Below are positions 1 through 64,000 of a stretch of DNA of 64,000 nucleotides, one piece after another. The notes under the pieces were generated by a model. That model was given only the letters and a program-made list of their open reading frames with translations, had not been told where the DNA came from and ran no database searches. Source of the stretch: Bifidobacterium pullorum DSM 20433 (GTDB lineage Bacteria > Actinomycetota > Actinomycetes > Actinomycetales > Bifidobacteriaceae); assembly GCF_000771405.1 (NCBI RefSeq), contig NZ_JDUI01000011.1:1-64000 (forward strand), written 5' to 3'. A program made the position numbers and the translations under genes. Position 1 is the first letter of the stretch, and every line of letters starts with the position of its first letter.

Positions 1-15
1 ACCAACCCGGAACCA

Positions 16-54
16 CTTCGGAGTAACTTCGGACCTTTTCGGAGTAATTCGGAC
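16..54. repeat. Two adjacent direct repeats, candidate integrase arm sites
   Basis: The motif CTTCGGAGTAACTTCGGAC at 16-34 is followed at once by TTTCGGAGTAATTCGGAC at 37-54. Short direct repeats about 200 bp inside a tRNA-end junction resemble the arm-type binding sites of tyrosine integrases. A second, shorter pair (GGTAACAGCTTGGTAACAG) lies near 136-154. No integrase is inside the window, so the role is inferred. Nothing that looks like a gene is seen from 1 to 424 on either strand. Confidence 0.4.
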
Positions 55-255
55 TCGCATCCAATACAAAGCATCCACTCCCTGCACTCCCGTTCGATTC
101 ACGAACATATGCCACGGAGCAGAGTGAGGACGCTGGTAACAGCTTGGTAACAGAATCCGAGAAAACACAAGAACAACGTGACTCAGCAGAGCGGCGCAAC
201 CAGGCAAAATCAACGTTTCCGCAACGCCGTGATTGAGTAAAACGACGTTCATAGA

Positions 256-279
256 GTTCAAGTCCCCCCACTCGCACCA
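256..279 (+). other. Orphan tRNA 3' end with CCA (attachment-site remnant)
   Basis: These 24 bases read as the T loop, the 3' half of the T stem, the 3' acceptor strand CACTCGC, a discriminator A and an encoded CCA. Upstream there is no pairing acceptor strand (GCGAGTG expected), and the bases before the T loop (ATAGA) cannot pair with the five C of the T stem, so the rest of a tRNA is missing. This is what remains when an element has integrated into the 3' end of a tRNA gene. The element itself would lie left of the window. The isoacceptor cannot be named from this fragment. Confidence 0.6.
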
Positions 280-282
280 GCG

Positions 283-316
283 AAAAGGGCTGGAACCCAA
301 GGGTTCTGGCCCTTTT
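283..316 (+). terminator. Hairpin after the tRNA 3' end
   Basis: A roughly 16-bp stem starting AAAAGGGC and ending GCCCTTTT with a two-base loop follows the CCA by three bases. It fits the natural terminator of the tRNA gene whose 3' end is kept here. Confidence 0.65.
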
Positions 317-424
317 GCTTTCTCGGAACGCGGTGCCGACATGGCATATTCCGCACAACCGGCAGCGACCGCTGTTGCGCAGAATCATGAACCACGGGTA
401 CGGCAGCGACAACCCGCCCATGGT

Positions 425-1171
425 CTACAACCCCCGATGTTCGGACAGGTTGGGCAGGCGGTCGATGTCGTGCAGCCGGTCGGCGGTCACGCCGTCCTCG
501 TGCATGGTGTCGCTGTATATGACCACCGGCCCCTCGGGCGGGTCCGCGACGAACCGGCGGACGCATGCCCACTGGCGGCGGCTGATCCCACGGAACGCGA
601 GCGGGTTGACCAGCAGCATGGGGCCCGCGCCCTCGTGCCCGTGCAGCATCAACGCGTTCGCGACCGAAGCCTCCTCGTCGTCGACCCACACAATCGGACG
701 AGGCCTCCCGTCCGCGTCCGCGACGCGCAGCTGGCGGATCACCTCGTCCACGACCGCGTGCAGCTTGCCACCCATACGACCCCTGCCGGTGAGCGGATCG
801 TACCAGTGCGTGTTATGCACCACGTCCGGATCCCAGCCCAGCAGACCGTCCAGGATATGCACATACGGCTGCCACGTGCTCAGCCAGCGCAGGTCGATGA
901 CACCGGACTCGGCCAGCCCGTACAGGTTCGCGGCCAGCTCGCGAGACCAATGCAGATGCCAGGTGCCGCCCCTGCGGCCCAGCCGCACGGTCTCCACACC
1001 ATCCAAACGGAACGCCCGCTCCGGACCGAACTCGTCGGTCATGCGCCCCCGGCACTCGACCACGGGCGCCACGCCCACGTCCTCATACCTGACGCCGATC
1101 GCATCCGGGAACGCGTTAAGCACCCCATCAAAATCCAACAACACAATCGGCGCCGACGAACCATCCACCAT
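425..1171 (-). CDS. HAD-like domain protein
   Basis: A 248-residue protein. Residues 13-19 read DFDGVLN, the catalytic first motif of the HAD phosphohydrolase fold, and a later WVDDEE segment could supply the acidic fourth motif. The start chosen has a good ribosome site (AAGGAGG six bases upstream); an earlier ATG twelve codons upstream has none. The substrate cannot be told from sequence. It lies between the attachment remnant and a tRNA gene, a common place for cargo genes, and reads leftward alone. Confidence 0.7.
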   Translation of the reverse strand: MVDGSSAPIVLLDFDGVLNAFPDAIGVRYEDVGVAPVVECRGRMTDEFGPERAFRLDGVETVRLGRRGGTWHLHWSRELAANLYGLAESGVIDLRWLSTWQPYVHILDGLLGWDPDVVHNTHWYDPLTGRGRMGGKLHAVVDEVIRQLRVADADGRPRPIVWVDDEEASVANALMLHGHEGAGPMLLVNPLAFRGISRRQWACVRRFVADPPEGPVVIYSDTMHEDGVTADRLHDIDRLPNLSEHRGL

Positions 1172-1210
1172 CGGATCCTCCTTCAACCATGCAATCGAAC
1201 AACACACAAG

Positions 1211-1284
1211 TACCCCCGACGGGACTTGAACCCGTGACCAACGACTTATAAGATCGCCGCTCTAACCCACTGAGCTACAGGGGC
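1211..1284 (-). tRNA. tRNA-Ile (anticodon UAU)
   Basis: A complete cloverleaf can be folded: acceptor GCCCCTG against CGGGGGT (with G1-U72 and one further G-U wobble), D arm GCTC/GAGC, anticodon stem GCGAT/GTCGT, loop CTTATAA, T arm ACGGG-TTCAAGT-CCCGT, 74 bases in all. The anticodon is UAU, reading AUA. Most bacteria read AUA with a CAU tRNA modified by TilS, so a UAU anticodon is unusual, though it has been reported in a few lineages. CCA is not encoded. Confidence 0.9.
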
Positions 1285-1486
1285 GCGGAAAAAAGTTTTT
1301 CAAGAACGGAAACGAGCAACCAGCCCGCTTCGGCACGATGCGACGACGATTTCAGCTATCGTATTCGACCGTTCGGCCGCCACGCCCACGACAAAGGCGC
1401 ATGGTGGACGGACACGACGGAAAACGGCATCCGGGCACGCGAGCGCACGGCGCTGACCGTCATCACGCGAACATAGAAAGGTCACC

Positions 1487-1945
1487 ATGATTCTGCAGGA
1501 TACGGAACATCGCGACACCGCTCTCGTCAGCGCCTTGGTCGCGGTGTGGGAGCGGTCGGTTCGCGCGACGCATACGTTTCTGACCGATGCTGAAATCAAC
1601 CGCATCAAGCAATACGTGCCGCAAGCCATCGCCGAAGTACCGGAATTGGCCGTCATGCGCCCCGACAGCGACAGCTCGGAGCAGACGCCCCTTGCGTTCA
1701 TGGGAGTCGCCGACGGACGGCTCGAAATGCTGTTCGTTGACCCCGATCATCGTGGACACGGCGTCGGCAAGCAGCTGCTCGAACACGGTATCGCCCATCA
1801 CAACGTCAGCGAACTTACTGTGAATGAGCAGAACCCGCAGGCGATCGGGTTCTACCAGCACATGGGATTCGTCACCTACCAGCGCACCGAGCAGGATGAG
1901 GAGGGTGGCCCCTACCCGCTGCTGTACATGCGACTTCAGCGGTAA
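1487..1945 (+). CDS. GNAT family N-acetyltransferase
   Basis: A 152-residue single-domain GNAT enzyme, which would move an acetyl group from acetyl-CoA to an amine or protein N terminus in the cytoplasm. The acetyl-CoA pyrophosphate loop is visible as HRGHGVGKQ at residues 88-96, followed by the usual helix, and the C-terminal NPQAIGFYQHMGF segment (116-128) is typical of the fold. AGAAAGG precedes the ATG at good distance. The substrate is unknown. It stands alone, divergent from the tRNA gene. Confidence 0.85.
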   Translation: MILQDTEHRDTALVSALVAVWERSVRATHTFLTDAEINRIKQYVPQAIAEVPELAVMRPDSDSSEQTPLAFMGVADGRLEMLFVDPDHRGHGVGKQLLEHGIAHHNVSELTVNEQNPQAIGFYQHMGFVTYQRTEQDEEGGPYPLLYMRLQR

Positions 1946-2070
1946 ATTAGCTCCTCAGAAAATCGATTTCCGCGAATCCTTTCAAACATTCCCTGAGTAC
2001 GCGATTCTGGCACGCGCCACGACCAGCAGCACCGTCCACAGTCACGTAGTATCGCTTCCCCAAAGCGGCC

Positions 2071-2202
2071 AGAATTCGACTTTGTGCGCAAAACAGGCTA
2101 TCTAGAATACAACTTTGTGCAGAATTGAGCCGAATCAGAATTCGACTTTGTGCAGAAACAAGCTAAAATGAAATGTATCTTTTTGCAGCATGAAGGGTGG
2201 GA
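2071..2202 (+). repeat. Four 33-bp tandem repeats upstream of an AAA ATPase gene
   Basis: Units begin at 2071, 2104, 2137 and 2170, an exact 33-bp period. The first three share AGAAT(T/A)C(G/A)ACTTTGTGC, and the third continues CAGAAACAAGCTAAAAT. The fourth is diverged (ATCTTTTTGCAGCATGAAGG) and overlaps the ribosome site of the next gene. The array reads as a set of protein-binding sites or duplicated promoter units controlling the ATPase gene at 2206. Confidence 0.7.
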
Positions 2203-2205
2203 CAC

Positions 2206-3534
2206 ATGAAACGAAAAGCATACGATGAGTTACTCGCCTGGAAATCAGGCAAGACGAGGCAGGCACTTCTTGTGACCGGAGCCCGTCAGGTAGGCAAGAC
2301 GTATATTGTCCGCGAGTTCGGACGAACGGAATACGAACAGCTTATTGAATTCAATCTGGCGCTCGATGACGCGACGAGAGAATCGTTCCTATCCGCGCGG
2401 AACCCCGAAGACCTTCTGCTCCGCATCTCCATCGCCGCGCACGGTCCCCTGATTCCGGGGAAGACATTGATCTTCATTGACGAAATCCAGCACTGTCCGA
2501 ACATCATCACCTTCATCAAAGCACTGGTGGACCAAGGCACGTATGACTATGTGCTTTCCGGCTCCCTGCTTGGTGTTGAATTGGAGAACATACGTTCATA
2601 CCCGGTTGGCTACATGACCGAACTACTCATGTTCCCCATGGATTTCGAGGAGTTCTGTTGGAGTATGGGTCTCACGGAACAAGCGTTCGATGTACTGCGC
2701 GACTCCCTTCAGGAAGAGCAACCCGTCCCCGACTACTTGCACGAGCGCATGTCCGGGCTATTCCATAGATACCTACTCACCGGAGGCATGCCGGATGCGG
2801 TCAGCGCCTTCATCCGAGACAGGACCATCGACAATGTACGTCGCATACAATCCGACATCCGACGTTTTTACAATCGGGATATCACGCAGTACGCACCTAA
2901 AGATCGCAGACTCGTCATTCAGGAGATTTATCAACTGATTCCCAGCGAGCTCAACAACTCGACTAGACGATTCAAAATCGGAGATATTTCTGATGTAAAA
3001 CGCTTCAGCCAGATCGAAGACGAATTCCTCTGGTTGTCACGGGCAAACGTTGCTCTGCCCGTATACAACGTCGAAGAGCCGCGAAGCCCGCTGCTTGCTT
3101 CCAAAAGACGCAAGCTGCTCAAATTGTTCTATTCCGACGTAGGTCTACTGACAAGTACATACGACAAACAGTCAACCCTCGGTATACTCGACGGTCTTGG
3201 CGCAGAAGGACGCATGAATTATGGCGGAGTCTATGAGAATGTAATCGCACAGGAGCTGACCGCCCATGGGTTCACGCCATACTATTTCACCAGCAAGTCT
3301 ATGGGGGAGCTGGATTTCCTCATTGAAGACGCGGCAGGCAAAGTGCTGGTATTGGAAATCAAATCCGGCAGCAGGTTCCATTCTCATGCAGCCTTGGACA
3401 AGGCTCTCAATACTCCCGGATACGCCATCGACAGCGCATACGTTCTCGCGGAAACCAACGTGGAGCGTGATGGCAAGATCCTGTATCTGCCTGTGTATAT
3501 GGCCAGTCTGCTGCAACGGCCACGGCTGGTATAA
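2206..3534 (+). CDS. AAA ATPase with DUF4143 domain
   Basis: A 442-residue protein of the widespread AAA_14/DUF4143 family. Walker A is GARQVGKT (residues 25-32) and Walker B LIFIDE (88-93). The C-terminal part carries GELDFLIED followed by VLVLEIKSG, resembling the PD-(D/E)XK nuclease-like core often present in DUF4143 proteins. ATG at 2206 is preferred over GTG at 2197 because GAAGGGTGG precedes it. Members often occur in many divergent copies in gut bacteria and their role is not established. The upstream repeats imply dedicated regulation. Confidence 0.85.
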   Translation: MKRKAYDELLAWKSGKTRQALLVTGARQVGKTYIVREFGRTEYEQLIEFNLALDDATRESFLSARNPEDLLLRISIAAHGPLIPGKTLIFIDEIQHCPNIITFIKALVDQGTYDYVLSGSLLGVELENIRSYPVGYMTELLMFPMDFEEFCWSMGLTEQAFDVLRDSLQEEQPVPDYLHERMSGLFHRYLLTGGMPDAVSAFIRDRTIDNVRRIQSDIRRFYNRDITQYAPKDRRLVIQEIYQLIPSELNNSTRRFKIGDISDVKRFSQIEDEFLWLSRANVALPVYNVEEPRSPLLASKRRKLLKLFYSDVGLLTSTYDKQSTLGILDGLGAEGRMNYGGVYENVIAQELTAHGFTPYYFTSKSMGELDFLIEDAAGKVLVLEIKSGSRFHSHAALDKALNTPGYAIDSAYVLAETNVERDGKILYLPVYMASLLQRPRLV

Positions 3535-3535
3535 A

Positions 3536-3625
3536 GGGCGGGTTCGCACTACCTCGAAGTTCTGAATCCACTGCCTTGATTTCTGACCTTTCCGTTCCCG
3601 AACCCCGAAGTAGTGCGAACCGCCC
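3536..3625. repeat. Dispersed palindrome, copy A
   Basis: A 90-bp inverted repeat. The left arm reads GGGCGGGTTCGCACTACCTCG and the right arm, reversed, is nearly identical (CGAAGTAGTGCGAACCGCCC on the + strand). It lies between two convergent genes and ends 22 bp past the stop of the minus-strand gene at 3647. Related copies are at 5031-5119 and 55979-56067; the centres differ between copies. Confidence 0.85.
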
Positions 3626-3646
3626 GACAGCACCACACCCGAAAAC

Positions 3647-4102
3647 CTACGCCGCAGGCTCACGCCAGCGCTTCAAAGTCGGCAGCACCGCGCCCAGCAG
3701 CGAGGCGCTCTCATCCACGCTCCACCCCATGTACTCGGCCATGCGCGGGGCGCAATCCTCGATCATCTCATCCATTGTGGTTTCGTAGGTGTACGCGCCA
3801 TCGTCATAGCACCAACGGCAGTATTCCGCCGTCTCGGCACCATCGGCCTCGTGTCCGCGCTGGTCCGGCCCGGTGAACATCATGCCGCAGCTCTGACAAT
3901 ATTGTTCGGGCATCTCCAGCAGTTCCACGATCGGCACATCCAGCTCACGGGCAATCAGCTTGGTCATATCGATGCCCGGACTCGTCTCGCCGCGCTCCCA
4001 ACGACTCACCGCCTGACGGGTGATGTACAGGCGCTTGGCCAGCTCCTCCTGGGTCAGCCCACGCTCCCGACGCAGGCGTGGCAGCACATCCTTGATGGCC
4101 AT
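3647..4102 (-). CDS. XRE-type regulator fused to a zinc-ribbon domain
   Basis: A 151-residue protein. Residues about 8-62 form an XRE helix-turn-helix (RGLTQEELAKRLYITRQAVS). The second half has two CxxC knuckles (Cys69/72 and Cys95/98) in the pattern of the putative zinc-ribbon family Zn_ribbon_2. It probably binds DNA and senses a metal or stress, but the ligand is unknown. It is transcribed away from the DUF2975/XRE pair at 4319-5019, with which it shares a 216-bp promoter region. Confidence 0.8.
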   Translation of the reverse strand: MAIKDVLPRLRRERGLTQEELAKRLYITRQAVSRWERGETSPGIDMTKLIARELDVPIVELLEMPEQYCQSCGMMFTGPDQRGHEADGAETAEYCRWCYDDGAYTYETTMDEMIEDCAPRMAEYMGWSVDESASLLGAVLPTLKRWREPAA

Positions 4103-4233
4103 GACCGGTTCCTTTCCTCACAAGCTTCGTTTCAGTTCCATCGTAAGGAAAACGCATCATCCCACACGCCACTGGCAACAGACTGTTGCACCGAAGCATT
4201 GCTGCGATTAGTCAACATCCGTCTTCACCAAAT

Positions 4234-4271
4234 CTATCGATATTCGGTAGTTATCTATCGAATATCGATAT
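4234..4271. promoter_or_regulatory. Inverted-repeat operator before the DUF2975/XRE pair
   Basis: CTATCGATATTCGGTAG (4234-4250) and CTATCGAATATCGATAT (4255-4271) are inverted copies of each other, and each is itself rich in ATCGAT. A TATACT -10-like box (4271-4276) abuts the second arm, so a protein bound here would block the promoter. The likely ligand is the small XRE protein at 4813-5019 or the divergent regulator at 3647-4102. This is inference from position. Confidence 0.55.
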
Positions 4272-4318
4272 ATACTGAGGGCAGACGGACATCACCACCA
4301 TCTTCGAAAGGAACAGCC

Positions 4319-4813
4319 ATGACATCGACGCCCCAGACGCACCCGACCGCCATCCGGACGCTCAAAGCGCTGATGGCGCTGCTGCTGGCCATCGCAGCGG
4401 CCATCCAGATCTGGCTTCTGCCCGCCATATCGGCGGACTTTGCGGCGAATGCACCGGAATTCGCCTATCTGCGGATACCGTATCTCATCGTCTGCGAGCT
4501 GCTGATGATCGGATTCGACATCGCCCTCATCGCGATCTGGCGACTGTTGTCGCTGGCGGCGTCATCTTCGGTGTTTTCCGATGCGGCGTTCCGCTGGGTC
4601 GGACTCATCATCGGATGCATCGGCTTCGACACCGCGCTGGCCATCGGTCTGCTGGTTCATAATCTCATCGCCTCCCTCAGCCCACCCATCCTGGTGATCG
4701 CGTTGACCATACTCGCCATCGTCGGCATGGCGCTGACCCTGCTGATGATCGTGATGCGCGGACTGCTCGCCGCCGCCACGGCGCAACGCGAGGAACTGGA
4801 GGCGGTGATCTGA
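4319..4813 (+). CDS. DUF2975 family membrane protein
   Basis: A 164-residue integral membrane protein with four hydrophobic segments, matching DUF2975 in length and topology. GAAAGG precedes the ATG. Its stop overlaps the start of the following XRE gene (TGATG), the usual pairing for this family: a membrane protein co-transcribed with a small Cro/CI-type repressor. The biochemical role is unknown; partnership with the repressor is the likely context. Confidence 0.8.
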   Translation: MTSTPQTHPTAIRTLKALMALLLAIAAAIQIWLLPAISADFAANAPEFAYLRIPYLIVCELLMIGFDIALIAIWRLLSLAASSSVFSDAAFRWVGLIIGCIGFDTALAIGLLVHNLIASLSPPILVIALTILAIVGMALTLLMIVMRGLLAAATAQREELEAVI

Positions 4814-5019
4814 TGGCAATCCGCGTGAACATCGATCTTCTACTCGCCCAGCGGAAAATGAGTGTCGGCGACTTCGCCCAAGCCGTCGGCATCACGCCGG
4901 CCAACGTGGCCGTGCTCAAGAACGGCCGCGCCAAAGCCATCCGTTTCTCCACCCTCGATGCGATCTGCCGCACGCTCGACTGCCAGCCCGGCGACATCCT
5001 CGAATGGGTGGATGATTGA
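4813..5019 (+). CDS. Small XRE transcriptional regulator (YozG-like)
   Basis: A 68-residue protein that is almost entirely a helix-turn-helix (MSVGDFAQAVGITPANVAVL followed by the recognition helix) and ends CQPGDILEWVDD, typical of the YozG-type repressors paired with DUF2975. It is translationally coupled to the upstream gene by a TGATG overlap. It is the best candidate to bind the inverted repeat at 4234-4271, which would make the pair autoregulated. Confidence 0.85.
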   Translation: MAIRVNIDLLLAQRKMSVGDFAQAVGITPANVAVLKNGRAKAIRFSTLDAICRTLDCQPGDILEWVDD

Positions 5020-5030
5020 TGCCCCAAAAC

Positions 5031-5119
5031 AGGGTTCGCACCACCTCGGGGATTCGCATTCGCAGGCCCGGTTTTCCAACCCTCCCGATTACGTAACGCG
5101 AGGTAGTGCGAACCGCCCT
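5031..5119. repeat. Dispersed palindrome, copy B
   Basis: Inverted repeat with left arm AGGGTTCGCACCACCTCG and right arm CGAGGTAGTGCGAACCGCCCT, separated by about 50 unrelated bases. It fills the space between two convergent genes and directly touches the stop codon of the minus-strand gene at 5120. It has the same arms as copies A and C. Confidence 0.85.
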
Positions 5120-5635
5120 TTATGCCATCGACCGATAGAACGCGTCCAGCTGACGCTGGTTGCGGATGATCACGGTCCTGTCCGGCCACCGGTCGCGAAT
5201 GGCCCGCAGCGCCTCACGGTGGGAGCGGCTCCGCCCCTCATGCAGCACCCACCAGATGAATTCAAGGTCGATCTTCTCATCGCACCCCTCGGCCATCGAT
5301 TCGCGAGCCCGGCCATGATATCGGAGATACCGCGCCAGCACACGGCGCAGACACGTCCAGCGTCCGAACGCCAGAATCACGATCCGATCGCTCTCCTCCA
5401 GCCGTCGCTCCTGCAGCAACGCCGCATAGTTGCCGTCAATCACCCAACCGCCATCACCATGGCCGTCCAGGAACCGCTGCACATCCGCAACCTTCGCGTC
5501 CAACGGCCGTTCCACCCATCCGGGCGCGAACTGCACCCGGTCCAGGTGCAGCACCGGCACCCCGTATCGCCGCCTCAACGCACCGGCCAGCGTGGATTTG
5601 CCACTGCCGCTGAATCCCAGCACGCTGATCTTCAT
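5120..5635 (-). CDS. P-loop nucleotide kinase-like protein (FlaR/DNA topology modulation type)
   Basis: A 171-residue protein whose N terminus MKISVLGFSGSGKST holds the P-loop. HLDRVQF and WVIDGNY are landmarks of the small adenylate-kinase-like proteins annotated as DNA topology modulation protein FlaR. The true substrate of the family is not settled. The start at 5635 follows family homology; an ATG five codons upstream (5650) is also open but has no clear ribosome site. It is a single gene, divergent from the Nramp gene. Confidence 0.7.
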   Translation of the reverse strand: MKISVLGFSGSGKSTLAGALRRRYGVPVLHLDRVQFAPGWVERPLDAKVADVQRFLDGHGDGGWVIDGNYAALLQERRLEESDRIVILAFGRWTCLRRVLARYLRYHGRARESMAEGCDEKIDLEFIWWVLHEGRSRSHREALRAIRDRWPDRTVIIRNQRQLDAFYRSMA

Positions 5636-5719
5636 TCCTCTCCCATCCATCGCCGAACACCGGACATAACGTCGCCTTCATCAATCCTACGGAATCATAC
5701 CCGCATGGCCGCGCCGCCG

Positions 5720-5735
5720 TGTGACCTCGCTCACA
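5720..5735. promoter_or_regulatory. CRP/FNR-type palindrome
   Basis: TGTGACCTCGCTCACA is a perfect TGTGA-N6-TCACA palindrome, the classic CRP-family half-site arrangement (GlxR-like in actinobacteria). It sits 85 bp before the kinase-like gene (start 5635) and 161 bp before the Nramp gene (start 5897). Which promoter it serves, and which regulator binds it, cannot be told here. Confidence 0.45.
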
Positions 5736-5896
5736 ACCGGTTTTACGCACAGCGAACAACCCCGCCCTGCCCGCCGGGGATTCCCAGCATTCCCAATACT
5801 TCGCGACGCCGTTCGGTCATCGGCGCCCCAGCCCCAGCCGTCGCGGCGATTCATGTTTACTTGACGGAGGTATGACAGATCGTGGAGGTGATGCCG

Positions 5897-7138
5897 ATGG
5901 ACACCCGAACCGCACCGCGGGGTACGGCGATGCCCACGCCCCGACGCACCCTCATCGGCATGCTCGGCCCGGCGTTCGTGGCGGCCGTCGCGTATGTGGA
6001 TCCGGGCAACGTGGCGGCGAACATCACGGCGGGAGCCCGGTACGGTTATCTGCTGGTGTGGGTGCTGGCGCTGGCGAACATGATGTCGGTCCTCATCCAA
6101 TACCAGTCCGCCAAACTCGGCATCGTCACCGGCAAATCGCTGCCGCAGCTGCTCGGCGAGCGGATGGGCGACGCGGGGCGGTTCCTGTTCTTCGCCCAGG
6201 CCGAGGTCATCGCCATCGCCACAGATCTGGCCGAGCTGATCGGCGGGGCGATCGCGCTGCATCTGCTGTTCGGACTGCCGCTGTTCATCGGAGGTTGCAT
6301 CATCGGCGCGGTCTCCACGCTGCTGTTGCGATTCCAGGGCGGGCGCACGCATCGGCTGTTCGAACGGATCGTCATCGGCCTGCTGCTGGTTATCACGCTC
6401 GGTTTCGTGGCCGGCCTGCTAGTCGACCCGCCGAATCCGACCGCGGTCGCGCAGGGACTGGTGCCACGGTTCACAACCACCGATTCGGTGCTCACTGCCA
6501 CGTCGATGTTGGGCGCGACGGTGATGCCGCACGCGATCTATCTGCACTCGACGCTGGTCAACGACCATTACGCCGACGGACGTATCAGACCCGATACACG
6601 CACGCTGCTGCACGGTTCGAAGATCGACGTGCTGTGGGCGCTGCTGTTGGCCGACACCGTGAATCTCAGCCTGCTGGTGCTGGCCGCGCATTCGTTGCAC
6701 GGCATGGCCGGAACCGATTCGATCGAAGGCGCGCAACAAGCGATCACGGCCGCGCTCGGCCCGGCGGTCGGCATGATCTTCTCGATCGGACTCCTGGCAT
6801 CCTCGTTGAGCTCCACGTCGGTGGGCACCTACGCCGGGGCCGAGATCATGCGCGGACTGCTGCATCTCACCCCGCCGATGTGGGCGTGCCGGATCGTCAC
6901 CCTGGTGCCGGGCCTGGCCGTGCTGTGGTTCGCACCGAATCCCACGCAGGCGCTGGTGGTCGGTCAGGTGATTCTGTCGATCGGCATCCCGTTCGCGATC
7001 ATCCCGCTGCTGCGTTACACCCACGATCGCACGCTGATGGGCGAATACGCCGATGGTCCGGTCAAGCACGCGGCATTCATCGCCGTCACGGGACTGATCA
7101 TCGCGCTGAACGCGGCGCTGATCTTCCTCACGCTGTAG
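5897..7138 (+). CDS. mntH: Nramp family divalent metal transporter
   Basis: A 413-residue inner-membrane transporter, probably proton-coupled Mn2+ (or Fe2+) uptake. The two family signatures that line the metal site are present: DPGN at residues 35-38 in the first membrane helix, and MPHAIY in the sixth. About eleven hydrophobic segments are visible. The ATG at 5897 is chosen because GGAGGTG ends six bases upstream; earlier GTG and ATG codons overlap that ribosome site. It is monocistronic. Metal specificity is inferred from the family. Confidence 0.88.
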   Translation: MDTRTAPRGTAMPTPRRTLIGMLGPAFVAAVAYVDPGNVAANITAGARYGYLLVWVLALANMMSVLIQYQSAKLGIVTGKSLPQLLGERMGDAGRFLFFAQAEVIAIATDLAELIGGAIALHLLFGLPLFIGGCIIGAVSTLLLRFQGGRTHRLFERIVIGLLLVITLGFVAGLLVDPPNPTAVAQGLVPRFTTTDSVLTATSMLGATVMPHAIYLHSTLVNDHYADGRIRPDTRTLLHGSKIDVLWALLLADTVNLSLLVLAAHSLHGMAGTDSIEGAQQAITAALGPAVGMIFSIGLLASSLSSTSVGTYAGAEIMRGLLHLTPPMWACRIVTLVPGLAVLWFAPNPTQALVVGQVILSIGIPFAIIPLLRYTHDRTLMGEYADGPVKHAAFIAVTGLIIALNAALIFLTL

Positions 7139-7253
7139 GACGGCTCACACGTTCAGACATCACCGCTGGGTGAGCCGCCGGCACCGCGCTAGGCGAACCA
7201 ACTCACCGAGGCAAACCCGGGCCGATTCCTCCGGCTACCAAGTCCGACCCAGG

Positions 7254-8156
7254 CTACCGCACCAGGAGCACCATGGCCAGAATCATCGCGAAACCGACCA
7301 GATCGACCGGAGTGAACACGGCGCCGGTCAACGCCACGGCGGAGATGGTGGCCAGCACGGGCTCGCTAGTGCCGAGCATCGTGGCGCGCATCGCACCGAT
7401 TCGCATCACGCCGGACATATACAGCCAGTAGGCGCCGAAGGTGCCGCCGACCACGGTGAACACCATCAGCGCAATGCCCAGCGCATCCAGCTGCGGCGCA
7501 TGCGCCCACGGCCGCACGACCGCGCACAGGATCACCCCCGAGATCAGGAACATCAAGCCGTTGACGGTGAAGTTGCCGTACCGGCCCATCACCTTGACCG
7601 GCAGAATCGACATCGTGGCCGTGGCCAGCGCATCGCCCAGACCCCACATCAGGCCGGCGAGCGGCAGGGTCAGCGTGGTCAGGTCGCCGCCGGTGGCGAT
7701 CAGCACGGTGCCCATGAAAGCGAGCGCCACGCCCAACGTCTCACGTTTGCCGGGCAGCCGCCGCCCGCGCAGGCACACCCAGGCGAGCACGAACAGCAGA
7801 TTCAGGGTCTGCAATACGGTGGCGGTGCCGGAATTGGTCCATTTGATGGCGTTCAGGTAGGTGACCTGCGTGGCCATCACGCAGATGAGCGCGCCGAGCA
7901 GATAGACGGGGTAGGAGCTCACGTCGCGCACGGCTCCGGTCAACAGCTTCGGCTTGGTCGCGCCCGCCGCGGCCAGGAACAGCACGCCGGCGCAAAGCTG
8001 GCGGATGCTGGCGATCCACAGCGGGTCGGCGCCGTAGTCGGACATGAGGATTTTGGATACGGTGGCGTTGACGCCCCACAGCGCGCCGCCCAGCAGGGTT
8101 ACGCCGATGCCGATGAGCAGCGATTTCGGGGTTCGTTCGAACGTCGCACGACGCAT
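7254..8156 (-). CDS. EamA/DMT family transporter
   Basis: A 300-residue membrane protein of the drug/metabolite transporter superfamily, with ten hydrophobic segments arranged as two five-helix EamA halves (the second half begins near LAGLMWGLGDALATATMS). Such proteins export amino acids or metabolites. The substrate cannot be predicted. The ATG at 8156 is preferred to one seven codons upstream because AAGGAAA precedes it. It is a single gene. Confidence 0.82.
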   Translation of the reverse strand: MRRATFERTPKSLLIGIGVTLLGGALWGVNATVSKILMSDYGADPLWIASIRQLCAGVLFLAAAGATKPKLLTGAVRDVSSYPVYLLGALICVMATQVTYLNAIKWTNSGTATVLQTLNLLFVLAWVCLRGRRLPGKRETLGVALAFMGTVLIATGGDLTTLTLPLAGLMWGLGDALATATMSILPVKVMGRYGNFTVNGLMFLISGVILCAVVRPWAHAPQLDALGIALMVFTVVGGTFGAYWLYMSGVMRIGAMRATMLGTSEPVLATISAVALTGAVFTPVDLVGFAMILAMVLLVR

Positions 8157-8313
8157 CGCAGGTTTCCTTCTTCTCACAGTCCGTAAAACTCCGCGTGCGA
8201 TTCTACCGCCGTCCGCGTCACGCCGCGCCCAACGGCGTTATGCGATACGGGAACGTCCGTCGTCGCGGTTCCGTTGCGATCCGGTACCACGGCGACGGTA
8301 TGGCAACCGACTG

Positions 8314-9072
8314 TCAGTCCTCCGGCTTCTGCGCGAGCGTGGCCCAGAAGCTGGGGATGCCGAGCTCGTGCAGGCGGCCGTAACCGTTCGTGTCCTCATA
8401 CAGGTCGACGATGCGCAGCCCCGCCTGGATCTGGCCGCGGATCTGCTCGTCGAGTGTGTGCGAGAACTGGACGCCGTCGTCGGCCTCGGCCAGCTGGTCG
8501 CGCTGGTCGGCGTTCTTCAGCGGGTTGAACGGCAGATGGTTGACGATGCGTTCCTCGTCGTCATCGGTGATGAAGTTGACGCCGTTGTCGAGTCCGGCCA
8601 TCAGCAGGCCGCCGGGGCGCAGGATGCGTGCGCATTCGCGCCATACCGGCAGCACCTCCTCGATGTAGCAGTTGGACACCGGGTGCACGATCAGGTCGAA
8701 TGAGGCGTCGGCGAACGGCAGCGGTTTGGACATGTCGGCGCGGACGAGGTCGATGTCATAGCCTTCGCGTTCGGCGACCGTCCGGTCGGCGTCGAGCTGG
8801 GCCGGCGTGTAGTCGAGCACCGTGCAGCGCGCGCCGCGGGCGGTGAGGATCGGCATCTGCTGGCCACCGCCGGAAGCCAGGCCGAGCACGCGCAGGCCGC
8901 GCAGGTCTTCCGGGAACCATTCGTGCGGCACCGGGCGGGTTGGCGTCAGCACCAAATCCCACTCGCCGGCGAGCGCCTTGGCGTAGGTCTCGTGGTCGAT
9001 CGGCCTGCCCCATTCCCAGCCGTCCTCGATCCACCGGGTGATGGTCGCCGCGTTGATGTCCTGATAATCCAC
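8314..9072 (-). CDS. Class I SAM-dependent methyltransferase
   Basis: A 252-residue cytoplasmic enzyme. The SAM-binding glycine-rich loop reads VLGLASGGGQQM from about residue 62, followed by VLDYTPAQL as the acidic second motif and SFDLIVHPVSNCY as motif four. The N-terminal WEDGWEWG-type segment and overall length match the group of small-molecule methyltransferases common in Firmicutes and actinobacteria. It starts with GTG behind AAAGGAG. The target is unknown. Confidence 0.82.
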   Translation of the reverse strand: MDYQDINAATITRWIEDGWEWGRPIDHETYAKALAGEWDLVLTPTRPVPHEWFPEDLRGLRVLGLASGGGQQMPILTARGARCTVLDYTPAQLDADRTVAEREGYDIDLVRADMSKPLPFADASFDLIVHPVSNCYIEEVLPVWRECARILRPGGLLMAGLDNGVNFITDDDEERIVNHLPFNPLKNADQRDQLAEADDGVQFSHTLDEQIRGQIQAGLRIVDLYEDTNGYGRLHELGIPSFWATLAQKPED

Positions 9073-9281
9073 TGTCTCTCCTTTGCCGAGCGCGTGTTGC
9101 CGTATTACCGCTCGTTATCGCAATCCCCCATCGTACGGTACCAGTGGCACGTTCCAGACCGGACCGGCGCGACCGAGTCCGCTTGACCGAAGCCACCCAC
9201 GTAATCCAAGTCCCCGTAACCAAACCGACCCGATGCGTCCAAGGTCAGGTGGGATTATCCGATCTCACCGCCCACATACGC

Positions 9282-9315
9282 GTGATGCGCACCCGGAATC
9301 CCGGATGCGCATCAC
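9282..9315 (-). terminator. Hairpin downstream of mscL
   Basis: GTGATGCGCA pairs perfectly with TGCGCATCAC, with an inner CCGG/CCGG stack. It lies 29 bp past the mscL stop. There is no T-run, so it may protect the 3' end rather than terminate efficiently. Confidence 0.5.
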
Positions 9316-9343
9316 ATAAACGCTACGTATGGAACGGTCAGGT

Positions 9344-9856
9344 TCAGGCCTGGGCGCCGTTCGTGCGCTTGAGTTCGTCGCGGATCTCCTGCAGCACCGC
9401 CAGCGTCTGCTCCTCGGTGGTCGGGCCGGCGGCGGCCTCCTCCTCGGCCTCCTCCTCGGCCAGGGCGGCGGCCGACAGGTCACGCAGCTTGTTGATCGGC
9501 AGGATCACACAGAAGTACACGGCCACGCCGATGAGCAGGAAGTTGATGATGGCGTTGAGAATAGCGCCGAAGGAGATGGTGGAGTTGTTGAAGGTGATGG
9601 TCAGCACGCCGGACATATCCGGCACGCCGCCGATCATGCCGATCAGCGGGCTGATCAGGTTGTCCACGATGGAGTTGACCACGGTGGTGACGGCGGAGCC
9701 CATGACCACACCGACGGCCATGTCGATCATCGAGCCGCGGGAGATGAACTTCTTGAAGCCGCCGAGCGGGCCCTTGTCGGTCAGGGCCACGACGTTCTTG
9801 GCCATACCACCGGTTACATTGAGCGCGGCCTTGGCCGCATCATTCACGCTGGGCAT
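9344..9856 (-). CDS. mscL: Large-conductance mechanosensitive channel MscL
   Basis: A 170-residue channel protein that would open under membrane tension and release solutes during osmotic downshock. The core GGFKKFISRGSMIDMAVGVV near residues 32-51 is the conserved N-terminal amphipathic helix and first membrane helix; the second helix is FLLIGVAVYFCVILPIN. It carries an N-terminal extension of about 30 residues compared with E. coli MscL and an alanine/glutamate-rich cytoplasmic tail. It is a single gene, divergent from the MFS gene. Confidence 0.92.
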   Translation of the reverse strand: MPSVNDAAKAALNVTGGMAKNVVALTDKGPLGGFKKFISRGSMIDMAVGVVMGSAVTTVVNSIVDNLISPLIGMIGGVPDMSGVLTITFNNSTISFGAILNAIINFLLIGVAVYFCVILPINKLRDLSAAALAEEEAEEEAAAGPTTEEQTLAVLQEIRDELKRTNGAQA

Positions 9857-10055
9857 GAACGCCCTCCTTACAATCTTCTGGTTTCGTACAAAACGCCGTC
9901 ATCCATTATCACGGTTCTTCGCCGACAACCCGCAGCGCCCCACCCCCGAATACCCCATAGGGGCAAGATGTGCGGAAGTCGGCATGGCGCAAGAGGGACA
10001 TCGATACAATGACTGCGTCCGAACGCCCCGCACCCACCCGAAGAAGGGTTTCAGC

Positions 10056-10973
10056 ATGACCGCAGCTGCGCCGAACTACGACCGCACCGTCGTCGCCTGC
10101 TTCAACGGCTACATCACGCAGGCCGTGATCAACAACTTCATGCCGCTGCTGTTCGTCACGTTCTCGGCCTCCTTCGGCATCGACATGGCGCAGCTGTCCA
10201 CGCTGATCTCGGTGAACTTCGTCACCCAGCTCGTCGTCGACGTGCTGGCCGGCAGGTATGTGGACCGCATCGGCTACCGACCCTGCATCATCGCCGCGCA
10301 TGTGGCCGCCGCGGCGGGGCTGCTCACGCTCGGGCTGCTGCCCACGCGCGTGGCCGACCCGTATCCGGCGCTGATGGCCGCCATCGTGCTGTACGCGATC
10401 GGCGGCGGCCTGATCGAGGTCATGGTCTCCCCGATTGTGAACGCCTGCCCGTCCGAGCATAAGGACAAGGCGATGAGTCTGCTGCATTCGTTCTACTGCT
10501 GGGGGCAGGTGGGCACCGTGGCGGTCTCCACGCTGTTCTTCGCGCTGGCCGGACGCGACGCGTGGCCGGTGATGGCCTGCCTGTGGGCCATCGTGCCGAT
10601 TGCGGGCATTGCGCTGTTCGCCACGTCGCCGATGCCCGACATCCTGCCCGAAGGCACCTCGTCGATGAAGCTCGGGGAGCTGGTGCGCAATCCGCTGTTC
10701 GCGGTGTTCTTTGTCATGATGCTGTGCGCGGGGGCGTCCGAGCTGGGTATGAGCCAGTGGGCCAGCACGTTCGCCGAAACCGGACTGGGCGTCTCGAAGA
10801 CGATCGGCGATCTGGGATGCACGGCCGGGCCCGCCATCGTCGGCACGGTGGCGGCGGCCAACGGCGACAGTCTGCAGGCCGGCCTGCTGGTCGGCGCATT
10901 GTTCCCCGTCATTCTGCTCGTTGGCGTCATCGCGCTGCGTCAGATCCTGTACACCACGCGCCGCGCCGGCTAG
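10056..10973 (+). CDS. MFS transporter, internally shortened
   Basis: A 305-residue major facilitator protein, against roughly 390-400 for the family. The first half is normal (six helices, with VDRIGYRP as the loop 2-3 motif). Around residue 265 the sequence jumps from KTIGDL straight into GCTAGPAIVG, which normally belongs to the last pair of helices (GDLGCTAGP). About 85-90 residues, covering several helices of the C-terminal half, appear to be missing while the frame is kept. The gene may therefore be non-functional. AGAAGGG precedes the ATG. Its stop overlaps the stop of the convergent gene in a shared CTAG at 10970-10973. Confidence 0.75.
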   Translation: MTAAAPNYDRTVVACFNGYITQAVINNFMPLLFVTFSASFGIDMAQLSTLISVNFVTQLVVDVLAGRYVDRIGYRPCIIAAHVAAAAGLLTLGLLPTRVADPYPALMAAIVLYAIGGGLIEVMVSPIVNACPSEHKDKAMSLLHSFYCWGQVGTVAVSTLFFALAGRDAWPVMACLWAIVPIAGIALFATSPMPDILPEGTSSMKLGELVRNPLFAVFFVMMLCAGASELGMSQWASTFAETGLGVSKTIGDLGCTAGPAIVGTVAAANGDSLQAGLLVGALFPVILLVGVIALRQILYTTRRAG

Positions 10974-12043
10974 GCGACCGCGCCCTCATCGCCGCCCAGA
11001 ACATCCATGGACCCGTCGAGGAACGCGAAGATGCGGCCGTAATAGTCCTCGAGCACGGCGTTCGGCATCGAGAAGATCTCGTGGACCGAGTCGGGGAACC
11101 GTTCGAACCGCACCTGCCCGCCGCCATCGCGCACACGGCGCACGAACAGGTTCTCCGGTTCGTTGAGCACCCACACGTCACGCCCGGCCTGGAACAGCTG
11201 GATCGGCGTCTCGATGCGGGCGCAGGCCTGCGGGTCCAGGATGGCCTTGGACAGGCGCAACGCCTCGCGCACCCACTGGTAGCTGGCCGCGTTCGTCCGG
11301 TATTCCGGGGTTTCGCAGCGCTGTCTGTGGTACCAGCGCACGCGGGCCTCGCTGGCGCCCCGATACGCGGTCATATCCAACTGGTCGGAGAAACGCTTCT
11401 GACCGACCACCCGGCTTCTCCCGAATCCCATGCCGCAGACCGCCTCGGCCGCGGCCGCGGCCACCGTGTTGGGGATGCCGGCGGTCACCGGGGCGATCAT
11501 CGGGCAGGAGAGCACCGCCTTGTCGAACAACGTCGGATGGTTCTCCAGCAGGGCCGCGCCGATGCCGCCGCCCATCGAATGCCCGTACAGCACCATCGGT
11601 CGCTCACCCGCGTACTGGGAGGCCACGGTTTCGGCGAACTTGGCCAGGTCGGCCACGTACCGCCGCCAGTCGTCGATCCACACCACGCTGGGATCGTCCA
11701 CGTCGCGCGCGGAGAACCCGTGCCCGCGGTGCTCGAGCACGCAGACCGAGTATCCGTCGAGCAGGAGGTACCAGATGAGCTCCGAGTATTTGCGCGCGTT
11801 CTCGGTGAACCCGTAGGAGATGACGGCGACCCCGCGGAATGTGGCGGTGGCGCCGTCCTCGCGCAGGTCGTCGAACCTGGCGGCGTCATAGCACAGGTAG
11901 TGCAGCCGTCCGGGAACGTCGAGATCGGGCAGTCCGGCCGCCTTGGCCGGCGTCATCCACCCCTCCTCGCAGCAGGCCGCGAGCGCGGGCAGCACAGTCG
12001 CGCGCATCTGCTCGTCGTATCGGGTTTCGTCGATCAGCCTCAT
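10970..12043 (-). CDS. Alpha/beta hydrolase, lysophospholipase-like
   Basis: A 357-residue serine hydrolase. YGHSMGGG is the nucleophile elbow, GRDVWV probably carries the acid, and PDSVHEIF the catalytic histidine. EHRGHGFSARD is the typical segment before the elbow in monoacylglycerol lipase and lysophospholipase L2-like enzymes. No signal peptide is seen, so it is probably cytoplasmic and acts on lipid esters. The start is the ATG before RLIDETRYDEQ. The gene ends inside the convergent MFS gene by four bases. Confidence 0.8.
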   Translation of the reverse strand: MRLIDETRYDEQMRATVLPALAACCEEGWMTPAKAAGLPDLDVPGRLHYLCYDAARFDDLREDGATATFRGVAVISYGFTENARKYSELIWYLLLDGYSVCVLEHRGHGFSARDVDDPSVVWIDDWRRYVADLAKFAETVASQYAGERPMVLYGHSMGGGIGAALLENHPTLFDKAVLSCPMIAPVTAGIPNTVAAAAAEAVCGMGFGRSRVVGQKRFSDQLDMTAYRGASEARVRWYHRQRCETPEYRTNAASYQWVREALRLSKAILDPQACARIETPIQLFQAGRDVWVLNEPENLFVRRVRDGGGQVRFERFPDSVHEIFSMPNAVLEDYYGRIFAFLDGSMDVLGGDEGAVA

Positions 12044-12091
12044 GGTTATGACTGTAGCGGCCTGCCCGCCTGTGCGCGGCCCGCCCGCAAG

Positions 12092-12199
12092 ACACGCCGA
12101 GGGTGGTGGCAAAGCACCCCGGAAAGTTTGCCGGGTTCCCCGGAATATCAAGGAACTCGGCAAACTTCGGGTATAGGTTTGCCACCACCCTCGGCGTGT
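12092..12199. repeat. 108-bp palindrome with perfect 22-bp arms
   Basis: The outer arms (12092-12113 and 12178-12199, core GAGGGTGGTGGCAAA and its complement) pair without a mismatch. A second, imperfect inverted repeat lies inside (AAAGTTTGCCGGGTTCC against GGAACTCGGCAAACTT). The whole would fold into one long hairpin. It sits between the end of the S9 peptidase gene and the start of the hydrolase gene, both minus strand. It resembles a MITE or REP-type element; no target duplication is evident. Confidence 0.85.
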
Positions 12200-12258
12200 T
12201 GCGTTGCGTGCCGGCCGAGGCCGGACGTATGCGGGCCGGCCGGGGCCGGACCGTCGAC

Positions 12259-14745
12259 TCAGCGCATGCCCAGCGCGTCGTAGAGGAAGTCGCGCTGCAG
12301 GATGAGCAGGTTCTCGGCCACCGTTTCGTCGTTGGTCATGTGGGTGATGCCCGTCAACGGCAGGAAGGTGTGCGGGCGGCCCGCCGCCATCAGCGCCTGG
12401 CTCAACCGCAGCGAGTGGGCGATGGTGACGTTGTCGTCGGCGAAGCCGTGGATGAGCATGAGCGGACGGTTCAGCTTGGGGGCGTCCTCCACGATGCCGT
12501 TGCGGCGGTAGACCTCCGGGTCGAGGCCCAGGTAGCGCTCGGTGTAGTGGGTGTCGTAGAGCGTCCAGTCGGTCGGGGGCGCGCCGGCGCAGGCGGCGTG
12601 GATGACGTCCGGGGCGTCGAGCACCGCGAGCGCGGACAGGAAGCCGCCGTACGACCAGCCGATCATCGCGACCTTGTCGAGGTCGGGACGCGGGCAGTCG
12701 AGCGGGCCGTCATGCCGGGCGATGTCGAGCGTCGCCGACGGGTCGCCGTCCCGCGGCGTCCAGCGCACCGACGGCACGGCGCCGTCCGCCGCCCACAGCG
12801 CGGGCAGTGCGCGCACGGCTTCGACCTGATCGGCCAGGGTCACGTCTTTCATGGTTTCGTAGATGGCGCGATCCCACTTGGGGCCGCGGCCGGGGGTGCC
12901 GCGTCCGTCGACGGTGACGACCAGGAAGCCCTGGTCGGCCCACCACTGGGATTCCCAGTAGTAGGCCTGGCTGAACAGCACCTGCTGGGCGCCCGGACCG
13001 CCGTACGGTTTGAGCAGGACCGGCAGGGTTTCGGCCTGCGCGTAGGGGCTGGTCTCGCTCGGCGCGGTGATGGCGGCGAGCAGCCGGTGTTCGGACGGCA
13101 GGGTGACGAACATGGTGTTCGGCGTGAAGCCGGGTTCGGCCGCGTGGTTGTCGAGCACGGCGATCGCCGAGGCTTCCGGATCCGCAGTTTCCGGCAGCCG
13201 CAGGCTGTGGGTCATCACCGCGTGCGGCGAGCGCATGTCGCGTCCGGAGACGACCATGCCGCTGCCGCTGCGGGATGCGGTCCACACGCCGGGATGCGGG
13301 GTCAGCGGGGTTGCGGCGCCCTGATAGTCGAAGCTGACGATGTCGAGGCTGCGGGCGTCGTGCAGGTCGAGGTCGTCGCCCCACGTTCCGGTATCGGTGT
13401 CGGAGGCCAGCCCCGGGGTGCGGGAGACGACGGCGAGCACGTCGGTGTCGGTCACGTCGAGCACCTCGCGCACCTGCCAGCCGGCCGGGGTGAACGGCGC
13501 GCCGTCCACGGTCAGACGGTTCGTGTCGTGCTCCATATCATTGCATGCGCAGATCAGGCGGCCGTCCGGCGTGAAGGCGGGGGTGCCGTGGATCAGGTCG
13601 AGCCACTGGGGGTTCTCGTGCTCCTCGAGCACGCGGGTGGCCACCGGTTCGCCGATGACGGCCTCGGTGTCCACACCGGCGTGGAATCCGGCGGCCTTGA
13701 GCTGCACCTCAAGCACCTGGTCGTGGTGCTGCAGACGGTCCTGCACGAGGATGAGCGGTTCGTGGCCCTTGCTCCAGTTCACGGCGGCCAGGTATTCGTA
13801 GGTTTCGTGGTCCCAGTCGATGTCGGCCACGTTGCACACCTGCACGCGCGGTTCGACGTACTCGTCGCATTCGCCGGCGTCGGCGGGCATCGGCGCCGGG
13901 GCGTCGGCGTCGCGGACGGTGAAGTCCACGTAGGCCAGGGAGACGATCGCGTTGTTCGTCAGGGCGCGGGCGTAGCGGCGTGCGACGGCCGGCTTGGACG
14001 GGTCGGCGGGGTCGCTGATGTACCACATCGGTTCCGGTTCCTCGTCGGTCGACTGCACGAGCAGCGCGCGCGAATCCGGCGACCACCAGAAGCCCTCGTA
14101 CCGGTCCATCTCCTCGCCGGCCACGAATTCGGCCAGGCCCACGGACTGGTCCGGATACGTGCATTCGTCCTCGTCGATGCCGATGACGGCCCAATCCTCG
14201 TCCTGGGAGGCGTCGGCGCCGAGCGCGATCACGCGGACCTCGCTGCCGGTGGTGTAGGCGATCAGCTGGCCGTCCGGGGAGATGCGCGGCATGATGACCG
14301 ACAGTTGCGGGTCGGCGAGCGCCACTTCGCGTGTCACGCCGCCGGTGGCGTCCCCGTTGATCTCGGTCAAGAACAGCTGGCCGTTGATGGTGAAGACCAC
14401 GCGGCGGCCGGCGGCGTCGACCGAGTAGGAGACGATGCCCTGGCCGCCTTCGCGGGCGCGTTCGCGGCGGGCCTTCTCCTCTTCGGAGACCTCCTCGTTA
14501 TCGGCGTCGGCCAGCAGCTGGCGCGGATCGGCGAGGAGCACCTCGCGTCGGTCGCCGTCCGGCGACAGGACGCTCAGCCACAGCGCCGTGACCAGGTCTT
14601 CGGGACCGTCCGAGCGCAGGAACAGCGCCCGGGTGCCGTCGCCGATCGCTTGCGCGGAGCGCGGGGCGCCGGAGGTGAAACGCAGGGAACGGGCCTTGCG
14701 GCGGGGGAATTCGGCAATCGCCTGTGATGCAGTCAATTCGTTCAT
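12259..14745 (-). CDS. S9 family peptidase (dipeptidyl peptidase IV/prolyl oligopeptidase type)
   Basis: An 828-residue serine peptidase with an N-terminal beta-propeller-like region and a C-terminal alpha/beta hydrolase domain. The catalytic triad is visible: serine in GWSYGGFLSAL, aspartate in GFADDNV and histidine in GITHMTNDE. YGGPGAQQV precedes the catalytic core as in DPP4-like enzymes. No signal peptide is found, so it probably trims proline-containing peptides in the cytoplasm. The start is the ATG at 14745 (NELTASQAIAEF). It is monocistronic, divergent from fhaA. Confidence 0.87.
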   Translation of the reverse strand: MNELTASQAIAEFPRRKARSLRFTSGAPRSAQAIGDGTRALFLRSDGPEDLVTALWLSVLSPDGDRREVLLADPRQLLADADNEEVSEEEKARRERAREGGQGIVSYSVDAAGRRVVFTINGQLFLTEINGDATGGVTREVALADPQLSVIMPRISPDGQLIAYTTGSEVRVIALGADASQDEDWAVIGIDEDECTYPDQSVGLAEFVAGEEMDRYEGFWWSPDSRALLVQSTDEEPEPMWYISDPADPSKPAVARRYARALTNNAIVSLAYVDFTVRDADAPAPMPADAGECDEYVEPRVQVCNVADIDWDHETYEYLAAVNWSKGHEPLILVQDRLQHHDQVLEVQLKAAGFHAGVDTEAVIGEPVATRVLEEHENPQWLDLIHGTPAFTPDGRLICACNDMEHDTNRLTVDGAPFTPAGWQVREVLDVTDTDVLAVVSRTPGLASDTDTGTWGDDLDLHDARSLDIVSFDYQGAATPLTPHPGVWTASRSGSGMVVSGRDMRSPHAVMTHSLRLPETADPEASAIAVLDNHAAEPGFTPNTMFVTLPSEHRLLAAITAPSETSPYAQAETLPVLLKPYGGPGAQQVLFSQAYYWESQWWADQGFLVVTVDGRGTPGRGPKWDRAIYETMKDVTLADQVEAVRALPALWAADGAVPSVRWTPRDGDPSATLDIARHDGPLDCPRPDLDKVAMIGWSYGGFLSALAVLDAPDVIHAACAGAPPTDWTLYDTHYTERYLGLDPEVYRRNGIVEDAPKLNRPLMLIHGFADDNVTIAHSLRLSQALMAAGRPHTFLPLTGITHMTNDETVAENLLILQRDFLYDALGMR

Positions 14746-14881
14746 ACGCCCCAACCTACCCGCCGCCCCGCCCATCCGGTGTCCGGCCCGCCCCATGGGC
14801 GAATTTTGCAAGTATTGACGCCGATATATAGGGACGTTCGCGCCTTTGCGTAGGATAGGGGAGGAATAGAAAGGTGTGACT

Positions 14882-15583
14882 ATGAGCGTTCTCGACCGTT
14901 TTGAGAAAAGCGTGGAAAGCGCGGTCAACGGAGTGTTCTCCAAGTTCGGGTCCAAGGACCTGCAGCCCGTCGACCTCTCCAGCGCCCTTGAGCGCGAGAT
15001 CGACGCCGAGGCCATGCCGGTCGGCCGCGACCGCACCGTGGCGCCGAACGAGTACCGGTTCAAGCTGAGCACCCCGGACTTCGACCGCATCGAACAGTGG
15101 GGCTCCGAGGCCCTGGCCAACGAGCTGGCCGACAACCTCACGCAGTATGCCAAGAGCCAGCACTACGCCTTCGTCGGGCCTGTGGTGGTGATCTTCGAGG
15201 AGGATCTCGAACTCAACAAGGGCAGCTTCAACCTGAGCTCCGAGTCCGTGCGGGGCAACGCCGTGCCCGTGACCACCGACACCCAGACCGAGGACAGCCC
15301 CGTGCTCGAGGTCAACGGCAACCAGTATCTGCTGACCAAGCCGCAGACCGTCATCGGCCGTGGCTCGGGCTGCGACATCGTCATCGACGATCCGGGCATC
15401 TCGCGCAAGCATCTGGAGATCGACATCACCGACAACGGTGTGATCGCCCGTGACCTGGGATCGACCAACGGCACGTACGTGGAAGGCCATCAGGTGCCGG
15501 CGGCCACGCTGCTGGACGGCAACACCATCACCATCGGCCGCACCCGCATCCTGTATTGGGCCTCCTCTCAGGAAACGGAGTAG
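14882..15583 (+). CDS. fhaA: FHA domain protein FhaA
   Basis: A 233-residue protein with an N-terminal DUF3662 domain (starting VLDRFEKSVESAVNGVFSKF) and a C-terminal forkhead-associated domain, whose phosphothreonine-binding residues lie in IGRGSGCDIVI, GISRKHLEI and LGSTNGTYV. It recruits phosphorylated partners of the PknA/PknB kinases at the cell envelope. It is the first gene of the conserved actinobacterial operon ending in pknB. AGAAAGG supports the ATG at 14882 over the GTG two codons earlier. Confidence 0.9.
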   Translation: MSVLDRFEKSVESAVNGVFSKFGSKDLQPVDLSSALEREIDAEAMPVGRDRTVAPNEYRFKLSTPDFDRIEQWGSEALANELADNLTQYAKSQHYAFVGPVVVIFEEDLELNKGSFNLSSESVRGNAVPVTTDTQTEDSPVLEVNGNQYLLTKPQTVIGRGSGCDIVIDDPGISRKHLEIDITDNGVIARDLGSTNGTYVEGHQVPAATLLDGNTITIGRTRILYWASSQETE

Positions 15584-15611
15584 GCCGCCGCCCAGGAGCC
15601 ACAATCTGCCT

Positions 15612-16136
15612 ATGCTCACCGAACTGACATTCGCGATCCTCAAGTACGGGTTCCTCGTCCTGCTTTGGGTGTTCGTCTGGTTGACGGTGCGCTCGCTGCA
15701 TAAGGACATCGAGACGCTCAGTCCGCGCAAGTCGCGCGCGCATCGCCGTAAGACACGTCTGGCCCGCAAGGCGGCGGAGTCGCCCACGCCCGTTTCGGTC
15801 GTGCCCGCGCCTGCGACCAACGAGATGCCCGCCGCGGCCGATACGCCGACGCTGCTGGTCATCATCGACGGCCCGTTGGCCGGCACCTCGGTGCCGTTGA
15901 GCAACGGCGCCATCACGTTGGGCCGTGCCGCGTCGAATTCCGTGGTGCTCGACGATGAATTCGTGTCCTCCCACCATGCCCGCGTCTATTTCGACGCCAT
16001 GTCCGGGCAGTGGGCGATCGAGGATCTCGGCAGCACGAACGGCACCGTGGTCAACCAGCAGCGCATCGCCTCGCCGACAGCCCTCGCGCCGCGCGTTCCC
16101 GTGCGCATCGGCGCCACCACCTTCGAATTGAGGTGA
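15612..16136 (+). CDS. fhaB: FHA domain protein FhaB (FipA-like)
   Basis: A 174-residue protein: one N-terminal membrane helix (ILKYGFLVLLWVFVWLTV), a basic linker, and a C-terminal FHA domain with LGRAASNSVVL, SSHHARVYF and LGSTNGTVVN. In actinobacteria it is phosphorylated by PknA/PknB and links them to division and cell-wall synthesis. It lies 28 bp after fhaA and its end overlaps the possible upstream GTG of pstP. Confidence 0.88.
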   Translation: MLTELTFAILKYGFLVLLWVFVWLTVRSLHKDIETLSPRKSRAHRRKTRLARKAAESPTPVSVVPAPATNEMPAAADTPTLLVIIDGPLAGTSVPLSNGAITLGRAASNSVVLDDEFVSSHHARVYFDAMSGQWAIEDLGSTNGTVVNQQRIASPTALAPRVPVRIGATTFELR

Positions 16137-16141
16137 CCACT

Positions 16142-17716
16142 GTGCCTTCCGACACCCCGCAGTCGCTGTTCCTGTATTCCACGACGGTTTCCGACGTCGG
16201 CACCGTCCGCAGCAACAACCAGGATTCGTCGTTCGCCGGCGAGCATCTCGCCGCGATCTGCGACGGCATGGGCGGCCATGCCGGCGGCGACACGGCTTCC
16301 ACGATTGCGATCCGGTCCCTGGCCCACATCGAGCGCGACGACGCCTCGCTCGGCGTGCAGGAATGCGCCACGATGATGGAGACCTCGGTGCTGGCCGCGC
16401 ATGACGCCATCGTCGGCAAGGCCAAGCGCGAGCGCAAGCTCGCCGGCATGGGTACGACCGTCACCGCCATCGCCCTGGTCGAAGGCTATTGGGTGCTCGC
16501 GCATATCGGAGATTCCCGCGCCTATCTGCTACGTGACGGGCATCTGGTTCGGATGACGCAGGACCACAGCTACGTGCAGCACCTCATCGACACCGGCCGC
16601 ATCACCGAGGCGGAGGCGCGCAACCATCCGCAGCGCAATGTGGTGATGCGCGTGCTGGGTGATTTCGACATCGACCCCAGGCCGGACATCGCGGTGCGGC
16701 AGGCCCACGCGGCCGACCGCTGGCTGCTGTGTTCGGACGGCCTGTGCGGCGTGCTGGAGGATTCCACGATCGAGGAGACGCTCGCGACGGTCTCCGATCA
16801 GGGCGAGTGCGCCCAGCAGCTGGTGTCGATGGCGTTGCGCGCGGGCAGCACCGACAACGTCACCGCCGTGATCGCCGACGCCACGCTCGCCTTGGATGTG
16901 GACGCGTTCGACCTGCCGCACCAGACACCGTTGGTCGGAGGCGCGGCCAGCGCCAGCCTCGAACCGATCGCCGACATCATCAACGAGCCGGTGTCCACCG
17001 CGCCGGCGTTGCGCAGCGGCAAGGCGTCGCCGGCGCAGCGTGCCGCGGCGCTGGCTCAGGAGACCCGTACCGATCCGGTGTCGTACACCGCGCAGCCGTC
17101 CACGGTGCGCGAGGAGACCGGCGACCTGCAGGAGCCGGACACCGGCGAGATCCCCGTGGTGCAGAAGCGCGACGGGCGGCTTACCGCTGATCCCAACGAC
17201 CCCGACGTGGCCAAGGCGATCCACCACGAGCACGACAAGCAGGAGCAGCTGTCGCACGCCAAGGTGATCCGTTCGCGGATCCTGATCGTCGTGGGCGTCG
17301 TCGCGTTGTTGGCGGCGCTGGCGGGGACCGCGGCCGTCGGCTACCTGTGGAGCCAGACCCGTTACTATCTGGGTATCGACGACGGCCAGGTGGCCATCTA
17401 TCAGGGCGTGCCCACGAATCTGTTCGGTTTCGAGCTGTCGCATCCGGTCGAGGACACCGGCATCAGCGTCGCCGACCTGCCGCAGAACTGGCACACCCAG
17501 CTTGACCAGGGCATCATGGTCGATGACATCGACGCGGCCAGGGACCACGCCGATCTGATCGAACGGGAGAGCCGGCATCTCGAGCAGCAGCGCAACGACC
17601 GCGCCGACGGCGAGAAGACCGACGCCGCGGACGACAACGACTCCTCCGACAACAACGACTCCTCCGACAATGCCGACACCTCCAACGATGCCGACGCGGA
17701 TCAGGAAGGACGGTGA
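16142..17716 (+). CDS. pstP: PP2C-type Ser/Thr protein phosphatase PstP
   Basis: A 524-residue membrane-anchored phosphatase that reverses PknA/PknB phosphorylation. The catalytic PP2C domain occupies about residues 12-245, with metal ligands in SNNQDS and CDGMGGHAGGD. A linker, one membrane helix (ILIVVGVVALLAALAGTAAV) and a short extracellular part follow. The C terminus is a low-complexity run rich in Asp, Asn and Ser. GTG at 16142 has GAGGTG six bases upstream; a GTG three codons earlier overlaps the fhaB stop but lacks a ribosome site. Confidence 0.9.
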   Translation: MPSDTPQSLFLYSTTVSDVGTVRSNNQDSSFAGEHLAAICDGMGGHAGGDTASTIAIRSLAHIERDDASLGVQECATMMETSVLAAHDAIVGKAKRERKLAGMGTTVTAIALVEGYWVLAHIGDSRAYLLRDGHLVRMTQDHSYVQHLIDTGRITEAEARNHPQRNVVMRVLGDFDIDPRPDIAVRQAHAADRWLLCSDGLCGVLEDSTIEETLATVSDQGECAQQLVSMALRAGSTDNVTAVIADATLALDVDAFDLPHQTPLVGGAASASLEPIADIINEPVSTAPALRSGKASPAQRAAALAQETRTDPVSYTAQPSTVREETGDLQEPDTGEIPVVQKRDGRLTADPNDPDVAKAIHHEHDKQEQLSHAKVIRSRILIVVGVVALLAALAGTAAVGYLWSQTRYYLGIDDGQVAIYQGVPTNLFGFELSHPVEDTGISVADLPQNWHTQLDQGIMVDDIDAARDHADLIERESRHLEQQRNDRADGEKTDAADDNDSSDNNDSSDNADTSNDADADQEGR

Positions 17717-17719
17717 GCG

Positions 17720-19150
17720 GTGGTCGCCATTCGATTCCGTCAGATCTCCCTGCTGCTGATGGCCATGCTGGTCAGTTTTTTGGCGTTCTTCCAGATGTTC
17801 GAGCGTACCGTGGGCAGCCTTCCCGGCGACCTGATGCTCCGCTTGGGCGTCGGCGCGGTGCTGTTCCTGGTGCTGTGGGGGCTGATGCTCAGATTCCAGC
17901 CGTACGCCAGCCAGACGGTCATGCCCTGTGTGCTGCTGCTCACCGCCATCGGCACGATGATGATAGCCCGCATCGATCAGCAGATAAAGGACTCCGACGT
18001 GGCCCAGCGCCAGCTGCTGTGGATGTGTCTGGCGCTCGTGCTGTGCGGCCTGCTGGTGGTTTTCATGCAGGACTATCGTATTCTGAGGCGGTTCTCCTAC
18101 GTCAGCATGGTGATCGGCCTGGTGCTGCTGCTGTCCCCGATGATTCCGGGACTGGGCGTGGAGATCCAGGGAGCCCGGATCTGGATTAACATCTTCGGGT
18201 TGGGCACCATCCAGCCGGGCGAGTTCGCCAAGCTGTTCCTGGCGTTCTTCTTCGCCGCCTACCTGTTCGACCACCGCGACCAGCTCGCTGTGGGCGGCAG
18301 GAAACTGTTCGGTCTGCAGCTGCCGCGCATCAAGGACATGGGCCCGATCATCATCGTGTGGGTGGTGTCGATGGGCGTGCTGGTGCTGCAGCATGACCTG
18401 GGCACGTCGCTGCTGTTCTTCGCGATGTTCGTCTCGATGCTGTATGTGGCCACCGGGCGCAAGAGCTGGATCGTCATCGGCCTGCTGGCGTTCGCGGCCG
18501 GCGCCGTGCTCGCCGCGCACATCTTCGCCCACGTGGGCTACCGTGTGGACGCGTGGCTGCGTCCGTTCGACCAGGAGATTTACGAGCGGTATCCCGGTGG
18601 TTCCGCCCAGATCGTCAGCGGCCTGTTCGGCCTGGCGTCGGGAGGCCTGACCGGCACCGGCCTGGGTCAGGGGCATCCGGAGCTCACGCCGCTGGCGAAC
18701 TCCGACTTCATCTACGCCTCGGTCGGCGAGGAGCTGGGGCTGACCGGCCTGCTCGCCGTGCTCATGCTCTACCTGCTGATCATCGCCTCCGGCCTGATCA
18801 CCGCCATGCGCATCAAGGACGGCTTCGGCAAGCTGCTGGCCTCCGGACTGGTGTTCACGATGGCCTTCCAGGTGTTCACCGTGGTCGGCGGCATCACGCT
18901 GGTCATCCCCCTGACCGGCCTGACCATGCCCTATATGGCGGCCGGCGGTTCGTCGCTGATCGCCAACTACCTGCTGGCGGCGCTGCTCATCATCATCTCC
19001 AACGCGGCGAACAAGCCCGAACCGGAGCTGAGCTCCGACACCTTCCAGTATGAGGCGCTGGCCGTGCTGCGCGAACACGAGCTGAAGGAGCGCGAGGCCC
19101 AGACTCAGGCCATCCCCCGCCCCCGCACGGCGATGGGAGGTGAGGCATGA
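17720..19150 (+). CDS. rodA: SEDS peptidoglycan polymerase (RodA/FtsW family)
   Basis: A 476-residue polytopic protein of the shape, elongation, division and sporulation family, which polymerises lipid II glycan strands. About twelve membrane helices are seen, with conserved GLGTIQPGEFAKL and the essential-loop region ending NSDFIYASVGEELGL. It starts with GTG three bases after pstP and overlaps the partner transpeptidase pbpA by ATGA. The position beside pbpA argues for RodA-type elongation rather than FtsW. Confidence 0.9.
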   Translation: MVAIRFRQISLLLMAMLVSFLAFFQMFERTVGSLPGDLMLRLGVGAVLFLVLWGLMLRFQPYASQTVMPCVLLLTAIGTMMIARIDQQIKDSDVAQRQLLWMCLALVLCGLLVVFMQDYRILRRFSYVSMVIGLVLLLSPMIPGLGVEIQGARIWINIFGLGTIQPGEFAKLFLAFFFAAYLFDHRDQLAVGGRKLFGLQLPRIKDMGPIIIVWVVSMGVLVLQHDLGTSLLFFAMFVSMLYVATGRKSWIVIGLLAFAAGAVLAAHIFAHVGYRVDAWLRPFDQEIYERYPGGSAQIVSGLFGLASGGLTGTGLGQGHPELTPLANSDFIYASVGEELGLTGLLAVLMLYLLIIASGLITAMRIKDGFGKLLASGLVFTMAFQVFTVVGGITLVIPLTGLTMPYMAAGGSSLIANYLLAALLIIISNAANKPEPELSSDTFQYEALAVLREHELKEREAQTQAIPRPRTAMGGEA

Positions 19151-20610
19151 ACAAGTCCCTGCGTCAGCTGTTCACCGCCGTGGTGGCGCTGTTCGTCGTC
19201 CTCGGCCTGTCCTCCACCATCATCACCGCCATCAAGGTCCCCGAGCTGAACGGCGACGCGCGCAACACCCGCGCGCTCTACCGCACGCTGGGTGCGCCGC
19301 GCGGTGCCATCCTGGCATCGGACGGCACCGTCATGGCCCAGTCCGATCCCGTGAACGATTCGTTCTCCTACCAGCGCGTCTACAGCAACGGACCACTCTA
19401 CGCGCCGGTCACCGGCTTCTTCTCCATCACGCATACGGCCGACCGCGGCATCGAATCGTCGCGCAACGAGCAGCTCAACGGCCAGGCCAGCTCCCTGTTC
19501 TGGCAGCAGGTCAAGTCGATCTTCTCCGGCTCGGAATCGCAGGGCGCCTCCATCGAGACGTCGATCGACCCCACGCTCCAATCCCTGGCATACCAGCTGC
19601 TGGACGGCAAGGAGGGGGCCATCATCGCCAGCGACCCCAAGACCGGCCGCATCCTGGCGATGGTGAGCACGCCCAGCTATGATCCGAACGCGTTAGCCTC
19701 GCATGACGGCGAGCAGGCCAACGCCGCCTACAGCGACCTGGTGTCCCAGCAGTCGAACCCGATGCTCAACCGGGCCACGTCGCAGCTGTTCCCGCCCGGA
19801 TCCACGTTCAAGGTCATCGTCGCGGCGGCGGCGCTCGAATCCGGCGACTATGACACCGATTCCGAGATTCCCGCGGGTGCCAGCTACACCCTGCCGGGCA
19901 CCGAGACCCAGCTGACGAACGCCACATCCGCCGGAAACGGTTCGGACGGCAAGATCACCCTGAAGGATGCGCTGGCGCAGTCGTCGAACACCGCGTTCGC
20001 CCAGCTCGGGGTCGAGCTGGGGGCCGATGCGATCCGCGAACAGGCCGAGAAACTCGGTTACGACGAACAGATCCATCTGGACGGCACCACCTCCACCGGC
20101 TCACCCTCATACGCGGCCGCGTCGAAATTCCCCGAGGACCCGACCGACGACCGGCTGGCGCTGGCCAGCATCGGACAGGGGGACACGCTGTCCACGCCGC
20201 TGCAGAACCTGCTGGTCGCGATGGCCGTGGCCAACGACGGCACGGTGATGGAGCCGACGATCGTGGACCGTGTCCGCGCCAGCGACCTGTCGGTCATCTC
20301 GCAGACCTACCCGCGCGTGCGCTCGAAGGCGTTCAGCGCCGATACCGCGAACAAGCTCACCGAGATGATGGAGCAGGTCATCCCCGCGGAGAACCCCGCC
20401 CTGGCGATCAACGGCATCAGCATCGCCGCCAAGACCGGCACCGCGCAGATCGGCGAGAGCAACCACGCCAACGACGCGTGGATCATCGGTTTCGCCCCCG
20501 CCGACGACCCACAGATCGCCGTCTCCGTGGTCGTGCACAACGTCGACGACTACGGCGCGTACGCCGCGGGCCCGCTGATGCGCGAGATGATTCAGGAGGC
20601 ACTGCAGTGA
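19147..20610 (+). CDS. pbpA: Class B penicillin-binding protein PbpA
   Basis: A 487-residue transpeptidase that crosslinks peptidoglycan with the RodA partner encoded just upstream. One N-terminal membrane helix anchors it outside. The active-site motifs are STFK (in PPGSTFKVIVAAA), SSN (in AQSSNTAFAQL) and KTG (in AAKTGTAQIGE), in the normal order. It overlaps rodA by four bases and pknA by TGATG, consistent with translational coupling. Confidence 0.92.
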   Translation: MNKSLRQLFTAVVALFVVLGLSSTIITAIKVPELNGDARNTRALYRTLGAPRGAILASDGTVMAQSDPVNDSFSYQRVYSNGPLYAPVTGFFSITHTADRGIESSRNEQLNGQASSLFWQQVKSIFSGSESQGASIETSIDPTLQSLAYQLLDGKEGAIIASDPKTGRILAMVSTPSYDPNALASHDGEQANAAYSDLVSQQSNPMLNRATSQLFPPGSTFKVIVAAAALESGDYDTDSEIPAGASYTLPGTETQLTNATSAGNGSDGKITLKDALAQSSNTAFAQLGVELGADAIREQAEKLGYDEQIHLDGTTSTGSPSYAAASKFPEDPTDDRLALASIGQGDTLSTPLQNLLVAMAVANDGTVMEPTIVDRVRASDLSVISQTYPRVRSKAFSADTANKLTEMMEQVIPAENPALAINGISIAAKTGTAQIGESNHANDAWIIGFAPADDPQIAVSVVVHNVDDYGAYAAGPLMREMIQEALQ

Positions 20611-21641
20611 TGAAACTGATCGAAGGACAGCTCATCCACCGCCGGTACCGGCTCGACAGCCGACTGGCCCAGGGAGGCATGGGCGAGGTCTGGAAGGGCT
20701 ACGACATCCAGCTCGGCCGTCCGGTGGCCATCAAGGCGCTGCGGCGCGACACCTCCGACACGGAGGCCAAACTGCGCCGCCTGCGTGCGGAGGCGCACAA
20801 CTCCGCCAACCTGGCGCATCCAAACATCGCGGCGCTGTTCGAATACTACGAGCATGACGGCATCGGCTTCCTCATCATGGAGTACGTGCCCAGCAAATCG
20901 CTGGCGGACCTCTACCACGAGAAGGGCGCCATGGATCCGATCGAGCTGCTGCCGATCCTGGCGCAGACCGCGCGCGGACTGTTCATCGCGCACTCCCACG
21001 GCGTCATCCACCGCGACGTCAAACCGGCGAACATCATGGTCTCCGACACCGGCGAGGTCAAGATCACCGATTTCGGCGTCTCCTATTCCACCAACCAGGA
21101 GCAGATCACCCAGGACGGCATGGTGGTCGGCACCGCGCAGTACATCTCCCCGGAGCAGGCGCAGGGCAGGCAGGCCACCCCGCAGTCGGACATCTACTCG
21201 CTGGGCGTGGTGGCCTACGAGGGGCTGTGCGGGCACAGGCCGTTCACCGGCGCGACCCCGGTCGACATCGCCGCCGCGCATGTGAACAACCCGGTGCCGC
21301 CGCTGCCCGACTCCATAGACCTGCAACTGCGGCAGTTCGTCATGTCGATGCTGGAGAAGGACCCGCTCGACCGTCCCGAGAACGCGCTGGTGGTCTCGCG
21401 CACGCTCTCCCGCATCGAACGTCGCCTGTTGGACCAGCAGACTGCCGCTGCGGAGACCGTGACGCTGCCGCCGAGCAGCCGTGCGCCGCGCAGGGTGTTC
21501 AGCGCGCCGCACGCCGCCGAAACGATATTCCGCATGTCTTCTCCCGCCGCGGGGACCTCGCCCGCGGCATCCATCATCAACCACTGGACCGCAGGCGGCG
21601 ATGATTCCGCCGAGGCCGCACATCGAAGGGAACACGCATGA
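20610..21641 (+). CDS. pknA: Ser/Thr protein kinase PknA
   Basis: A 343-residue Hanks-type kinase. The glycine loop LAQGGMGEVW, the ATP lysine in VAIKAL, the catalytic HRDVKPANIM and DFG in KITDFGVS are all intact. Beyond the kinase domain there is a short tail with no clear membrane helix, so it may be cytosolic or peripherally attached. AGGAGG lies 7 bases before GTG (20607) and 10 before ATG (20610); either could be the start. It overlaps pknB by four bases. Confidence 0.9.
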   Translation: MKLIEGQLIHRRYRLDSRLAQGGMGEVWKGYDIQLGRPVAIKALRRDTSDTEAKLRRLRAEAHNSANLAHPNIAALFEYYEHDGIGFLIMEYVPSKSLADLYHEKGAMDPIELLPILAQTARGLFIAHSHGVIHRDVKPANIMVSDTGEVKITDFGVSYSTNQEQITQDGMVVGTAQYISPEQAQGRQATPQSDIYSLGVVAYEGLCGHRPFTGATPVDIAAAHVNNPVPPLPDSIDLQLRQFVMSMLEKDPLDRPENALVVSRTLSRIERRLLDQQTAAAETVTLPPSSRAPRRVFSAPHAAETIFRMSSPAAGTSPAASIINHWTAGGDDSAEAAHRREHA

Positions 21642-23710
21642 GCAGCATGATGCCTGACTCGTTGGCCCAAGGGCGTTATCAGCTGGGCCAGGCCATCGGC
21701 CACGGGGGCATGGCCGAGGTCTATATGGCGCTTGACACCCGTCTCGGGCGCACCGTGGCGGTCAAGGTCATGCGCGCCGACTTCGCGAACGACCAGATCT
21801 TCCTGTCACGCTTCCGCCGTGAGGCGCACGCCGTGGCGCAGATGAACAACCCGAACATCGTGAGCATCTACGATTCCGGCGAGGAGGATATCCCGACCGC
21901 CAACGGCGGCATGGAGCGTGTGCCGTATCTGGTGATGGAGTACGTCAAGGGCCAGACCCTGCGCGACATCATCAAGGCCAACGGCGCGCTGAGCCAGCGC
22001 GACGCCGAGCAGGTGATGCTCGGGGTGCTGAGCGCGCTCGACTATTCGCACCGCATGGGCGTGATCCACCGCGATATCAAGCCCGGCAACATCATGATCT
22101 CCGAGCAGGGCGTGGTCAAGGTCATGGACTTCGGCATCGCCCGCGCGCTCGATGATTCGGCGGCCACGATGACCAAGTCGCAGGGCGTGGTCGGCACCGC
22201 GCAGTATCTGTCGCCGGAGCAGGCGCGCGGCGAGACCGTGGACATGCGCTCCGACCTGTATTCGGCCGGCTGCGTGCTCTACGAGATGCTGACGGGACGT
22301 CCGCCGTTCACCGGGGACTCCGCCGTGGCGATCGCCTACCAGCATGTGTCCGAGGTGGCCACGCCGCCGAGCGCCGTGGTGCCGGGCCTGCCGAAGATGT
22401 GGGATTCGATCTGCGCCAAGGCGATGGCCAAGGACCGGCAGAACCGGTACGCCACGGCCGCCGACTTCAAGAACGATCTGCTGACGTTCATGAACGGCGG
22501 GGTTCCGGTGGCCGCCGCATTCAATCCGCTGACCGATCTGACGAATATGAAGGCCCGCCGCCAGGCCGAGCAGGACGCCGCCACGGTGGCGCTCAACCCG
22601 ACCGCGGAGGGACAGTCCACCCAGGCGTTCAACCCGGTCACCGGCCAGTTCGAGCAGGTGGTGCCGCAGGCGGGCACGGGCAAGACCCGCGCCGAACAGC
22701 GCGCCGAGGCGGCCAAGACCAAGCGTAAGCGCGCCCTGACCATCGGCGGCGTCGTGGCGGCCGTGGCGGCCGTGATCGTGGCGTTCTGCGTCTGGTGGTT
22801 CGCGTTGCGCACGCCGCCGGTCGAGATGGTCACGGTGCCAGAGCTGAGCTCCTCGCTCAACCAGACCGGCATCTGCCAGGCCATCGAGGAGGCCGGGCTG
22901 GTGTGCAAGACGGAGACCGACACGGAGTCGAACGAGCGTGAAGGCACGTTCACCTACTCCGATCCCAAGAGCGGCGCCTCGGTGCCGAAGGGTTCGACGG
23001 TGACCGCCTACTTCTCCGACGGCCCCGACTCCCTCACCGTGCCCGATGTCTCCAACCACACGCAGGATGAGGCGCGTTCCATGCTGGAGAAGGCCGGTTT
23101 CGAGGTCAACACCAGCACCCGCACCGAGGACAGCCCCCGCGTGGAACGCGACCGCGTGACCCGCACCGAGCCGGCGGCCGGCGAAACCGCCGATTCGGGG
23201 TCGTCGATCACGTTGTGGATCTCCTCGGGCATGACCGAGGTGCCGAACGATCTGGTCGGGCAGACCGAGGACGCCGTGCGCTCCACGCTGACCGGCACCT
23301 ACGCGTTCAACATCACCATCGAACATGAGTATTCCGACACTGTGCCCGCCGGATCGGTCACGCGCGTCAGCCCCGGCTCCGGTTCCCCCGTCGACCAGCG
23401 CGCCAACATCAGCGTGTGGGTGTCGCTGGGCAAGGAACAGGTGGCGGTGCCCACGTTCGCGCTGGGCACGGATACGCTGGGCACGGTGCGCCAGCAGCTC
23501 GAGGCGCTGGGCCTGACGGTCAGCGTCACCGACCCGGAGGCGGACGACTCCGCCATCGTCACCGAGGTGTCCTCGATGGGCCAGCAGGTCGACAAGGGGT
23601 CGACGATCACCGTCACCACCAAGGCGGCGGAAGATGAGACCACCACCCCGGACGACGAGGCCGACGGTACGGAGGGGAACGGCAACGGGCACGGCGGTCC
23701 CGAATCCTGA
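21638..23710 (+). CDS. pknB: Ser/Thr protein kinase PknB with PASTA domains
   Basis: A 690-residue transmembrane receptor kinase sensing peptidoglycan or lipid II. The kinase domain spans about residues 14-280 (GHGGMAEVYMA, VAVKVM, HRDIKPGNIM, DFGIAR). A membrane helix (GVVAAVAAVIVAFCVWWFAL) follows, then PASTA repeats outside the cell (units start near VPELSS, VPDVSN, VPNDLV and VPTFAL). The extreme C terminus is acidic with a Gly/Asn/His stretch. It closes the operon, followed by a strong hairpin. Confidence 0.93.
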   Translation: MSSMMPDSLAQGRYQLGQAIGHGGMAEVYMALDTRLGRTVAVKVMRADFANDQIFLSRFRREAHAVAQMNNPNIVSIYDSGEEDIPTANGGMERVPYLVMEYVKGQTLRDIIKANGALSQRDAEQVMLGVLSALDYSHRMGVIHRDIKPGNIMISEQGVVKVMDFGIARALDDSAATMTKSQGVVGTAQYLSPEQARGETVDMRSDLYSAGCVLYEMLTGRPPFTGDSAVAIAYQHVSEVATPPSAVVPGLPKMWDSICAKAMAKDRQNRYATAADFKNDLLTFMNGGVPVAAAFNPLTDLTNMKARRQAEQDAATVALNPTAEGQSTQAFNPVTGQFEQVVPQAGTGKTRAEQRAEAAKTKRKRALTIGGVVAAVAAVIVAFCVWWFALRTPPVEMVTVPELSSSLNQTGICQAIEEAGLVCKTETDTESNEREGTFTYSDPKSGASVPKGSTVTAYFSDGPDSLTVPDVSNHTQDEARSMLEKAGFEVNTSTRTEDSPRVERDRVTRTEPAAGETADSGSSITLWISSGMTEVPNDLVGQTEDAVRSTLTGTYAFNITIEHEYSDTVPAGSVTRVSPGSGSPVDQRANISVWVSLGKEQVAVPTFALGTDTLGTVRQQLEALGLTVSVTDPEADDSAIVTEVSSMGQQVDKGSTITVTTKAAEDETTTPDDEADGTEGNGNGHGGPES

Positions 23711-23728
23711 CGCCGCGCACTGAACGAT

Positions 23729-23762
23729 GATGGCCTCCCGCATATGAGTGCGGGAGGCCATC
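23729..23762 (+). terminator. Terminator of the fhaA-pknB operon
   Basis: GATGGCCTCCCGCA pairs perfectly with TGCGGGAGGCCATC across a six-base loop, 19 bp after the pknB stop. It is a very stable stem with only a weak T-rich tail, and may also serve the convergent sortase gene. Confidence 0.75.
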
Positions 23763-23891
23763 GCGTTATATCGGCCCGTGCGGGCGGGTTCCGCGCGTGT
23801 CCGCACGCGTCTCGTTCCGTGCGGACGCGTGCGCCACGCATCGCGCGTGCGCCGTAATCGCGCCCGCGTCTATCGTCCACGGGGGAGACCG

Positions 23892-25019
23892 TCAGACGGC
23901 CACGTAGTTCGACATGTCGCGCAGATACGGGATGTTCGCCGCCAGCCATGGGTATCCCCATTCGAGCAAGGCTGCGGCCGCGGCCACGATCAGCAGCAGC
24001 AACAGCAGCCATCGGATCGGGGCGACGCCGGGCTGGTGCCGCAGCACCCAGCCGTAGATGCTGACCTCCGGTCGGGGACGGCGGCCCTCTCTGATCTCGC
24101 GCAGCACCGGCCAGCGCCACGCCACGGCCGCGGCGAGGAAGATCACGACGTAGGCGATCAGCGCCGCGATCACGATCGGGCGCATCGAGCCCAGCCGTTC
24201 GATGGCGGAGGGCTGGCGGGTGTTGATGAATCGGACGGTGCCGGATGCGTCGGTCGTCGTCAGCTCCGCGGGCACGCCGTCCGAGATCTTGGCCCAGTAA
24301 TCGAACTCGCCGTAGCTGATCCACCGGTGGGTGGCCGCGGTGTATTTCGGTTCGCAGGTGGTCAGCGTGATCATCCGCTTGACGGGTTCGGCGCCGGGAT
24401 CCTCGGGGTTGGCCGCCACCACGTCCGTACGGTCCGGCGTGACGATCTCGTAGCTGGTGTAGTGGTACACATACCAGTAGTTCTGTGTGCGGATGACGAT
24501 GGCGTCGCCCTCCTGCAGCTTGTCCACATCGCCCAACGGCTGTCCGTAGCCGTTGCGGTGGCCCGCGACGGCGAAGTTGCCGACCTGCCCGGGCATCTGG
24601 CTGGTGGTGTAGTGGCCCATGCCGTGCCGGTTCAGCTGTTCCAGCGTGGTGCCCTCGACGATGTTGCGCTCCCACTGGTCGCCGAATCGGGGAATGTAGA
24701 TCTGGGCGATGAGGTCCCCCTCCGCGGGGTTCTCCGGCTGCACCGGCGGCTCGCCCTCCTGTTTGGGCGCGATCGCCGTCTGGTCGTCGTCCGCCACCGG
24801 CGACTGCCAGGAGACGGACTGCCGGGCCTCCACCTGCTCGTGCTCGGCCTGCACTCCCGTCCACCACATCTGCCAGACGATGTACAGCGCGCACACCGCC
24901 GCCAGCGTGAACAGCAGCTCCATCAGGATGCCGAGCACCCCCCACAGCGCCCCATGCCGGCGGCCGTCCTGCCCGGCGCCCGCCGTGGTCCGGTATCCCC
25001 GCTGTACCCCGTGTCTCAT
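23892..25019 (-). CDS. Class E sortase
   Basis: A 375-residue membrane-bound transpeptidase. The N-terminal helix is ILMELLFTLAAVCALYIVW. The catalytic residues are His in AVAGHRNGYG, Cys in TLTTCEP (the TLTTC signature of class E) and Arg in THRWISYG. Two or three extra C-terminal membrane helices follow the sortase domain, which is unusual compared with short class E enzymes. No LPXTG/LAXTG substrate is seen nearby, so it probably acts as a housekeeping sortase. Its start overlaps the DUF881 stop by ATGA. Confidence 0.88.
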   Translation of the reverse strand: MRHGVQRGYRTTAGAGQDGRRHGALWGVLGILMELLFTLAAVCALYIVWQMWWTGVQAEHEQVEARQSVSWQSPVADDDQTAIAPKQEGEPPVQPENPAEGDLIAQIYIPRFGDQWERNIVEGTTLEQLNRHGMGHYTTSQMPGQVGNFAVAGHRNGYGQPLGDVDKLQEGDAIVIRTQNYWYVYHYTSYEIVTPDRTDVVAANPEDPGAEPVKRMITLTTCEPKYTAATHRWISYGEFDYWAKISDGVPAELTTTDASGTVRFINTRQPSAIERLGSMRPIVIAALIAYVVIFLAAAVAWRWPVLREIREGRRPRPEVSIYGWVLRHQPGVAPIRWLLLLLLIVAAAAALLEWGYPWLAANIPYLRDMSNYVAV

Positions 25020-25771
25020 TGCTGCGTCCCTTCGGTCTCCTGGATCACGGTGGCGTACCGCAGGGGTTGCAGCGACGCCGCCGACTCCTTGAACTGCAGA
25101 TCGGTCTTGGTCTCCACCTTCCATCCGAGACCGAACGTACTGACGTATTCCCGATAGATGCTCACGGCCTCCGAACGTTCCAGGGAGGCCATCATCTCAT
25201 CCACCGGCCCGATCGCCGAGATGGTGTATGGCGGCGAATACTGTTTGCCCTGCAGCAGCAGTACGTTGCCGGAGCAGATCACCGCCGAATTGAACAGGAC
25301 GCGCTGGTCCTGGATCATCATCGATTCGGCGCCCCCGGCCCACAGCGCGTTGACCACCGCCTCGATATCCTGCTGGTGCACCACGTAGTCGTTGATGTTC
25401 GTGGCGGAACCGGACCCGTCGACGGCGGACTCCCACAACGGGGAGTCGTCCAGCGTCACCGTCACGCCCGGACCGTGCACCGCGGGCAGCGTGGTGCTGG
25501 TGCCCGCCTCCTCGGAATCAGTGGACGACGATCCGATCAGATCGTTCAACGCGGACAGCCGCGAGCTCAGGTCGTCGACCTCCTTGCGCAGGCTGTTGAC
25601 CTGTTCGACGCGCCGCTCCACCAGATCCGCGGTATCGGAGGTCACGACGGTGGTGCGGTTCACGCGCAGATTCGTCACCAGCAGGAAGCCGGTCAGCGCG
25701 ATGACCAGGAACACGGCAAGCCCGCCGGCCCATGTCCGCCGTATTCCGTGTCTGCCGCCATGACGCGCCAT
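25016..25771 (-). CDS. DUF881 domain protein
   Basis: A 251-residue protein with one N-terminal membrane helix (GGLAVFLVIALTGFLLVTNL), a coiled-coil-like segment (VEQVNSLRKEVDDLSSRLSAL) and an extracellular DUF881 domain containing VVNALWAGGAESMMIQDQRV. Family members sit between crgA and the pknB/sortase genes in many actinobacteria and are assumed to act in the cell envelope, but their function is unproven. It is co-transcribed with the sortase. Confidence 0.85.
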   Translation of the reverse strand: MARHGGRHGIRRTWAGGLAVFLVIALTGFLLVTNLRVNRTTVVTSDTADLVERRVEQVNSLRKEVDDLSSRLSALNDLIGSSSTDSEEAGTSTTLPAVHGPGVTVTLDDSPLWESAVDGSGSATNINDYVVHQQDIEAVVNALWAGGAESMMIQDQRVLFNSAVICSGNVLLLQGKQYSPPYTISAIGPVDEMMASLERSEAVSIYREYVSTFGLGWKVETKTDLQFKESAASLQPLRYATVIQETEGTQQ

Positions 25772-25865
25772 ATGTCCTCCAAACCAACGTTTTCGGATGC
25801 CTGTTGGCCGCTTTCGAGTCTACCCACTATTATGACTTTTAGCCTATTGAATGGAGACTATGCTG

Positions 25866-26318
25866 ATGGCTGACGAAGAGCTGCACGAAACCGACGCGCA
25901 GGACCAGAAGGACTGGCAGAACGAGGTCGATTCCACGGCCGCCGACGCCGAACCCGCCGACGTGGACGAAACCGCCGCTGTGGACGGTGACGACGAGGAC
26001 TACGGCATCCCGATGGACAAGGTCGAGGCCGTGCTCAACGCGACCGCCGACAAGGCCTCGCTCACCCCGCAGATGCAGCGGATGATGCAGCGCCAGGCCG
26101 AGAACACCCGCCGCGTGGAGGAGTCCATCAAGGGCACCAAGTCCAATCCGCGCTGGTTCGTGCCCCTGTTCTGCGCGTTCATGATCATCGGCCTGATCTG
26201 GGCCGTGGTCTACTACCTGTCCGGCAACTACCCGATTCCGGGCATCGGCGCCTGGAACCTGGGCATCGCGCTGGGCATCATCCTCATCGGCTTCCTGATG
26301 ACGATGTGGTGGCGCTGA
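25866..26318 (+). CDS. crgA: Cell division protein CrgA
   Basis: A 150-residue protein with a long acidic N-terminal region (residues 1-70) and two closely spaced membrane helices separated by SGNYPIPGIGAWN, the hallmark of CrgA. In mycobacteria and streptomycetes CrgA bridges FtsZ, FtsQ and the septal synthases. The ATG at 25866 has TGGAGA eight bases upstream. The acidic extension is longer than in streptomycete CrgA. It is divergent from DUF881. Confidence 0.9.
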   Translation: MADEELHETDAQDQKDWQNEVDSTAADAEPADVDETAAVDGDDEDYGIPMDKVEAVLNATADKASLTPQMQRMMQRQAENTRRVEESIKGTKSNPRWFVPLFCAFMIIGLIWAVVYYLSGNYPIPGIGAWNLGIALGIILIGFLMTMWWR

Positions 26319-26355
26319 GGCCGCACACCGCGCACACGAATCATCGTTTCACTCC

Positions 26356-26403
26356 CGACAACGCGTCCGGGGCGTCCGCCGACGCCGTCCGGACGCGTTG
26401 TCG
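26356..26403. terminator. Hairpin between crgA and the methyltransferase gene
   Basis: CGACAACGCGTCCGG pairs perfectly with CCGGACGCGTTGTCG across an 18-base loop, in the 224-bp space between two convergent genes. It fits a bidirectional terminator. Confidence 0.65.
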
Positions 26404-26542
26404 TACCCATCCGCCGCAACCGTTGCGCGACGGGCACCATCCGTAACGGCAATCAACGGTCCCGGAACCGGCGGCCGCCCGGTCGCGACGCTGGACCGAC
26501 GGCGGTGCTGAACCAGTGCCGCAGCCGGCTTCGCAACCGGTC

Positions 26543-27922
26543 CTACTCCCGGTCCAGCCGCGTCGCGCGGATCAGGATATGCCGGCGGGCGCGGTCGGTG
26601 GTGGCGAACAGGTAGGTGTCGCCGCCGTCCTTGAGTTTGAGTTTCCGCCGCAACTGGTCGACCGTCATCGGGAAGTTGCGGGTGGTGATGTTGGCTTGGG
26701 TCAGGCCCGCCACCACCCGTTTCAGGTCCTTCTTCGCAAGCGTCGCCATGGCGTCGATACGGAATCCACGTCCCGGGAATCCGGGGACGGGCCGGTCCGT
26801 GACGTACAGGTGGCTGTTCGCGGTCAGCGGGGTCAGGCCGTAGCGTGCGCCGAGCTCGGCGAAACATCCCGCCTTCATGATCGCCGCGTTCGGCTCGTAC
26901 AGGTAGCGGTGCGCGGCGGCCGTGGCGGCACCCGCACTGTCATCCCCGCCGTCCCCGCCGGTTTCGGCGGCGATATCCCCACGTACGTCGTCGTACACGT
27001 CGCCGCGCATATCCCCCGACTCCGGCGTGTACGCGAACCGCTCCTCCCCCTGCGGGGTGAGATTGACGCACTGCACCAGCGGTACGGGAGCGGCGTTCCG
27101 TCGCAGCACGAGCAACAGTTCCTTGCACTCGTTGGAGACCGCCACGATATGCACCTCATCCACGACGCCGCCCAGATCATCGACGGCCTTATGCCAGTCG
27201 AGCATGGGCGACAGCTTCACGATGACGACCCTCGCCTTGCGCAGCAGCCCATCCCGCAGCACCAGCACGTCGGGCGTGCAGTCGGCGATGGCATAGGTGC
27301 GGGCACCGTGGGTGTCACGGCGGGCGGGGTCCAGATAGATCACGTCGACCGGGTCCATGGCGTCCAGATGGGATTCGGCCTGCGCGTTGACGATCCGCAC
27401 GCCGTCCAGCCCCAGCGCCGCCACGTTGTGGCGGACGATCTCGCAGAGCTGGGACTGGCGCTCCACGTAGACCGCATGCGCGAACCGGCGGGCCATATAG
27501 GAGAAATCGACGCCGAACCCGCCGGTCAGGTCGGTCAGCGTGCCTTCGGAAGCGGGACGGGACTCGGACGTGTGCGACTGTGCGGCCCGTTCCGCTGCCG
27601 GGGGTTCCGGGACGGCGTCCGCCGTCGTCGTTTCCACCGGGCCGGCGCCGGCCAGCAGGCGTGCGGCCAGACGGGCCTTGTATCGGGCGGTGGGTTCGGA
27701 CGAGCACTGTTCCATGGCGAGATGCGGCGGGTAGATGATGTCGTCGACGTCCGCCCATTGGGGCAGTTTGCGGCGTGCGGTCTGCCATCCGGCGATCTGG
27801 TCGAGCGCCCAGGTCAGGTCGAGCCCTTCGACACGTTTGGCGTGCAGGGCGAGGTCCCGGACGTCGTCGGTCCGGTGCCCACGGACGAAGGCCCGGGTCT
27901 GTTCGCTGATATCCACGCCCAT
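26543..27922 (-). CDS. THUMP-like domain class I methyltransferase
   Basis: A 459-residue protein. The SAM-binding motif is LTDLTGGFGVDFSYMA, and VIYLDPARRD is motif four, which in this family replaces the usual NPPY. The C-terminal region with KAGCFAELGARYGL and FPMTVDQLRRKLKLKDGG is the THUMP-like domain, suggesting an RNA substrate. A stretch with repeated Gly/Asp/Ala between the domains (GDVYDDVRGDIAAETGGDGG) is probably a flexible insert. The function is unassigned. Its start lies 28 bp from the DnaA-box cluster. Confidence 0.8.
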   Translation of the reverse strand: MGVDISEQTRAFVRGHRTDDVRDLALHAKRVEGLDLTWALDQIAGWQTARRKLPQWADVDDIIYPPHLAMEQCSSEPTARYKARLAARLLAGAGPVETTTADAVPEPPAAERAAQSHTSESRPASEGTLTDLTGGFGVDFSYMARRFAHAVYVERQSQLCEIVRHNVAALGLDGVRIVNAQAESHLDAMDPVDVIYLDPARRDTHGARTYAIADCTPDVLVLRDGLLRKARVVIVKLSPMLDWHKAVDDLGGVVDEVHIVAVSNECKELLLVLRRNAAPVPLVQCVNLTPQGEERFAYTPESGDMRGDVYDDVRGDIAAETGGDGGDDSAGAATAAAHRYLYEPNAAIMKAGCFAELGARYGLTPLTANSHLYVTDRPVPGFPGRGFRIDAMATLAKKDLKRVVAGLTQANITTRNFPMTVDQLRRKLKLKDGGDTYLFATTDRARRHILIRATRLDRE

Positions 27923-27949
27923 ATTGTAAGCGGTATGCCGTCGGCGCGG

Positions 27950-28138
27950 TTATCCACAGTGCGAACGGCATGGAACCGTGGATAATGTGGATAAACTCAT
28001 CCACAATCGTCCACACCGGCAAAACCGTTGAAAGACAAGGGTTCTCGCGGCCTTTTGTGGATAACTGCGCGCGTTTTCCACCGGTTATCCCCGACTTGTC
28101 CCCAAGTTATCCACATCCTTTTCCACAATTGTGGAAAA
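27950..28138. other. DnaA-box cluster, candidate replication origin region
   Basis: Four perfect TTATCCACA boxes are present in 190 bp: 27950-27958 (+), 27986-27994 (-), 28056-28064 (-) and 28107-28115 (+). Near-matches are at 27977-27985, 27997-28005, 28007-28015, 28085-28093 and 28096-28104. The palindrome TTTCCACAATTGTGGAAA ends the cluster. It fills the non-coding space between two minus-strand genes and is richer in A+T than its surroundings. No dnaA, dnaN or rpmH gene is in the window, but the crgA/DUF881/sortase/pknB/rhomboid neighbourhood is the one found near oriC in streptomycetes and, in part, mycobacteria. Confidence 0.7.
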
Positions 28139-28177
28139 CTACACCTGTGTGGTTTGGATCGGGAAGGCGGGAGGGCC

Positions 28178-28969
28178 TTACACCAGCAACGCCAGCCATC
28201 CCGCCGGATTCGCCAGGTTGCACAGCAGGATCACGGCCACCACCAGAACAAACACCGCGCCGCCGTACACGGCGGAACGGTACGCCAGACTCTTGCCACG
28301 CAGCGCATGGGGCCCGGAGACCAGCAGCCAGGTGAACAACGCGCCGACCAGGAATCCCCCCAGATGCGCCTGCCAGGCCACATTGCTGACGACCACCGGC
28401 ATCAGGAAGTTGATGACCATCCACACCATCATGGACGTGATGTCGGCGCCCACCCGGCGATACACGATCAGCACCGCCGCGAACAGGCCGAACAGCGCCC
28501 CGGAGGCACCGTAGGCGGCGGTGAACCAGCCCACGCCGTTCGGGGCCAGGGCGCCCCACAGCATCATGCCCATGCCGCCGCCGACGCCCGAAAGCATGTA
28601 CAGCGCGAGGAACGGCCAGTGGCCCATCAGCCGCTCCAGCATCGGCCCGACCGACCACAACGTCAGCATGTTGAACAGGATATGCAGGATCGACGTCGGC
28701 TGATGCAGGAACATCGACGTGATGAACGTCCACGGCCGTCCGACGGCCAGCATCGGCTGGATCGCGCCGAAACCCACCACCGCGTTCAACGCGGCGGGCG
28801 AGACGAACGACAGCACCAGCTCGACCAGCCAGACCGCCACGCAGATGATCGCGATGGCGGCGGTGAACACGGGGCCGTTGTCGCGCCAGTGGTACCGGAT
28901 CGCGCGTTTGGAGAACAGATCGCGCAGGGTCGGGGACTCGGGGAACAGGTTGAAACCACGGTATGCCAT
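28178..28969 (-). CDS. Rhomboid family intramembrane serine protease
   Basis: A 263-residue protein with about six to seven membrane helices. The catalytic serine lies in AYGASGALFGL, and the partner histidine in NVAWQAHLGGFLVGAL, so the dyad is intact. MLTLWSVGPMLE is the usual N-terminal landmark. It cleaves membrane proteins within the bilayer; the substrate is unknown. A stem-loop (ACCGGGGG/CCCCCGGT, 28981-29008) lies in its leader just before the ribosome site. Confidence 0.88.
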   Translation of the reverse strand: MAYRGFNLFPESPTLRDLFSKRAIRYHWRDNGPVFTAAIAIICVAVWLVELVLSFVSPAALNAVVGFGAIQPMLAVGRPWTFITSMFLHQPTSILHILFNMLTLWSVGPMLERLMGHWPFLALYMLSGVGGGMGMMLWGALAPNGVGWFTAAYGASGALFGLFAAVLIVYRRVGADITSMMVWMVINFLMPVVVSNVAWQAHLGGFLVGALFTWLLVSGPHALRGKSLAYRSAVYGGAVFVLVVAVILLCNLANPAGWLALLV

Positions 28970-29112
28970 GGCTCCACTCTACCGGGGGCGCGCAACGAAT
29001 CCCCCGGTCTTTTGCATTGCGGAAATCCACCACATCGTTACAAACATCGCCGTATCATGGATAGCAGAGTTGGCTTGGATGAGCAGGCCACATGTACGGA
29101 AAGGAGGCCGCT

Positions 29113-29352
29113 ATGGAGCGTAAGTCGTCCAGCGGTTGGAAGTTCTTCGCGTTGCTGTTCGGTGCACTGCTTGCCGCAGTCGTCGGTCTGTACATCTACA
29201 AGCAGCAGAACCCGGATTATGATCCGTGGGAGGAACCGTGGGAGAACAGCTCCTCGCCCGTCGACCTGGGCCTGGCCAAGGAGGTCGCCGCCGAGGCGCC
29301 GGCCGCCGAGGTTGAGGAAGCCGAAGCCGCGGAAGCTCCGGAAGAGGCCTGA
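29113..29352 (+). CDS. Small single-pass membrane protein
   Basis: A 79-residue protein with a basic N terminus, one membrane helix (FFALLFGALLAAVVGLYIY) and a Glu/Ala-rich tail (EAPAAEVEEAEAAEAPEEA). A strong ribosome site (AAAGGAGG) precedes the ATG. No family is recognised with certainty. The layout suggests a cytoplasmic acidic tail on an inner-membrane anchor. It is divergent from the rhomboid gene and followed by a canonical terminator. Confidence 0.75.
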   Translation: MERKSSSGWKFFALLFGALLAAVVGLYIYKQQNPDYDPWEEPWENSSSPVDLGLAKEVAAEAPAAEVEEAEAAEAPEEA

Positions 29353-29389
29353 TCGGGTTTCATCCGTTTTCACCCGCATTTGGACTTGA

Positions 29390-29419
29390 GGTCCGTCCCT
29401 GCACAGGGGCGGACCTTTT
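29390..29419 (+). terminator. Rho-independent terminator of the small membrane protein gene
   Basis: GGTCCGTCCCT pairs with AGGGGCGGACC around a four-base loop and is followed by TTTT. Confidence 0.85.
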
Positions 29420-29436
29420 CGTATGCATACACAACG

Positions 29437-29472
29437 CATTGAGGCTCACACCATCGGGTGTGAGCCTCAATG
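29437..29472 (-). terminator. Hairpin downstream of glgP
   Basis: CATTGAGGCTCACACC pairs perfectly over 16 bp with GGTGTGAGCCTCAATG. It lies 140 bp after the glgP stop on the minus strand; the bases between hold no gene. Confidence 0.6.
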
Positions 29473-29611
29473 TCAATGCTCACCGAGCGGACGCTCCGTC
29501 AACCCCACAAAGGCGAGCGGAGCGAACCGAGTGACGCGTGCGGCCGCAAGACGCGGGAGACGAAGGCGTACAGAGGTACGTCGAGTCCCCCGCAACGCGG
29601 CGGACGCTCCG

Positions 29612-32068
<2,457 letters not shown>

Positions 32069-32433
32069 TATCTGACTCCCTCTGACGGATAATACTCCGA
32101 GAAACATTATGCCTTGAATCAGCCCGCTCCGGCCATCTGCGACATGAACGGCGCATGACATCTTGCATACGTTTTCATCCCTGAGCCTAGCACGACCCCT
32201 ACAGAAATCAGCCAAGTCCGGAGTCCACGGTTTCGCCGCTCCTGCGTCCACGTCGGAGGAATCATGTGTGTGAGCGCGCACACTCCGCCCGATACGGCAA
32301 AGTTCCCAGATCCGGATAAACCCGAAGGCCCGACATTCCACCGGGCACCAACGGTCATCAGCCCGAGAGACAATGCGCAGTGCCGGCCACAATGCCGGTC
32401 GCGAGGAACCGACGGTCATCAGCCCGAGGGACA
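32069..32433. other. Intergenic region upstream of glgP
   Basis: These 365 bases hold no gene that can be supported. They contain the glgP leader, a LacI-type operator at 32164-32177, and the first copy of a 25-bp direct repeat whose second copy runs into the start of the next gene. Confidence 0.6.
32164..32177. promoter_or_regulatory. LacI-family operator upstream of glgP
   Basis: TGCATACGTTTTCA fits the general LacI-family operator TGNAANCGNTTNCA with one mismatch and shares the TACG core with two sites upstream of the alpha-glucosidase gene (38262 and 38419). It suggests a common maltose/glucan regulator. Confidence 0.45.
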
Positions 32434-32436
32434 ATG
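32351..32436. repeat. 25-bp direct repeat spanning a start codon
   Basis: ACGGTCATCAGCCCGAG begins at 32351 and again at 32412; the repeat covers 25 bases with one difference, 61 bp apart. Both end GACAATG, and in the second copy that ATG is a possible start (32434) of the sterol-carrier-like gene, so a ribosome-site-like segment has been duplicated. Confidence 0.7.
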
Positions 32437-32442
32437 GCTCGC

Positions 32443-32874
32443 ATGGCAGTGATACGGGAACAGGATCTGGATAAGGGGCGGTCGGCGTTCGCCCAGTGGC
32501 GCGACGCGGCGAAGGACATGCTCAACGGCACCGGAACGCAGGCATCGACAGCGGCGTTCCGACTCTCGCTGAAACCGAGCCTGCCGCGGCCCGTCTGGGC
32601 GATGGCGGTGCGCTACTCGCTGCATCTGCTGGAACGCAAGGCGCCCGGCCCCGGCGTGGAGGTGCGTGTGGCACCGTGGGGCGCGATCAAGATCCTCGAG
32701 GGACCGGCCTCCGACCCACACAACCTGACCCCGCCGGACGTCATCGAGCTCGACCCGGAGGTGTGGCTGCGCCTGGCCGCGGGCATCACCACATGGTCCG
32801 AGGAGAAGGAGGCCGGCCGCATCACCGCCGTCGGCGAGCGCGACGACCTGAGCGACCTCCTACCGCTGTTGTGA
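32443..32874 (+). CDS. Sterol carrier family protein
   Basis: A 143-residue protein resembling the actinobacterial sterol-carrier (SCP2-like) proteins, with VEVRVAPWGAIKILEG, PPDVIELDPEVWLRLA and LSDLLPLL as recognisable segments. The ligand in bacteria without sterols is unknown; a lipid or other hydrophobic small molecule is the usual guess. The start is uncertain: ATG at 32443, or ATG at 32434 three codons earlier. It stands alone, convergent with the DUF3073 gene. Confidence 0.72.
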   Translation: MAVIREQDLDKGRSAFAQWRDAAKDMLNGTGTQASTAAFRLSLKPSLPRPVWAMAVRYSLHLLERKAPGPGVEVRVAPWGAIKILEGPASDPHNLTPPDVIELDPEVWLRLAAGITTWSEEKEAGRITAVGERDDLSDLLPLL

Positions 32875-32939
32875 GCGCCCGCACGCTCTGTCCCATCGCG
32901 ATCCATCGTGACCCATCGTGACCGTGACACAACCGTCCC

Positions 32940-33069
32940 AACACGCCCGGCCTCTACGGACTCTGATCCATCGTGACCGTAATCTATTCCCCAAAACGGC
33001 GGAATAGCGCCATTCCGGAACATAGATCACGGTCACAAAGTGTCAGAGTCCGTACAGGCCGGGCGTGTT
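32940..33069. repeat. 130-bp palindrome between convergent genes
   Basis: The outer arms (32940-32966 and 33043-33069, core CGGACTCTGA against TCAGAGTCCG) pair over 27 bp with one mismatch. Inner arms GTGACCG and ATCTAT pair with ATAGATCACGGTCAC. The segment before it also repeats CCATCGTGACC three times. It would form one long hairpin and lies between two gene ends, like the other palindromes here, but its sequence is unrelated to them. Confidence 0.85.
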
Positions 33070-33100
33070 TGTTAAGACCTTGAGCGGTGGAGGGAAACGC

Positions 33101-33487
33101 TTACTTGCCGGCGGCGGGCTTGGGCTTGAGGGCGCTCGGCATCGGCATGGGGATCGGACGCGGCTTGGGCGCGGCCTTCACCGCGGGCATCTCGCCGCTG
33201 GTCGCCTTCGCGGCGGCTTCGGCGGCCCACTTGGCGTACTCGTCCAAATCATCATCCACCGGGTCTGCGGTGTCCTCGGCGTACGCGTCCTCATACCCGT
33301 CATCGGCCGCATCGTCCGCATCGTGGACGTACTGGACCTCTTCATGCGAGAACGGATCGACCGAACCGGTGCCCGGCTCCTGCGCGCTGAGCTCCTTGGC
33401 GAGCTCGTCGTAATCGGTGTCGGTGGTCAGATACTTGAGCTTCCGGGCTATTTTCTGCTGTTTTGCCTTCTGTCGTCCGCGGCCCAT
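33101..33487 (-). CDS. DUF3073 domain protein
   Basis: A 128-residue protein. The N terminus MGRGRQKAKQQKIARKLKY followed by TDTDYDELAKEL is the DUF3073 signature, a family confined to actinobacteria. The middle is strongly acidic with many Asp/Ala, and the tail is Pro/Lys-rich (PKPRPIPMPMPSALKPK), probably disordered. The function is unknown; the basic start suggests nucleic-acid or ribosome contact. Confidence 0.88.
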   Translation of the reverse strand: MGRGRQKAKQQKIARKLKYLTTDTDYDELAKELSAQEPGTGSVDPFSHEEVQYVHDADDAADDGYEDAYAEDTADPVDDDLDEYAKWAAEAAAKATSGEMPAVKAAPKPRPIPMPMPSALKPKPAAGK

Positions 33488-33621
33488 CTGACCCCCTGAG
33501 GATTACTATGCGTTCAATTCATCACATAAGAGCGTACCACTAGTACGCCCCCGTTCGTTGTCGGCTCAGCCTTTTACGATGAAAACCAGCCGAAAACCGA
33601 ACTATTGCAAGGGATGCGAAG

Positions 33622-34722
33622 ATGACGAACGAGACAGTGGAACCCGATATCACCGCGGCGGGCAATGAGGTGAGCGCCAGCTTCCTCGCCGCCAAGAAGC
33701 GTTCGGATGAGACGCTGGCCGCGCTGGAGGCGAATCCCGGCAAGTTCACGATGCTGACCGGCGACCGCCCGACCGGCCGCCTGCATCTGGGCCATTACTT
33801 CGGCACGATTCTGGAGCGCGTCCGCATGCAGGACAAGGGCGTGCACACCAACATCATCATCGCCGACTACCAGGTCATCACCGACCGCGACACCACCGAG
33901 CACATCGAGGACAACGTGCTCAACCTGGTGATCGAGTATCTGGCGGCGGGCATCGACCCGAACAAGACCATGATCTTCACACATTCCGCGGTGCCGGCCG
34001 AGAACCAGCTCATGCTGCCGTTCCTCTCGCTGGTCACCGAGTCCGAGCTGCACCGCAACCCGACGGTCAAGGCCGAGATGGAGGCCTCGGGCCACGCGCT
34101 GACCGGCCTGCTGCTGACCTATCCGATCCATCAGGCGTGCGACATCCTGTTCTGCAAGGGCAACGTCGTGCCGGTGGGCAAGGACCAGCTCCCGCACATC
34201 GAAATCACGCGCACGATCGCGCGCCGGTTCAACGAGCGTTACGCCAAGAAGCATCCGGTATTCCCGGAGCCGGCCGCCATCCTGTCCGAGGCGCCGGAGA
34301 TCCCGGGTCTGGACGGCCGCAAGATGAGCAAGTCGTACGGCAATGCGATCTCGCTGGGCGCCACCGCCGAGGAGACGGCCAAGCTCATCAAGAAGAGCCC
34401 GACCGATTCTGAGCGCATGATCACGTTCGACCCGGTCAACCGCCCGCAGGTCTCCGCGCTGCTGACCACCGCCGGTCTGGCGACCGGTCGCGACCCGAAG
34501 GAAATCGCCGAGGAGATCGGCAATGCCGGCGCCGGCGCGCTCAAGCAGTATGTGACCGAGTCGGTCAACGCGTTCCTGGCCCCGCACCGCGAGCGCCGCG
34601 CCGAGCTGGCCAAGGATATGGACACGATCCGCGACATCCTGCACGAGGGCAACAAGCGCGCGAATGCGATCGCCGAGGAGACACTCGACGAGGTGCGCGC
34701 CGCCATGGGCATGAAGTACTGA
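33622..34722 (+). CDS. trpS: Tryptophanyl-tRNA synthetase
   Basis: A 366-residue class I aminoacyl-tRNA synthetase charging tRNA-Trp. The HIGH-like motif is GRLHLGHYFG near residue 53 and the KMSKS motif is GRKMSKSYGNAI. VPVGKDQLPHIEITR is the typical tryptophan/dimer segment. It carries an N-terminal extension of about 35 residues compared with short bacterial enzymes. AAGGGATGCGAAG precedes the ATG. It is monocistronic with its own terminator. Confidence 0.95.
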   Translation: MTNETVEPDITAAGNEVSASFLAAKKRSDETLAALEANPGKFTMLTGDRPTGRLHLGHYFGTILERVRMQDKGVHTNIIIADYQVITDRDTTEHIEDNVLNLVIEYLAAGIDPNKTMIFTHSAVPAENQLMLPFLSLVTESELHRNPTVKAEMEASGHALTGLLLTYPIHQACDILFCKGNVVPVGKDQLPHIEITRTIARRFNERYAKKHPVFPEPAAILSEAPEIPGLDGRKMSKSYGNAISLGATAEETAKLIKKSPTDSERMITFDPVNRPQVSALLTTAGLATGRDPKEIAEEIGNAGAGALKQYVTESVNAFLAPHRERRAELAKDMDTIRDILHEGNKRANAIAEETLDEVRAAMGMKY

Positions 34723-34751
34723 CGTCGCGGCGGCGATAGCCGGCAATGACG

Positions 34752-34782
34752 AAAGCGCAACGGTGGATGCCGTTGCGCTTTT
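34752..34782 (+). terminator. Rho-independent terminator of trpS
   Basis: AAAGCGCAACGG pairs with CCGTTGCGCTTT around a short loop and runs into TTTT, 30 bp after the stop. Confidence 0.88.
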
Positions 34783-34809
34783 CATGTATGAGGCACGATG
34801 CCGCAGCGT

Positions 34810-36075
34810 TCAGTAAATCCGCCGGGGCTGGTAGCCGGCTTCGCGCAGGGCCGCGAGGATACGGTCGATGTGGTCGGGGCCGTTGGTCTCCACGGTGACG
34901 CCGAGCGCGACGGCGTTCGTGTAGACGCCGCTGGCCTTGAACTGGTCGTGGTCCAGGGCGATGACGTTCGCGCGTTCCTGCGCCAGGATGGTGGCCACCT
35001 TGACGAGCTGGCCCGGGGTATCCGGCAGTTCGACCTCGAAGTTCATGATGCGCCCGCGGGCGATCATGCCCTTCTGGATGACCGCGCCGATGGTGACGGT
35101 ATCGATGTTGCCGCCGGAGACGATCGGCACCACCACATGCGGTCCCGGCGCGGAGGCGAACTTGCGCGAGCGCAGGTTCAGATGCTCCAAGGCCGCCAGG
35201 GACACCGCGCCCGCGGCCTCCACCACCAGCTTGTGCTTCTCCAGCATGAGCAGGATCATCTCGTTGATGTCGCGTTCGCTGACGGTGACCAGATCGTCCA
35301 GGAACTCGTTGAGCAGGGCGAAGGTCAGGTCGCCCGGACGTTTGACGGCCACGCCCTCGGCCGACGTGACCACCTGGTCGGCGGCCACCACGCGACCGGC
35401 GGCCAACGAGTTCTTGAACGCGGGAGAACCCTCCGGGATCGCGCCGATCACGCGGACCTCGGGTTTGAAGGTCTTGACGGCGAGCGCCACGCCCGCGCCA
35501 AGTCCGCCGCCGCCCAGGGGCACGACGATATCGGTCACGTCGGGCACGTCCTCGAGGATCTCCAGGCCGATGGTGCCCTGGCCGCACAGCACCTCGTAGT
35601 CGTCGAACGGCGGCACATAGATCATGCCCTGCTTCTCGCTCAGCTCGGCGGCGTAGGCGGCGGCCTCGTCGAACACGTCGCCGTGCAGCACCACGTCGGC
35701 GCCGTACGCCTTGGTGGCGTCGACCTTCAGGGGCGGGGTGATCTGCGGCATCAGGATGGTGGCCTTCGCACCGCGTTCCCGGGCGGCGTAGGCCACGCCC
35801 TGCGCATGGTTGCCGGCTGAGGCGGTGACGATGCCGCGCGCGAGCTCCTCCTCGCTCAGGGAGGCGATCTTGTTGTAGGCGCCGCGGATCTTGAACGATC
35901 CGGTGACCTGCAGGTTCTCGGGCTTGAGCAGAATCGTGTGGCCGGTCATCTCCGACAGGACCGGCGAGGGGATGATTTCCGTGTGTTTCGCGGTGCCGTC
36001 AAGACGCTCGGCGGCGAGCTTCAGTTCGGCGGCATGGTCACGCTGCAATGCTTTGAGGACGTCGTTCTGTTCCAT
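34810..36075 (-). CDS. ilvA: Threonine ammonia-lyase
   Basis: A 421-residue PLP enzyme converting threonine to 2-oxobutanoate, the first step of isoleucine synthesis. The PLP lysine lies in TGSFKIRGAYNKI and the phosphate-binding loop is PLGGGGLGAGVA. A single C-terminal ACT-like domain (FEVELPDTPGQLVKVATIL) suggests allosteric control and resembles the short, TdcB-like/actinobacterial form rather than the two-ACT E. coli IlvA. The start may also be the ATG three codons upstream (36084); neither has a strong ribosome site. Confidence 0.9.
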   Translation of the reverse strand: MEQNDVLKALQRDHAAELKLAAERLDGTAKHTEIIPSPVLSEMTGHTILLKPENLQVTGSFKIRGAYNKIASLSEEELARGIVTASAGNHAQGVAYAARERGAKATILMPQITPPLKVDATKAYGADVVLHGDVFDEAAAYAAELSEKQGMIYVPPFDDYEVLCGQGTIGLEILEDVPDVTDIVVPLGGGGLGAGVALAVKTFKPEVRVIGAIPEGSPAFKNSLAAGRVVAADQVVTSAEGVAVKRPGDLTFALLNEFLDDLVTVSERDINEMILLMLEKHKLVVEAAGAVSLAALEHLNLRSRKFASAPGPHVVVPIVSGGNIDTVTIGAVIQKGMIARGRIMNFEVELPDTPGQLVKVATILAQERANVIALDHDQFKASGVYTNAVALGVTVETNGPDHIDRILAALREAGYQPRRIY

Positions 36076-36222
36076 ATACGGCATTGTAGGCGGCTGCGGC
36101 GAACCGCGGCCGCCGGCGTCCATTTTCACCGAAACACGTATTCCCGCGGGCGGACACGCAAGCCCGAGCATACGACCCCGAACGCAAGTGCCCACGGCTG
36201 CGGCATACGCCCGAAGACAGCC

Positions 36223-36262
36223 AAGCGGCGCATAGTCCCGCGGATGGGAGTATGCGCCGCTT
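36223..36262 (-). terminator. Hairpin downstream of the alpha-glucosidase gene
   Basis: AAGCGGCGCATA pairs with TATGCGCCGCTT, with an inner TCCC/GGGA pair. It lies 32 bp past the stop of the minus-strand gene at 36295 and has no clear T-run. Confidence 0.6.
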
Positions 36263-36294
36263 AGCATGCGTTGACCGAGGTACGGCCGATCCGA

Positions 36295-38124
36295 TCAGAT
36301 CCGGACGACGACGCCCTCCCACGGGGCCAGCGTGCCGGCCTGGAGGGACGCGACCGCGTGGGCGACGTCGTAGCCGCCCTCGGCGGGCACGTCATACGTG
36401 TCGATCACCACAGCGTCGGCCGCGATCTCACCGGGCAGCAGCGCGGCGGATTCGGCGGGCACGGCCGCGTCGGCGGCGCTCATGTTGACCATAACCAGCA
36501 GTCGTTCGCCGTCGAGCGTGCGGGTGAAGGCGTAGACCCGCTCGTCGTCGGCGTCGACCAGTTCCCACGCGCCGGCGGCCACGACCGGGTTCTCGTGGCG
36601 CAGCGCGATGAGACGCTGGTAGAACGCGTACACGGAATCGGGGTCGTTGACCTCGGCGGCGGCGTTGATGGCGTCATGGTTCGGGTTGACCGAGATCCAC
36701 GGCCCGACGGCGGCGTCCGCATCCATGAAGCCGGCATAGGCGGAATCGTCCCATTGCATCGGCGTGCGCGCATTGTCGCGGCTGCGCTTGGCGAACGCGT
36801 CCATGATCGATTCGGCGGTCTGCACCTGGGCCTCCTCCACACGCTGGCGGTAGGCGTTCAGGGTCTCCAGGTCGCGGTACTGGTCGAGGCGGGTGAAGTG
36901 GGCGTTGGTCATGCCCAGCTCCTCGCCCTGATAGATGTACGGGGTACCGCGGTGCATGTGCAGCATCAGGCCGACGGCCTTCGCGGAGCGCGGGGATTCG
37001 TCGCCCCAGCGGGAGGCGGGGCGCGGCTGGTCGTGGTTGCTGTCGAACAGGCTCGTCCAGCCGGCCTCATGCACGGCGCGCTGCTGGTCGCCCAGCGTCT
37101 GCTTGAGCGCGGTGAGTTTGAACGGCACGGGGTTCCACTTGGTGCCGTCGCAGTCGAAGTCCATGTGGGTGAACACGAAGAGCATGTCGAGCTCGCCGTT
37201 GGCCGGGTTGGTGATGACGCTGTTGCGCGCCGCGTCGATGCCCGGGGCCTCGCCCACGGTGATGAACCCGTCGCGGCCGGCGAACACCTCGCGGCGCATC
37301 TCCTGCAGGTACTCGTCCACACGCGGACCGTCGGAGCACCAGGGGAACGGCGACGAATAGCCCTCCTCGCCCACCGGGTAGTCCTCGATCAGGGAACCGT
37401 CCTCGCCGGGCAGCTTGCCGTTGGCGTCGTAGGTCTTGGAGATCTGGGTGATCACGTCCATGCGGAAGCCGTCGATGCCGCGGTCCATCCACCAGTTCAT
37501 CATGGCGTACACCGCATGGCGCACGTCCGGGTTCTCCCAGTTAAGGTCCGGCTGCTTCTTGGAGTACTGGTGCAGGAAGTATTCGCCGCGCCGCTCGTCA
37601 TACTGCCAGGCGGAGCCGCCGAAGTAGGAGCCCCAGCGGTTCGGTTCGGCGCCGGGCGTGCCGGGCTCGTGGCCCTCACGCGCGGGACGCCAGATGTACC
37701 AGTCGGCGTGCGGGTCGTTCTTGTCGCGCGAAGCCTGGAACCAGGCGTGCTCGTCGGAGGTGTGGTTGACCACCAGATCCATGATGACCTTCAGGCCGCG
37801 CTTGTGGGCCTCGGACAGCATCTCGTCCACGTCGGCGAGCGTGCCGAACATCGGGTCGATGTCCTGATAGTCGGCGATGTCATAGCCGTTGTCATCCTGC
37901 GGGGACTTGAACACCGGGGACAGCCACAGCACGTCCACGCCCAGACCGGCCAGATAGTCCAGGCGCGAGGTGATGCCCTTGATGTCGCCCATGCCGTCGT
38001 TGTTGGAATCCTGGAAGCTGCGCGGATAGATCTGGTAGACGACCGCGTTCGCCCACCAGGGGTTCGGGGTCGCGCCGTTCGTACGCACCGAGTCGGGCAG
38101 TGCGGTACGCTGCGGAGTGGTCAT
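36295..38124 (-). CDS. Alpha-glucosidase, GH13 (oligo-1,6-glucosidase type)
   Basis: A 609-residue cytoplasmic glycoside hydrolase acting on isomalto- or malto-oligosaccharides. The GH13 motifs are intact: DLVVNHTS, nucleophile Asp in GFRMDVIT, acid/base Glu in VGEAPG and SNHDQPR. AVVYQIYPRSFQDSNNDGMGD is the usual N-terminal landmark of the GH13 oligo-1,6-glucosidase group. AAGGAAGG precedes the ATG. Two LacI-type operators lie 138 and 295 bp upstream. Whether alpha-1,4 or alpha-1,6 bonds are preferred cannot be told. Confidence 0.9.
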   Translation of the reverse strand: MTTPQRTALPDSVRTNGATPNPWWANAVVYQIYPRSFQDSNNDGMGDIKGITSRLDYLAGLGVDVLWLSPVFKSPQDDNGYDIADYQDIDPMFGTLADVDEMLSEAHKRGLKVIMDLVVNHTSDEHAWFQASRDKNDPHADWYIWRPAREGHEPGTPGAEPNRWGSYFGGSAWQYDERRGEYFLHQYSKKQPDLNWENPDVRHAVYAMMNWWMDRGIDGFRMDVITQISKTYDANGKLPGEDGSLIEDYPVGEEGYSSPFPWCSDGPRVDEYLQEMRREVFAGRDGFITVGEAPGIDAARNSVITNPANGELDMLFVFTHMDFDCDGTKWNPVPFKLTALKQTLGDQQRAVHEAGWTSLFDSNHDQPRPASRWGDESPRSAKAVGLMLHMHRGTPYIYQGEELGMTNAHFTRLDQYRDLETLNAYRQRVEEAQVQTAESIMDAFAKRSRDNARTPMQWDDSAYAGFMDADAAVGPWISVNPNHDAINAAAEVNDPDSVYAFYQRLIALRHENPVVAAGAWELVDADDERVYAFTRTLDGERLLVMVNMSAADAAVPAESAALLPGEIAADAVVIDTYDVPAEGGYDVAHAVASLQAGTLAPWEGVVVRI

Positions 38125-38261
38125 AGGGTCCTTCCTTTCCTGCCAGCGGTTCCGCCACGAGCCCGCTGTGCCTGCCGATCTTGCGGCCGCCGCCGTGGAT
38201 GGCGACGAACCGTTACGTCATCGATTGATTCCTGCTGCATTGCCCCGGGCGACCGTCGTGT

Positions 38262-38275
38262 TGCATACGCTTACA
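38262..38275. promoter_or_regulatory. LacI-family operator 1 upstream of alpha-glucosidase
   Basis: TGCATACGCTTACA fits TGNAANCGNTTNCA with one mismatch. It is 138 bp before the ATG at 38124 and nearly identical to the site at 38419. Confidence 0.5.
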
Positions 38276-38418
38276 TTCCAGACGTCCGGTATCGCACTCC
38301 CAGTATCCACCATCTTCAACAGGCCGTCAATCCCGCGTTTCCATACCATTTTCCGCAGAACAACGCCGTTTCGGCACGCATTGGAATCATGTAATCTCTG
38401 GTCATCGCACAGCCATTT

Positions 38419-38432
38419 TGAATACGCATACA
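38419..38432. promoter_or_regulatory. LacI-family operator 2 upstream of alpha-glucosidase
   Basis: TGAATACGCATACA differs from operator 1 at two positions and lies 157 bp farther upstream. That spacing would allow looping by a tetrameric or paired repressor. Confidence 0.4.
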
Positions 38433-38612
38433 CTCCCTCCCGGCCGGCACCGGCCAGCAGGCCTGCACCAGCGACAGTTCAGTGCCGCGCCGGCCGGCAT
38501 CACGCCCACCGACCAGCGCAACGCCCTCCGGCCAGCGCAACGCCTACCGACAACCCGACAACCGGTGCCACGGCTGCTGACCGGCATCGTCGGCCCACAG
38601 TCGGCATCCCGG

Positions 38613-41015
38613 TCATGCCTTCCAGCGGATATCCACCCTGGTATCGTCGCAATCCGCCATGCACAACGCCCCGTTCCGATGTACGGGCACCGTCTCCCCG
38701 TTGCAACGCACGTCCACGCACCGCGCATCGGGATCCAGGAGCGCAAATCGCCCCGGTTCCGCCAACCTCACCGCCATCGCCTCCGAATCGGACACCTGGT
38801 CGTCGCCGGCACCAACGGCGACCGTGGCAGGGGCCACGATCTTGTCGATCAACCCGAGCGGCATCACCGCCGCATCCCGCGACCCGTCCCACACGTAGTA
38901 CAACCGGGACTCGCCATACGCCAGCAGCGGCCCGGCACTCCCCTCATCGGCACCCGGGCGGAGCCGCTCCGCTGTCATCGCCTCCCGGTCCACAACCCAG
39001 CGTTCGCCACCGTCCGCGCATGCCGGCAGCCCCCGCAACGCCTCATGCAACCGGATCCGCTGCGGCCGGTCGGGGTTCATCCCGACGAATGCCAGCAGCC
39101 GCCAGTCACCACACGTTGCGGTCACGCACCAGGCCGACTCCGCGCACGTCGGGTCGGCCAACAACGCCGACGGCACCGGCACCGCGGCCGTATCCGGTCT
39201 GGGCACACGACCATCGTTCAACAGCAACGGGCCGAACACGGCCGGATCGGTCCGCCCGGCGGCATCCGAACAGTAGACCGGCCCCGCACTCAGCGCGCGC
39301 ATCAGCGCATGGGTTCGCGCATGCGGATGACTGGTCCAGAACATGTCCCAATCGCAGCGGTACAACTCCCCCATCAACAGCGAGCAGTACGCGTTCTGCA
39401 ACAGATGCTCGGCCAAGGACGCCGGGTCGTGCGGCAGGAAGTCGTCGCTGGTGCGGGTCACCGCGGAGACCGGCCTATGCCAATAGCTCTCCGGCGCCAT
39501 GCCCATGCAGTTGATTATCGCGCCGCCCATTTCGGTTTCGACCAGTCGATCGAGCGCGGCATGGCGTTCGATGGTCGCTTCGCCGTAGCTTTCCACGCCG
39601 CGGGTCATCGTGGACATGGAACTCTGCGAATCGATCTTGACGCAGTCGATGCCCATGTCCCTCAGCAGTGACAGCCATGTCGCCCAGAACATCGTCGCCT
39701 GCCGGCGGCCGGGGCCGGGGATCAGGCAGCCGTTCGACGTCGCAGTCAGATGCTCGGCGCCAATCAGCGCCACCGCCTGCCCGCTCGGCTCCAGACCGCT
39801 CCAGTAGCCCTGGAACGCGGCCCAGACGCCGACGTGGCGCACGCCGTACCGTTCCCGCAGCAGATCGACGGTGTGCGCCAGACCGTGCGGGAACCGTTCG
39901 GGGTCCGCGTCAAGCCCGATCAATGTTTCGGCCTCGCGGTCGGTGCGCGACCAGCCGTCATCGATCATGACCCAGGACACGGGGACGCCCTTGGCATGGA
40001 ACTCCTCCATCTTCTCCACGATGGCGGCCTCGCTGACGTCACGGCCGAGCGAGTCCCACGTACACCAGCCGAACCCGGACAGGGCTTCCGGCAGCGGCCG
40101 TCGGTCAACCGTGGCGATGCCGTTGCGACGCGCGCCGGCCGCGACACAGACGCGGATGACGGCGTACGGATCGGCGCCCTGCGCCACGTAGGCGACGGTG
40201 TCGGCGAGCGCGGTGCGTCCCGCGCGGTTGGAGGCGACGTTGAGCCGGAAACGGCCGCTAATAGTGGATGGGTCGATGATGCCGGCAACGGACGAGCCGA
40301 CGACGTTGCCGCCGGATGGCAAGTTGCCGCCGGAGGTACCACCGTCGACGGACTTCTGTCCGTCGGATTCCGGTCCTATATCGCCATGCAGGTCGGCGCG
40401 GACATCATCGCCGCTGAATGCCATGACGGCGGTCCATGTTGCGGCGGAAGCAGGCTCATCGGTGTCCTGCTGCGGTTTGCCGCCCGCCAAGACGCCGCCC
40501 GTCGGCACGTCGGTCTTAGCCGCTGCGGGGAGGTCGCCACGTTCGTCGCTGCGCCACAGCACCAGCTGCGTGCGGGGCGGGATATCGGCGGGATTAGTGC
40601 ACCATGCCGGGCGCATCCACCATTCCTTGTGCTGATACAGGCACAGCATCGGGCCATGCGGCGCAGGCCGGACGTCGAAGGTCACCTCAAGCGCGCAATC
40701 GGGGTTGAACGTGTCCTGCTCCTGGAATCGTTTGTCATAACCGTCCGGCTGCGGAACCGCGGCGTGCACGTCGATGCGCCATGTCGGGCAATCCGCGTCG
40801 GGTTCGGCGGCGATCCGGACCACACTGTCCGGCAGGAGTACGGCATGGCCTATGGTGCCGCCGTAGCCGCGGGTTCCATTGATTATCTGCGCGGCCACCT
40901 GGCGAACAGCCACCGGGCAGTCCGCCGCCGTGTGGAGGTCGGCGGGGCTGGGCGGGGAGTCCGGAACAACGGTGTCGGGCATGGCGGTCTTCTTCGTTGG
41001 CTGACGGCGGCGCAT
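38613..41015 (-). CDS. Alpha-galactosidase of the Sip1/raffinose synthase family (GH36)
   Basis: An 800-residue protein of the raffinose synthase/seed imbibition family. The nucleophile Asp is in CVKIDSQSS, the acid/base candidate in RTSDDFLPHDP, and GFGWCTWDSLG and WVMIDDGWSR are family landmarks. In bacteria such enzymes hydrolyse alpha-galactosides rather than make raffinose. The start is followed closely upstream by GATAAT and a TCAAC-type palindrome with no ribosome site, so the mRNA may be leaderless. Its original upstream DNA is interrupted by the AT-rich island. Confidence 0.85.
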   Translation of the reverse strand: MRRRQPTKKTAMPDTVVPDSPPSPADLHTAADCPVAVRQVAAQIINGTRGYGGTIGHAVLLPDSVVRIAAEPDADCPTWRIDVHAAVPQPDGYDKRFQEQDTFNPDCALEVTFDVRPAPHGPMLCLYQHKEWWMRPAWCTNPADIPPRTQLVLWRSDERGDLPAAAKTDVPTGGVLAGGKPQQDTDEPASAATWTAVMAFSGDDVRADLHGDIGPESDGQKSVDGGTSGGNLPSGGNVVGSSVAGIIDPSTISGRFRLNVASNRAGRTALADTVAYVAQGADPYAVIRVCVAAGARRNGIATVDRRPLPEALSGFGWCTWDSLGRDVSEAAIVEKMEEFHAKGVPVSWVMIDDGWSRTDREAETLIGLDADPERFPHGLAHTVDLLRERYGVRHVGVWAAFQGYWSGLEPSGQAVALIGAEHLTATSNGCLIPGPGRRQATMFWATWLSLLRDMGIDCVKIDSQSSMSTMTRGVESYGEATIERHAALDRLVETEMGGAIINCMGMAPESYWHRPVSAVTRTSDDFLPHDPASLAEHLLQNAYCSLLMGELYRCDWDMFWTSHPHARTHALMRALSAGPVYCSDAAGRTDPAVFGPLLLNDGRVPRPDTAAVPVPSALLADPTCAESAWCVTATCGDWRLLAFVGMNPDRPQRIRLHEALRGLPACADGGERWVVDREAMTAERLRPGADEGSAGPLLAYGESRLYYVWDGSRDAAVMPLGLIDKIVAPATVAVGAGDDQVSDSEAMAVRLAEPGRFALLDPDARCVDVRCNGETVPVHRNGALCMADCDDTRVDIRWKA

Positions 41016-41027
41016 AACGCCAGATTA

Positions 41028-41038
41028 TCAACAGTTGA
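41028..41038. promoter_or_regulatory. TCAAC-type palindrome at the alpha-galactosidase promoter
   Basis: TCAACAGTTGA is a perfect inverted repeat around a central base. It lies 13 bp before the start codon at 41015 and overlaps a GATAAT box on the minus strand. The same palindrome recurs at 41077-41087 and 43683-43693 (TCAACGGTTGA), with a degenerate copy at 43729 (TCAACAGCTGC), so it is probably an operator. Confidence 0.5.
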
Positions 41039-41089
41039 AGATGCGGGCGGGGAACGGGCCTTCTGCACACACAAGTCAACGGTTGAAAA

Positions 41090-41229
41090 GACGGCGGCAA
41101 CAGAGCTTCTTTGGCGGACTGTCTTGCCATTTCTGCGCGATAGGACTTGACTTCTCCGGCAAGAACTTTTTTGACAAAGGAATAAAATTGATGCTGGATT
41201 GTTACTGGATCAGATACTTGCTTTTTCAT
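41090..41229 (-). pseudogene. Truncated sigma-factor-like gene of an integrative element
   Basis: The first 47 codons read MKKQVSDPVTIQHQFYSFVK and then KVLAGEVKSYRAEMARQSAK, which resembles the N terminus of the small sigma-70-like proteins found in Firmicutes conjugative transposons. The frame then runs into host DNA at the 16-bp repeat, so the rest is lost. A good ribosome site (AAAGGAAAG) precedes the ATG. The family assignment is by recollection of the N-terminal pattern and is moderate. Confidence 0.5.
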
Positions 41230-41745
41230 AATGGCTTACTTTCCTTTCGCGCATTATCCCTTTGACGACAGAAGAAAATTTGGAAAACAGAGAAAACTTT
41301 TTTAGAAGAAATTGCAAAAACCCCGACAGGCTGAGAAACCAAAAACCTGCCGTGGATTTCTTAGGAAAAAGGCCGCAGAAAACCGTTGCCAGAGCATAAG
41401 GGAATGAACGGTATCTGTAGTTTTGGATGGGAATTTTGCCACACACAAAATCTGTCGAAATTCGACATTGAGAAATAGAAAACACGGTCAACACCTCCTA
41501 GTGCCGCCGTGTACTTTGTCGGGGAATAGTCGTCATTTTCTTTTAAGTTTATCCTTGAAAAGAAACGGCGGCTAAATTTATCATTCGTTCAAATGGACTG
41601 CAAAGCTGCCGTTCAATCAGAACGGATTCCTCCTTATGGAATCTAAGAAAATTATATCGTTGTCAAATCATGGGGAAGTTTGTCTGCGATAGGAACACGG
41701 TCAGAATAATCGTCAAATCTCGACAGAATAAGTCGAGGGTGAAAA
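41230..41745. other. Non-coding AT-rich DNA inside the island
   Basis: About 500 bases with no supportable gene. A 94-codon frame on the minus strand (41210-41494) overlaps the sigma-like start and shows no recognisable domain. The segment probably held regulatory DNA between genes of the original element. Confidence 0.5.
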
Positions 41746-41751
41746 GAAAAA

Positions 41752-41795
41752 GGAACCCGACAGCCGGTAGGCTATCGGATTCCCGTTTTTTAACG
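41752..41795 (-). terminator. Terminator of the island hydrolase genes
   Basis: On the minus strand GGGAATCCGATAGCC pairs with GGCTGTCGGGTTCC and is followed by TTTTTCTTTT. It lies 34 bp past the stop at 41829. A related hairpin is at 43487-43516. Confidence 0.8.
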
Positions 41796-41828
41796 TTTAG
41801 AGTTTTTAGCAAATTAGGATTTGCAATA

Positions 41829-42581
41829 CTAGATAATATATTTATCCAGTCGATCAATCCACTCATTTGAATGCAGTAATGCGTCCTCACAATGTCCCTT
41901 TCCTTTTGAACAAATAGTTATGGAATTTTTATAATTTTTCTTGATATATTTAGCTACGTTTCTAAAAACAAATTCATTTATCTTTCCACCATAAAAATAA
42001 ATAATCTGTGTATTGGGCGTATCAATATCTGAAGGAAGTTTAAATTGTCCAACTGCATATAAATATTTTTTTATGGTTTCATCTGATATATTATCTAACA
42101 GCTCTAAAAACACATCCAACATATCTTCTGTTACCATTGTATTTATTGCGTTTCGTACCACTTTTTGATTTCGTTCTCTTGCTTTTTTTGTTATAGACAA
42201 GTACTGTTTTATAAGCATTTGAGTCATATATTTTCCAAATGGTAAAAGTGGTGAACTTTCTAAAATAACCTTTTCAAAGGTAAGCCTTTTGTTTTTCCAT
42301 AAATACGATGTTAAAACTCCACCCATGCTCATTCCATAAATTGCGTATATATGGTTAATAGATTTTGATATACAATAATTTTCTATCTCTTTTGCAGTAT
42401 CATCAAAGGAATTGAACTCGGACTTCTCCTGCACATCATGCCCCGGCAAAATTGGCACAAGAATATGATAGTTCTCTTTATAATGCTCTATATAATCAAT
42501 CCATATTTGATATGGACTTTCAAAACCATGAACAAGCATTATTGTTGGATTATTTGTATTGCCATATTCCAAAATACGCAT
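41829..42581 (-). CDS. Alpha/beta hydrolase, island gene 1
   Basis: A 250-residue protein. IMLVHGFESPY is the oxyanion segment, GMSMGGV the nucleophile elbow and GKGHCEDAL the likely histidine region. Codons are strongly A+T-rich, unlike the host. AGAGGGGG precedes the ATG. It begins MRILEYGNTNNP, similar to MNYVEYGKGNSN of the next gene, so the two are ancient tandem paralogues. The substrate is unknown; it would be a cytoplasmic esterase, thioesterase or amidase. Confidence 0.75.
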   Translation of the reverse strand: MRILEYGNTNNPTIMLVHGFESPYQIWIDYIEHYKENYHILVPILPGHDVQEKSEFNSFDDTAKEIENYCISKSINHIYAIYGMSMGGVLTSYLWKNKRLTFEKVILESSPLLPFGKYMTQMLIKQYLSITKKARERNQKVVRNAINTMVTEDMLDVFLELLDNISDETIKKYLYAVGQFKLPSDIDTPNTQIIYFYGGKINEFVFRNVAKYIKKNYKNSITICSKGKGHCEDALLHSNEWIDRLDKYII

Positions 42582-42615
42582 TTTAAGCCCCCTCTTTACT
42601 TACACAAATTGGAAT

Positions 42616-43362
42616 TTATCTTTGTTCTATTATTTCTAATAGTCTTCTTACATAATCACCTGCATGGTTTATTGAAAACTCTCCATGGTACATATTAGGA
42701 AGAACTTGTATAGAACTATTCTGTAGTTTTTTATGAATTAGTTCTGCCGACTTTTTCATTGAGTGATTTTCTTTTTCTCCGACAAAAATATGAACTATTG
42801 CTTCGCTCTCTTCAATCCCATCTTTTAAGGAATATAATGAGTTTTCCTGTAAAAAAGCAATCATATCGCTCTTTGTTATTGCACAAGTATCTTTGTAATA
42901 ATTATCAAACAAATGCTGCTTTATTCGTAATGATTTGAATTGTAATTTTGAAAACCATTTATACTTTATCAAACCATAACAACTCCCAAACGCAGGCTTA
43001 ATCATAAAATATGTGAATTTTGAAGGTATTACAAGTGCGCTTTCCACTATTGCATACTTACATATATCCTTACGTTGAGATAAAATTTCAAGTAAAATCT
43101 GTCCTCCAAGTGATAGTCCTCCAATCAATAAAACGGAACCATCCAGTTTATCATTTATAAATTCTATAATCTCTAAAGCATTATTTTCTATCGTTGTAAA
43201 TCGTTTATCACTTCCTGCATGACCGTCTAATACAGGTATAATTATATGATAATTCGTTTGTAGCATTTCAGCAATTTCTTTGTAATTCCACCATGACAAA
43301 CCACCTCCATGTAAGAGGATAATTACATTACTATTTCCTTTCCCATATTCAACATAGTTCAA
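42616..43362 (-). CDS. Alpha/beta hydrolase, island gene 2
   Basis: A 248-residue paralogue of the neighbouring island gene. VIILLHGGGLSWWN is the oxyanion segment, GGLSLGGQ the nucleophile elbow, and PNMYHGEFSINH the probable histidine region. The start is taken as TTG at 43362 because GAGGTG lies six bases before it and the N terminus then aligns with gene 1; a GTG three codons upstream is the alternative. It is A+T-rich, with the same direction as gene 1 and 34 bp from it. Confidence 0.72.
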   Translation of the reverse strand: MNYVEYGKGNSNVIILLHGGGLSWWNYKEIAEMLQTNYHIIIPVLDGHAGSDKRFTTIENNALEIIEFINDKLDGSVLLIGGLSLGGQILLEILSQRKDICKYAIVESALVIPSKFTYFMIKPAFGSCYGLIKYKWFSKLQFKSLRIKQHLFDNYYKDTCAITKSDMIAFLQENSLYSLKDGIEESEAIVHIFVGEKENHSMKKSAELIHKKLQNSSIQVLPNMYHGEFSINHAGDYVRRLLEIIEQR

Positions 43363-43486
43363 CCTTTTCACCTCGCTGTAAAATTCAAATTTGTCTTTTC
43401 CTCATTATACCTTTTCTGTCAGCCATTGAGAAGATATTTTCATTATTCCTGATAAAAATATCTGCAGCTACTAAATAAGAAAGCGT

Positions 43487-43516
43487 AACCCGGCAGCCGG
43501 TGAAGGCCAGCGGGTT
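43487..43516 (-). terminator. Terminator of the response-regulator remnant
   Basis: On the minus strand AACCCGCTGGCC pairs imperfectly with GGCTGCCGGGTT and is followed by ACGCTTTCTTATTT. It begins 9 bp past the stop at 43525. Confidence 0.65.
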
Positions 43517-43524
43517 CCTGTCCT

Positions 43525-43679
43525 TTATTCCTTTGGTATGACGAACTTATATCCGGTATGGATCACGGTCTGGATATAAACCGGCTGCGCCGGATCAGGC
43601 TCTATCTTCTTGCGGAGCTGGTGGATGATACTGACAACAGAACAGGCCCATTTGCGCGGGATTATGCACAGCACACAGT
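43525..43679 (-). pseudogene. C-terminal fragment of an OmpR/VanR-type response regulator
   Basis: The last 50 codons of a winged-helix output domain: SVVSIIHQLRKKIEPDPAQP, then VYIQTVIHTGYKFVIPKE and a stop. The pattern of recognition helix, then YIQTV and GYKF wing, is diagnostic. The frame is cut at the right copy of the 16-bp repeat, so the receiver domain and most of the gene are missing. It was probably part of the two-component system of the lost conjugative element. Confidence 0.75.
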
Positions 43680-43751
43680 AGTCAACGGTTGAAAAACCGG
43701 TGCCAACGGGCCGGTTCGCGCACCCAAGTCAACAGCTGCAGTATATGGGAT

Positions 43752-43789
43752 GGGGCGCTGACGGCCGCACGATCGGTCGTCAGCGCCCC
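43752..43789 (-). terminator. Terminator of the GH13 glucosidase gene, now overlapping its stop
   Basis: GGGGCGCTGACG pairs perfectly over 12 bp with CGTCAGCGCCCC. The present stop codon (43780-43782) lies inside the right arm; the ancestral stop inferred at 43799-43801 lies just before it. Confidence 0.75.
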
Positions 43790-45456
43790 GTCACCAGGTC
43801 AGGCCAACCAGACGGCGGTTTCCGGAGGCAACACCTCCGCACCCACCCTTCATCCGACGAGACCAGCACGGTGGCATCCTCGGGCAGCGGCACACTGCGC
43901 TCGCCCGAGAAGTTCACCATCACGGTCATGCCGGAAGGCAGCCGCCAGGCCAGCAGGTCGGGTTCCTCGGCGGACAGGCCGTCCAGCCAGGTCATTGCGG
44001 TGTCCGCCCCGCGGGCCACCCAGGTCCGGCGCAACGCCACGGCCTCACGGTACAGCTCCAGCGTGGAGCCGTCGACCCCGTCCTGGGTGTCGGCCGCATA
44101 GTCGGCGAACCAGGCGGGCTGGGGCAGCCATGCGGCACCGGTGCCGTTGAACCCGAACGACGGGCCCTCCGCCGACCACGGCAGCGGCACGCGGCAGCCG
44201 TCCCGCCCCTTGAACCGGTGTCCGCTGCGTTCCCAGTTCGGGTCCTGCAGCTGGTCGGGCGTCAGCTCCAGATCCTCGGGCAGGCCGAGCTCCTCGCCTT
44301 GGTAGATGAACGCGGTGCCGGGCAGACCGAGCATGATCAGCGCGGCCGCACGGGCGCGACGCCATGCCGAGGCGGCGTCGATGACCGGATCAGTCCCGTT
44401 CGACGTCACCCACGCCTCCACGTCCGCACCGGCCGGCACCCCGAGCCGGGAGGCGACGCGCGGCACATCGTGGTTGCCGAGCACCCAGGTGGGCGCGGTG
44501 GCCGCCTGGCGGGCGCAATCGACGGTGCGTTCGATGATCGACCGGTAATCGTCGCGGTCCCAGACCGCCTTCTCCAACGAGAAATCGAAGACGGCACCCA
44601 GCTCGTCCTGCCGCGCGTACTGGAAGATGCGCGGGGTGAACGGCTGCCAGGACTCGCCGATCGCGTACTTGGCAGGCACATACTCGTTGAACAGTTCGCG
44701 CCAGGCACGGTAGATCGTGTGCACCTCGTCGCGGTCCCAGATCGGGTCGGAGCCGTCGGCGGCCTGCGGGCCCATGACGTTCGGGTCCGGGCGGTCGCGC
44801 AACGGGTCGCGCAGGTCCTTGGCCAGGCCGTGCGAAACGTCGATGCGGAACCCGTCCACGCCCTTGTCGCACCAGAACCGCAGCACGCGCAGGAACTCCT
44901 CGCGGACCTCCGGGTTATCCCAGTTCAGGTCCGGCTGTTCCTTGGCGAACAGGTGCAGGTAGTACCAGCCGTCGCCGCAGGGCTCCCACGCGGAGCCGCC
45001 GAAGTTGCTCAGCCAGTTGGTCGGCGGCAGTTCGCCGTGGTCGCCGCGGCCGCGCCGGAACACGTACCGGTCGCGTTCCGGGGAGCCGGGGGCGGCGGCG
45101 ATCGCCTCCTGGAACCACCGGTGCCGCTCCGACGTGTGGTTCGGGACGATGTCCACGATGACGCGGATGCCGCGGGCGTGCGCCTCGGCGACGAGCCGGT
45201 CGAAGTCGTCCATCGTGCCGAATCGGGGGTCGACGGCGCAGTAGTCGGCCACGTCGTACCCGCCGTCGGCCTGCGGCGAGGGGTAGAACGGGGAGAGCCA
45301 GACGGCGTCCACGCCGAGGGCGTTCAGATAATCGAGACGGGCGATGACGCCGTTCAGATCGCCGTCGCCGTCGCCGTCGCAGTCGGCGAAGGACCGCGGG
45401 TAGATCTGGTAGATGACGGCGTCGCGCCACCAGTCTCGTTGTTCGTCGATGGTCAT
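43780..45456 (-). CDS. Alpha-glucosidase, GH13, with frameshifted C terminus
   Basis: A 558-residue GH13 enzyme with VDIVPNHTS, nucleophile Asp in GFRIDVSHG, acid/base Glu in IGESWQ and GNHDVPR intact. After VLVSSDEG near the end the frame reads WVRRCCLRKPPSGWPDLVTG, but the +1 alternative frame gives EVLPPETAVWLA and a stop, the normal ending of this family. A one-base deletion is therefore likely; it replaces the last dozen residues and moves the stop into the terminator. The catalytic core is complete, so activity may survive. The ATG at 45456 has GAGG seven bases upstream. It is the last gene of a transporter operon. Confidence 0.82.
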   Translation of the reverse strand: MTIDEQRDWWRDAVIYQIYPRSFADCDGDGDGDLNGVIARLDYLNALGVDAVWLSPFYPSPQADGGYDVADYCAVDPRFGTMDDFDRLVAEAHARGIRVIVDIVPNHTSERHRWFQEAIAAAPGSPERDRYVFRRGRGDHGELPPTNWLSNFGGSAWEPCGDGWYYLHLFAKEQPDLNWDNPEVREEFLRVLRFWCDKGVDGFRIDVSHGLAKDLRDPLRDRPDPNVMGPQAADGSDPIWDRDEVHTIYRAWRELFNEYVPAKYAIGESWQPFTPRIFQYARQDELGAVFDFSLEKAVWDRDDYRSIIERTVDCARQAATAPTWVLGNHDVPRVASRLGVPAGADVEAWVTSNGTDPVIDAASAWRRARAAALIMLGLPGTAFIYQGEELGLPEDLELTPDQLQDPNWERSGHRFKGRDGCRVPLPWSAEGPSFGFNGTGAAWLPQPAWFADYAADTQDGVDGSTLELYREAVALRRTWVARGADTAMTWLDGLSAEEPDLLAWRLPSGMTVMVNFSGERSVPLPEDATVLVSSDEGWVRRCCLRKPPSGWPDLVTGR

Positions 45457-45535
45457 AGTCATGCCTCACAATTCACGTTGCGTTGCGGCCATCGAACGGG
45501 GATGCCGACGGCCGCAACACTTGGGCGGGATGCGG

Positions 45536-46360
45536 TCAGCCCTTGACGGAGCCTGCCAGCATCGCGCGGATGAAGTACCGCTGCAGGATGATGAACAGGA
45601 TCATCGTCGGCGCCATGATAAGCAGCGCGCCCGCATTGAGCAGCACCACGTCGGTCTGGTACTGGCCCACGAAGGACTGCAGCGCGCCGGCCATCGTGCG
45701 CTTGTTCGGATCGTTGATGAGCACAACCGCCAGCAGGAACTGGTTCCAGGTGGACAGGAACGTCAGGATGCCGAGCGAGGAGAGCGCGGGCAGCGCCAAC
45801 GGCAGCTGGATCGACACGAAGGTGCGCCAGTGGCCGGCGCCATCGATGGAGGCGGCCTCCATCAGGTCGCGCGGCATCTGCTCGAAGTGCGAACGCATCC
45901 ACATGATGCCGAACGGCATGTTCAGGCCGATCATCGGCAGGATGAGCGCCCAACGGGTGTTGAGGATGCCCATCGCGTCCACCTCGTAGTACAGCGGGGT
46001 GACGAGCGTTTCGAACGGGATCGTCAGACCGATCATGAACAGCAGCATGATCAGGCCGCGGCCCGGCACCTTGAGCTGGGCCATGGCGTAACCGCCGAGC
46101 GCGGAGAACAGGATCACGGCCGGCACCACGCCGATCACCAGAATCAGGCTGGACTTGAGCAGCGGGGTGATGTTCGCGATGTTCCACGCGTCGATGAAGT
46201 TCTCCCAATGCGGGGCGGTGGTGAACTGGATGCCGGTGGGCATCGAGCCCTGCGGCTGGAGGGCCGCGGAGAGCATCGAGATGAACGGGATGATCGAGAA
46301 GATGATCGTCAGGGCGAGCACGAGGTTGCCGATCGTACGCACGGACATGGACTGCTTCAT
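45536..46360 (-). CDS. Carbohydrate ABC transporter permease (MalG-like)
   Basis: A 274-residue inner-membrane permease with six helices. The cytoplasmic EAA loop reads EAASIDGAGHWRTFVSIQLP, the ATPase contact. It follows the other permease by one base. It appears intact, but its partner permease and binding protein are damaged. Its ATPase would be a shared MsiK/UgpC-like protein encoded elsewhere, as usual in bifidobacteria. The substrate is probably an alpha-glucoside, judging from the glucosidase downstream. Confidence 0.85.
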   Translation of the reverse strand: MKQSMSVRTIGNLVLALTIIFSIIPFISMLSAALQPQGSMPTGIQFTTAPHWENFIDAWNIANITPLLKSSLILVIGVVPAVILFSALGGYAMAQLKVPGRGLIMLLFMIGLTIPFETLVTPLYYEVDAMGILNTRWALILPMIGLNMPFGIMWMRSHFEQMPRDLMEAASIDGAGHWRTFVSIQLPLALPALSSLGILTFLSTWNQFLLAVVLINDPNKRTMAGALQSFVGQYQTDVVLLNAGALLIMAPTMILFIILQRYFIRAMLAGSVKG

Positions 46361-46361
46361 C

Positions 46362-47304
46362 TCACTCCCCCTTACCCTGGACGAGCCGCTGCAGCGGGCC
46401 GACGACCAGCAGCACCAGCACCATCAGCACGATGGCGAGCGCCGAGGCCAGGCCGACGCGGCTCTGCGTGAACGCGAGCTGGTAGACCTGCACGCCGGGG
46501 ACCATGGTCGAGTAGCCGGGGCCGCCCTGCGTGGACATGAACACCACGTCGAAGCTGGCGAGCGCGGCCACGACGGTCATGGTCAGGCAGACGCTGAGCT
46601 GGCCGCGCAGACCGGGGATGGTGATGGCGAACAGCTGCCGCCACCAGCCGGCGCCGTCGAGGCTGGCCGCCTCGTACAGCGAGACGTCGATCGCGCCGAT
46701 GCCGCTCAGCAGCAGCACGACGCAGAAGCCGAGCTGGAGCCAGAAGCCGATGATGCCGACCGCGGACAGGGCCGTGGCCTGATCGCCGAGCCAGGTGTGG
46801 GTGGCGCCGTCGAGGCCGAGTCCGCGCAGGATCTGGTTGACGGTGCCGTCGTCGGCGAGCATCCAGGTCCAGGCCACGCCGGCCGCGGCGCCGGGGATGA
46901 CGCGGGGCAGGAACAGGCAGACCTGGGCGAAGGTGCTGGTGGCCTTGTGCTTGATGTCCTTGATCAGCGCGGCGGTGATCAGGCCGAGGACGATCGGCAG
47001 GATCGAGAAGAAGATGATGAGGAAGAACGCGTGGCCGATGCTGCCGATGAGCTTGGGATCGGTGAACACCTTGATGTAGTTGTCGATGCCGACGAAGGTG
47101 CTGGCGTCGATGCCGTTCCAGTCGTAGAACGAGTACCAGGCGGTCTGGATGATCGGCCACAGTTCGAACACCGCGTAGAAGATCAGCGCGGGTGCGAGGA
47201 AGAGGTATCCGGCGATCACCGTCGAGGGGCGGCGGCGATCGGCCCTTCCGGCCCGCGCCCTTACGCGGGCCGGAAGGGGTGTTGGTGGGCTTGGACTTGG
47301 CCAT
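46362..47304 (-). pseudogene. Carbohydrate ABC transporter permease (MalF-like), N-terminal frameshift
   Basis: From codon GTG at 47219 the frame encodes a normal 285-residue permease (VIAGYLFLAPALIFYAVFEL onward, EAA loop EAASLDGAGWWRQLFAITIP). The expected basic N terminus MAKSKPTNTPSGPRKGAGRKG is in another frame, starting with ATG at 47304. Joining them needs a shift near 47235-47243, where the reading should continue DRRRPSTVIAGYL. The internal GTG has no ribosome site. The gene is probably inactive unless it is read through a programmed shift or the call is a sequencing error. Confidence 0.7.
47243..47278. repeat. Perfect 15-bp inverted repeat at the permease frameshift
   Basis: CCCTTCCGGCCCGCG and CGCGGGCCGGAAGGG are separated by CCCTTA, inside the permease N-terminal codons and ending at the point where the frame must change. 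Such a strong GC hairpin favours slippage, replication error or sequencing error. Confidence 0.8.
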
Positions 47305-47310
47305 GGCGAA

Positions 47311-48357
47311 CTACTTTCCGAGTTCCTCTTCGTACGCGGACTGCACGATACCGGGGAATTCCGCGGCGTCGAGGGAGCCGTCGAGCAGCAGCTGGAAGTT
47401 CGGGATCAGGGTGCTGGACTGGATGCCGGCGGTCGCGTTGTTGATGAAGTCGGTGGTGGCGCCATCGCTCATCAGGTCGCCGTAGACGGTGAGCATCTCG
47501 GTGACCAGCGCGTCGCCGCTGGTGGGCAGTTCGCCGTCGCCGGCCGGGGCGTAGCCGCTGTTGTCGATGACGATCTGGCGGGCCTCCTCGGTGGTCAGGT
47601 AGTCGAGGAAGGCCGCGGCGGCGTTCTTGTTCTTGGCGTTGGCCGGGATGCCGAAGGCGGAGCCGGCGTTCAGGGCGGCGGTGGCCGGGTCGGATTCGGT
47701 CGTGCCCGGGTAGGAGGTGAAGCCGGCGGCGTCACCCATGGCCTCGGAGACGGAGGCGACGTTCCAGTTGCCGCTGGGGAAGAACAGGCCTTCGCCGGCG
47801 GTGAAGCGGCCGAGCGCGGTGGAGGCGTCGACGGCGTTCACGTCGCTGGGCAGGTAGCCGGCCTCGGCCCACGACTGCAGCGTTTCGGCCGCGGTCTTGG
47901 CCGCGTCGGTGTCGAAGGACGCGCCGTCGTTCTGGACAATCCAGCTCTGGACGGCGTCGGCACCGCCGGCGTTGACCATCAGCGCCTGGTAGATGAAGGA
48001 GGCGCCGCCGTCCTTGCCGGGGAGCATCATCGGCAGGATGCCGGCGTCCTTGGCCTTGGCCATGGCGTCCTCCAGCTCCTCCATGGACTTGGGGGCCTCG
48101 GTCAGGCCGATCTTGGCGCCCAGGTCCTTGTTCCAGAACAGGCCGGTCATCGACAGGCTGCTCGGCACGGCGTACAGGTCGCCGTCGGCGCCAATCTGGC
48201 CCTCATCATCCACGCGGTAGATGGTGGTCTGCGCGTCCGGCAGCTCCCAGCCATAGGCGTCGGCGTATTCCTCAAGATTGGTCAGATGGTTGCCGCGCAC
48301 GGCTGAGCCGATGTCGGTGACGCGGGCGATGTCCGGGGTGTCGGACGAGGAGATGAT
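47311..48357 (-). pseudogene. Sugar-binding protein of the ABC importer, N terminus deleted
   Basis: The family similarity runs from SSSDTPDIARVTD to the end (SAYEEELGK), about 347 codons. A signal peptide, lipobox and the first 70-80 residues are absent. Upstream of 48357 the minus-strand frame merely runs antisense to a LacI gene body. The protein could not be exported as a lipoprotein. It is the first gene of the operon with permeases and glucosidase, and its promoter is lost too. Confidence 0.8.
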
Positions 48358-49084
48358 GCGCGGACCGTTCTGCGAGCTGACGCTGTGGGACGGCGCCGGC
48401 CTGAAGACCCTGGACGACGCGCTGATCGCCGGATTCGCGCTCAACGAGGACGAGAAGCGGGCGCTGATGGGCATGGCCATGCCCATCGTCTCCGTCAACG
48501 CCTCCGACCTGACCTACTGCCAGATGTCCATCGCCATCGACGACGAGAGCTCCGAGGCCCAGATCGTGCGATATCTGGCCGCCCTCGGACATCGCAGGTT
48601 CTGCTACATCGGCCGCGCGGACCCGATCTCCGGTGACGATTGGGGCTTCGATGCCCGCCCCCGCGGCTATCAGGATGAAATCGCCGAACTGGGGCTTCAG
48701 GATTGCGGGATGATCTTCATCGACGTCAACGACCGGAACGCCATCCGGCAGGCTGTGGCCTCGCTGGTCTCCATGCCCGACCGTCCGACCGCCATCTGCA
48801 CCTGGGCGGATCAGCTGGCGCTGCCGGTCATCCACGACCTGGAGGCGATGGGGCTGCGCGTGCCCGGGGACATCTCCGTATTCGGATTCGACGGTTCGGA
48901 TATGGCCGCCGCGGTCAACCTGAGCACGATGGCGCAGCCTGCAAGGGAGATCGGACGGATGGCGGCCCGGCATGCGTTGAACCTGGTTGACGGCGGCACG
49001 CCGGACGAGGCGACCATCGTCGTGCCGACCACGCTGGAACCCGGCGGCACCGCCGGCCCGGCACGCATGCCGGACAATAACTGA
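48353..49084 (+). pseudogene. LacI family regulator, DNA-binding domain deleted
   Basis: The remaining ~240 codons encode the ligand-binding part of a LacI/GalR regulator: IVRYLAALGHRRFCYIG, RPTAICTWADQLALPVIHDL, then VPGDISVFGFDGSDMAA and STMAQPAREIGRMAA. The N-terminal helix-turn-helix, hinge and about 100 residues are missing, so it cannot bind DNA. It abuts the beheaded binding-protein gene head-to-head. The pair lost both 5' ends and the shared promoter region in one deletion. A bidirectional hairpin follows. Confidence 0.8.
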
Positions 49085-49086
49085 AA

Positions 49087-49117
49087 AGGGTGTTGGCGGG
49101 TTAACCGCCAACACCCT
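49087..49117. terminator. Bidirectional terminator between lacI remnant and second importer
   Basis: AGGGTGTTGGCGG pairs perfectly with CCGCCAACACCCT around GTTAA, between two convergent genes. Confidence 0.8.
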
Positions 49118-49136
49118 ATAAGCACAGGGCTGTCCT

Positions 49137-50006
49137 TTACTTGACCGCGCCCCTCATTACGCCACTGATCACCCACCTCTGGGCGAAGACGTACACGATG
49201 AGCACCGGGGCCATCGCCATCAGGTAGGAGGCGAACGCCATCGGATAGTTCGACGTGAACTGGCTCTGGAACACGTACTGCGCCAGCGGGATCGTCTGGT
49301 TGCCCTGATCGGTCAGCGTGATCAACGGCAGCAGGAAGTCGTTCCACGCCCACAGCACGGTCAGGATGGCGATCGTGGAGTTGATCGGGCCCATCAGCGG
49401 GAAGATGATGGTCCAGAAGATGCGCCAGGTGCTGGCGCCATCCACGCGGGCGGCCTCCTCCAGCGACACCGGAATCGAGCGGATGAAGCCGATGGCGATG
49501 AACAGGTTGGAGCCCAGGCCCAGGATGGTGTACAACAGCATCAGACCGAGCTGGTTGTCCAGGTGCAGCGAACCCATCTGGTGCGCGATCGGCAGCATGA
49601 TGACGGTGAACGGCACGAACATCATGGCCAGGAAGAAGTAGTACAGGAAGCGGAAGAACCGCTTGTCCATGTTCCTGGCCACCGCGTACGCCACGAACGT
49701 ATTCGTCAGCAGCGTCAGGCAGACGGCCACCACGGTGATGATCGCCGAGTTGAGCGCCGCCTTCGGGTAGTCGATGTAGTTCCACGCGTCGGCGAAGTTA
49801 TGCCATTCCCAGGTGGTCGGCAGGCTGAACGTGCCGGCCTCGGCCGGCGTCTTCAGCGCGGTGACGATCGTGAAGTACAGCGGGATGAGGATGGTCAGCG
49901 AGAACACGGCCACCACCGCGGTCAGCCACCAGTTGATCTTGTGGTCCTTGCGGAAGCCCTCCCGCTTGGTGTATGCCCTCTTGGGCGACTTCGTTGTGCT
50001 GGTCAT
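49137..50006 (-). CDS. Carbohydrate ABC transporter permease (MalG-like), second importer
   Basis: A 289-residue permease with six helices and the EAA loop EAARVDGASTWRIFWTIIFP. Its start overlaps the stop of the upstream permease gene. It carries an N-terminal basic tail (KSPKRAYTKREGFRKDHK). With the genes at 50006-52234 it makes an intact importer. The adjacent GH36 alpha-galactosidase points to raffinose, melibiose or stachyose as substrate. Confidence 0.87.
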   Translation of the reverse strand: MTSTTKSPKRAYTKREGFRKDHKINWWLTAVVAVFSLTILIPLYFTIVTALKTPAEAGTFSLPTTWEWHNFADAWNYIDYPKAALNSAIITVVAVCLTLLTNTFVAYAVARNMDKRFFRFLYYFFLAMMFVPFTVIMLPIAHQMGSLHLDNQLGLMLLYTILGLGSNLFIAIGFIRSIPVSLEEAARVDGASTWRIFWTIIFPLMGPINSTIAILTVLWAWNDFLLPLITLTDQGNQTIPLAQYVFQSQFTSNYPMAFASYLMAMAPVLIVYVFAQRWVISGVMRGAVK

Positions 50007-50905
50007 CAGATCTGCTCCTTGCCGCTGAAGAACTTCAACTGGATGAATGCGAGGATGGCCAGGACGATGAAGAACGTCACGGCGTTGGCCATCTGGTACG
50101 AGTACTCGCCGTTACCCAGACCGTTCGAGAAGATGAGGTACGAAACCGTTTCGGTCTTGGAATCCGGGCCGCCACCGGTCAGGGCCACGACCTGGTCGAA
50201 CATGCTCAGCGAGTTCTTCAGGCTGAGCACCATGTTGATCGTGAAGAACGGGCCGATCAGCGGGAACGTGATCTGCCAGAACCTCTGCCAGGCGTTCACG
50301 CCGTCGATGTCGGCCGCCTCATAGACCTCGGTGTCGATGGTCTGCAGGCCGGCCAGGTACAGCAGCGTGGAGTAGGCCACGCCCTGCCAGATCGACAGGA
50401 ACGCGATCGGGAACCACGCCAGGTCCGGGTTGGTCAGCAGCGACGTGGACAGCCAGTCGATGCCGAGCGCCTGACCGATCTCGGGGATCGGGACCATGAA
50501 GATGTACTTGAACACGTAGCCGATGACCAGCACGGCCAGCATGTACGGTACGAAGAAGAGCGCGCGGAACCCGTTCTTGAACGCGATCTTCGAGTTGAGC
50601 AGCACCGCCAGGAACAATCCGAGGAAGTTCTGCCCGACGGTGATCACCACCGCCATCACGATGGTGAAGATGTACGCGTTGCCCACGCGGCTGTCGGAGA
50701 ACATCGCGATGAAGTTCTTCAGACCGATGAAGTCCCAGGTGCCGTATCCCTGCGAGTTGGTGAGCGAGTAGAACGCACCCTGCAGGAACGGCCAGTACAG
50801 GAAGATCGCGACCAGGATCGCCGCGGGCACGGTCATCCAGTAGAACGCCGGATCGACCTTGCGGGTGGAGTACCGGCTGACCTTGTTCTTTGTTGCCTTT
50901 GCCAT
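50006..50905 (-). CDS. Carbohydrate ABC transporter permease (MalF-like), second importer
   Basis: A 299-residue permease with six helices; the EAA-type loop is EAADIDGVNAWQRFWQITFP. GGTAGGAG precedes the ATG. It is nine bases downstream of the binding-protein gene and coupled to the next permease by overlap. No frameshift is seen, in contrast to the damaged importer upstream. Confidence 0.87.
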   Translation of the reverse strand: MAKATKNKVSRYSTRKVDPAFYWMTVPAAILVAIFLYWPFLQGAFYSLTNSQGYGTWDFIGLKNFIAMFSDSRVGNAYIFTIVMAVVITVGQNFLGLFLAVLLNSKIAFKNGFRALFFVPYMLAVLVIGYVFKYIFMVPIPEIGQALGIDWLSTSLLTNPDLAWFPIAFLSIWQGVAYSTLLYLAGLQTIDTEVYEAADIDGVNAWQRFWQITFPLIGPFFTINMVLSLKNSLSMFDQVVALTGGGPDSKTETVSYLIFSNGLGNGEYSYQMANAVTFFIVLAILAFIQLKFFSGKEQI

Positions 50906-50914
50906 TGTTGTCTC

Positions 50915-52234
50915 CTACCTGAAGTTACGGGCCTGGACCTTGTCGTACTCGGTCTGCATCGAGTTGAGGAACTGGTCGACGTTGCCGGTGTTCACCAGCG
51001 TCTGCAGGAAGCCGGCGATGTTGATCGACGAGGACATGTAGTGGTCGCAGAAGTCGGTGATCCGGTTCTCCTCGAAGAACGGCAGCACGGTCTCCAGCGC
51101 CGGTTCGCCCACGTAGGTCTCCTTGAGCGGGCCGAATGCGGACTGCGCATCGCAGTAGTCCTCGAGCGTCTTCTCCTCCATCAGGAAGTCCACGAACTCG
51201 CGGGCCTCGTCGTAGTGGTCGGTGTGCGCGCCGATGGTCAGCATCACGTCGTCGCCGGCGGTCAGCTTCTGCTCGGCGGGGTCGTCGGTGGCCGGCATCT
51301 GCGCGAAGACCAGCTCCATATCCGGGTTGATCAGCCGCACCTGCGGGATGGCGTAGGTGCCCAGCGGCAGGGTGGCCGCCTTGCCGTTGGCGAAGTCCTG
51401 CGTGGCCTGCTGGTAGGTGACCGACGGATTGGTCTGCGTGTAGTTCTGGAAGATCTCGACGAGCTTCTCGCTCACCGGCCGCCACAGGTCACCGAAGGTC
51501 TTCGTGCCGTCCTTGATGTTCTGGTATTCGCTCTCCGGCACCAGTGTGGAGTTCAGCGACGACAGCGGCGCCTGCAGGGTCCATGCCTCGGCCATCGACG
51601 CCTCCACCGGGGTGATGCCGGCGTCCTTGAACGTCTGGAGCGCGTCCAGATACTCCGACCAGGTGGTGGGGGGGTTGTACGGGTCCAGACCGACCGACTC
51701 CCACAGCTCCACGTTGATGATGTATCCGGAGGCGTTGCCCGCGTACGGGATCGCGTACAGGCGCTTGCCGTCCGGGTCGTCGGTCTGCACGAGGTTCTTG
51801 GCGATCTCGACCATGCCCTCGTTCAGCTCGTCGACGATCGGATCGTCGGTGAAATCATGGAACACGCCGGCCTCGGCCAACAGACCGTAGTTGATGTCGC
51901 CGTTGATGGTGATCACGTCCGGCTCGCGGTCCTTGACCAGACGGGTGCGCAGATCGGTGACCGCGTTCGGGGAGTTGTTCACCGTGATCTTGATATTCGG
52001 ATGCGTCTCCTCGAATTCCCGCGCCTTCTGCGTGAACCAGTCGCTGGCTTCGGTCTTGTACTGGAAGAAATCAATCGTCACCGTGCCAGCATCAGCCGCA
52101 CCACATCCCGCAAGGGATGCACCCAACGCGACCGCAACGGCGGCTCCGGCGAGGCGACGCGGCCAGCGCGATGCCGGGTGTTGCCGTCCCGGCTCCGCGG
52201 CGGACCACCGCATCGTACGGAAAACAGGTTGCAT
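50915..52234 (-). CDS. Extracellular sugar-binding lipoprotein
   Basis: A 439-residue solute-binding protein. The N terminus has an arginine-rich stretch, a hydrophobic core and the lipobox LAGCG, so it is anchored outside by a lipid-modified cysteine. [17 protein letters not shown] begins the mature domain, and [28 protein letters not shown] and [17 protein letters not shown] are usual landmarks. AAAGGAG precedes the ATG. It is the first gene of the importer operon and divergent from its likely ROK regulator. Confidence 0.88.
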
Positions 52235-52366
52235 TATCGACTCCTTTATCCTCATGTCCACGGCCAGGGCATCGTTACCCTGTCCCGTGTTCAACGGTGC
52301 CACCCCGGCTTTTTCATTCCCAGTCTTGGCGTGCCCACCACCAATCCGCAACAAAATGGACCGTCA

Positions 52367-52387
52367 TTTCTTTCAGACGGAAAGAAA
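52367..52387. promoter_or_regulatory. Inverted-repeat operator between importer and ROK gene
   Basis: TTTCTTTC-AGACG-GAAAGAAA is a perfect 8-bp inverted repeat. A TATACT -10 box for the ROK gene starts six bases downstream (52393), so the palindrome covers the -35/spacer region. It is the best candidate site for the ROK protein to control itself and the divergent importer. Confidence 0.6.
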
Positions 52388-52427
52388 ATACCTATACTGG
52401 TAATCAGCACACACGTCAGGGAGATCT

Positions 52428-53642
52428 ATGGACACCAACCTCAGCCGCACAGACCGAACCGACCTCCACGTCATGGAGTTCCCCCACTGGTTCCACCGGT
52501 CGGACCACACCCACCGCGTCGCCGCCGCCATCCTCAAGCACGGGCCGATCGCCCGGACCACGCTGGCCCAGGACCTGGGGCTGTCCCAAGGCGCACTGTC
52601 GCGCATCACCAGCGACCTGATCTACGACGGCGTCGTCGAGGAGTCCTCCACGGAACCCGACGGAGCCGCCGAGCCACGCGAGCGGCGCGGCAGACCGCAG
52701 ACCGCGCTGCGCATCCGTCAGAACGCGCGCACCTTCGTCGGCGTCAAGATCAACGCGCACCTGGCCACCGCGGTTGCCATCGACGCGCGCAGCATCATCG
52801 TCTCACGCCCGCACAGCCACGCGATCGCAGAACAGACGCCTGACGTCCTGGCTCATACCGTCGCCGAACTGGTGACCGCATGCACGGCCGATCTGGCGGA
52901 TGCGCACCTGCCAACGCCGACGGCCATCGGCATCGCCGTCGGCGGCCATATCGTAGACGACACCATCGTGACCTTCGCGCCGTTCCTGCACTGGGAGGGG
53001 CGGATACCGTTCGCCGCACTCGTCGAGCAGTCGACCGGACTGCCCACGCGCCTGTACAACGACATCGACTCGCTGCTCGTCGACGCCTGCTGGTTCGGCG
53101 GCGGCGTGGGGTATGACAACTTCGCGATCCTCACCATCGGGACCGGCATCGGCTATTCGCTGGCCTTCCACGGCACGCCGATCAACTACCCCGACAAGAC
53201 ATACGGTCTGGCCGGACATATCCTGATCGACCCGGACGGGCCCCGCTGCGTGTCGGGGCACCGCGGCTGCGCACAATGCCTGACCAGCGACTCCATTGCG
53301 GAGGAATACTCGCAGATGATCGGCAAGGCCGTCACCTTCGACGACTTCGGACGCGATGCCCGGGCGGGACGGGCACTGGCCACCAGACTGGTGAACCGCA
53401 CCTGTTTCCGGCTGGGCACGCTGATCGCCGCCATCGCCAATCTGGCCATGCCGGACAAGGTGATGATCGCCGGCGAGTCCGCGTTCATCGCCCGCTTGGG
53501 CACCGACGCCATCCGCGACGGCATCAACAACTACCGGCACAACCAGAGCGCCCCGGTGGTCTTCGAGATCATCGACCACGATTGGGCGCTCTGGGCCAAG
53601 GCGGCGGCCAGCCGCGTCCTCATCCGCTACATCGAACGCTGA
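52428..53642 (+). CDS. ROK family transcriptional regulator
   Basis: A 404-residue sugar-responsive repressor. The N-terminal winged helix-turn-helix is RVAAAILKHGPIARTTLAQD, then LGLSQGALSRITSDL. The ROK domain follows, with the glucokinase-like loop ILTIGTGIGYSL and a zinc-binding AGH plus a CVSGHRGCAQC cysteine cluster. CAGGGAGA precedes the ATG. Divergence from the importer and closeness to the alpha-galactosidase suggest local control by galactoside. Confidence 0.87.
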   Translation: MDTNLSRTDRTDLHVMEFPHWFHRSDHTHRVAAAILKHGPIARTTLAQDLGLSQGALSRITSDLIYDGVVEESSTEPDGAAEPRERRGRPQTALRIRQNARTFVGVKINAHLATAVAIDARSIIVSRPHSHAIAEQTPDVLAHTVAELVTACTADLADAHLPTPTAIGIAVGGHIVDDTIVTFAPFLHWEGRIPFAALVEQSTGLPTRLYNDIDSLLVDACWFGGGVGYDNFAILTIGTGIGYSLAFHGTPINYPDKTYGLAGHILIDPDGPRCVSGHRGCAQCLTSDSIAEEYSQMIGKAVTFDDFGRDARAGRALATRLVNRTCFRLGTLIAAIANLAMPDKVMIAGESAFIARLGTDAIRDGINNYRHNQSAPVVFEIIDHDWALWAKAAASRVLIRYIER

Positions 53643-53655
53643 CGCGGTCGCCGCG

Positions 53656-55872
53656 TCACTGCTTCACGGCAGTGAACAACACGGCCTGCGCGGGATGCAG
53701 GGACGGCGGACGGATGCCGTAGGTCTGCAGCGCGCGGCCGGTCAGGCACACACCGTCGGCGTTCCACCAGCCGAGCGGCGACTGGCCATTGGTGATGTCG
53801 AGGCTCTGCCCGTCGGTGACGTTGAGCTTCAACTCGCGGTTCATGTCCAGCGGCATCACCCGATACACCGCATCCGGATCCAAGCCGGGCAGACGCACCG
53901 GAGCGGCCGGATAGGTCTGCGATGTGGTCAGCTGGGTGAACCGGTACACGGCGCGGGCCTTGTCGGCGCTGACCACGCCGTCCAGACGGACCGCGGGATC
54001 GCCTTCGTCGCCATGCACCACCGTGCCGGTGGCGAAATCGGCGCGATGGCGCTTGTACTCGGCCACCCATACGCCCAGCTTGTCCAGGTCGCCCTGCGGC
54101 TCCTTCAGCAGGTTCCACTCAATGCCCATATGCCCGAAGAACGCCATGGCCATGCGCATCTCCTGGCTCGTGCTGCGATGCGTGGAATGCGCGGGGCTGG
54201 CACCCACATGCTCGCCGATCATCTCAGGCGGCACCAGCAGCGACGTGTAGCGCTGGATGTCGGCACGCTCCACCGGGTCCACGCAGTCGGAGGCCCAGAT
54301 GCGGTCCGCCACCTCCAGGATGCCCAGATCCACGCGACCGCCGCCCGACGAGCAGCTCTCAATCTCCAAGCCGGGGTGAGCGGCCTTCAGATCGCGGAAG
54401 ATGCGGTAGACGGCCAGCGTCTGCTCATGCACGGCGGGACGCGCGTTCTCCGGCGAGAACGCCTCGGTGACCAGCTTGTTGTGATCCCACTTGATATAGT
54501 CGATGCCCAATTCTTCGACCAGCTTGTCCATGCAGTCGTACACGTAGGCGTAGGCCTCCGGGTTGGTCAGATCGACGACCTGCTGGCAACGGCCCTGCAT
54601 CGGCAGGCGGTTGGCCGTGGGCTTGAGCACCCAATCCGGATGGTTGCGGAACATCTCGGAATCCGGATTCACCATCTCCGGCTCGAACCACAGGCCGAAC
54701 TGCATGCCCTTGCCATGCACGTAATCGGCGAGCGCCTTGAGGCTCTTCGGGCCTTCGGGCCATACCGACTGGGCGATCTGCCAGTCGCCCAGGCCGGAGG
54801 TGTCGTCGCGACGGGAGCCGAACCAGCCGTCGTCCACCACGAAACGCTCCACGCCGCTGTCGGCGGCCTTGTCGGCGAGCGCGACCAGCGTGTCATAGTT
54901 CTGGTCGAAGTACACGGCCTCCCAGGTGTTGAGGATCACCGGACGCGGCTTGATGGCCATCTCGGGATGGCAGGAGCGCACATACCGGTGGAAGCGGGAG
55001 GCGACCTCGTTCAGGCCGTCGCCGTACGCGCCATACACCCACGGCGTCTCGTATGCGGCGTTGTGGGGCAACGTCACTTCGCCGCCGAACAGGATCTCCC
55101 CGCCGCCGATCACGGGCTGCGTATAGGGCAGACGTTCGGCGGACAGCAGGCTGTTGCCGCTCCATGCCACATGTGTGGAGTACACCTCACCGTGTTCGAA
55201 TCCGAATCCGGGGGCGCCCACTGTCAGCAGCAGCGAGGCGTCGAAGTCGGGGCGGCCGGCCACATAGGTACGCTGGAACCGGCCGATGGTCAGCGGCTGG
55301 CGCTGCGGGGAGCGCTCGCGCAGGTGGTGGCCGGTGGTGGTCAGGATCTCGGTGGCCCAGCCGGGGACGGCGAAGCCGAGTTCGACCTTGCCGATTTCCA
55401 GTTCGCCGTAGGCCAGGTTGCGGATGGCGGCACGCTGGCGGAGCAGACCGGAGGGGTCGAGCTCCATCGTCCAGGTCAAGGCCACCTGCTGTTCGGCGTC
55501 CTCGGCGGTCACGGTGACGGCGGGGCGATCGCCTTCGGTCAATGTGGTGTCGGTCACGGTGAACCGGCAGAACACCTCCACGCCGTCGCGGCGCAGCGCC
55601 AGGCGCGGTTCGCCGATCCAAGCCTCCGCCTGAGTCGGCAGCACGCTCGGCCACGGCGTGTAATCGAGCGCGCCGGACACGCGCTGGGGGCGCAGGGCGT
55701 CGGCGGCGTCCACGACCGTTTCAGGGTGAGTCATGGGGCGACCCCAGTACACAAGCCGCGGCAGTTCCCCTTCGGGGAACGCCAACGCAAACGCCACGCC
55801 GGCTTCGGGCTGCTCCGCATACACCGCAACCACGGCATCGGATTCATTGGACAATGCAACAATGCGCGCCAT
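53656..55872 (-). CDS. Alpha-galactosidase, GH36
   Basis: A 738-residue intracellular alpha-galactosidase removing terminal alpha-1,6-galactose from raffinose-family sugars and melibiose. The nucleophile is Asp in YIKWDHNK and the acid/base Asp in WASDCVDPVER. FVVDDGWFGSRRDDTSGLGD and GLWFEPEMVNPDS are further signatures of the bacterial GH36 group. AAGGAG precedes the ATG. It converges on the ROK gene and completes the second utilisation cluster. Confidence 0.93.
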   Translation of the reverse strand: MARIVALSNESDAVVAVYAEQPEAGVAFALAFPEGELPRLVYWGRPMTHPETVVDAADALRPQRVSGALDYTPWPSVLPTQAEAWIGEPRLALRRDGVEVFCRFTVTDTTLTEGDRPAVTVTAEDAEQQVALTWTMELDPSGLLRQRAAIRNLAYGELEIGKVELGFAVPGWATEILTTTGHHLRERSPQRQPLTIGRFQRTYVAGRPDFDASLLLTVGAPGFGFEHGEVYSTHVAWSGNSLLSAERLPYTQPVIGGGEILFGGEVTLPHNAAYETPWVYGAYGDGLNEVASRFHRYVRSCHPEMAIKPRPVILNTWEAVYFDQNYDTLVALADKAADSGVERFVVDDGWFGSRRDDTSGLGDWQIAQSVWPEGPKSLKALADYVHGKGMQFGLWFEPEMVNPDSEMFRNHPDWVLKPTANRLPMQGRCQQVVDLTNPEAYAYVYDCMDKLVEELGIDYIKWDHNKLVTEAFSPENARPAVHEQTLAVYRIFRDLKAAHPGLEIESCSSGGGRVDLGILEVADRIWASDCVDPVERADIQRYTSLLVPPEMIGEHVGASPAHSTHRSTSQEMRMAMAFFGHMGIEWNLLKEPQGDLDKLGVWVAEYKRHRADFATGTVVHGDEGDPAVRLDGVVSADKARAVYRFTQLTTSQTYPAAPVRLPGLDPDAVYRVMPLDMNRELKLNVTDGQSLDITNGQSPLGWWNADGVCLTGRALQTYGIRPPSLHPAQAVLFTAVKQ

Positions 55873-55978
55873 TGCACCACTCCTTCATGGGTCGGATCGG
55901 TTGGTTGATGGTTCCGATGGTAGAGCGAACGGCTTTATTTGACCGGCAACGGAGTGTTTTGAGTTTTGGAAAAAAATA

Positions 55979-56067
55979 AGGGTTCGCACTACCTCGAATT
56001 GAAACCACCGCAGTGGCGGAATTTCAACCCTCGCCACCTGATACCGCGAGGTAGTGCGAACCCGCCT
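55979..56067. repeat. Dispersed palindrome, copy C
   Basis: The left arm AGGGTTCGCACTACCTCG and right arm CGAGGTAGTGCGAACCCGCCT match copies A and B. The centre holds a second palindrome (TTGAAACCACCGC / GTGGCGGAATTTCAA). The right arm touches the tadA stop codon. Confidence 0.85.
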
Positions 56068-56519
56068 CAGCGACGCGTCGCAAAAAACTCCCCCAGGAGG
56101 GCCGCACACTCCTTTTCCCGGATGCCGCCGATGACCTCGGGGCTGTGGCCGATGTGCGGATCGCGCGGGATGTCCCACACCGAGCCGCAGGCGCCCAGCT
56201 TGGCGTCCCACGCGCCGAACACGATGCGCCCGATATGCGTCTGCAGACAGGCACCCGCGCACATCGGGCACGGCTCCAACGTCACGACCAGCGTGCAATC
56301 GGCCAGATTCCATGCCCGATGGGCATCGGCTGCGGCCTGTTGCATCGCCAGCACTTCGGCGTGGGCCAGCGGATCGCCGTTGTCCTCGCGCCGGTTCCGT
56401 CCCTCGCCGATCACGCGTCCCTCGGCGTCGAGCACCACGGCGCCCACCGGCACATCGCCCTCGGCCGCAGCCTGTTGCGCGAGCGCCAATGCGCGCCCCA
56501 TCGCCTCGTCGTTCGTCAT
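56067..56519 (-). CDS. tadA: tRNA-specific adenosine deaminase
   Basis: A 150-residue zinc enzyme converting A34 to inosine in tRNA-Arg(ACG). The zinc and catalytic residues are in PLAHAEVLAM (His, Glu) and TLEPCPMCAGA (two Cys). RNRREDNGDPLAHAE is the characteristic substrate loop. The start is the ATG before TNDEAMGRALAL; it has no strong ribosome site. The stop codon directly abuts palindrome copy C. Confidence 0.92.
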   Translation of the reverse strand: MTNDEAMGRALALAQQAAAEGDVPVGAVVLDAEGRVIGEGRNRREDNGDPLAHAEVLAMQQAAADAHRAWNLADCTLVVTLEPCPMCAGACLQTHIGRIVFGAWDAKLGACGSVWDIPRDPHIGHSPEVIGGIREKECAALLGEFFATRR

Positions 56520-56774
56520 GCCGTCCAGTCTAGCGACCGTCAGGCATCCCGCCCGCGACGAGGAGCTCCGTTCGGGTGAACACCTGTCAGACCCGACGTA
56601 CCCATATATATGGGAGAGCCACGCCGAACATGGCCAGGACGCCGGCACCATCCACGGCCAAGCCCATCCGCACGGGCACCGTCCGTGCAATCGGCGGGTT
56701 TTCCTACCATGAGTAATGAGCGGCGTTCATGCCCGGCCATCACCATTGGCCACCGCCGTGCAGAGAGGAGCACC

Positions 56775-58850
56775 ATGGATGTATTCACGTTGATTCTCTG
56801 CGTGCTGGCGGCGGTGGTGCTTTCCTCGTTTCTCAGCCGGTTCCTGCCGAAGATCTCGACGCCGCTCGTGCAGATCGCGCTCGGCGTGCTGGCCACCTAT
56901 CTGCCGTTTTTCCCCGAAACGGATCTGGACCCTGAGCTGTTCATGGTGTTGTTCATCGCGCCGCTGCTGTACCTGGAGGCGCATGAGATCGACAAGTCGG
57001 CGCTGTTCAAATCGCTGAAGATCTCGCTGTCGTTGGCCATCGGCCTGGCGATCGCCACGATGCTGGCCGTGGGGTTCACCGTGCACTCGTTCTGGCCCGC
57101 AATCCCGTTGGCCGCGGCGTTCGCGCTCGGCGCCGCGCTGGGACCGACCGACGCGGTGGCGGTCAGTTCGCTGGGCAAGGAGGCGGCGCTGACCCAACGC
57201 CAGCTCAGCGTGCTCAAGGGCGAATCGCTGTTCAACGACGCCTCCGGCATTGTGGGCTTCCAGTTCTCGATCCTGGCGGCGGTGACCGGCGCCTTCTCGC
57301 TGGGTGAGGCCGCCGGGGAGTTCGCGGTCTCGTTCATCGGCGGCACGTTGTTCGGTCTGGCGGTCGGCATCGTGGTCAACTGGCTGTTCGAGACGATCCG
57401 CTCGCTGGGTTGGGAGACCACGACCACACGCATCCTGATGGAACTGTTCCTGCCGTTCCTGCTGTATCTGGCCGCGGAGGACATTGCGCACGTCTCCGGC
57501 ATCCTGGCGGTGGTGGCCTGCGGTCTGCTGGTGCGGTTCGACCACACGGGCATCGGGCCGAACGTGGCGCGCACCAACATCGTGTCCTCCAGCGTGTGGG
57601 CGGTGCTGTCGTTCAGTCTCAACGGCGCGGTGTTCATCCTGCTGGGCATGCTGCTGCCGGACGCGATGAGCCGCAGCTGGGAGGATCCGGGCGTCAGCAA
57701 CACGATGCTGATCAGTGTGATCCTGCTGGTCTCGTTGGTGGTGATCGTGATGCGGTTCCTGTGGGTGGCCGCGATGCTGCGCATCACCAAGGACCAGCAC
57801 ACGGGCAAGCGCCGCCGGATGACGGCCGGCCGGTGGCGTTCCGCCGCGGTGATGACCTTCGGCGGGCCGAAGGGCACGATCACCCTGTCGCTGATGCTGA
57901 CGATCCCGTTCTTCACCGCATCCGGCGCGTTGTTCCCGATGCGCGACGAGCTGATCTTCATCGCCTCCGGCGTCATCATCGTCACGCTGCTGCTGGCGAA
58001 CTTCCTGCTGCCGTTGATCGCCCCGAACCATGGAACGGACGAGTCGCAGGAGATCACCGAGATCACGATCGACGTGCTGCGTCGCACGGTGGAGGAGCTG
58101 ACGCAACGCATCACCACGGAGAACCGCCGTGCGGTGCTGATGGTCATCGACTCGTACACCAAGCGCATCACCAGGCTCAAGCAGCGCATCGGCGGCGTGG
58201 ATCCGCACGGGTTCGAGCAGCTGCAGATCGACGCCCTGTACTGGGAGAAAGACTTCATCAAGGAGCGGCTGGCCTCGCTTCGCCAGTCGGACGCCGCCGA
58301 CGCCCATGACCGGGATCTGAACATCGAGGCCTGCGAGCGCATGCTCGACCAGATCATGGACACCTTGCGCCATGCGGCGGACCATGATTCCTCGGGGCAC
58401 GCCGTCTCCCAGATTCGCGGCCGGGTCCGCGCCATGCAGCGGCGTACAGAGGCGCTGACGCGGCGTGTGGTCAGCAAGATCCGGCGCACCACCCCGCTGC
58501 TGAACGAGGATGAGGTGTTGGAGCGGGTGCGGGCGCTGCAGGTCGAGGCCATCGAGCATGTCATCAACCGCCTGTATGACGAGATCCGCGGCACCCGGTA
58601 CAGCACCGAGCACTGCTCGCTGCTGCTGCTCGACTACCGACGGGCCGAGGCCACGTTGCGCGCACGCCCCAGTGTGGGGGCCGGTACGGCCGCGTTCACG
58701 ATGGCCGACGACGTCAAGCGCGAAAGCTACGGCATCGAGCTGGGCATCATCCAGGACATGTTCGAGTCCGGCGACATCACGCGTGCGCAGGCCCGCGCAT
58801 TGCGACGCAACGTGTATGTGATGAGCGTGGACGCCGACGCAAGCATCTGA
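56775..58850 (+). CDS. Na+/H+ antiporter, CPA1 (NhaP/NHE) family
   Basis: A 691-residue protein. About twelve membrane helices fill residues 1-430. FALGAALGPTDAVAVSSLG and LKGESLFNDASGIVGFQF hold the Asp residues of the ion pathway typical of CPA1. The C-terminal ~250 residues are a long charged, helical cytoplasmic domain, probably regulatory. AGAGGAG precedes the ATG. Role: sodium or pH homeostasis. Monocistronic. Confidence 0.88.
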   Translation: MDVFTLILCVLAAVVLSSFLSRFLPKISTPLVQIALGVLATYLPFFPETDLDPELFMVLFIAPLLYLEAHEIDKSALFKSLKISLSLAIGLAIATMLAVGFTVHSFWPAIPLAAAFALGAALGPTDAVAVSSLGKEAALTQRQLSVLKGESLFNDASGIVGFQFSILAAVTGAFSLGEAAGEFAVSFIGGTLFGLAVGIVVNWLFETIRSLGWETTTTRILMELFLPFLLYLAAEDIAHVSGILAVVACGLLVRFDHTGIGPNVARTNIVSSSVWAVLSFSLNGAVFILLGMLLPDAMSRSWEDPGVSNTMLISVILLVSLVVIVMRFLWVAAMLRITKDQHTGKRRRMTAGRWRSAAVMTFGGPKGTITLSLMLTIPFFTASGALFPMRDELIFIASGVIIVTLLLANFLLPLIAPNHGTDESQEITEITIDVLRRTVEELTQRITTENRRAVLMVIDSYTKRITRLKQRIGGVDPHGFEQLQIDALYWEKDFIKERLASLRQSDAADAHDRDLNIEACERMLDQIMDTLRHAADHDSSGHAVSQIRGRVRAMQRRTEALTRRVVSKIRRTTPLLNEDEVLERVRALQVEAIEHVINRLYDEIRGTRYSTEHCSLLLLDYRRAEATLRARPSVGAGTAAFTMADDVKRESYGIELGIIQDMFESGDITRAQARALRRNVYVMSVDADASI

Positions 58851-58920
58851 GCGACCGGCGCGCGCCGCTGGGCCGCGGCCCGCATCGGCGCCCGGCAAGC
58901 AGGCGCGATCCGGCCCGGCC

Positions 58921-59679
58921 TTACATCATGCCGGAGGCGATGTCGTGCGTGACGAGCCACTGGCGGATGTCGGCAAGCTCCTGCAGGTTGACCGCATGGT
59001 CCAGGTCCCAGTAACACTGGGACGTCAACCAGGTGTGTTCCTCCAGCCACGCCTCGGTGGCGTGCAGTTCACTGCGCGGGATGATGCCGTCACGGTCGCC
59101 GTACCCGTAGAACATCGGTGTCTCCCGCTCGGCGAGACGGTCATCCGCGGGCGCGGTACCGGGAACGGTTCCGGGCGCGAGGAATCCGGACAGGCTGATG
59201 GCGGCGCGGTATCGTTCGGGATGCACCCGCAGCAGATGGATGGCCAGCAAACCGCCCTGCGAGAAGCCGATCGGCACCACATCGCGGTCGTCGGCGATGT
59301 TTTCCGCCACCCACGCGTCGATCGCCCGCGCGGCGGCGTATGCGTCGTAATCGAGATCGTCGCCCGAGGGCACGCAGTCATGGAACCATGAGTACGCGCC
59401 GGCGCCGAATCCGAACTCCCCCATGGTGAATCCGGGAAGCTTCAGCGGCGCGCGCAGCGAGGCGAAGTCGTTGTATGGGGCGATGTGCCGCATCAGGTCG
59501 GCCAGGTCCTCCTCGTTGGAACCCCAGCCGTGCAGGCACAGGAACATCGGACGGCGTGGGGCCGCATTGCCTCCGCCTCGGGACCAGGCCACGTCGGTCA
59601 CCGTCAGTGGCTCGCCGAACCTGCCCGGCACCACGGTGGATTCACGTCCGATCAACGACTGCTGCTCGAATTCGCTCAT
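58921..59679 (-). CDS. Carboxylesterase/phospholipase of the alpha/beta hydrolase family
   Basis: A 252-residue protein of the Abhydrolase_2 (YpfH/EstB-like) type. The nucleophile is Ser in PIGFSQGGLLA, the acid lies in YGDRDGIIP and the histidine in DLDHAVNLQE. FLCLHGWGSNEEDLADL is the oxyanion segment. No signal peptide, so cytoplasmic; the ester substrate is unknown. A GTG two codons upstream (59685) is an alternative start. Confidence 0.83.
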   Translation of the reverse strand: MSEFEQQSLIGRESTVVPGRFGEPLTVTDVAWSRGGGNAAPRRPMFLCLHGWGSNEEDLADLMRHIAPYNDFASLRAPLKLPGFTMGEFGFGAGAYSWFHDCVPSGDDLDYDAYAAARAIDAWVAENIADDRDVVPIGFSQGGLLAIHLLRVHPERYRAAISLSGFLAPGTVPGTAPADDRLAERETPMFYGYGDRDGIIPRSELHATEAWLEEHTWLTSQCYWDLDHAVNLQELADIRQWLVTHDIASGMM

Positions 59680-60062
59680 ATCCACACTATATCCCGACCT
59701 CGTTTCGGGCACCCCTCCGGGCTCGGTTACGGATGGTCGGACAAGAAAGAACCCCGGTGGGGTTGACCACCGGGGCGAGAAAGGAGAGAGAAGAAGAAAG
59801 GGTTCAATTGTCGGGAACTGCTGCGGCTCCTGGCCAGCTGTTGTGCTGACAGTTATTATGAAACCACCCGATTCTGGGCACATGTCTGAGGTTTTCTGAT
59901 AAGTTCCTGAAAAACCTGAACAATAGATGAATGCACCGGGCATGCCCGGAGTTTCGACGGCCATGCAACTCCGCCTGCGCGTGCGGCGCTAGACTGGTGA
60001 GCAGAGAGTGTGATATCCGACCGCGCGACCGGATGGGTGCGCGGCAACGCAAAGGAGACCCG
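59680..60062. other. Intergenic region upstream of the esterase and dcd
   Basis: These 383 bases hold no convincing protein gene. They contain a possible minus-strand small RNA (59745-59935) and, near 59990, a TAGACT box that may be the dcd promoter. Confidence 0.5.
59745..59935 (-). ncRNA. Candidate small RNA or leader ending in a terminator
   Basis: On the minus strand, TTGTTC and TATCAG boxes spaced about 16 bp lie near 59890-59930. About 120 bases later a hairpin (CCCCGGTGG/CCACCGGGG, 59752-59775) is followed by TTCTTTCTTG. The transcript would end 65 bp before the esterase start, so it could be a free small RNA or an attenuating leader. No coding sequence with a ribosome site is seen in it. 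Confidence 0.35.
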
Positions 60063-60644
60063 ATGCTGCTGTCCGACCGCGACATCCTCGCCGCCCAGGC
60101 CGACGGCCATATCTCGTTGGAGCCCTGGACCCCCGAGATGGTCCAGCCCGCTTCGATCGATGTGCGGCTCGACCGTTTCTTCCGGCTGTTCAACAACCAC
60201 GCCTACACCTACGTGGACCCCGCCGAGAACCAGGGCGCGCTGACCGAGCAGTTCGAGGTGGCGTCGGACGAGCCGTGGATCCTGCATCCCGGCGAGTTCG
60301 CGCTGGGCTCCACATGGGAGTACGTCAAGCTGGACAACACGATCGCCGCACGGCTGGAAGGCAAGAGCTCGCTGGGCCGCCTCGGCATCCTGACCCATTC
60401 GACGGCCGGATTCATCGATCCGGGCTTCGAGGGGCACATCACGTTGGAGCTGTCGAACGTGAGCACGCTGCCGGTGAAGCTGTGGCCGGGCATGAAAATC
60501 GGCCAGATGTGCTTCTTCCAGCTGTCGTCGCCGGCCGAGCACCCGTACGGCTCCAAGGAGACCGGCTCGCACTACCAGGGCCAGCGCGGCCCGACCCCGA
60601 GCCGTTCCTACGTGAACTTCTACAAGGCCGCAATCACCGACTGA
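60063..60644 (+). CDS. dcd: dCTP deaminase (actinobacterial, possibly also dUTPase)
   Basis: A 193-residue trimeric nucleotide enzyme. The active-site segment [11 protein letters not shown], the [12 protein letters not shown] loop and the C-terminal [16 protein letters not shown] are the Dcd signatures. The mycobacterial relatives of this length deaminate dCTP and also hydrolyse dUTP, and the same is likely here. AAAGGAG precedes the ATG. It stands alone between repeats. Confidence 0.93.
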
Positions 60645-60679
60645 GTACAGCGGCGATCGCGGCCCTCATCGGGCTTGAC

Positions 60680-60860
60680 GGCTGCTGCCGTATGGCGTGC
60701 CGAAGCACGCCGATAGGACCAAAAGTCGCAGCAGCCCCATGCCACTGCATCAAAAGGACCAGTTGCCCGGCGCCGAGTGACCCTTTTGGCGCAGTAGCAC
60801 TGGTCAACTGCGTCAGAAGAGCCAGGGCAGTGTCGCCAACTGCACCTTTTGACGCATAAA
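60680..60860. repeat. Complex inverted and direct repeats
   Basis: GGCTGCTGC (60680) pairs with GCAGCAGCC (60728), enclosing GGCGTGC-CGAA-GCACGCC. Next comes a series of related units in both orientations: CACTGCATCAAAAGGACCAG, CCCTTTTGGCGCAGTAGCAC, TGGTCAACTGCGTCAGAAG and CACCTTTTGACGCATAAACG. They would fold into several stems. The origin is unknown; it may be a decayed transposable palindrome. Confidence 0.6.
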
Positions 60861-60908
60861 CGCCGTAAGGCTGCGGCGAAGGACCAGCCAGTCGTGCACG
60901 CATATAGC

Positions 60909-60946
60909 AAGGCGCCCGTCCTCAACGCGATGAGGACGGGCGCCTT
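60909..60946. terminator. Bidirectional terminator between dcd and the calcium ATPase gene
   Basis: AAGGCGCCCGTCCTCA pairs perfectly over 16 bp with TGAGGACGGGCGCCTT around ACGCGA, 55 bp from the ATPase stop. Confidence 0.75.
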
Positions 60947-61000
60947 GGTTTCTCGGCTCAGGCCAGAGCCATCAAGCCGTCAGACCGGTCAACGCCGGGC

Positions 61001-63967
61001 TCAGCGGCTCGACTCCTTGCCATGCGCCTTGTCGATGGCGCGCATGATGGCCTTGTAGATCTCGGACGCGATGAGCACGAACGCGGCCAGGCAGATGCAC
61101 TCGACCCAGGCCAGCGGGCTCAGCGGCGTGGTGCCGAACGGGCCGTTGAGGAACGGCACGTAGATCACCAGCAGCTGCAGCACGATGGACAGGGCGATCG
61201 CGCCCCACAGCCACTTGTTCGAGAACAGGCCGACGAACGCGGACTGGCGCGACGAGCGCGAGGCGAGCGCATTGAACAGCTGGGCGAACACGAGGATCGT
61301 GAAGCCCATCGTGCGGGCCTCGGTCAGCTGGGCCTCATGGCCGAGTGCGTCCACGGAGCGGTCGGTGAACAGACCGCCGGCCAGGTGCATATCCATGCCG
61401 ATCAGCGTGACGGCGGCCATGATGATGCCGATGAACGCAATGTCGATCCACATATCGCGGTCGATCACATGGTCGGTGAGCTTGCGCGGCTTGCGGTTCA
61501 TGACGTCCTCGGTCTGCGGGTCGACGCCCATGGCCAGGGCCGGGGCGGCGTCGGTCAGCAGGTTGATCCACAGCAGCTGCGTGGCGAGCAGCGGCAGGGT
61601 CACGCCGGTGGACTCGGGCTGGGTGATGCCCAGCACGCCGGCCAGCATGACGCCGCCGAACACGGTGAACACCTCACCGACGTTGGAGCTCAGCAGGTAA
61701 CGCAGGAACTTGCGGATGTTGTCGAAGATGCCGCGGCCTTCGCGCACGGCGGCCACGATGGTGGAGAAGTTGTCGTCCGCCAGGATCATCTTGGCGGATT
61801 CCTTCGTGACCTCGGTGCCGGTGATGCCCATGGCCACGCCGATGTCGGCGGTCTTGACGGCCGGGGCGTCGTTGACGCCGTCGCCGGTCATGGCGGCGAT
61901 GTTGCCCTGACGCTGCAGCGAGGACACGATCTTGAGCTTGTGCTCCGGAGCCACACGCGCGTAGACGGAGACCTCGGAGGTGGCCTTGTCGAACTCCTCG
62001 TCGGTGGTCAGCGCGTCGAGCTGGTCGCCGGTCAGCGCCTTGCCGTCCTTGGCGATGATGCCGAGGTCGGAGGCGATGCGGGCGGCGGTCAGCGGGTGGT
62101 CGCCGGTGATCATGACGGTGCGGATGCCGGCGCGACGGGCCTCGGCCACGGAGTCGCGCACCTCGGTGCGCGGCGGGTCGATGATGCCGACCATGCCGGT
62201 CCAGATCAGGTCGTTCTCGATGACGTCGCTCTGCTCGGCGATGTCGGAGACCTCGCCGGCGGCGTTGGCGCGGATGCCCGGCACGGCGGCCAGCGACGCG
62301 GTCTCAAGCGGGCGGTAGGCCTCGCCGAGGGTACGGTAGGCCTCGCCGGACAGGCGCTCGACGTCGGCCAGGATGTCCTGGCGGTCGCCGTCGGTGAGCG
62401 GGCGGACCTGGTTGCCGACCGCGATGCGCGAGCAGAAGCTCAGCAGCACGTCCGGGGCGCCCTTGGCGAACACGGTCAGGTTGCCGCCCTCGGTGTTGTC
62501 CTTGGCGATGATCGACATGCGCTTGCGCTCGGAGGTGAACGGCACCTCCGCCACGCGGGTGAAGCGTTCGGTGGCCTTGTCGGCCTTGGTCTTGCGGGCC
62601 GCGACGATCAGCGACACCTCGGTCGGGTCGCCAACGATCTCCCACTTGCCGTTGTTCTCACGCAGGTCGCCGTCATTCGCGAGCGTGCCGGCGACGAGCG
62701 TCGACAGCACCTCGGCGCGCACAGCCTCGTTGACGTCAGAGCCGTCCACGCCGACCATCTGGCCGACCGGCGCGTAGCCGGTGCCGGTGATCGAGACCTC
62801 GCCGGACGGGGTGACGACGCGTTCGACGGTCATCTCGTTACGGGTCAGCGTACCGGTCTTGTCGGAGCAGATCACGGAGGCGGAGCCCAGCGTCTCCACG
62901 GAGCTGAGCTTCTTGACGATGGCGTGGTGCTTGGCCATGCGCTGCACGCCGAGCGCGAGCACGACGGTCATGATGGCGGCCAGGCCCTCGGGCACGGCGG
63001 CCACGGCCAGCGAGACGGCCAGCAGCAGCGAGTCGATGACGTCCTCGATGCCGGTGAAGCCTTCGGTGATGAACAGAGCCACGATCACCAGCGCGGCGAT
63101 GATGCACACGGCGATACCGAGGATCTTCGAGACGTGCGCGAGCTCCTTCTGCAGCGGGGTGGCCTCGTCTTCGGTCTGGGAGAGCATGTCGGCGATCTTG
63201 CCGACCTGCGTGTTCATGCCGGTGCCGGTCACGACGGCACGGCCGGTGCCCTGGGTCACGGACGTGCCGTTGAACACCATGTTGGCGCGGTCGCCGAGGG
63301 CCTTGGCACTTTCCAGCGTCTCCGGCTTCTTGCCGACCGGCACGGATTCGCCGGTCAGGCTCGCCTCTGCGATGCGCAGCGAGGCGGCGGTCAGCAGTCG
63401 GCCGTCGGCGGAGACGGTGTCGCCCTCGCCGAGCACGACGATATCGCCGGGGACGACCTCGGAGGTGTTCACGCGCACGACCTGACCGTCACGCAGCACG
63501 GAGGTCTGCGGGGCGGTCATCTGGGCGAGCGCGGCCACGGCCTGTTCGGCGCGGGCCTCCTGAATATAGCCGAGCACGGCGTTGACGATCAGGATCAGCA
63601 CGATCACGATCGAATCGAACGGCAGCGGTTCGCCGCCTTCGGATCCGGGGGCCGCGTTCATGCGCTCGACGAACCACGCGATCGTGGAGATCACGGTGGC
63701 GGCCAACAGCAGATAGACCAGCGGGTCCTCGAACTGGGCCAGGAACTTCTTCCACTTCGGCACCGGCGGCGCGCTGGCCAGCTCGTTCGGGCCGAACTTC
63801 TCAAGACGGCGCTTGGCTTCGTCGGAGCTCAGGCCGGTGGCCGGGTCGACGTTCAGCGCCTTGGCTACATCATTGGCATCGGTCAGCGACGGGTCAACGT
63901 CATGCAGCAGGGCCTCCTGCGCCTTCGTCGCCTCCGACACATCGGTTTGATCATTGCGATCAACCAT
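61001..63967 (-). CDS. P2A-type cation-transporting ATPase (probably Ca2+)
   Basis: A 988-residue membrane pump. The phosphorylated Asp is in ICSDKTGTLTRNE, the actuator loop is SLTGESVPV, the hinge is MTGDGVNDAPAVKTADIGVA, and the ion-site helix is VAAVPEGLAAIMTVVLALG, which is typical of SERCA/PMR1-like calcium pumps. The cation N-terminal domain (ALNVDPATGLSSDEAKRRLE) and the C-terminal six-helix domain are complete. GAGGAG lies ten bases before the ATG. Ion specificity is inferred from family. The gene ends the window, and its promoter is only partly included. Confidence 0.9.
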   Translation of the reverse strand: MVDRNDQTDVSEATKAQEALLHDVDPSLTDANDVAKALNVDPATGLSSDEAKRRLEKFGPNELASAPPVPKWKKFLAQFEDPLVYLLLAATVISTIAWFVERMNAAPGSEGGEPLPFDSIVIVLILIVNAVLGYIQEARAEQAVAALAQMTAPQTSVLRDGQVVRVNTSEVVPGDIVVLGEGDTVSADGRLLTAASLRIAEASLTGESVPVGKKPETLESAKALGDRANMVFNGTSVTQGTGRAVVTGTGMNTQVGKIADMLSQTEDEATPLQKELAHVSKILGIAVCIIAALVIVALFITEGFTGIEDVIDSLLLAVSLAVAAVPEGLAAIMTVVLALGVQRMAKHHAIVKKLSSVETLGSASVICSDKTGTLTRNEMTVERVVTPSGEVSITGTGYAPVGQMVGVDGSDVNEAVRAEVLSTLVAGTLANDGDLRENNGKWEIVGDPTEVSLIVAARKTKADKATERFTRVAEVPFTSERKRMSIIAKDNTEGGNLTVFAKGAPDVLLSFCSRIAVGNQVRPLTDGDRQDILADVERLSGEAYRTLGEAYRPLETASLAAVPGIRANAAGEVSDIAEQSDVIENDLIWTGMVGIIDPPRTEVRDSVAEARRAGIRTVMITGDHPLTAARIASDLGIIAKDGKALTGDQLDALTTDEEFDKATSEVSVYARVAPEHKLKIVSSLQRQGNIAAMTGDGVNDAPAVKTADIGVAMGITGTEVTKESAKMILADDNFSTIVAAVREGRGIFDNIRKFLRYLLSSNVGEVFTVFGGVMLAGVLGITQPESTGVTLPLLATQLLWINLLTDAAPALAMGVDPQTEDVMNRKPRKLTDHVIDRDMWIDIAFIGIIMAAVTLIGMDMHLAGGLFTDRSVDALGHEAQLTEARTMGFTILVFAQLFNALASRSSRQSAFVGLFSNKWLWGAIALSIVLQLLVIYVPFLNGPFGTTPLSPLAWVECICLAAFVLIASEIYKAIMRAIDKAHGKESSR

Positions 63968-64000
63968 GGTTGTTGTTCTCCTCAATAAGCCGCGGAGTAT

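Follow-up and report, generated by a model that had tools for sequence, protein, structure and literature searches.

The closest described system is the pair of adjacent carbohydrate clusters, raf and mel, of Bifidobacterium breve UCC2003, which were reportedly described by O'Connell et al. in 2014. In B. breve, a ROK-controlled raffinose cluster adjoins a LacI-controlled melezitose cluster (PMC7889515, PMC4746261), and melezitose use differs between B. breve strains (PMC4007704). The locus studied here resembles UCC2003 in that a sugar cluster containing a ROK regulator and GH36 lies next to another containing a LacI-type regulator and GH13, but differs in that its mel-type LacI and solute-binding protein (SBP) genes are beheaded. 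The locus of B. callitrichos DSM 23973 (L023/L029) shares the order GH36, ROK, second SBP, two permeases, LacI, SBP, two permeases and GH13; unlike those of the window, its LacI and SBP genes are full-length and divergent, with a control region between them.

The window, the 64,000-base stretch that was analysed, belongs to a 2.1 Mb Bifidobacterium assembly of 38 contigs that is 99.96% complete. According to the ORF list and Pfam, the gene order round the joint was GH13, two permeases, the SBP fragment and the LacI fragment, followed beyond the LacI fragment by two permeases, a second SBP, a ROK regulator and GH36. This gene content and order is that of a mel-type cluster beside a raf-type cluster; B. 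callitrichos and a further relative (G052) are arranged identically. The features of the locus are:

43780..45462, minus strand: GH13 alpha-glucosidase-like gene, with a probable frameshift at about 43843-43854
45536..46360, minus strand: second permease, MalG-like, intact (all 274 residues aligned without interruption)
46362..47219, minus strand: first permease, MalF-like; the only start in the frame is a GTG at 47219
47243..47278, minus strand: strong hairpin between the SBP stop and the permease, found by folding
47311..48372, minus strand: beheaded mel-type SBP gene, 353 codons from QNGPR to a TAG stop, without a signal peptide
48373..48381, no strand: junction 1, nine letters compatible with either flank (plus strand, ELT codons; minus strand, VSS codons)
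48373..48436, plus strand: inverted SBP N-terminal piece, ELTLWDGAGLKTLDDALIAGF, identified by base counts, own-genome search and genus search
48410..48436, no strand: junction 2, which fits both SBP (DALIAGF) and LacI (DALIxxGF)
48437..49084, plus strand: LacI-family gene without its start, coding for the effector domain but for no helix-turn-helix, ending in TGA
49087..49117, minus strand: terminator-like hairpin separating LacI from the raf cluster (two such sites against 0.8 expected)
49137..55872: raf-like cluster (two permeases, SBP, ROK regulator and GH36), intact by alignment to relative G057 and by Pfam

The initial annotation held that both genes at the joint lack their 5' parts, and the Pfam matches bear this out. 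The SBP fragment matched SBP_bac_1 (E 1.6e-24) from profile position 37 to 306 of 307, and SBP_bac_8 as well; the fold region of SBP_bac_1 was present and the lipoprotein signal peptide and N-terminus were absent. The LacI fragment matched Peripla_BP_3 (E 3.5e-32, positions 1-166 of 167) and Peripla_BP_1, and these were the only Pfam families found, with no helix-turn-helix. The positions given for the two ends fared less well. SBP similarity had been said to stop near 48357; the minus-strand coding continues through QNGPR to 48372, and from the Q codon onward it aligned with relatives at 55-60% in tblastn. LacI similarity had been said to begin at 48357 as well: a plus-strand LacI fragment does meet the SBP fragment, but its onset lies around 48404-48437, where the inverted SBP piece has yet to end.

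The LacI fragment showed 70.5% identity to the LacI of G057 and 52-56% to LacI-a of six other relatives. All 11 LacI ORFs examined in relatives (from at most ten genomes) were whole and started with the DNA-binding domain. In G057 (L024, 5086-8900), the whole orthologous LacI is divergent from another SBP/permease/GH13 operon that is not mel-type; the operon paired with LacI at this site thus seems to differ from one species to another.

A comparison with strains carrying the full divergent pair had been proposed earlier, and five relatives carry the intact SBP/LacI pair with its control region: B. saguinibicoloris, B. callitrichos, B. subtile, G102 and G052. The SBP N-terminus was present in all five. 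Between the SBP Q codon and the LacI GF codons lie 980-1108 bases in these relatives vs. 64 in the window, a net loss of 916-1044 bases. Lost from the locus were the signal-peptide end of the SBP, the control region and the DNA-binding domain of LacI; the SBP and LacI fragments adjoin with nothing of the control region between them, as the initial annotation had stated.

The lost parts were sought elsewhere in the same genome. Residues 1-50 of a relative's SBP, the signal-peptide end, found no match there. The whole SBP of the relative matched four places, three of them inside the window. The LacI N-terminus query matched 18 places with a best identity of 53%, each in an open frame of at least 212 residues, and these are read as other LacI-type genes. 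Altogether, the SBP and LacI N-terminus queries recognised no displaced SBP-start or LacI N-terminal fragment elsewhere in the genome.

The 64 bases between the two fragments are SBP N-terminal coding sequence turned round, beyond chance. On the plus strand they code ELTLWDGAGLKTLDDALIAGF, the start of the mature SBP in relatives, and read ELTLWDGAGLK..ALIAGF. In an ungapped count, the piece matched SBP-A of B. saguinibicoloris at 57 of 63 bases and the SBP genes of eight other relatives at 43-53 of 63; the nucleotide match to one relative was 91% over 65 bases (E 1.4e-18). When a relative's whole SBP was searched against the window's own genome, residues 51-74 matched on the plus strand (48371-48442), back to back with residues 88-440 on the minus strand (47323-48387). 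A genus search with the inverted stretch gave some match in 52 of 112 genomes, the window's own included; in five other genomes the stretch lay next to an SBP-C match, at six places altogether, always on the strand opposite to that of the window.

This piece contradicts the earlier proposal that one deletion explains the whole locus. A single clean deletion would behead both genes and remove the control region, all of which is seen, but it does not alter the orientation of either flank and therefore cannot flip a segment; with 64 inverted bases of SBP coding at the joint, this explanation can hardly be right. At a minimum, an inversion plus a deletion, or else a templated inverted insertion, is needed.

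Our leading reading, to which we give about an even chance, is that a LacI-controlled mel-type ABC importer beside a raf-type cluster was recently inactivated by a compound rearrangement, a micro-inversion followed by a deletion. In the first step, about 110 bases of the SBP gene would have been inverted between short inverted repeats at the ELT and VSS codons. The inversion would have brought the DALIAGF codons of the SBP into the same direction as the DALIxxGF codons of LacI, and slippage between these direct repeats would then have deleted roughly 0.9 kb. In favour of this route, both joints fall in letters that fit both sides. At junction 2, GACGCGCTGATCG and GG.TTC are compatible with SBP ALIAGF as well as with LacI DALIxxGF. 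At junction 1, the letters are a possible inverted repeat of a putative ancestral sequence: the codons before QNGPR are VSS in the window and VSG, VSA, TSQ or TSA in relatives. Against the route, this repeat, read from the window alone, is absent from the compared letters of B. saguinibicoloris and four other relatives. Moreover, chance alone often produces inverted repeats of 12-30 bases in genes as GC-rich as these (2-15 pairs per region); the short repeats would permit the rearrangement but do not prove it. A phase-variable switch flanked by inverted repeats was also considered and rejected: the control region is gone, and no conserved inverted repeat linking SBP and LacI was found among the five longest pairs in each of four relatives scanned.

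The same two joints could come from a single replication or repair event, in which the polymerase changes template where the SBP gene folds back on itself, copies 64 bases of the opposite strand and switches again to LacI. One event would suffice, the inverted piece is short and local, and comparable events have been reported in eukaryotes; the end product alone cannot tell this route from inversion followed by deletion, and the repeats at both joints suit the two steps as well. We regard it as possible, though clearly less probable than the two-step route. More generally, the locus is like described deletions with inverted or templated insertions or micro-inversions in having a local inverted piece at a deletion joint and short joint repeats. 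It differs from that class in its host: the papers found concern mainly human and yeast work, and a small literature search gave no bacterial case of the same deletion-plus-inverted-piece kind.

Alternatively, a larger segment between SBP and LacI, about 0.9 kb, could have been inverted before the LacI N-terminus, the control region and the SBP start were deleted. This would equally place the SBP N-terminus before the LacI C-terminus in the observed orientation, with the DALI..GF similarity serving as the inverted repeat. It would need a second joint exactly inside the SBP gene at 48373, a place with no special reason to be chosen, and this makes it an unlikely course of events.

The inverted piece may be the gene's own N-terminus or, judging from its similarities, that of a lost second SBP copy. 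B. saguinibicoloris (L022) and G044 (L025) each have two SBP and two LacI genes in the cluster. The piece matched one SBP-A gene at 57 of 63 bases, the other SBP-A gene at 49 and SBP-B genes at 48-53, and in the tree the SBP-C part of the window was sister to the SBP-B group with full support on a long branch. A further point against the two-step reading is that, with the piece nearest to SBP-A and the SBP-C part grouped with SBP-B, a second copy may be its source; in that case the loss would be about 4.7-5.0 kb.

The recent inactivation proposed under the two-step reading is in line with further probable lesions in the mel-type operon, with none of such kind in the raf cluster, whose five proteins gave single-piece, nearly end-to-end alignments with G057, the closest relative of the raf half of the window. 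In GH13, the conserved C-terminal PPETAVWLA is found in the next frame and the last codons are out of frame, which points to a probable frameshift at about 43843-43854. The GTG start of the MalF-like permease at 47219 has no clear ribosome site, and the ATG at 47304 opens a different frame. A certain MalF frameshift was considered and dropped, since the SBP-MalF interval of relatives also folds into a hairpin; for the same reason the ATG at 47304 is perhaps not the true MalF start, and from the sequence the SBP-MalF interval may be an altered intergenic region. Errors of annotation or sequencing could account for what is seen in MalF and in GH13.

Frame breaks were screened with 476 ORFs of relatives over 50,684 of the 64,000 window bases, a screen that is blind to breaks near gene ends such as those of GH13 and MalF. 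Six places were flagged. Two were rejected as an ORF extending upstream of a DUF3073 or rhomboid gene (Pfam), and three were judged from their position alone, two of them over permease genes and one at 8160. At the sixth, 15323-16554, a G057 ORF without a Pfam family matched in three frames; it is tentatively taken as an antisense shadow, the other reading being a broken gene.

The pairwise pN/pS of the window permeases against relatives was 0.31-0.53 for MalF and 0.29-0.41 for MalG, vs. 0.05-0.16 and 0.06-0.21 among the relatives; LacI was left out of the pN/pS analysis and was assessed by identity and the relative-rate test only. The higher permease values had suggested relaxed selection and long-standing decay, but this was rejected on the relative-rate test with an outgroup, in which the window was faster at p<0.05 in 0 of 30 comparisons and the relative was faster in four. 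The nearest to an acceleration in the window was LacI against G057 (14 to 6, p 0.074). The higher values are better read as the window being an earlier branch and, with no acceleration in the window branch, the loss therefore looks recent.

Unaccelerated coding sequence is also what still-working genes would show, as expected if the joint were an assembly or amplification chimera and the intact pair were present in the genome. Whole-genome amplification is known to give inverted fold-back chimeras, and the assembly is in 38 contigs. Against this, the 99.96% complete assembly showed neither the SBP nor this LacI N-terminus recognisably a second time, and the same operon carries the two further probable lesions while the frame-break screen of 50,684 bases revealed nothing convincing elsewhere. 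A chimera is accordingly judged improbable.

With the two-step rearrangement still the preferred account, its predicted consequence is that SBP and repressor should both be inactive. The SBP would not be exported because its signal-peptide end is lost, and LacI would be unable to bind DNA because its DNA-binding domain is lost. The native promoter for the permeases and GH13 would be gone as well, hence no import by the mel-type system would be expected. A promoter-like consensus that may not fit Bifidobacterium promoters found no sites in 47100-49300 (0.2 expected). The initial annotation had the importer silenced, which is likely given an SBP without its signal-peptide end and a missing promoter region, and the repressor would be destroyed too.

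A stop-free plus-strand frame does run from an ATG at 48356, just after GAGGAG; its 242 codons span the inverted SBP piece and continue into the LacI effector domain. That the joint thereby made a new gene, for a sugar-sensing protein free of DNA binding, would be very surprising. Overall, the locus has the look of ordinary gene loss that left an unusual scar: a loss of sugar uptake in a gut bacterium in which regulator and binding protein were lost at one place, and a scar that bears the marks of both an inversion and a loss. The consequence beyond the locus is small. At joints of two truncated genes, turned-round pieces should be looked for before a single deletion is claimed.

Two minor observations concern the rest of the mel-type operon. 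The hairpin between SBP and MalF was strong in the window and in six relatives (L022, L023 and L025-L028) with little sequence conserved, and it may set the ratio of SBP to permease. Adjoining the operon at 41829-43371 are two alpha/beta-hydrolase-like ORFs with a G+C content visibly below, by eye, that of the surrounding genes; these were possibly acquired.
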